Of a stretch of DNA of 22,461 nt, positions 1 to 22,461 are shown in pieces (within the stretch, counting starts at the first letter, position 1; each line of letters begins with the position of its first letter). The stretch covers positions 1-22,461 of IMG/VR virus record IMGVR_UViG_3300030408_000021; one strand, given 5' to 3'. The notes beneath the pieces are model-generated. The model was not told the DNA's origin and searched no databases. It was given only the letters and a program-made list of their open reading frames with translations. Made by a program: the position numbers and the translations under genes. Source of the DNA: a virus.

Positions 1-204
1 ATGGACTGGCGCAATCCGGGCGGCGTCGCCAAGACGTTCCATGTGCAGTTCCGTTTCGGCGCTGCGGATGTAGACGAGAACTTGGGACGGTACATGATCG
101 ACGAAGGGCTTGCCAAACGCTCGCCGCTGATCGTGCCTGCACAAGCGCAGGACGAACCCCGGCGCGGGCCCAAACTGCTGACGCCCGAAGTGCTCAGCGC
201 GTAA
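1..204 (+). CDS. Small phage head-region protein, function unknown
   Basis: A 67-residue product that I do not recognise. The window starts on its ATG, so the true gene could begin further upstream and this could be a C-terminal part. The visible sequence has a mixed N-terminal half, with the aromatic stretch FHVQFRFG near residues 14-21, and a basic, proline-containing tail after about residue 50. It ends 12 bases before the next gene in a run of head and neck genes, which suggests a capsid or head-completion accessory role. This is inferred from position only. Confidence 0.55.
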   Translation: MDWRNPGGVAKTFHVQFRFGAADVDENLGRYMIDEGLAKRSPLIVPAQAQDEPRRGPKLLTPEVLSA

Positions 205-216
205 TCGGGACTCACC

Positions 217-588
217 ATGTCGCTCGAAACCTTCCAAGGGAACGTCCACGCCATCACGGACGCCGGGCCGCTGGCGCAGGTGTATGTGCCGCTGACCGGC
301 GCTGGCGCGCCGACGTTTACCGCAGGCCTCTCGCAGATCATTCCCACCGGCGGATATCCGCGTATCGCGGTGACGCTCACCAGCTCGACGTCTGGCACGT
401 TGTCGGTGCAGCGGTACCTCGATGCCGCAGGCACCATCCCGCAGGGCGCGCCGGTCACGGCGTCGCTGACCGCAGCCACCTCGGCCACGCTCAACATCAC
501 CGACATGGCCCCGTGCCAGTCCATGACGATCAGCGTGCCCTCTGGTGCAACGCTGTCCAATGCCGCCGTGCTGTTCCAGTCCCGGTAA
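217..588 (+). CDS. Small beta-rich head-region protein, possible decoration protein
   Basis: A 123-residue protein rich in Thr, Ser, Ala and Gly with alternating hydrophobic positions, as expected for an all-beta fold. It has no signal peptide or membrane segment. It sits between a small head protein and the head-tail connector gene, and its TAA stop is followed directly by the ATG of the connector with no spacer, so the two are probably translated together. Position and composition suit a capsid decoration or head-fibre protein, but no motif proves it. The ATG at 217 follows the previous stop by 12 bases. Confidence 0.6.
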   Translation: MSLETFQGNVHAITDAGPLAQVYVPLTGAGAPTFTAGLSQIIPTGGYPRIAVTLTSSTSGTLSVQRYLDAAGTIPQGAPVTASLTAATSATLNITDMAPCQSMTISVPSGATLSNAAVLFQSR

Positions 589-1515
589 ATGAGCGCATAC
601 CTGCAAGGCTCTGACCTGGACACGTTCGGGGTGCCAAACAACGCCACCGGTGCGCAGATTCAGCAGGCCAGCAGTCAGATCGATGCCTACCTGCAGCGCC
701 GCGAAGGGCTGCTGTGGGCGCCGGACGGCAACGGATCGCCGTGCTACATGCTCGGGATGCCGCCGTCGCTGACGCTCACGCTATCCGCGGCCATCACGCC
801 GGGCAAAAACGTGCAGGCCACGCTATCCGGCCCGGCACTCGGTTTGCAGGCCGGTTCCGTGCTGATCGCCGATGCCGCAACACCGGCCATCACCGAGGCG
901 CTGGTGATCCAAACCATCAACGGCGCGCAGGTGACGTTTCAGGCAGTGCAGTTCGCGCATGCCGCAGGCGCTGTGCTCGGCGCAGGCCAGACGATCACCG
1001 AACAGCGCACGATGCCGCCTGATCGTCCGCTGACCATGCTGGCCAAGACCCCGGTCATGGCTGTGCTGTCTGGCGTCGGACGCTACGGTTACATGCGCCG
1101 AGGCAATGATGCGGTCGGTTCGATCGACACCTACAACCTGCTGGCGGTGATGTCCAAATTCGGCGGCCCGCCAGCGTGGGAGCCGTTCACGCCGCAGGCC
1201 AGCAGCATCGACCCGCAGACCGGGCAGCTATGGATTCCTGCGGGCGTGCTGTTGGCGTACTACACCGAAGTCCGCGTGAGCTATATCGCGGGCTGGACCT
1301 ACGCAGGCCTTCCCTATGAGATCAAGCAGGCCTGCGCGAACATCATCAACAACATCCTGGCCACCGCCGGGATGCCGGGCACGATGCAAAAGGTGGCCGC
1401 AGGCGACACGAGCATGCAGCGATTCAACGCGCAGCCTGGCGTCCTATCCAGCCTGTTGATGGATGACGACACCAAGGCGCTGCTGGCGCCGTACCGTGCG
1501 CGGGTGTTTGCGTGA
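589..1515 (+). CDS. Head-tail connector (gp6-like adaptor) with a beta-domain insertion
   Basis: A 308-residue protein. The N-terminal part (about residues 1-50), with a helical stretch around SSQIDAYLQRREGLLW, and the C-terminal part, with VRVSYIAGWTYAGLPYEIKQ followed by a helix, resemble adaptor proteins of the HK97 gp6/SPP1 gp15 type, which form the ring below the portal. Between them, about residues 55-145, lies a Thr/Ala-rich beta-type segment that ordinary adaptors of 100-200 residues lack, which explains the length. The gene follows its neighbour without a gap and its TGA overlaps the GTG of the next gene, so it is part of a coupled neck operon. The family call rests on the C-terminal motif and gene order. 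Confidence 0.65.
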   Translation: MSAYLQGSDLDTFGVPNNATGAQIQQASSQIDAYLQRREGLLWAPDGNGSPCYMLGMPPSLTLTLSAAITPGKNVQATLSGPALGLQAGSVLIADAATPAITEALVIQTINGAQVTFQAVQFAHAAGAVLGAGQTITEQRTMPPDRPLTMLAKTPVMAVLSGVGRYGYMRRGNDAVGSIDTYNLLAVMSKFGGPPAWEPFTPQASSIDPQTGQLWIPAGVLLAYYTEVRVSYIAGWTYAGLPYEIKQACANIINNILATAGMPGTMQKVAAGDTSMQRFNAQPGVLSSLLMDDDTKALLAPYRARVFA

Positions 1516-1862
1516 GCTTCCTCTACCCCAGAACCGTGACCGTCAAACGGATCATGCCGCCTGCATCTGGCGCATCGGGCGTGGGCGCACAAGACTACAG
1601 CAGCCAAGTCTCAGACGGACTGCAATCGGTCGGCCAATATCCGGCCTCGATCCAACTCGCCAAGGAAGTCGGCAACCAACCGGCCAAGCTGCCGACGGAT
1701 GCAGGCCGAGTGACGTATTGGAAAGTGTTCGTGCGCGCGCCTCTAGGCGCCATTCTTGGGCGCGACATGCTTGTGGATGATCTGGGTTTGGCTTACCAGG
1801 TCACGGCCGCTTACTGGAATTCGCTTGGCTATCAGTGCATGGCCGAGCGCACTGAGGTTTGA
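1512..1862 (+). CDS. Head-closure (stopper)-like neck protein
   Basis: A 116-residue protein starting at GTG, which overlaps the stop of the connector gene (GTGA). It is small, has no membrane segment and has beta-strand character. The stretch MSFLYPRTVTVKRIMPP at its N-terminus and the later GRDMLVDDLGLAYQV resemble the small beta-barrel head-closure proteins that plug the connector after packaging. Its place between connector and terminator-like protein is the normal one for a stopper. The assignment is from order, size and a weak sequence impression. The ATG of the next gene lies two bases after its TGA. Confidence 0.5.
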   Translation: MSFLYPRTVTVKRIMPPASGASGVGAQDYSSQVSDGLQSVGQYPASIQLAKEVGNQPAKLPTDAGRVTYWKVFVRAPLGAILGRDMLVDDLGLAYQVTAAYWNSLGYQCMAERTEV

Positions 1863-1864
1863 CG

Positions 1865-2665
1865 ATGGCTGACCTGACCGACGTGCAATCGGCCCTCGTG
1901 TCGGAGATTGCGCAGGCCTTGTACCCCAACGGCACAGCTCAACCCTCGGTGGTGAATGCCGTCTGCCGCGTCTATCCCGGCTGGCCTGTTTCCGCATCGC
2001 TGGACGCCGACATGGCTGCTGGTGCGGTCAACATCTCCGTGTTCGGCACGCAAATGGCGCGTGCCGTCACACAAATGCCCGCAGTCTGGCAGACGGTCAG
2101 CATCACGGCGACGCAACTGCAGGCCACTATTGCAGGCCTGACGATCACGCTGTCGGGCACGATCACCACGCCGCAGGCCGTCACTGTGCTGCAGGGCACG
2201 CAAGCGTGGAGTTACGGCATCCAGGCGGCGGATTCGCTGGCCAGCATTTGCACAGGATTGGCTGCGCTGATTCCGGGCGCCACGTCCAACGGCGCCACGC
2301 TGACGCTCGCATCGGGTGAGGCACCGGTGGTGCGCTTCGCTCAGCCCGCAACCGTCATGCAAGAGGTCGGGCGTCAAAAACAGATTTTTCAGGTGTCCGT
2401 GTGGGCGCCGAACCCAGCATTGCGCGCTGCCGTGGCGTCGCTAATTGATCCCCAGATCAGGGTCAATTACCGCCTGACGATGCCCGATGGATCGGCGGCA
2501 GAAGTGCGATTCGTGGGCTCCGCTGATGACGACAGCCTTGACAAGCGCGTCACCTTCGTGCGGCACCTCCGATACGAAGTCGAGTTCGCCACCACGCAGA
2601 AGCAGACCACAACGACTGTCACCGCGCCTGTGGTGACCGTCGCTGCGAATACGACAGTCCTGTAA
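1865..2665 (+). CDS. Neck/tail-completion protein, terminator-like
   Basis: A 266-residue protein. The in-frame TTG two codons upstream was rejected because it overlaps the previous stop, while ATG at 1865 sits two bases after it. The N-terminal segment (DVQSALVSEIAQALYPNG) and the C-terminal half (VGRQKQIFQVSVWAPNPALR, then a predicted beta-rich region) resemble tail-terminator type proteins that cap the tail and join it to the head. A Thr/Ala-rich segment at about residues 70-150 looks like an inserted beta domain, parallel to the insertion in the connector two genes upstream. A strong terminator follows the stop, closing the head-neck operon. Function is inferred from order. Confidence 0.5.
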   Translation: MADLTDVQSALVSEIAQALYPNGTAQPSVVNAVCRVYPGWPVSASLDADMAAGAVNISVFGTQMARAVTQMPAVWQTVSITATQLQATIAGLTITLSGTITTPQAVTVLQGTQAWSYGIQAADSLASICTGLAALIPGATSNGATLTLASGEAPVVRFAQPATVMQEVGRQKQIFQVSVWAPNPALRAAVASLIDPQIRVNYRLTMPDGSAAEVRFVGSADDDSLDKRVTFVRHLRYEVEFATTQKQTTTTVTAPVVTVAANTTVL

Positions 2666-2682
2666 CCCAAACCCATTCACGC

Positions 2683-2706
2683 AACCGCCTTCGGGCGGTT
2701 TTTTTT
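2683..2706 (+). terminator. Intrinsic terminator after neck genes
   Basis: A perfect 7-bp stem (AACCGCC / GGCGGTT) closes a TTCG tetraloop, and the stem runs directly into T-rich sequence up to 2706. The cUUCGg loop is known to be very stable. The ribosome-binding site of the sheath gene (GAAAGG, 2712-2717) begins only six bases after the T run. Confidence 0.9.
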
Positions 2707-2725
2707 CGCCCGAAAGGTACGCATC

Positions 2726-4273
2726 ATGCCCGTCTATCAATTTGGCACTGCAACGCCGCAGGCCCCCGGCCTCAATGTGTTCATCGTGCCGCCCCAGAAC
2801 ATTGCGATTCAGGGCGTGCAGACCAACATCCTCGGCTATGTCGGGGTTGCGTCGTGGGGTCCGGTCAACGCGCCGATCCTCATCGGTGACGCGCCCTCAT
2901 CGGATAAAAGCCTCGGCGCTCCCGTGGTGCGCGCGAGCGATCTTGCCTCGGCCATCAAGTATGTGGCGCTGCAAGAGGGTGTGACCGCTGTGGCGGCGGT
3001 GCGTGTGACGGACGGCACCGATGCCGCTGCCACCGCGCAGGTCATGGACTCCGCCACGACTCCCGCTGCTGGACTGACGCTCACCGCGCAATACACCGGC
3101 ACCGTGGGCAACACCATCACCGCCGCCGTCACCGCAGGCACCGCAGCATCAAGCTACAAGCTCACCATCACCCGCGCAGGCTACGCGCCGGAAGTGTTCG
3201 ACAACATCACCGGCACCGGCAATGCGGTCTGGGTGGCGATGGCCAACGCCGTCAACAACGGCCAGAACGGTATCCGCGGCAAATCTGCACTGGTCAACGC
3301 CGTGGCCGATGCCTCGACGGCCGCTCCAAACGTCACGGCGACCTACACCCTCGCCGGTGGACTGGACGGCGCAACGGGCGTCACGGACATCACTCTGGTC
3401 GGCTCCAACGGCGTCAGCCGCACCGGCATGTACGCCCTCACCGCCACGGGCGTGCAGAACTTCGCCCTGCTGGATCACTCGACCTCGACCGAATGGCCGA
3501 CGGTCATGGCCGAGGCGCTGAATCTGGGTGCCTACGCGCACGTTGCCCCGGCTGCCAGCACGAACACGGCAGCGACGCAGACCGCCATGACGACTGCTGG
3601 CGTGGACGGCTACAGCATGAAGGTGTTGGTGGGCGATTGGGTCTACATCTACGACAGCCTCAATGGTGTGCAGCGGATGATTTCCCCCGCCACCGTCTCC
3701 GCAGCCAAGAGCGCGGCGCAAATCCCGGCCCAGGGCAATCTGAACCAGCGCCTGGGCTCTGTAGTGGGCACGCAGCGCAGCGCGACCCAAATCCCGTATT
3801 CGGATGCCGAAATTGCCGCCGTCTACACCGGGCGCATGGACGTGATCGCCAATCCTTCGCCTGGCGGTGCGTATTACTCCTGCCGCACCGGCATCAACTG
3901 TTCGAGCAATGCCATCGAGCGCGACGACACGTTCACCAAGATGAACAACTACCTGGCCTATTCGCTGGCCGGTACCGCGCTGGGCATCGTGGTGGGCAAA
4001 CCTCAGACCACAGCTCTGCGCCTGGAAGCCAAGACCGCTGTCGATGACTTCCTGATGGACACCTACACCAGCGGCTGGATCGGCGACCCGAACAACCCCG
4101 GCGCGAAATACGCCTTCCAAACCATCTGCGACGCCTCGAACAACAGCAACACGCAGGTTGCGCTGGGCTACATGACGCTGAACTCCACGGTCAAGCTGCT
4201 CAACACCGTGCGGTTCTTCAACATCAATTTGCAGGCCAATGGCGCCGTGCAAGTGACCAGCAGCGCCGCGTAA
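2726..4273 (+). CDS. Tail sheath protein
   Basis: A 515-residue contractile tail sheath subunit, which forms the outer tube that shortens on infection. The N-terminus (APGLNVFIVPPQNIAIQGV, then ILGYVGVASWGPVNAP) is the typical sheath start, in which a beta segment precedes the 'G..G.a.wGP...P..i' motif. The middle part (about 100-220) is a Thr/Ala-rich beta domain of the variable surface type. The C-terminal third, with FLMDTYTSGWIGDPNNPGA and VALGYMTLNSTVKLLNTVRF, is the conserved handshake region. ATG 2726 has a good Shine-Dalgarno sequence (GAAAGG, 8 bases upstream). The gene is framed by terminators, as expected for a highly expressed structural gene. It normally pairs with the tube gene, but here a regulator lies between them. 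Confidence 0.93.
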   Translation: MPVYQFGTATPQAPGLNVFIVPPQNIAIQGVQTNILGYVGVASWGPVNAPILIGDAPSSDKSLGAPVVRASDLASAIKYVALQEGVTAVAAVRVTDGTDAAATAQVMDSATTPAAGLTLTAQYTGTVGNTITAAVTAGTAASSYKLTITRAGYAPEVFDNITGTGNAVWVAMANAVNNGQNGIRGKSALVNAVADASTAAPNVTATYTLAGGLDGATGVTDITLVGSNGVSRTGMYALTATGVQNFALLDHSTSTEWPTVMAEALNLGAYAHVAPAASTNTAATQTAMTTAGVDGYSMKVLVGDWVYIYDSLNGVQRMISPATVSAAKSAAQIPAQGNLNQRLGSVVGTQRSATQIPYSDAEIAAVYTGRMDVIANPSPGGAYYSCRTGINCSSNAIERDDTFTKMNNYLAYSLAGTALGIVVGKPQTTALRLEAKTAVDDFLMDTYTSGWIGDPNNPGAKYAFQTICDASNNSNTQVALGYMTLNSTVKLLNTVRFFNINLQANGAVQVTSSAA

Positions 4274-4284
4274 TCCATCGCAAA

Positions 4285-4332
4285 CCCGGCATAGACCGGG
4301 ATTCACCCAAGCCCGCAAACGCGGGCTTTTTT
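4285..4332 (+). terminator. Terminator after the sheath gene, with a second small hairpin
   Basis: The stem GCCCGC (4311-4316) pairs with GCGGGC (4321-4326) around an AAAC loop and is followed by TTTTTTA. Upstream, CCCGG (4285-4289) and CCGGG (4296-4300) can form a separate short hairpin without a T run, which could be a processing site or an inverted-repeat protein site. The Shine-Dalgarno sequence of the next gene (AAGG, 4341-4344) follows within about ten bases of the T run. Confidence 0.85.
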
Positions 4333-4349
4333 ATTTCAGAAAGGCCAAC

Positions 4350-4856
4350 ATGAACCCAATTGGATTTCCTCTCGTGACGACGTTCGACGACGAGGCGCGC
4401 GCATCGACCGAGGTCATCGCCGCAGGCATGGGGCAGCAACACCGGGCTGTGATGCAACTTTTGAGGCGTCACATCGCTGCGCTGGAGCGTTTCGGGAGGG
4501 TGCAATTTGAAGTTGCATCCTTTGCGACCCGCGGCGGCGCGCAGCAGCGCGAGATTGCCCGGCTCAACGAACGTCAAGCAATGCTGCTCATCACCATGAT
4601 GCGCAACACCGACCGCGTTGTGGACTTCAAGGTTTCGCTTGTGGCTGAGTTTGCCAGAACGCGCGAAGCCCTGGCCCAGCGCAATCAGTCGCTGTGGCAG
4701 CAAATGCAAGCGCTGATCGCGCGAGAGGTCGAGTCCAAGGTGCGCGCCTCGTTCGGCTCGCACCTGATGCTGGAACGCAAGCGCGACATCCCCCTTTTTG
4801 ACGAGCAGCGCGAGCGACTGGAGTCGCTGATCCAGCCGCCGCTGTTCCTCAACTGA
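4350..4856 (+). CDS. rha: Rha-type phage regulatory protein
   Basis: A 168-residue protein of the Rha family. Rha of lambdoid phages carries a winged-helix-like DNA-binding domain and has been linked to regulation or to interference with phage growth in some hosts. The diagnostic pattern is visible: QHRAVMQLLRRHIAALERFG at about residues 29-48, then LNERQAMLLITMMRNTDRVV near 73-92, then a helix FKVSLVAEFARTREAL. The C-terminal 60 residues are helical and charged and do not match the Rha core. The gene is unusual here: it separates sheath from tube, has its own Shine-Dalgarno sequence, and is bounded by terminators on both sides, so it looks like an inserted, separately controlled unit. A direct role in tail assembly is not suggested by the sequence. 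Confidence 0.75.
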   Translation: MNPIGFPLVTTFDDEARASTEVIAAGMGQQHRAVMQLLRRHIAALERFGRVQFEVASFATRGGAQQREIARLNERQAMLLITMMRNTDRVVDFKVSLVAEFARTREALAQRNQSLWQQMQALIAREVESKVRASFGSHLMLERKRDIPLFDEQRERLESLIQPPLFLN

Positions 4857-4881
4857 TTCTCTCCTCGGCCTTTCGGAGACC

Positions 4882-4904
4882 GCCCGCCTCGTGCGGGCTT
4901 TTTT
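4882..4904 (+). terminator. Intrinsic terminator before the tube gene
   Basis: GCCCGC (4882-4887) pairs with GCGGGC (4893-4898) around a CTCGT loop, followed by TTTTTT (4899-4904). The tube gene starts at 4921, with GGAG at 4911-4914 as its ribosome-binding site, so the hairpin lies just upstream of the leader. Confidence 0.88.
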
Positions 4905-4920
4905 CTTTTCGGAGCCCACC

Positions 4921-5355
4921 ATGCCCCTGAACGGATTCAACACCGGACGCGATTACTCGCTGTCGCTGACCCTCCCGAACGGGAAGGTGTCCACCATCAA
5001 CCTGATCGAAGCCAGCTTCGAGCCCTCGACCAAGACCGAGATGATCGTGCCGCTCAACGGCGTGCCCACGCATCTGATCTTTCCGCAGGGCTGGAAGGGC
5101 ACGCTGACATTCAACCGCAACAGCGCGCAGATCGACCAGTTCTATGCCGCCTTCGAGGCTGCGTTCTACAGCAATGGCGCGGTCATTCCAGGTGGCTCGA
5201 TCACCGAGACCATTCAGGAGGTTGATGGCAGCGTGTCCACCTTCAAATACACCGGCGTGCAGGTCGTGCCCGGAAAGACCGGCGACTGGAAGGGTGACGA
5301 CAAGGTGACGCAGACCCTCACCGTCGTGGCCAGCCAGAAAGTGCAGGTGAACTGA
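4921..5355 (+). CDS. Tail tube protein
   Basis: A 144-residue tube subunit, which stacks as hexamers inside the sheath. An in-frame GTG at 4891 was rejected because it lies inside the terminator hairpin. ATG 4921 follows GGAG at a normal distance. The sequence is beta-rich and soluble. It opens with MPLNGFNTGRDYSLSLTLPN, and GWKGTLTFNRNSAQIDQFY near the middle is typical of Mu M/DUF2597-like tubes in which G-T-L-x-F-x-R precedes a helix. The end, KGDDKVTQTLTVVASQ, forms the last strands. Its TGA overlaps the ATG of the chaperone gene by one base, the usual tube-chaperone coupling. Confidence 0.85.
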   Translation: MPLNGFNTGRDYSLSLTLPNGKVSTINLIEASFEPSTKTEMIVPLNGVPTHLIFPQGWKGTLTFNRNSAQIDQFYAAFEAAFYSNGAVIPGGSITETIQEVDGSVSTFKYTGVQVVPGKTGDWKGDDKVTQTLTVVASQKVQVN

Positions 5356-5690
5356 TGGCCCGCGTGACCGAGGTGAAAACGACATCGGACATCACGGTGA
5401 CGGATGCGCGCGGGCGCGTCCTGGCGCTCAAAAAGCCCAACGTGCTGGCGCAGTACCAACTGGTGCGCATGCTGGGTGGTGACGCATCGGCCAATCAGAC
5501 CTATCTCGGCATGGTCATGCCGCTGCTGTACCTGCAATCCATTGACGGCGAGGTGGCGGGTTTCTCGAACCAGCGCGAACTTGACGGCATCATTCATCGC
5601 CTGGACGATGAAGGCCTGATGGCGCTGTCCAAAGGTATCGCGGAAAACTTCGGCCAGCAAAACGATGCGGAGGCCGTAAAAAAGCCCTGA
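5355..5690 (+). CDS. Tail assembly chaperone, short form
   Basis: A 111-residue protein directly after the tube gene, in the place of lambda gpG, P2 gpE and Mu gp41. Such chaperones coat the tape measure and recruit tube subunits. The product starts MARVTEVKTTSDITVTDARG and has a helical C-terminal half (QRELDGIIHRLDDEGLMALS). It ends at TGA 5688-5690, four bases after a slippery heptamer. No membrane or catalytic motif is present. The next + strand reading frame continues for 57 codons without its own start, which shows that this gene makes a longer product as well. Assignment rests mainly on position and the frameshift signal. Confidence 0.8.
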   Translation: MARVTEVKTTSDITVTDARGRVLALKKPNVLAQYQLVRMLGGDASANQTYLGMVMPLLYLQSIDGEVAGFSNQRELDGIIHRLDDEGLMALSKGIAENFGQQNDAEAVKKP

Positions 5691-5857
5691 ACCACGGCCC
5701 CTTGCGCGAAGCCCTTTGGCTGGTGCACAACGGCATACCGTGGGACGTGGCCATGGAGATGGATGAGGCGCTTCGCTCGGCCTGCGCGATCACGTTCAGC
5801 GAGTTCAACGGCCACACGTTCAACCAATCGACCATGCGGTTTGAGGAGCAGAAGTGA
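5355..5857 (+). CDS. Tail assembly chaperone, -1 frameshifted long form
   Basis: The zero frame reads GTA AAA AAG CCC TGA at 5676-5690. The heptamer A AAA AAG (5678-5684) is the classic bacterial -1 slippery sequence in the correct register. A slip back by one base at 5684 continues as A-L-N-H-G-P-L-R-E-A-L-W and stays open to TGA 5855-5857, giving about 167 residues. The extension has a coherent, non-random composition, including WLVHNGIPWDVAMEMDEALR, and contains no start codon with a good ribosome-binding site near its beginning. It ends overlapping GTG 5854 of the next gene. This is the G-T arrangement known from lambda and P2-like phages. A downstream stimulatory structure was not worked out. 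Confidence 0.85.
5678..5684 (+). promoter_or_regulatory. Slippery heptamer A AAA AAG for -1 frameshifting
   Basis: Six A residues followed by G lie in the zero-frame register X XXY YYZ, four bases ahead of the chaperone stop codon. It sets the ratio of short to long tail chaperone, which in related phages is essential for tail assembly. Confidence 0.85.
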
Positions 5858-6348
5858 ACCTGACGCAATTCGCTGGGCTGCTGGAGAAAATGGCGGTGCC
5901 TGCTGCGGCTGTCGCCGCGCTGGATACTGCGGCCCGGTCCATCGAGGTCGAGGCCAAGAGCGAGATCGGAACCTATCAGCGCGACAACATGGGGCCGTTT
6001 GCGCCGTGGGAAGAACTCAAGCAGGCGACGCAACGCGAACGCGAGCGCCTTGGCTTCACACCGAACGATCCCTTGTTGCGCACCGGTGATCTTCGGGACT
6101 CCATCAGCCATGAGACGCACGGCCTTGAGGCGGTGGTCGGATCAACCTCTCAGGTGATGGTCTGGCAGGAACTGGGCACCGAGACGATCCCGCCGCGCTC
6201 CGTGCTGGGATTGGCTGCGCAGCGGCGCGAGCGCCAGGTGGTGAAGCTGATCGGCGCTGCGGTGATGAGCGAACTGATGGGTGACAGTATTACGCGGCTG
6301 CACGCAGGGCAGACCGCGTTGCTTTCTACACCCTACGAAAGGCCGTAA
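5854..6348 (+). CDS. Tail completion / virion morphogenesis protein, HK97 gp10 or P2 gpS type
   Basis: A 164-residue protein starting at GTG, which overlaps the stop of the frameshifted chaperone. The pattern SRG-like is absent, but the family features are clear: a helical N-terminus (AALDTAARSIEVEAKSEIG), FAPWEELKQATQRERERLG, then LLRTGDLRDSISHE and VVGSTSQVMVWQELGTETIP followed by PRSVLGLA. The 'LLRTGdLr.Si' and 'G....PPR..lG.A' blocks are shared by gp10/gpG/gpS morphogenesis proteins, which join or complete heads and tails. Its 3' end overlaps the minus-strand membrane gene by 23 bases, so the accessory insertion abuts it without removing its stop. Confidence 0.78.
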   Translation: MNLTQFAGLLEKMAVPAAAVAALDTAARSIEVEAKSEIGTYQRDNMGPFAPWEELKQATQRERERLGFTPNDPLLRTGDLRDSISHETHGLEAVVGSTSQVMVWQELGTETIPPRSVLGLAAQRRERQVVKLIGAAVMSELMGDSITRLHAGQTALLSTPYERP

Positions 6349-6559
6349 AGATTGCCGCAAGCATGAAGGCGAGCGCCACAACCATGAAAGTGGCGGCGAA
6401 CTTGCCCATGGTGCCGTCGGTCCAAAAGCCCCAGACCACGATCCCAAAAAACGCGAATAGCAGAAACACGATAGGGAAAAGGATCAGGGCGCCAGCGATG
6501 GCCGCAAAGGTCAAGATGGGGCCTGGGCGCGATTGACGAGGAAAAGGCCAATTTTTCAT
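6326..6559 (-). CDS. Small two-helix membrane protein (moron cassette)
   Basis: A 77-residue protein on the minus strand with two strongly hydrophobic segments, about residues 15-46 (long, possibly one tilted helix or two) and 54-74, a basic N-terminus (MKNWPFPRQSRPG) and the C-terminus FRRV. It is predicted to be an inner-membrane protein. I do not recognise a family. Its ATG overlaps the TGA of the lipoprotein gene (ATGA), so the two are translationally coupled. It runs against the tail genes and overlaps the end of the morphogenesis gene by 23 bases. It may act with the lipoprotein in the lysogen, for example against incoming phage. This is inference. Confidence 0.7.
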   Translation of the reverse strand: MKNWPFPRQSRPGPILTFAAIAGALILFPIVFLLFAFFGIVVWGFWTDGTMGKFAATFMVVALAFMLAAIFTAFRRV

Positions 6560-7017
6560 TGTTGCTCTCCAAGGTAATTTTGCGCCATTGATTTGATGCA
6601 GTCTTGATATTTAGATTCGCTACCAGACTCAAGGTATTTATTGCAATAAGTTGCATGCTTCATGTAATTGGCGTAATTCTCGGCGCCTTTCTGCATGGCG
6701 TTCTGCATGATGTCGCGGAAAGCAAATGCAAAACTTCCTGGCGGCGCATCCCAAACCATATTATTTCCGTCAAAGACGACATGAACGGGTACTTCTTCCT
6801 GTTGCCCTTTGTATAAAACTGTGACGATGCCCTGGTAGTTGTTTCCGTCGCTGTGCGTCAAAATGACATTTTGAACGGTCATTCCAAGCTTTGAAAGCTG
6901 GTCATCCGAGTTGATCTTTTGTGTAAATGAAGTTTTGACCTGATTTTGCAGGTCTGAAATAGAAGGCGAGCACCCGGCCATTAATGCCACCATTAGGCAC
7001 AGTAGAACGTATTTCAT
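6556..7017 (-). CDS. Lipoprotein (moron cassette)
   Basis: A 153-residue lipoprotein. The reading frame extends upstream to 7107, but ATG 7017 starts a textbook lipoprotein signal, MKYVLLCLMVALMAGC, with the lipid-modified Cys at residue 16. Ser at +2 suggests the outer membrane rather than retention in the inner membrane. GAGGGG upstream serves as ribosome-binding site. The mature part is a small mixed fold: helix (SDLQNQVKTSFTQKI), beta strands (NYQGIVTVLYKGQQEEVPVH), a DAPPGSFAF stretch and a helical tail with two Cys (YCNKYL, YQDCIK), which may pair. The gene is visibly AT-rich (21-22 GC per 60 bases in two lines counted), unlike all tail genes around it, and is oriented against them: signs of a transferred moron expressed in the lysogen. 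Confidence 0.78.
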   Translation of the reverse strand: MKYVLLCLMVALMAGCSPSISDLQNQVKTSFTQKINSDDQLSKLGMTVQNVILTHSDGNNYQGIVTVLYKGQQEEVPVHVVFDGNNMVWDAPPGSFAFAFRDIMQNAMQKGAENYANYMKHATYCNKYLESGSESKYQDCIKSMAQNYLGEQQ

Positions 7018-7026
7018 ATACCCCTC

Positions 7027-8877
7027 ATGTTTGAAGCCTACAAAATCGGAATCAAGCTGTCCCTGATCGACGGCGTGACCAGCGGGATTCTTGCGCTCGC
7101 TGGTCACTTCCGCACCGTCAGCCGCGAGGTTGACACACTACAGGGAAAGCTCGATCGATTCAAGGCGATGGGCGCGATTGGCCTTAGCACCACGCTTGTT
7201 GGCGCCGGAATGCTGAAGTCCATGCAATCCTCGCTGGACGCGGCAAAAGCCTATCAACTGCGCGTGTCCCGCATGCAGCAGATGGGCATGACGCCGCAGG
7301 ACATGCAGGACGCGCAGCGCGCCGCATGGTCGGCATCCAAGGCGACGCCAACATCTTCGCCTACCGACGCGCTGGACGCCATCATGCACTTGCGCATGGT
7401 GTTCGGACACACGGCGGACGCCCTGCAAAACCTGCCGACCATTCTGCGCATGGAAGGCGTTCTATCGAATGCGGGGCTGCGCGGCGATCAGTCCTACGAG
7501 ATCGCCAAATCGCTCGAAATGATCGGGGCCACCAAGACCCCGGCCATGTTCGCCGAATATGCAGACGCCATCACGAAAGGCATCATTGCCGCGGGCGGCA
7601 AGGTCACTGCGCAAGATTATTTGTCGGCCATCAAGTATGGGCGAACCGCAGCACAAGGGTGGGACAAATCGTTTATTGAGTACTACCTGCCGACGTTGAT
7701 TCAAGAAATGAAGTCGCGTGGCGGATCGGGCGGCGCAAGTGGTGGTCCTGGCAACCCGTTGATGTCCATGTATGGCGCCGTCGTGCAGGGCACCGTTCCG
7801 CAAAAGGCGCTCAAGGTCTGGGATTCGCTAGGGCTGATTGACCAGTCCAAAGTCGTTTGGACAAAATCGCACATGATGCGAGGCCTGGAGCCGGGCGGCA
7901 TCAAGGGATGGCAGGAGTTCATGTCCAACCCCTTCCAGTGGACGCAGCAATATCTGCTGCCAGCATTGGTGCAGGCAGGCTACACCACGCACGCGCAGCA
8001 ATTGCAGGCGATTTCCTATCTGTTCCCAAATCGCACAGCCGGGTTTGTGGCGACGCAGATGACCGAGCAAGCCTGGAAGTTCGAGCGTGATCGTCGGCTG
8101 ATCGAAAACACCAAGGGCATCAACAACTATGCCCAGGTGATGCAGATGTCTCCGCAGATGCAGGAAGAAGCCCTGCACAAGCGATTTGAGGCGCTGCGCA
8201 CCATCGTTGGACTGCAACTCATCCCCATCCTGTTGAACGTGCTCCCTCCGTTGATCAGCTTCTTGCAGAAGATTGTCAACTTCGGGCGCGAGCATCCCAC
8301 AGCAATGAAAGACCTGGTGCTGCTGTTTGGGGCGCTTGGCACGCTGCTGACCGTGGGGGGCGCCATCACTTCGTTTGTCGCCTCCATCCGCATCATTTCC
8401 ATGGCGTTTCCCGCTTTGCAGCTTGCTATTGGCGCGGCTGGAGGATCCGGGTTGCTCGGAGCAATTGTGGCGATGACGCGCAGCATCCCGGGTGCTGCGG
8501 ATGGGCTGGGCATGCTCATCGGGAAGATCGGGCTTCTGGCAGGAGTCGGCGTCGCCTCCTACGAGTTGGCAAAAAAGCTCGGCGCGGACAAGTTGGGTTC
8601 TTGGATCGGAAGCCATCTTTTCGATCTGCTGCACCCGGGGTATGCAAATTACAACCCGAACGCTCCCTCTAGCTTGCAGTCTCATCCCTTCAAGATTGAT
8701 TCGATCGCGGCCGGTTCCAAGCAAACAACCGTGCACCATACGCACGTTCACCTTGACGGCAAGAAAATCGCTGATGTGGTGACACATCACCAGGCGAACA
8801 CCCTGCAACAGCCGCCATCTGGGCCTTCGCCGTCGATTTCCGGTTTCACGCTGCCTTATCCGTCGCAGTCGTATTGA
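7027..8877 (+). CDS. Tail tape measure protein
   Basis: A 616-residue protein that sets tail length and takes part in DNA delivery. The N-terminus MFEAYKIGIKLSLIDGV is typical for short tape measures of this tail type, which supports ATG 7027. The first 390 residues are mainly helical, with a Gly-rich break (GGSGGASGGPGNP) near 235. Hydrophobic stretches at about 393-418, 427-484 and 492-513 could cross the host inner membrane on injection. HHTHVHLDGKKIADVV at about 569 is a motif often seen near the end of tape measures. No good Shine-Dalgarno sequence lies before the ATG, and only nine bases separate it from the divergent lipoprotein start. At about 0.15 nm per residue the tail would be near 90 nm, a rough inference. 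Confidence 0.88.
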   Translation: MFEAYKIGIKLSLIDGVTSGILALAGHFRTVSREVDTLQGKLDRFKAMGAIGLSTTLVGAGMLKSMQSSLDAAKAYQLRVSRMQQMGMTPQDMQDAQRAAWSASKATPTSSPTDALDAIMHLRMVFGHTADALQNLPTILRMEGVLSNAGLRGDQSYEIAKSLEMIGATKTPAMFAEYADAITKGIIAAGGKVTAQDYLSAIKYGRTAAQGWDKSFIEYYLPTLIQEMKSRGGSGGASGGPGNPLMSMYGAVVQGTVPQKALKVWDSLGLIDQSKVVWTKSHMMRGLEPGGIKGWQEFMSNPFQWTQQYLLPALVQAGYTTHAQQLQAISYLFPNRTAGFVATQMTEQAWKFERDRRLIENTKGINNYAQVMQMSPQMQEEALHKRFEALRTIVGLQLIPILLNVLPPLISFLQKIVNFGREHPTAMKDLVLLFGALGTLLTVGGAITSFVASIRIISMAFPALQLAIGAAGGSGLLGAIVAMTRSIPGAADGLGMLIGKIGLLAGVGVASYELAKKLGADKLGSWIGSHLFDLLHPGYANYNPNAPSSLQSHPFKIDSIAAGSKQTTVHHTHVHLDGKKIADVVTHHQANTLQQPPSGPSPSISGFTLPYPSQSY

Positions 8878-8919
8878 TCAGGCTCCGATCAATCGTTTGA
8901 ACCGTCAAAAACACCCGAG

Positions 8920-8942
8920 GCCCGCTACATGCGGGCTTTTTT
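8920..8942 (+). terminator. Intrinsic terminator after the tape measure gene
   Basis: GCCCGC (8920-8925) pairs with GCGGGC (8931-8936) around TACAT, followed by TTTTTT. The next gene begins at 8955, about 12 bases later, so no promoter fits between them. Confidence 0.88.
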
Positions 8943-8954
8943 CATTGTCAAATC

Positions 8955-9983
8955 ATGTCCCAAGTCACCCTCACCCTGACCGGCTACGACGGCAGCAGCA
9001 TCACGCTTGACGGCGTTGAACTGCCAGAATCTGTCGCCTGGGGCGGCGTGCAGCGTGTCGCCGTGCACGAGTTCGTCGGCGGTGGTCGGCAGATTCAGTC
9101 GCTCGGCGGTCAGCCTGCGCCGCTGTCGTGGTCGGGCATCCTGTTCGGCCAGGAGGCGACTGCACGCGCCCGGTATCTCGACACCCAGCGCGACGCCGGG
9201 ACGCCTGTGGTCATCGCGTGGGACGATTTCAACTACACCGCCGTCATCACGCAGTTTCAGCCGCGCTACTTGCAGGCGTGGCATGTTCGCTACTCGATCA
9301 CCATCGAGGTGGACACCGACAACGCGGCCAAGCAGCCGACAGCGCCGAAGGAAACGCTCCTGTCGCTGATCAACAATGACGCAGCGACGGCTTCATGCCT
9401 TGGCAATCTGGTGGGCGATGCCACGCTGACAGGCCTCTTGTCGGGCGTGTCCGGGGCGGTGCAATCGCTCAATTCGGTGGTCGATGCTGTGACGGCGCCC
9501 ATCGGCGCGGCGGCGAATTGCCTGCAGCAGGCCACCGCCACCGCACAGACGGCGCTTGCGGCCTTGGTGCAGCCGATTGCCCTGGCACAGACCCGCGTGA
9601 CCTCTCTGCTCGGCGCGGTGGACAACGCGGCAACGTCCGTGCAGACGCTCACGAGTGCAGCTTTCAACGGCGCGACACCCCAGGCGATCCAGTCGCTGAT
9701 CGCAGGCAACACCGGCATGTATAACGCGCTCCCGCTGCAGGGTCTGTCGGCCACGCTGGCGCGGATGCAGTCCAACATCGCCGCAGGCTCGCCGGGCGCG
9801 AGCGCGAAACTGATCGCGGTCAACGGCGGCAACCTGCAGAGCATCGCCGCGCAACAGTACAACGACGCGACGCTCTGGCCCGCGATCGCCAAGCTCAACG
9901 GCTTGACCGATCCGGTGCTGTCCGCCGGTGCGGCCACGATTGAAATCCCGTCCATGGCGGTGGCACAGGGCGGTCTGGGATGA
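8955..9983 (+). CDS. LysM-containing tail/baseplate protein (Mu gpN position)
   Basis: A 342-residue protein. The N-terminal 120 residues are beta-rich, and LSWSGILFGQEATARARYLD followed by a strand and the segment around YTAVITQFQPRYLQAWHVRY resemble P2 gpU/Mu gpN-type initiator domains. The middle (about 140-280) is a long Ala/Thr/Gln-rich helical region. The last 55 residues (NGGNLQSIAAQQYNDATLWP, then IAKLNGL and AGAATIEIP) form a LysM-like domain such as P2 gpX, which joins the baseplate hub to the tube. One protein thus seems to combine gpU-like and gpX-like parts. Its TGA overlaps the ATG of the hub gene. The LysM call is strong and the N-terminal call is weaker. Confidence 0.72.
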   Translation: MSQVTLTLTGYDGSSITLDGVELPESVAWGGVQRVAVHEFVGGGRQIQSLGGQPAPLSWSGILFGQEATARARYLDTQRDAGTPVVIAWDDFNYTAVITQFQPRYLQAWHVRYSITIEVDTDNAAKQPTAPKETLLSLINNDAATASCLGNLVGDATLTGLLSGVSGAVQSLNSVVDAVTAPIGAAANCLQQATATAQTALAALVQPIALAQTRVTSLLGAVDNAATSVQTLTSAAFNGATPQAIQSLIAGNTGMYNALPLQGLSATLARMQSNIAAGSPGASAKLIAVNGGNLQSIAAQQYNDATLWPAIAKLNGLTDPVLSAGAATIEIPSMAVAQGGLG

Positions 9984-11083
9984 TCAAAGCGCCGAGGTGG
10001 TGCGTGCTGATCGGTGGCACGCCGCTGATCCCTGTTTCGGCTCGCGTGACGACGAACCCGATGTTTCTGGCCGACGAGTTCGAGGTTGTTTTGACGGCCA
10101 GTTCGAACCCGCTGGGCATGTCGTGGATGCAGTGGTGTGCCTACACCTCGATGCAGGTTGAAATCCGCGCAGGATTTCCGGCCGACCCGGCGAACTGGAG
10201 CCCAGACGAGCTCACCCCGCTGATCTTTGGGGACGTGGACCAGGTGCAGGTTGACCCGGTGGCTGACACGATCACGCTGAATGGCCGCGATCTCACGCAC
10301 CGATTCATCGACACCAAGACCGCCGAGAAGTGGCAGAACCAGACGCCGAGCCAGATTGCCGAATCGCTGGCGCTGCAGCAGGGTCTGCAATCGCAGGTCA
10401 CACCCACACCCGGCAATGCGAAAGCAGGGCGCTTTTACAGCATCGACCATGTGCACCTCACCACGGTGCAGACGCAGTGGGATCTGCTGACCTACCTGGC
10501 GCAGCAGCTCGGCTGGGTGTGCTATGTGCAGATCGATACGTTGGTGTTCGGCCCTCCGCAGGCGCCAGGAACGTCCGACTACATCGTGACGGCCCCAGCA
10601 GCAGGCGTTCAATCGGATGTTCTGCGCATTCAGTTCGCCCGGAATCTGACGATTGCCAGAGATGTGGTGGTGAAGGTGCGAAGCTGGAACGCCAAGCAGG
10701 CCAAGGGATTCACGGCCACGGCCACGGCGAATCGCAGCGTGAAATCGGCCCTCGCCGGAACGCGCGCCGGAACGCAGCAGCAGGCTGGTGGCTCCGCTCA
10801 GACCTACTTCTACACGGTGCCAGGGCTCACGCTTGAGCAGGCCCAGAACATCGCCATGGCGCGGCTGACCGAAATCAGTCGGCAGGAGTTGCGGGTCCAG
10901 ATCAATCAGCCGGGCGACATTGCCCCTTCCAAGGGCCAGATCATTCACATCAAAGGCTCATCCTCTGTGTTCGACCAGCCGTTCTATCCGTTCGAGGTCA
11001 CGCGCACGATGGACCTTCAGCAGGGTTTCGCCATGTCCATCCTCGCCAAGAATCACAGCCCGCAATCGCAGGCGGTCATGTAA
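9980..11083 (+). CDS. Baseplate hub protein (gpD / Mu gpP type)
   Basis: A 367-residue member of the T4 gp27/P2 gpD/Mu gp44 hub family, a trimer that links tube and spike. Seen in order: an N-terminal barrel (FLADEFEVVLTASSNP), LIFGDVDQVQVDPVADTITL followed by NGRDLTHRFIDTKT (the recurrent 'G.D....l.d' segment), QTPSQIAESLALQQGL, LTYLAQQLGWVCYV, then IQFARNLTIARDVVVKVRSW near residue 220 and a C-terminal barrel with PSKGQIIHIKGSS. These are the normal hub landmarks. It is coupled to neighbours on both sides through ATGA and TAATG overlaps, and sits between the LysM protein and the spike as in phage Mu. Confidence 0.85.
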   Translation: MIKAPRWCVLIGGTPLIPVSARVTTNPMFLADEFEVVLTASSNPLGMSWMQWCAYTSMQVEIRAGFPADPANWSPDELTPLIFGDVDQVQVDPVADTITLNGRDLTHRFIDTKTAEKWQNQTPSQIAESLALQQGLQSQVTPTPGNAKAGRFYSIDHVHLTTVQTQWDLLTYLAQQLGWVCYVQIDTLVFGPPQAPGTSDYIVTAPAAGVQSDVLRIQFARNLTIARDVVVKVRSWNAKQAKGFTATATANRSVKSALAGTRAGTQQQAGGSAQTYFYTVPGLTLEQAQNIAMARLTEISRQELRVQINQPGDIAPSKGQIIHIKGSSSVFDQPFYPFEVTRTMDLQQGFAMSILAKNHSPQSQAVM

Positions 11084-11655
11084 TGCAGGCCCTGATCAAC
11101 AACATCCTGATGCGGGCAGCCGCGCAGGCGGGATCGACCTTTGTCGCGCGCTGGGGTGTGGTGACGGGGTACGACCCTTCAAGCTACGCCATCAAGGCCA
11201 CGATCCAGCCTGAAGACGTGGAAACCGGCTTCATTCCGCTGCTGTCGCCCTGGGTCGGCCCTCAATGGGGCGCGTTTTTCGGGCCTGCGGAAGGTTCTCA
11301 GGTGCTGATCCTGTTCCAGGAAGGATCGGATCAGACGCCGATTGCGGCCTTGTTCGCCTTTTCCGCGGCGATGCCGCCCGTTGCGGTGCCCAGCGGCGAA
11401 ATGCTGCTGCAGCACGCATCGGGATCGCTGCTGCACCTCGACAACAGCGGGAACGTGACGCTCACCGCAGCGCAAGCCGCGACGATCAACGCGCCCGCAG
11501 GGCTGACGATCAACGCACCCACCACGATCAACGGCAACACGGCGACGCATGGCACGCTGACGAACAACGGGACTAATGTCGGCGGCACTCACACCCATCC
11601 TGTGACCAATGTGCAGACCGGGACATCCACGATCGAGAGCGGGGTGCCGCAATGA
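11083..11655 (+). CDS. Baseplate spike protein (gpV / Mu gp45 type)
   Basis: A 190-residue membrane-piercing spike. An N-terminal helix is followed by an OB-fold (ARWGVVTGYDPSSYAIKATI, WVGPQWGAFFGPAEGSQVLI). The C-terminal half is a short beta-helix with repeating strands (LTAAQAATINAPAGLTINAP, TTINGNTATHGTLTNNGTNV). The tip carries GGTHTHP at about 167-173, where His170-x-His172 of three chains binds an iron ion in P2 gpV and phi92 gp138. The start overlaps the hub stop by one base (TAATG). It is a trimer by family knowledge. The domain order and HxH motif make this one of the safest calls in the window. Confidence 0.92.
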   Translation: MQALINNILMRAAAQAGSTFVARWGVVTGYDPSSYAIKATIQPEDVETGFIPLLSPWVGPQWGAFFGPAEGSQVLILFQEGSDQTPIAALFAFSAAMPPVAVPSGEMLLQHASGSLLHLDNSGNVTLTAAQAATINAPAGLTINAPTTINGNTATHGTLTNNGTNVGGTHTHPVTNVQTGTSTIESGVPQ

Positions 11656-12026
11656 GCATCGCCCACTGGTATGGCAACGACCTGCAGCGCGCGCCCAATG
11701 GCTCGCTGGCCGTGGCGTCGCCCATCGACAACTGCACGCAGCGCATCTTGCGCGTGCTTCTGACCGCAGCAGGAGACTACATCTGGCACACCGGATATGG
11801 CATCGGTGCCGGGCAGTTCGTCGGGCGCGGGCTGTCGCCTCAAGTGCTGCAGCAGATCAAGGCCGCATTCAGGGGCCAAGTTCTGAGCGACCCCGAAGTG
11901 TCCACAAATCCCGCTCCAACTTTGAATTTCGACACCAGCACGCCCAATAGCCTCGGGATCACGATCAGCTATACCTTTGCGCCCACAGGCAAACCCACCA
12001 CGCTGAGCTTCAGCGTCTCGCACTGA
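11652..12026 (+). CDS. Baseplate wedge protein, gp25-like (gpW / Mu gp46 type)
   Basis: A 124-residue protein between spike and gpJ, exactly where Mu gp46/P2 gpW lies. T4 gp25-like proteins start sheath assembly on the baseplate. The visible pattern is an N-terminal 'SPIDNCTQRILRVLLTAAGD' helix, the loop YIWHTGYGIGAGQFVGRGLS, a helix, then an anti-parallel C-terminal sheet (LGITISYTFAPTGKPTTLSF). The ATG overlaps the spike stop (ATGA), and gpJ starts one base after its TGA. The usual EPR triad of gp25 is not obvious, so the subfamily is uncertain. Confidence 0.72.
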   Translation: MSIAHWYGNDLQRAPNGSLAVASPIDNCTQRILRVLLTAAGDYIWHTGYGIGAGQFVGRGLSPQVLQQIKAAFRGQVLSDPEVSTNPAPTLNFDTSTPNSLGITISYTFAPTGKPTTLSFSVSH

Positions 12027-12027
12027 C

Positions 12028-13143
12028 ATGGCCAGCCTTCAAACTCTCACTTTTGCGCAGATCGTCCAACTGATCGCCACGCAGGCGCAGGCGAACTCGT
12101 CTCAGCCTCTGGCCTACGACCTGGGCAGCGTCGAACTCGCCCTCGCCGAGGCCGACGCATCTGTCGTGCAGTGGCTGCAGTCGCTGATCGTGACCGTGAT
12201 GAACCTCACGCGGGCCTCGACAAGCCAGGGCGCCGACCTCGACACATGGATGGCCGACTTCGACATCGTGACGCGCGAAGCCGCATCAAGCGCCTTGGGG
12301 CAAGTCACTTTCTCGCGCTTCACCACGACCAATAAGGCCACCATCGCGCCAGGCGTGACGGTGCAGACTGCCGATGGCACGCAGACCTTCACGGTGATCG
12401 CCGACACCACGCAGAGCGCGTGGGATGCGAGCCTGAATGCCTACATCATCCCCGCTGGCACCGCCTCGGCGCAGGTGTCCGTGCAGGCGAATGTCGCAGG
12501 GGCCGCAGGGAATGTTCAGGCCAATACGGTGACGGTCATCGGTTCGGCTATTCCCTATGTGGATACCGTCACGAACGCGCTCGCTTTCTCAGGCGGCGCG
12601 AATGCTGAGTCGGATGCGTCTTTGCTCGCCCGGTTCCAGCTTGCGCTTCAAGGCCTTGAAAAGGGCATCAAGGCATCCGTTGCCGCAGCCATCGAGTCCT
12701 TGCAGCAGAATCTGCAGTTCAGCATCGTGGAAAACCAGACGCTCGGCGGTCAAACGCAACTGGGGTATTTCTACGTCGTCATCAGCCCGTACACCAGCAC
12801 CCTGCAGCAGCAGGTCTATGCCGCCGTCGATGCGGTTCGGCCTTTGAGTGTTTCATTTGGCGTATTTGCGGCGACGAACCTTGCGGCGAATGTCGCCGTC
12901 ACGGTCACTGCCGCAACTGGCTACGCCCATTCGCAGGTCGCCGCGGCGGTTCAGTCCGCGCTGTCCGCCTTCATCGCCTCAATCCCTTTGGGTTCTGGCC
13001 TGCTGTGGTCTGAGTTGTATTCGGTGGTCTGGGGCGTTCCCGGCGTTGCGACGGCGAACGGGCTGACCCTTAACGGGGGCACATCTGACATCGCCGCATC
13101 GCCCCAGCAAGCCATTGCCGTTGGCACCATCACGGTGAGCTGA
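12028..13143 (+). CDS. Baseplate protein gpJ (Mu gp47 type)
   Basis: A 371-residue Baseplate_J family wedge protein, equivalent to T4 gp6. Landmarks seen: the helical start (LTFAQIVQLIATQAQANSS), LDTWMADFDIVTREAASSAL at about 70-90, then GQVTFSRFTTTNKATIAPGV beginning the beta domain, FTVIADTT, a repeat-like beta segment ending VQANTVTVIGSAIPYVDTVT, and the signature GGANAESDASLLARFQLAL near 189, the 'G.d.EsD..lr.R' motif of the family. The C-terminus contains SQVAAAVQSALSAFIASIPL and LWSELYSVVWGVPGV. It is packed tightly between gp25-like and gpI-like genes, with one base between stop and next ATG. Confidence 0.88.
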   Translation: MASLQTLTFAQIVQLIATQAQANSSQPLAYDLGSVELALAEADASVVQWLQSLIVTVMNLTRASTSQGADLDTWMADFDIVTREAASSALGQVTFSRFTTTNKATIAPGVTVQTADGTQTFTVIADTTQSAWDASLNAYIIPAGTASAQVSVQANVAGAAGNVQANTVTVIGSAIPYVDTVTNALAFSGGANAESDASLLARFQLALQGLEKGIKASVAAAIESLQQNLQFSIVENQTLGGQTQLGYFYVVISPYTSTLQQQVYAAVDAVRPLSVSFGVFAATNLAANVAVTVTAATGYAHSQVAAAVQSALSAFIASIPLGSGLLWSELYSVVWGVPGVATANGLTLNGGTSDIAASPQQAIAVGTITVS

Positions 13144-13144
13144 C

Positions 13145-13813
13145 ATGCAAGGCGACCCGCAAGACTTCCAATCGCGACTTGCATCGGGGCTTCCCGCGCG
13201 CTGGTTTGCCTCGCCATCGCCCGTCCTCGACGGTTTGCAGGCCGGGTCGGCGTGGGCCTACAGCTCGGCCTACAACAACCTCACCTATGTGGCGGCGCAG
13301 ACCCGGATCAAAACCGCGACCGGGATTTCGCTCGACATCATCAGCACCGATTTCTTTGGCTCTAACCTGCCGAGGTTGACCAACGAGGGCGACGGCCCCT
13401 TTCGTTCGAGCATCCTGGCGAACTTGTTCATCAAGGGCCCGACGCGCGGCAATTTGAGCGCGGTTCTGCAGCTGCTCACGGGGAAGGCACCGGCGATTTT
13501 CGAGCCCGGCAACACCAGCGATTCGGGCGCCTGGGACGCGCAGTTCTATTGGGATGCCGGTGTGGCTTCCGGTGGCGGCTGGGGCGATCCGCTGCCGTAT
13601 CAGGCATTTCTCACGGTCTACCGGCCTGACATCTCCCTAGTGTCCCTCGCCGAGTGGGACGCGTGGCGCTTTGCTTGGGATGCGTATGGCGCTTGGTCCG
13701 ATGCCACGCCTAATGCCATCACCGATGCGGCCCTGATCGCCGCGGTGGAATCCACCCGCGCGCTGGGTATCACGGTGTGGATGCGCATCGCCTCATCGCC
13801 CATTTCGCCGTAA
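13145..13813 (+). CDS. Baseplate protein, gpI / Mu gp48 position
   Basis: A 222-residue protein following gpJ by one base, where Mu gp48/P2 gpI (DUF2313-like) is expected. The start DFQSRLASGLPARWFASPSP recalls the 'LLP.gRaw' opening of gpI proteins, followed by a helical segment (YNNLTYVAAQTRIKTATGIS). The second half contains FIKGPTRGNLSAVLQLLTG, FEPGNTSDSGAWDAQFYWD and a Gly-rich loop, then LPYQAFLTVYRP and a helical end. gpI docks the tail fibre, which fits the fibre gene immediately downstream after a terminator. Sequence likeness to standard gpI is modest and the call leans on gene order. Confidence 0.68.
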   Translation: MQGDPQDFQSRLASGLPARWFASPSPVLDGLQAGSAWAYSSAYNNLTYVAAQTRIKTATGISLDIISTDFFGSNLPRLTNEGDGPFRSSILANLFIKGPTRGNLSAVLQLLTGKAPAIFEPGNTSDSGAWDAQFYWDAGVASGGGWGDPLPYQAFLTVYRPDISLVSLAEWDAWRFAWDAYGAWSDATPNAITDAALIAAVESTRALGITVWMRIASSPISP

Positions 13814-13832
13814 CAAATCCCTATTCATTCAT

Positions 13833-13853
13833 GCCGCCTTCGGGCGGCTTTTT
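13833..13853 (+). terminator. Intrinsic terminator between baseplate and fibre genes
   Basis: GCCGCC (13833-13838) and GGCGGC (13843-13848) form a perfect stem with a TTCG loop, followed by five T. The fibre gene's GGAG lies at 13860-13863 and its ATG at 13869. Confidence 0.88.
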
Positions 13854-13868
13854 CGTTTCGGAGACACA

Positions 13869-15155
13869 ATGCACCGTCCAATCGTTTACACAACCGAGCA
13901 GGGCCGCAGCACTGACTTCCTGTTCGCCGCGCAGCAATCCATGGTGGGGCTGGCCAAGCTCGCCAAGGTCATGCTGGGCTCATCGACCGTGGTCGAGGGA
14001 TTGGCCGTCACACCGACCAGCCCGGCCAGTCTGCAAGTCAATGTGGCGCAGGGCCAGATCTATCAGATGGAGCCGCTTGAGGCGACCACCTACGGCGTGC
14101 TCCCGGCCGACACGACCGACGCCATCCTCAAGCAGGGCCTGTCGATGGCATCTCAGACCATCAACTGCCCCGCGCCCACCACCAACGGCTACAGCATCAA
14201 CTACCTGATTCAGGCGACTTATCAGGACGTTGATGCCGTGCCTGCCGTGCTGCCGTATTTCAACAGCGCCAATCCATCGCAGCCGCTCTCTGGCCAGAAC
14301 AACACGGGCGCAGCCCAGGCCACGCAGCGGCAGGGGGTGTGCGTCGTCGCCGTCAAGGCCGGAGCGGCTGCCGCCACGGGCAGCCAAACCACGCCAGCCC
14401 CCGATACCGGCTATGTGGGCCTGTACGTTGTGACGGTGGCCTACGGGCAGACCCAGATCAACGCTGGGAATATCGCGCAATACAGCGCGGCGCCCATCCT
14501 CACCAATTTGCTGCAGATGGTGCAGCAAAGCGCGACGATCACCGCCTCCGACACCGGCACCGCGAACGCCTATGCGATGGCGCTCACGCCGCCGATTGCC
14601 GCTTACACGCCGGGGATGCTGCTGTCGCTGCAAGGCATCAAGACGTCCAACACCGGGGCGAGCACGCTGGCTGTCAATGGGCTTGCCGCCCTGCCGATTC
14701 AAGGGCCTGGTGGCACTGGGTTGCAAGGAGGTGAGCTAGTTGCCGGGTATGGCGCGATTCTGCGAGTCAACGCCGGGGCGACGGCGTTTGAATTGATCCA
14801 GACGACGGGCGGGAGCTTGCCGGTGAAAGCTGGAACCGCCAGCAATCACGCGGTCAACCTCGGGCAGTTTCCATATAGCATGGCGGCAAATGGCTACACA
14901 AAACTGCCGAACGGCTTGATTATTCAATGGGGGAGTTTAATGGGATCGTCAAGTGGGGGCGTATTAGTTACGTTTCCTGTAGCTTTTCCTAATTCGGTGC
15001 TAACATTGCAAGCAATTGACAATAATGCATTAAACGCACAAGGTAGCGCAAACGCTGTTTATTTTAGTAAAACCGGTTTTACTATTGCGGCATACAATAA
15101 AAGTTCCAGCACTTACTATCAAGATAATCTTACGTGGCTTGCTATTGGTTATTAA
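13869..15155 (+). CDS. Tail fibre protein
   Basis: A 428-residue receptor-binding fibre. The N-terminus (VYTTEQGRSTDFLFAAQQSM, LGSSTVVEGLAVTPTSPASL) attaches to the baseplate in related phage fibres, followed by a domain rich in beta strands (LQVNVAQGQIYQMEPLEATT, INYLIQATYQDVD). A shaft segment around 235-330 has the pattern PGMLLSLQGIKTSNTGASTL. The last 90 residues carry ANGYTKLPNGLIIQWG and end in TWLAIGY, the pattern of the gp53-like C-terminal tail-fibre domain that forms the binding tip. GGAG at 13860 supports ATG 13869. Base composition drops sharply from about 14871: lines from 15001 and 15061 contain 23 and 20 GC in 60 bases, against 39 in 60 earlier in the same gene, so the tip was probably acquired separately. 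Confidence 0.87.
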   Translation: MHRPIVYTTEQGRSTDFLFAAQQSMVGLAKLAKVMLGSSTVVEGLAVTPTSPASLQVNVAQGQIYQMEPLEATTYGVLPADTTDAILKQGLSMASQTINCPAPTTNGYSINYLIQATYQDVDAVPAVLPYFNSANPSQPLSGQNNTGAAQATQRQGVCVVAVKAGAAAATGSQTTPAPDTGYVGLYVVTVAYGQTQINAGNIAQYSAAPILTNLLQMVQQSATITASDTGTANAYAMALTPPIAAYTPGMLLSLQGIKTSNTGASTLAVNGLAALPIQGPGGTGLQGGELVAGYGAILRVNAGATAFELIQTTGGSLPVKAGTASNHAVNLGQFPYSMAANGYTKLPNGLIIQWGSLMGSSSGGVLVTFPVAFPNSVLTLQAIDNNALNAQGSANAVYFSKTGFTIAAYNKSSSTYYQDNLTWLAIGY

Positions 15156-15350
15156 GGAAAAAAAATGGGACAAAAGCTCGCGTGTTTTGATGCCACAGGC
15201 AAAATCATCGCTTTTTATGACACGGAAGATAGCCCGCCTCCTGCGGGAGCTTCTGTGATCGACTTAACTGACTCACAATGGCTAGCCTGTCTTGAAAAAC
15301 CGGGTTGGACTGTTGTTGGCGGCGTTTTGACCCCACCAGTGCCTCCGACT
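14871..15350 (+). other. AT-rich swapped receptor-binding module
   Basis: A block of low GC that covers the fibre tip (from about residue 335) and roughly the first 60 codons of the assembly protein, with GC-rich sequence on both sides. The boundaries are judged by eye and are accurate to perhaps 40 bases. It marks a mosaic exchange of the host-range cassette. Confidence 0.7.
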
Positions 15351-15722
15351 GCTGCTGAACTGCTAGCCCAGGCGCAGGTCGCGCAAATTGCCACGCTCAA
15401 GCAGTCCTACGGTGCTGCGATCCAGCAGCCTGTGAGCTACACCAGCAAAGGAGGCGTCACCAAGACCTACCAAGCCGACCCGCAGAGCGTTGCGAACCTG
15501 CAAAACATGCTCCTGGCGTTCCAGGCGGCAGGCGCAGCCCCGACAGGGTTCTATTGGGTGTCGCTCGATAACACGCAAGTGCCGTTCACCTATGCCGACC
15601 TGCAAGGGCTGGCGGCGGTGATGGGGGAGCAGGGCGCAGCGGCGTTCCAGCATCTGCAAACGCTCAAGGCCGAAGTGACGGCCGCTGCCAGCGTGAGCGC
15701 GGTGCAGGCCATTACCTGGTAG
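15165..15722 (+). CDS. Tail fibre assembly protein with DUF4376-like C-terminus
   Basis: A 185-residue protein following the fibre gene by nine bases, with AAGGAAAAA as ribosome-binding site. The N-terminal 60 residues (MGQKLACFDATGKIIAFYDT, then GWTVVGGVLTP) resemble phage tail fibre assembly (Tfa) N-domains, and 'PPTAAELLAQAQVAQIATLK' is the usual helical linker. The rest, with YTSKGGVTKTYQADPQSVAN, GFYWVSLDNTQVPFTYADLQ and a helix to the end, is a DUF4376 domain, found on many fibre-associated proteins of Burkholderiales phages. Tfa proteins fold or trimerise the fibre tip. The first part is AT-rich like the fibre tip and the second is GC-rich, so the gene is a hybrid of a swapped specific part and a resident common part. 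Confidence 0.85.
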   Translation: MGQKLACFDATGKIIAFYDTEDSPPPAGASVIDLTDSQWLACLEKPGWTVVGGVLTPPVPPTAAELLAQAQVAQIATLKQSYGAAIQQPVSYTSKGGVTKTYQADPQSVANLQNMLLAFQAAGAAPTGFYWVSLDNTQVPFTYADLQGLAAVMGEQGAAAFQHLQTLKAEVTAAASVSAVQAITW

Positions 15723-15728
15723 ACCGTC

Positions 15729-16469
15729 ATGCGCAAACTCGCAACCGCCCTCGGGCGGTTTTTTTTCGCCTGCGTTTTTCTGATTCCGGCCTTTGCTGGC
15801 GCCGCGCAAATTGAAATCGGTGCGGGCGTTTCAAGATTCGATCATCGAGCGGACGGTATCTGGTATCAGCAAGGGTTGCCCCATCGCTTCGATTTGCAGT
15901 CGCACGCCTTTCTATTGGGGCTGACAGGCGATTTCTCTCCGACGTTGCGCTGGCATGTCGATGCGGTTGATCTGGGATCGTCATCCGTTGATTCTTGGGA
16001 CACTGCCGCCGATGAATACTACTCTCCGTCATTACATCAGTGCTTGAGCCATTGCGACAATCTGGCGCATTTCATCGGGTCCGGGCACGTTTACGGTATT
16101 GCGACAACACTGGAATGGCACACGACCGGAGAGTGGCAAATCGGCGCAGAGGCGGGGCCATTTCTTTATCACTCGCGCTGGTCAATCCATGTGCCGAATT
16201 ATTTTCAGGCAACTGGATGGCCTGAAACAACAACAGCCGCACAAACAGCGCCTTGGGGATGGATGCCTGGAGGTATTCAAAGAACGGCGTCCGGCTGGAA
16301 GCCAGGATTTGTGATCGGAGTCCTGCTCCGATACAAAAGCTATGCAGTTTCACTCCGTCATTATTTTGATGGCCTCGGTTTCCAAATGCGCTATGCAAAC
16401 GGCGCGATAGACGGATGGCCCCCAGGATGGACGGGACAGACGGTGTTGATGCTCACCCACTCTTTTTGA
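15729..16469 (+). CDS. Predicted outer-membrane protein with signal peptide
   Basis: A 246-residue exported protein. The first 26 residues are a clear Sec signal: basic start (MRKLATALGR), hydrophobic core FFFACVFLIPAFAG and likely cleavage after AGAA. The mature part alternates polar and aromatic strands (IEIGAGVSRFDHRADGIWYQ, LRWHVDAVDLGSS, WQIGAEAGPFLYHSRWSIHV, FVIGVLLRYKSYAVSLRHYF) and ends in VLMLTHSF with a terminal Phe, the usual sign for BAM-dependent outer-membrane barrels. Two close Cys (HQCLSHCD) could bond. Similar uncharacterised proteins occur near fibre genes in Burkholderia phages, to my recollection. A terminator hairpin lies inside the signal sequence and the start has only a weak ribosome-binding site. 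It is not a virion part by sequence. A role in changing the lysogen's surface is inferred. Confidence 0.72.
   Translation: MRKLATALGRFFFACVFLIPAFAGAAQIEIGAGVSRFDHRADGIWYQQGLPHRFDLQSHAFLLGLTGDFSPTLRWHVDAVDLGSSSVDSWDTAADEYYSPSLHQCLSHCDNLAHFIGSGHVYGIATTLEWHTTGEWQIGAEAGPFLYHSRWSIHVPNYFQATGWPETTTAAQTAPWGWMPGGIQRTASGWKPGFVIGVLLRYKSYAVSLRHYFDGLGFQMRYANGAIDGWPPGWTGQTVLMLTHSF
15743..15766 (+). terminator. Intrinsic terminator inside the signal-peptide coding region
   Basis: AACCGCC (15743-15749) pairs with GGCGGTT (15754-15760) around CTCG, followed by a T run to 15766. The same bases encode residues 5-13 (ATALGRFFF) of the exported protein starting at 15729, so the hairpin serves as both code and terminator. 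Confidence 0.8.
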
Positions 16470-16484
16470 CCGCGAAGGAAACCC

Positions 16485-16730
16485 ATGGCCGACTCACAGA
16501 CCACCATTGAAAACCTGCGCGAGCAGATCGATAAGCTGCCCGTGGAATACCGCGTCATCGTGCGCTATCTCGACGTGAAGCTCGACATGCAGGAGCAAAG
16601 CACCCGCGAACTCAAGCAGGCATTCGAGACCGCCCGGGGCGCGCTGACGGCGGTGAAATGGCTTGCGGGCGTAGGCGCTGCGATTGCGGCGATCTGGGCC
16701 GGGTTCCACGCCAACATCTCGGTGAAATGA
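16485..16730 (+). CDS. Small single-pass membrane protein with N-terminal coiled coil
   Basis: An 81-residue protein. The first 45 residues are charged and helical with heptad-like spacing (IENLREQIDKLPVEYRVIVR, LDVKLDMQEQSTRELKQAFE). Residues about 53-75 (LTAVKWLAGVGAAIAAIWAG) are one transmembrane helix. Such C-terminally anchored coiled-coil proteins resemble XhlA-like haemolysin/holin accessory proteins, but the likeness is only structural. GAAGGAAA before ATG 16485 is a strong ribosome-binding site. Its TGA overlaps the start of the HNH-like gene (ATGA), so the two are coupled. A role in lysis or membrane anchoring is possible. The main lysis group lies 4.5 kb further on. Confidence 0.68.
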   Translation: MADSQTTIENLREQIDKLPVEYRVIVRYLDVKLDMQEQSTRELKQAFETARGALTAVKWLAGVGAAIAAIWAGFHANISVK

Positions 16731-17209
16731 GCGTCAAGCAAACCCACGTCGAGCGCGAGACGCTCGCGGTTGAGGTCAACATCCCCGGCCATGCGCCGCG
16801 CGTTGAGACCTCGCTGTTCGAGCGCACGCGCAAGGCGCTGATCGCGCGCGAGGGCGGCTGCTGGATCTGCGGGGCGAAAGATTCGCACGACGCGCCGCTG
16901 CAGAGTCACCATTACCCGGTCGAGCGCAGCTTAGCGACCGGCTGGGACTGGCCGCGATTCATCCGCGACTGCAAAGCCGGAGCGTGGGGGCCGCACGCGC
17001 AGGCATTCGATTGGGATCACTTCGACCCAGCGAACCCGTACACCTTCGTCGATGACCAGACCGTGAACGGCCGCCTTCTGTGCGAGGCGCATCACATCGG
17101 AAAGGACACCGGAATCCACGCCATGCCGCACCCCTTGTGGGTCTGGCAGCGCTACGCGCCAGAAGGCTACAAGCTCTCGGATGTTGAGATCGTGCACCAC
17201 CAGTTCTAA
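16727..17209 (+). CDS. HNH-like zinc-binding protein, putative nuclease
   Basis: A 160-residue soluble protein. The frame is open further upstream to 16658, but ATG 16727 overlaps the preceding stop as ATGA and is chosen. Residues C45-W-I-C48, the pair H61-H62 in LQSHHYPVERS, and NGRLLCEAHHIGKDTGIH with N114, C119, H122 and H123 form the Cys/His layout of HNH (His-Me finger) nucleases, in which one Cys pair and a later Cys/His pair hold zinc and the first His is catalytic. The linker between (about 70-110), rich in Trp, Asp and aromatic residues, is longer than in a minimal HNH. Catalytic activity is unproven. The place in a late operon, far from terminase, is unusual. A terminator follows the stop. 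Confidence 0.62.
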   Translation: MSVKQTHVERETLAVEVNIPGHAPRVETSLFERTRKALIAREGGCWICGAKDSHDAPLQSHHYPVERSLATGWDWPRFIRDCKAGAWGPHAQAFDWDHFDPANPYTFVDDQTVNGRLLCEAHHIGKDTGIHAMPHPLWVWQRYAPEGYKLSDVEIVHHQF

Positions 17210-17224
17210 CCCCTTCCCCTCATC

Positions 17225-17246
17225 GCCGCCTTCGGGCGGCTTTTTT
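17225..17246 (+). terminator. Intrinsic terminator after the HNH-like gene
   Basis: GCCGCC (17225-17230) and GGCGGC (17235-17240) form a perfect stem with a TTCG loop, followed by TTTTTT. CCGGAG follows at 17250-17255 as ribosome-binding site of the next gene. Confidence 0.88.
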
Positions 17247-17264
17247 GTGCCCGGAGATTGACCT

Positions 17265-17942
17265 ATGAATCCCATCCCGCAGATCGACAAAGCAAACGCA
17301 GCCGATGCTTTCCGCACCATGTACGCCAACCGCAGTGGACTCTTCGAAGGCGCGCACGCCGCAGGACGCTACAAGGTGCGCGCTCTTGAGCCGCGCAACG
17401 CCTCGGCCTATCACACGCTCAAGGCCGAGATTGCCGCCTTTGTGCAGGCCGGGGACGTGATCCGCGCCGCCATGGCGACCAAGGCGCTCGAAAAGCTGCA
17501 AGAAGTGGCGTGGCAGGACGAGTTCGACAACCTGGTTCTCACGCTGGGCAAGAACTACCTGTTCGACAACGGGCTGGCTGGAAGCAGCTACACCGCGGCG
17601 TTCTACCTCGGGCTGGTGGACGGCGCAACAACGCCCACCTTTGCCGCAACGGACTCCGCCGCGTCGCACTCGGGATGGACGGAAAACACCGGCTACACCA
17701 CCCCGGCCAATCGCGGCACGGCGGCATGGGCCGCTGCAGCATCCGGCGCCAAGGCGCTCAGCTCCGCCATCAGCTTCAGCGGCTGGAGCGCAGCGGGAAC
17801 CATCGCCGGGGCGCTGCTCGCCACCGTTGCCACGAAGGGCGCCACCACCGGTGTGATCTACAGCGCCGGGGCGTTCACCGGGGGCAATGCCGCGGTGGGC
17901 ACCACCACCACGCTGCAAGTCTCCTACTCCACCAGCATGTAA
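17265..17942 (+). CDS. Phage structural-type protein, possible decoration or appendage
   Basis: A 225-residue soluble protein. The first 90 residues are helical (HAAGRYKVRALEPRNASAYH, IRAAMATKALEKLQEVAWQD). The second part begins NYLFDNGLAGSSYTAAFYLG and continues with SHSGWTENTGYTTPANRGTA, ending in beta strands with GAFTGGNAAVGTTTTLQVSY. The 'YtaawYLGLvdG...a.D..aSHsGWTE' pattern recurs in an uncharacterised family of Caudovirus proteins, usually with head or tail genes, where it probably forms a beta-sandwich on the particle surface. It is followed by a 59-residue partner gene. The start at 17265 has GGAG ahead of it. The role is not established. Confidence 0.65.
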   Translation: MNPIPQIDKANAADAFRTMYANRSGLFEGAHAAGRYKVRALEPRNASAYHTLKAEIAAFVQAGDVIRAAMATKALEKLQEVAWQDEFDNLVLTLGKNYLFDNGLAGSSYTAAFYLGLVDGATTPTFAATDSAASHSGWTENTGYTTPANRGTAAWAAAASGAKALSSAISFSGWSAAGTIAGALLATVATKGATTGVIYSAGAFTGGNAAVGTTTTLQVSYSTSM

Positions 17943-17959
17943 CCCGAAAGGACATCACC

Positions 17960-18139
17960 ATGAAATTCAAACGCGGCGAAACCGTCAAGCAGATCACCCC
18001 CATCATCCAAGGCTCCGTCACCGAGAACCGTGTGATTGATGACGAGATGGTGGTGTTCGTCACCTACACCGACGCGCAGGGCGTGACGCACGAGCGCCCC
18101 TTCAGCGAAGACGAGCTGGAAGCGGTGCAGGCGAGCTGA
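17960..18139 (+). CDS. Small conserved phage protein, 59 residues
   Basis: The frame is open upstream, but ATG 17960 with GAAAGGAC ahead of it is the clear start, 17 bases after the previous stop. The product begins MKFKRGETVKQITPIIQG, then VTENRVIDDEMVVFVTYTD and ends HERPFSEDELEAVQAS. It is an acidic small beta protein of KOW/SH3-like appearance (G-x-V-K-Q-I ... I-x-G-S-V). It precedes the large repeat protein by nine bases and could be an assembly factor for one of its two structural neighbours. This is inferred from position. Confidence 0.7.
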   Translation: MKFKRGETVKQITPIIQGSVTENRVIDDEMVVFVTYTDAQGVTHERPFSEDELEAVQAS

Positions 18140-18148
18140 AGGTAGATT

Positions 18149-21100
18149 GTGGCAAACCCGGCATTCGTTCGCGTTAATTCCGTCGGAACAACTGGCGGAA
18201 TAACGCAATCTTTAAACAGCGGGGGAACTCCCGCTGTCGGTAATCTGCTGATGGCCGTTTTCAGCGGATATGTCAGCGTCACGACGGGAGCGTTTGCTGC
18301 CAGCGTGCCGTCTGGATGGACGGTACAGCAGTTTGATCTGCAACAGGCAAACGGGTTTTCGGTTTACGGCTATGTCGCCACCAAGATTGCCACATCAGCC
18401 GATACCAGTAGCACAAGCTACACGTTTGGGTTCACTAGCAGCGCCGGGCTGGGCACCTATTACGGGTGCGATGTTGCCATCACCACTTGGTCGGGAGGCG
18501 ACACCGGCACGCAGCCTGACGCATCGGCTTTCGCCGTTGTGCCAAACGGCACAACCGCCACAAGCCCAAGCGCCACGGCCACGGTCAGCAATGACACGGT
18601 TGTCTTGTTCTACCTCGACCTCGGCAACACCGGAGCAACCCCGAGCCTGCCAAGCGGGACAACGAGCGCACTGGCCTATACGGACGGGTCAAGTGGCACC
18701 GGCATTCGCATCGCGTATGCGAGCCTGAGCGCAACAGGGGCAAGCCCAACCTACACCAGCACATTCGGCGAGACGGTCAACCCGTCAGGCGGTGTGTTCG
18801 GCACCATGTTCACGGTGCTGGTCAAAGGCGTGAGCAGTGGCACCACCGTGCCGGTGAGCATTGCCGAATCCGCAAGCGCGGCATCAGCGCAATCCGTTGC
18901 CATCATCACCGCAGCAACGCAAGCGGAAGCGGGCGCCGCAGCCGATTCCACTTCCACAGGTGGCGCCTCTTCGGCAGCGCAAATTGAATCTGCATCTGGG
19001 TCAGATTCATTGGCGTCAAGCGCACAAACCGCTGCGGTGATTGTCAATGCGGGCAGCGCAGCGGACAGTGTTGGAACGCCCCCAGCGTGGGCAATTGAGC
19101 AGGTCTACCAGGCATCGCAAAAGTGGCATGTCGGGTCGTGGTCGCCCACCACCTTGTCTGTGACATGCAACGCAGGCGACAGTTTGATCGTTTGCACAAA
19201 CCAATGGAACTCTGACGCAGGCGCGACGTTTCTGCCCACCATGTCGCCGGGCGCATTGACCACCATTTATGACCCGGAAGCGGCTTACCTTGGAACGGCA
19301 GAGCCAGTTTTTGCGCAAGCACTCGCCGCATTCAACCTCGCTCCTGGCACGTACACCATCACGCCGCCCAACCTTGGAGGGCCGGGTGGCGATGGAGACG
19401 TGTATGTGCTGCGAGTGTCCGGCATCAGCGGGTTGCGCAGTTACGGCGCAAACGAGGTCGGCGGCGGCTCGACAACGACCGGCAATTACACCGCCATCAC
19501 GGCAACGCTGCAATCTGCCGATATTGCTGGCGATCTGCTGGTGTCCATCGGCGGCACGGACAACAACACGGTCACCACTACGCTGACCGTTGCAACGCCG
19601 CCAGGGTTCACCAATCTGGCAAAACAGACAGACGGCACCAACTCGCCGCCGTCGAGTTTTGATTACGGCGTGGGGACTGGAGCTAAAGACGCCGCTGCCT
19701 ACACGTGGCCTGATTACGCTTCGCCGGTCGGTGAGGCCATCGTCATGGCGTTTGTCCCGGCAACCGCGCCCAGTAACACGCTTTCAAGCGCAGAGGCCGA
19801 AACCGCATCCGCTGCCGACATCAGCGCACAGACTGCGACTGGCGCGGCCACAGACAACGAAGCTGCGAACGCCGCAGAAGCGTCTGCCAGCGCTGTGCAA
19901 ACAGGCGCAGCAGAAGCCGAAGCGGCAACTGCGGCAGATGCATCCTTTCCCGGCGCGGCGACGCAAGCATCTCGCGCTGAAGCAGCAACCGCTGCGGATG
20001 CCAGCGCTCAGGCTGAACAGACCGCCGTAGCGCTGGCGAACGCTGCAAGTGCAGCGGATGCGTTGACTTCTTCGGGAGGCGCTCAATTCACGACCAGCGA
20101 AGGTGCCGCAGCAGCAGACCAAAGCGCCAGCACGCAGGCCACCGCGATGGCCGAGCTGGAAACAGGTGTAGCGGCTGACTTGAGCGCGCAAACTGTGCAG
20201 GCTACGGCGGGACAAGCAGACAGCGCAAGTGCAGCGGATACCGCTTACACCGGCAACACTAGCACGCAAGCGGTGAGCGAGCCGGGTGCAGCGGCAGATA
20301 ATGTGGCGTCACTCGTTCTTGCCGTGGCGCAGATTGGCGAGAGCGCGATGGCTGCGGCGATTGCCGCCTACGCCGCGCTGACCAACGCCGCACAGCAGGA
20401 TGCAGCGGTAGCCAGTGACGCCAGCGCAGCAGCGCAGGCCGGAGTGTCTTCGGTTTCCGAAGGTGCCAGCGTGAGCGATGCGCCCACATCCAGCGGCACG
20501 GCAACGGTAGCGAGCACCGAAGCTGCAACGGCAGCAGAGCAGAGCAGCAGCGGCAACAGCGTGCCTGCAACGTCGGCTGAAACCGCCGCCGCGCAAGACC
20601 TTGCGAGCGCCACCGTTGCGCTGCTGAGTGCCGCGCAGGAAATCGCAGCCGTCACCGATGCGCTGGCCGTTGCAGCAACCACGCTCGCAAGTTCAGCAGA
20701 GCAAGCGCGAGCGCTGGACACTGTGGGCACTTTGGCTCGGCTCTCGCAATCCATCACGGAATCCGCGCAAGCTCAGGACGCCACCACGCTTGTGCAGACG
20801 CTTGCGCAGATTACCGAATGGCAATACTACGCATCCATGGCGGCGCGATCTTTCTACGCAGCCATGCCGCTGCGATCTTTCTACGCTCTGGTGAACTCAA
20901 ACATGGCCGCCAATCTTCCATCCGCAATCGACCCACGCGAAACCAAGGTTCTCACCCTAGACGCGACGGCAGACCTGCCCGCAGGCGTCACACTCACCGG
21001 CACGCCGACTGTTACGGTGACGGTGGCTCGCGGCAGTGATGCAAACGCGGCGGCTCATTTCACCAGCGCGACGATCAACACCACGCCGATCTCGGTGACG

Positions 21101-21265
21101 AACGCCAGCGGCACGGTTTCAACGATTGCAGCAGGCATGGCTGTGCAGATCATCGCGTCAGGCTGTTTGGACGGCTGCTGGTACGAGGTGGCGATCACTT
21201 GCCCAACAACGCAGGCTTTCAACGTCGAGACGTTGAAAGCCGTGCTCACCTGCACCGCATCATGA
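18149..21265 (+). CDS. Large Ala-rich repeat protein, likely tail appendage
   Basis: A 1038-residue protein starting at GTG after GAAGG. Order of parts: residues 1-237, a beta-sandwich domain (VGNLLMAVFSGYVSVTTGAF, PSGWTVQQFD); 238-311, about four degenerate 20-residue repeats; 312-545, a second domain with similar landmarks (GDSLIVCTNQW, GDLLVSIGGTD, PPGFTNLAKQ); 546-890, some 17 further repeats of about 20 residues with an E-x-A-x-A-A-D core; 893-915, three 9-residue repeats; 920-1038, a beta-rich end (LTLDATADLPAGVTLTGTPT) with three Cys near the C-terminus. There is no signal peptide or membrane helix. The low-complexity rod joining globular domains suggests a trimeric fibre or whisker on the virion. 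A lysogen surface role is less likely without a secretion signal. Confidence 0.72.
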   Translation: MANPAFVRVNSVGTTGGITQSLNSGGTPAVGNLLMAVFSGYVSVTTGAFAASVPSGWTVQQFDLQQANGFSVYGYVATKIATSADTSSTSYTFGFTSSAGLGTYYGCDVAITTWSGGDTGTQPDASAFAVVPNGTTATSPSATATVSNDTVVLFYLDLGNTGATPSLPSGTTSALAYTDGSSGTGIRIAYASLSATGASPTYTSTFGETVNPSGGVFGTMFTVLVKGVSSGTTVPVSIAESASAASAQSVAIITAATQAEAGAAADSTSTGGASSAAQIESASGSDSLASSAQTAAVIVNAGSAADSVGTPPAWAIEQVYQASQKWHVGSWSPTTLSVTCNAGDSLIVCTNQWNSDAGATFLPTMSPGALTTIYDPEAAYLGTAEPVFAQALAAFNLAPGTYTITPPNLGGPGGDGDVYVLRVSGISGLRSYGANEVGGGSTTTGNYTAITATLQSADIAGDLLVSIGGTDNNTVTTTLTVATPPGFTNLAKQTDGTNSPPSSFDYGVGTGAKDAAAYTWPDYASPVGEAIVMAFVPATAPSNTLSSAEAETASAADISAQTATGAATDNEAANAAEASASAVQTGAAEAEAATAADASFPGAATQASRAEAATAADASAQAEQTAVALANAASAADALTSSGGAQFTTSEGAAAADQSASTQATAMAELETGVAADLSAQTVQATAGQADSASAADTAYTGNTSTQAVSEPGAAADNVASLVLAVAQIGESAMAAAIAAYAALTNAAQQDAAVASDASAAAQAGVSSVSEGASVSDAPTSSGTATVASTEAATAAEQSSSGNSVPATSAETAAAQDLASATVALLSAAQEIAAVTDALAVAATTLASSAEQARALDTVGTLARLSQSITESAQAQDATTLVQTLAQITEWQYYASMAARSFYAAMPLRSFYALVNSNMAANLPSAIDPRETKVLTLDATADLPAGVTLTGTPTVTVTVARGSDANAAAHFTSATINTTPISVTNASGTVSTIAAGMAVQIIASGCLDGCWYEVAITCPTTQAFNVETLKAVLTCTAS
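18860..19080 (+). repeat. First block of 20-residue Ala-rich repeats
   Basis: About four degenerate units with E-[SA]-x-[SA]-A-x-D cores (ESASAAS, EAGAAADS, ESASGSDS, NAGSAADS), spaced about 20 residues apart, separating the two beta domains. Confidence 0.7.
19784..20818 (+). repeat. Second block of about seventeen 20-residue Ala-rich repeats
   Basis: Units such as AEAATAADASAQAEQTAVAL, NAASAADALTSSGGAQFTTS and ADSASAADTAYTGNTSTQAV show a conserved E/N-x-A-x-A-A-D core, with variable Thr/Gln/Val-rich remainders. They look diverged rather than recently copied at DNA level. Confidence 0.75.
20825..20893 (+). repeat. Three-copy 9-residue repeat (27 bp period)
   Basis: The products YYASMAARS, FYAAMPLRS and FYALV follow each other (residues 893-915). 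A 15-base identical stretch, gcgatctttctacgc, starts at 20845 and again at 20872, 27 bases apart. It joins the repeat rod to the C-terminal domain. Confidence 0.8.
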
Positions 21266-21281
21266 CCCGACTGGAGCAACC

Positions 21282-21767
21282 ATGAATTCATTCGCCATCG
21301 CCATCAATCGCCTTCTCGGTAACGAGGGCGGCTATGTCAACGACCCGGCAGACCCTGGCGGCGCGACAAATTGGGGAATCAGCCAGCGCAGCTATCCAAG
21401 TTTTGACATCGCTTCGCTCACCCGCGATCAGGCGATTGCCATCTACAAGTCCGACTTCTGGGACAAGATCGACGGCGATGCGATGCCTCCAGGTGTCGGC
21501 TTCCAATCCCTCGATTTTGCTGTGAATAGCGGCATACAGACGGCGCTGCGCGCCCTGCAGCGGGCTATCGGTGTTGCCGATGATGGCGTGTTCGGCCCGG
21601 TGAGTCTTGCGGCTTTGAAGGCCGCCGATCCTGCCGACACGATCATGCGGTTACTCGCTGAGCGCCTGATGTTTATGACGGGTCTGTCAGGCTGGGCATC
21701 GTTCGGTCGCGGCTGGGCGCGGCGCATCGCCGCCGATCTTCGCTTCGGAGCAGCCGATACGCCATGA
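21282..21767 (+). CDS. Endolysin, GH108-type muramidase
   Basis: A 161-residue peptidoglycan hydrolase. The start FAIAINRLLGNEGGYVNDPA followed by DPGGATNWGIS is the GH108 signature, with Glu15 in N-E-G-G-Y as the catalytic acid. The middle helix (RDQAIAIYKSDFWDKIDGD, FQSLDFAVNSG) is also typical. Residues from about 100, with GVADDGVFGPVSLAALKA, belong to the PG_binding_3 C-terminal part. It has no signal peptide, so release to the periplasm depends on a holin. GGAG 8 bases before ATG 21282 supports the start. Length fits the family. It opens the lysis group, and its TGA overlaps the next ATG. Confidence 0.92.
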   Translation: MNSFAIAINRLLGNEGGYVNDPADPGGATNWGISQRSYPSFDIASLTRDQAIAIYKSDFWDKIDGDAMPPGVGFQSLDFAVNSGIQTALRALQRAIGVADDGVFGPVSLAALKAADPADTIMRLLAERLMFMTGLSGWASFGRGWARRIAADLRFGAADTP

Positions 21768-21964
21768 CCCTGGACGACCAAGCCGAAGCCGCCGAGCAGC
21801 GGCACCGCGACGCGGCGCTGGCCGTGCGCAAGCCAACATTGCTTGCCTGCGGGCAATGCCACTACTGCGCCGAGCCGCTGCGCTCTGGCCTGCTGTTCTG
21901 CGGCTTGGAATGCCGCGATGGATTCGAGGCCGAACAGGCCGCACGGAGGCGCAATGGCAACTAG
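21764..21964 (+). CDS. Small Cys-rich zinc-finger-like protein
   Basis: A 66-residue protein with a charged helical start (DDQAEAAEQRHRDAALAV), then CGQCHYCAEPL and LLFCGLECRDGF. Cys32-x2-Cys35 and Cys46-x3-Cys50, with Cys29 close by, make a treble-clef-like zinc site, and a basic helix follows (AEQAARRRNGN). Such proteins are common in phage lysis and late operons and are of unknown function. The ATG overlaps the endolysin stop. It could be a regulator or an RNA/DNA-binding accessory factor. Confidence 0.72.
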   Translation: MTLDDQAEAAEQRHRDAALAVRKPTLLACGQCHYCAEPLRSGLLFCGLECRDGFEAEQAARRRNGN

Positions 21965-22175
21965 AGGCCCGAAACCCAAACCGCGTCCGATGCCGCTGCT
22001 CAACGGCGCGAAGGTGGGGAGCGTCCTGCTCTCGCACGGCCACGGTGCGCTCACCATCATTGATCTGCCGCCCGACGACGACGGCACGCTGTGCGTGGTG
22101 TGCAAGACGCGCGGCGGGTTCGAGATCGACCTGAGCGCGGCCTATGCCGGGAAGCTTGCGGTGCTCGCGCCATGA
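21954..22175 (+). CDS. Hypothetical 73-residue lysis-operon protein
   Basis: Open upstream in frame to 21843, but ATG 21954 with GGAGG six bases before it is the evident start, overlapping the end of the zinc-finger gene. The product has a basic proline-rich N-terminus (MATRGPKPKPRPMPLLNG) and a small beta-type body (AKVGSVLLSHGHGALTIIDL, GTLCVVCKTRGGFEIDLSA) with one C-V-V-C pair. I do not recognise it. It is packed between lysis genes with ATGA coupling to the next. Confidence 0.6.
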   Translation: MATRGPKPKPRPMPLLNGAKVGSVLLSHGHGALTIIDLPPDDDGTLCVVCKTRGGFEIDLSAAYAGKLAVLAP

Positions 22176-22276
22176 CCTGGTTTCCCTGGCTCGCCGCCAT
22201 CCTTGTTTTCGGCTCCGTTCTGGGGCCGATTTTGTTTGTGCTGTTACGAAAGGACGATCCATGTCGCAAGCACTGA
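22172..22276 (+). CDS. Very small membrane protein, 34 residues
   Basis: ATG 22172 overlaps the preceding TGA. The product is a single hydrophobic helix (WLAAILVFGSVLGPILFVLL) with a short basic C-terminus (RKDDPCRKH). It could be a pinholin, a holin partner or a fragment of a spanin. Length and translation coupling suggest a real gene, but no family is evident. Confidence 0.5.
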   Translation: MTWFPWLAAILVFGSVLGPILFVLLRKDDPCRKH

Positions 22277-22461
22277 TCCGGCTGATCTCAGCCGCTGGCC
22301 TGTTCGCCCTGTGGGGTGGGCTTGTGTTCCTCGGTAAAGCCGATGCGCAGGGGCTCGTCCTGGGCATTCAGGCGGCGCTTCTCGGCCTGGGGGTGTTCCA
22401 CACCGCCATGGCCTTACCCGGCGCGCAGGCGCCCTCCAAAAGTCAGGAGCAATCCCAATGA
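22261..22461 (+). CDS. Two-helix membrane protein, holin candidate
   Basis: A 66-residue protein with two hydrophobic segments, about residues 8-25 (LISAAGLFALWGGLVFLG) and 30-52 (QGLVLGIQAALLGLGVFHTA), separated by a short polar turn, and a hydrophilic C-tail (APSKSQEQSQ). This is the layout of class II-type holins. It overlaps the 34-residue gene by 16 bases, and GAAAGGA lies ahead of ATG 22261. The stop codon is the last three bases of the window. Its place in a cluster with the endolysin supports a holin role, but the helix topology was judged by eye. Confidence 0.68.
   Translation: MSQALIRLISAAGLFALWGGLVFLGKADAQGLVLGIQAALLGLGVFHTAMALPGAQAPSKSQEQSQ

Follow-up and report, generated by a model that had tools for sequence, protein, structure and literature searches.

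Comparison with related phages reveals that the junction between the neck gene and the tape-measure protein (TMP) gene of a contractile-tail operon is a recurrent site for envelope-directed proteins. Superinfection exclusion at the step of DNA entry is the best explanation that we can offer for the genes found there, and we rate its chances as about even. The window analyzed here, a whole stretch of 22,461 nucleotides, is a 22.5-kb virus record without a host. It contains an operon with genes for sheath, tube, chaperone, neck, TMP, hub, and baseplate J, and no DNA-level similarity to known phages was found for it.

One border of the slot in the window is the neck (virion morphogenesis, tail completion) gene at 5854–6348 on the plus strand (phrog_26, 4.9e-12; weak PF05069). 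The other is the TMP gene at 7027–8877, also on the plus strand (616 amino acids; phrog_28, E = 4.9e-19), whose product belongs to the class of proteins proposed below as targets. As the earlier note had described, a pair of minus-strand genes interrupts the tail operon beside the TMP gene, and both open reading frames (ORFs) are present: a 153–amino acid lipoprotein gene with a signal peptide and Cys16 (6556–7017) and a gene for a 77–amino acid two-helix membrane protein of the MKNWPFP family (6326–6559), whose 3′ end shares 23 nt with the neck gene. The stop codon of the former and the start codon of the latter overlap in the 4-nt sequence ATGA (6556–6559, minus strand), a possible case of translational coupling. 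On the other side, the lipoprotein and TMP genes diverge from start codons 9 nt apart (7018–7026); this spacer reads GAGGGGTAT on the minus strand and places a Shine-Dalgarno–like sequence ahead of the lipoprotein ATG. No sigma-70–like minus-strand promoter or terminator was found around the pair using a consensus that may not be that of the host. The minus strand also holds a four-codon ORF (M-R-G-I-stop, 7015–7029). Its ATG and the TMP start overlap in CATG, its stop overlaps the lipoprotein start, and it is possibly a remnant of an earlier start region.

Related contigs were reached from the sheath of the window, and four more (L173, L175, L176, and L177) were reached via the membrane protein itself. 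In these four and in L008, L011, and L012, that is, in seven distinct contigs (L172 and L174 are repeats of L011 and L012 and were not counted), the membrane protein fills the slot alone. Its homologues therefore adjoin TMP genes in 7 of 7 contigs, an arrangement that the earlier note had proposed looking for. The nearest relatives are L008, L011, and L012 (best TMP alignments with 59 to 69% identity; neck identity of 66 to 68%). In these three, the start codon of the membrane-protein gene lies 10 to 11 nt from the TMP start, and the spacer, which is AGGAATCTCC in L011 and L012, bears a Shine-Dalgarno–like sequence on both strands. The membrane protein of the window is 46 to 50% identical to the copies of the three aligned relatives. 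Where it could be computed, dN/dS of the relatives’ copies lay between 0 and 0.30 except in one pair, where it was 0.67, indicating that these copies are under purifying selection.

The lipoprotein gene occupies precisely the spacer that parts the membrane-protein and TMP genes in the relatives. Its GC content (0.437, with a GC3 of 0.50) lies under that of all 331 same-length stretches of structural genes examined (minimum of 0.504), while the membrane-protein gene, with a GC of 0.556 and a GC3 of 0.69, is within the normal range of the phage. Both genes had been described as AT-rich on the basis of 21 and 22 GC per 60 bases; these counts are correct for lines 6601–6660 and 6901–6960, but the description holds for the lipoprotein gene and not for its neighbor, the composition of which is ordinary. 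Since the lipoprotein is absent from the relatives, sits in their spacer, and is low in GC, the comparison indicates that the membrane protein is native and that the lipoprotein is recently acquired cargo. The idea of one imported moron pair has to be given up, since seven relatives hold the membrane protein alone; the lipoprotein gene by itself is a moron, an extra gene of differing composition at a site that is empty of it in seven related contigs. The three inspected relatives with a matching site and no lipoprotein are a natural empty-site control. Close relatives of the lipoprotein were not found in the scanned viral and genome contigs, nor did profile scans of 289 Acidiphilium-class and 398 L124-phylum genomes, which had no positive control, yield any.

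To place this arrangement in context, nine tail junctions were mapped across 105 related loci. The neck-TMP distance was at least 250 nt in 60% of the loci and at least 600 nt in 30%, with a maximum of 5.5 kb; at the eight other junctions, distances of at least 250 nt occurred in 0 to 10% of loci. Exported or membrane proteins, as defined by a hydropathy rule rather than a trained predictor, made up 63 of 103 slot genes compared to 7 of 50 genes at all other junctions (P = 1.8e-8). Counted per locus, they were present in 48 of 56 slots and in 6 of 35 cases elsewhere (P = 6.6e-11). When redundant loci had been removed by TMP identity, an earlier count gave exported genes in 44 of 53 loci; the corresponding figures were 41 of 261 for shadow ORFs and 5 of 309 for structural genes. 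In L008, L011, and L012, the simple gene caller of the survey overlooked the native protein and called spurious plus-strand ORFs, so the counts of exported slot genes are probably low. The site beside the TMP gene is thus a recurrent place for envelope-targeted proteins among related phages. No description of the slot was found in open-licence papers.

The exported gene was on the minus strand in 34 of 53 gapped loci, and slot genes of enteric loci were on the plus strand. In enteric loci, one slot family of Cys-containing proteins with signal peptides is encoded on the plus strand, whereas in Pseudomonas loci its genes are on the minus strand, so that position is kept and orientation is not. 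The fold of slot family 1 gave weak SH3-like matches only. A family of small membrane proteins, encoded on the minus strand and bearing the motif EWLADR..QYP, abuts the TMP start in 23 loci, in records that include Ralstonia, Aquitalea, Paludibacterium, Pseudomonas, Luteibacter, and Novosphingobium. It is similar to the membrane protein of the window in place and size but is a different family, and no confident member was found away from the TMP start. The 23 loci of an undescribed small membrane-protein family with an N-terminal RVQEWLADRVSWVQYP-like motif, always on the minus strand beside the TMP start, include L066, L067, L068, L072, L075, L077, L087, L088, L091, L097, and L122.

The lipoprotein has the signal sequence MKYVLLCLMVALMAG immediately before the lipobox Cys and Ser at position +2, from which it is predicted to be anchored in the outer membrane and to face the periplasm. 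Scans of both proteins against Pfam, PHROGs, NCBIfam, and PADLOC returned noise only, and no curated family was found for the lipoprotein. None of the superinfection-exclusion families matched it above noise; the Cor PHROG reached just E = 0.88, over the signal peptide. In tblastn, matches were found in mycobacteriophages Tortellini and Xavia (30.7% over 86 amino acids, E = 7e-7) and in one Mycolicibacterium plasmid. The core common to these homologues runs from the anchor through a GSF motif, with 25 to 31% identity. Tortellini gp31, in which a transmembrane anchor replaces the lipobox, adjoins the integrase and an immunity cassette, a location that favors a role in exclusion. The proposal that the lipoprotein travels with TMP genes is not supported, since the only homologues found are beside a mycobacteriophage integrase or on a plasmid.

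An AlphaFold2 model of the lipoprotein built from two sequences (pLDDT of 81.6) has one helix, four strands, and two more helices, with a predicted cystatin/NTF2-like domain spanning about residues 17–99 followed by two helices. Foldseek returned nothing below E = 0.001 and only common cystatin/NTF2-like arrangements; the VIA Z score was at most 7.7, inside the range of common folds. The match to the colicin M immunity protein 2xgl (Z of 7.3, 2.7 Å over 75 residues) should be regarded as no more than a curiosity.

No gene of the block is more divergent than that of the TMP. Where sheath identity was 60 to 85%, median TMP identity was 26%, and the tube, the neck, and the gene downstream of TMP were at 50 to 56%. 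These values indicate that the TMP gene is either exchanged or evolving much faster than its neighbors, and an arms race would give such divergence. A match between slot cargo and TMP type was tested and is not supported: cargo families vary independently of TMP identity, and L057 and L060 have different cargo beside TMPs that are 93% identical. Strict immunity directed at a phage’s own TMP is thus not supported either; cargo swaps on near-identical TMPs argue for the conduits of other phages as targets.

HK97 and P22 each have a proven exclusion system in a comparable place. The exclusion gene gp15 of HK97 sits just upstream of the HK97 TMP gene, and exchange of the tail tube and TMP genes allows escape from gp15 (PMC10883804). 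The window resembles this case in that a small membrane protein is encoded at the TMP gene: its 77–amino acid protein has two hydrophobic segments (peaks near residues 24–42 and 54–74), and the relatives’ copies directly abut the TMP start. HK97 gp15, which blocks DNA injection, differs in that it is encoded on the same strand as the tail operon, has 62 amino acids with one hydrophobic segment and a charged C-terminal half, belongs to a lambdoid phage with a long non-contractile tail, and has, by inspection only, no evident sequence similarity to the hairpin protein of the window. In P22, the immI region is a variable region inside the late operon that carries sieA together with arc, mnt, and ant (PMC8022706). 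Similarly, genes for an Arc repressor and an AntA/Bro-N/KilAC antirepressor were found in the neck-TMP slots of L015, L022, L037, L089, and L097. However, P22 is a short-tailed phage with immI between its genes 16 and 9, and the slot of the window itself contains neither Arc nor Ant.

The analogy drawn earlier was with Ltp of Streptococcus phage TP-J34, a prophage lipoprotein whose target is described as the TMP (Bebeacua 2013, as cited in PMC10883804 and PMC3952083). The lipoprotein signal sequence of the window’s protein is a likeness, but it does not extend to kinship. No match of Ltp to the lipoprotein of the window appeared in a PDB sequence search with an E-value limit of 10. The predicted fold, an α helix with four strands and two helices, appears to differ from the helical fold of Ltp, which is not among the listed fold matches. 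In addition, the ltp gene sits in the lysogeny module and not by the TMP gene (PMC3952083). By position, HK97 gp15 and P22 immI/sieA are, in our assessment, closer precedents than Ltp. Tortellini gp31 and Xavia gp33 share with the window’s lipoprotein a homologous, membrane-anchored core. They are encoded beside the integrase in the lysogeny module, away from the TMP gene, and lack the lipobox, having a transmembrane-helix anchor, as well as the C-terminal helices. That a defense protein can read TMPs at the membrane is known from SNIPE (PMC13190303).

We infer from the slot bias and the positional precedents that the neck-TMP junction of related contractile-tailed phages would be a slot for envelope proteins expressed by the lysogen, and that the pair most likely acts in the prophage-bearing cell to exclude superinfecting phages. 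When a related phage arrives, the putative outer-membrane lipoprotein and the predicted inner-membrane hairpin protein would interfere with its tape-measure/DNA conduit and keep its DNA out. Exclusion at DNA entry is suggested by three observations: the slot proteins, though diverse, are envelope-directed, the TMP at the slot border carries DNA through the envelope, and HK97 gp15 and P22 sieA occupy comparable places. The exclusion function named in the earlier note is accordingly still the best supported one, with the balance of probability about level.

Known TMP-targeting exclusion proteins mostly act on long non-contractile tails, and the window phage, with its contractile-tail sheath, is unlike their usual targets, which counts against exclusion, as does the failure to find a sigma-70–like minus-strand promoter or a terminator around the pair. 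Neither tyrosine or serine integrases nor an rve transposase was found in the contig fragments of the closest relatives, so the temperate lifestyle of the window’s lineage is unproven. Many of the relatives with a slot were found in bacterial genome records, which suggests that they are prophages.

More tentatively, and with somewhat less than an even chance, the neck-TMP junction may be a general exclusion slot in the contractile-tailed phages of Alpha-, Beta-, and Gammaproteobacteria. Its near-constant element would be a small membrane protein of the MKNWPFP, EWLADR..QYP, or Pseudomonas type, encoded divergently from the TMP start, to which interchangeable periplasmic or lipoprotein effectors and sometimes an Arc/Ant switch are added. 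Such a trading site policing DNA entry would be the contractile-tail counterpart of P22 immI and HK97 gp15. If this is true, the position of the neck-TMP gap alone would predict superinfection-exclusion proteins, most of them without family annotation, and would provide dozens of candidates for how exclusion proteins stop the tape-measure/DNA conduit, here in contractile tails.

The lipoprotein might instead mask a receptor in the manner of Cor or Llp, or contribute to host fitness through lysogenic conversion, the place beside the TMP gene being merely a tolerated insertion site. We consider this unlikely, though a serious contender. The swapping of cargo independently of TMP type would fit it, as would the Ser at +2, which suggests the outer membrane, and the toxin-antitoxin–like, HTH, and nuclease-like genes in larger slots. 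Against it, other tail junctions do not gather exported proteins, and the slot proteins are mostly exported despite their varied sequences.

It is improbable that the native membrane protein has a role in the lytic cycle, in virion assembly or a TMP-coupled late envelope function, with the lipoprotein as hitchhiking cargo. Its constancy in the window’s clade (7 of 7 contigs), the purifying selection, and the equivalent place filled by the EWLADR..QYP family in 23 loci agree with such a role; however, its gene is antisense to the late operon. Moreover, the neck-TMP gap is absent in 16 of 69 clusters, so that assembly in the group can proceed without such a protein.

Random foreign DNA at a neutral site, with no selected function, is very improbable. 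The lipoprotein is indeed missing from all relatives and foreign in composition, but its ORF is intact, with the lipobox and the Shine-Dalgarno–like sequence in place. The ATGA overlap and the 9-nt spacer join the gene to its neighbors, alignment of its core with homologues gives 25 to 31% identity, and the slot has a strong functional bias. A lysis pair made up of a spanin-like inner-membrane protein and an outer-membrane lipoprotein, suggested by a superficial likeness to i-spanin and o-spanin, was rejected as scarcely credible because the membrane protein is a two-helix hairpin without a periplasmic rod or domain, the pair is on the strand opposite to the late operon, the endolysin gene (21282–21767) is about 14 kb away, the lipoprotein is predicted to be a folded domain, and seven relatives lack it.

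Besides exported proteins, the larger slots hold toxin-antitoxin–like, HTH, and nuclease-like genes. The 5.5-kb slot of an Aquitalea aquatica prophage (L089, 12189–17668) contains an Arc-type repressor, an AntA/KilAC antirepressor, and, by sequence, a HigBA-like toxin-antitoxin pair at 14308–14874. Another A. aquatica prophage (L088, 12176–16337) has a 4.2-kb slot with several membrane proteins and other, unassigned genes. In a Rhizobium prophage slot (L103, 12026–12568, plus strand), a protein with a signal peptide has a stretch with a phospholipase D–like HxK motif; the PADLOC DrmC matches of the pooled scan may come from this protein. In the window itself, a Rha-like regulator gene (4350–4856, plus strand; phrog_518, E = 3.7e-33) lies between the sheath and tube genes, a junction that is at least 250 nt long in only 6% of relatives, and is a second moron in the same operon.
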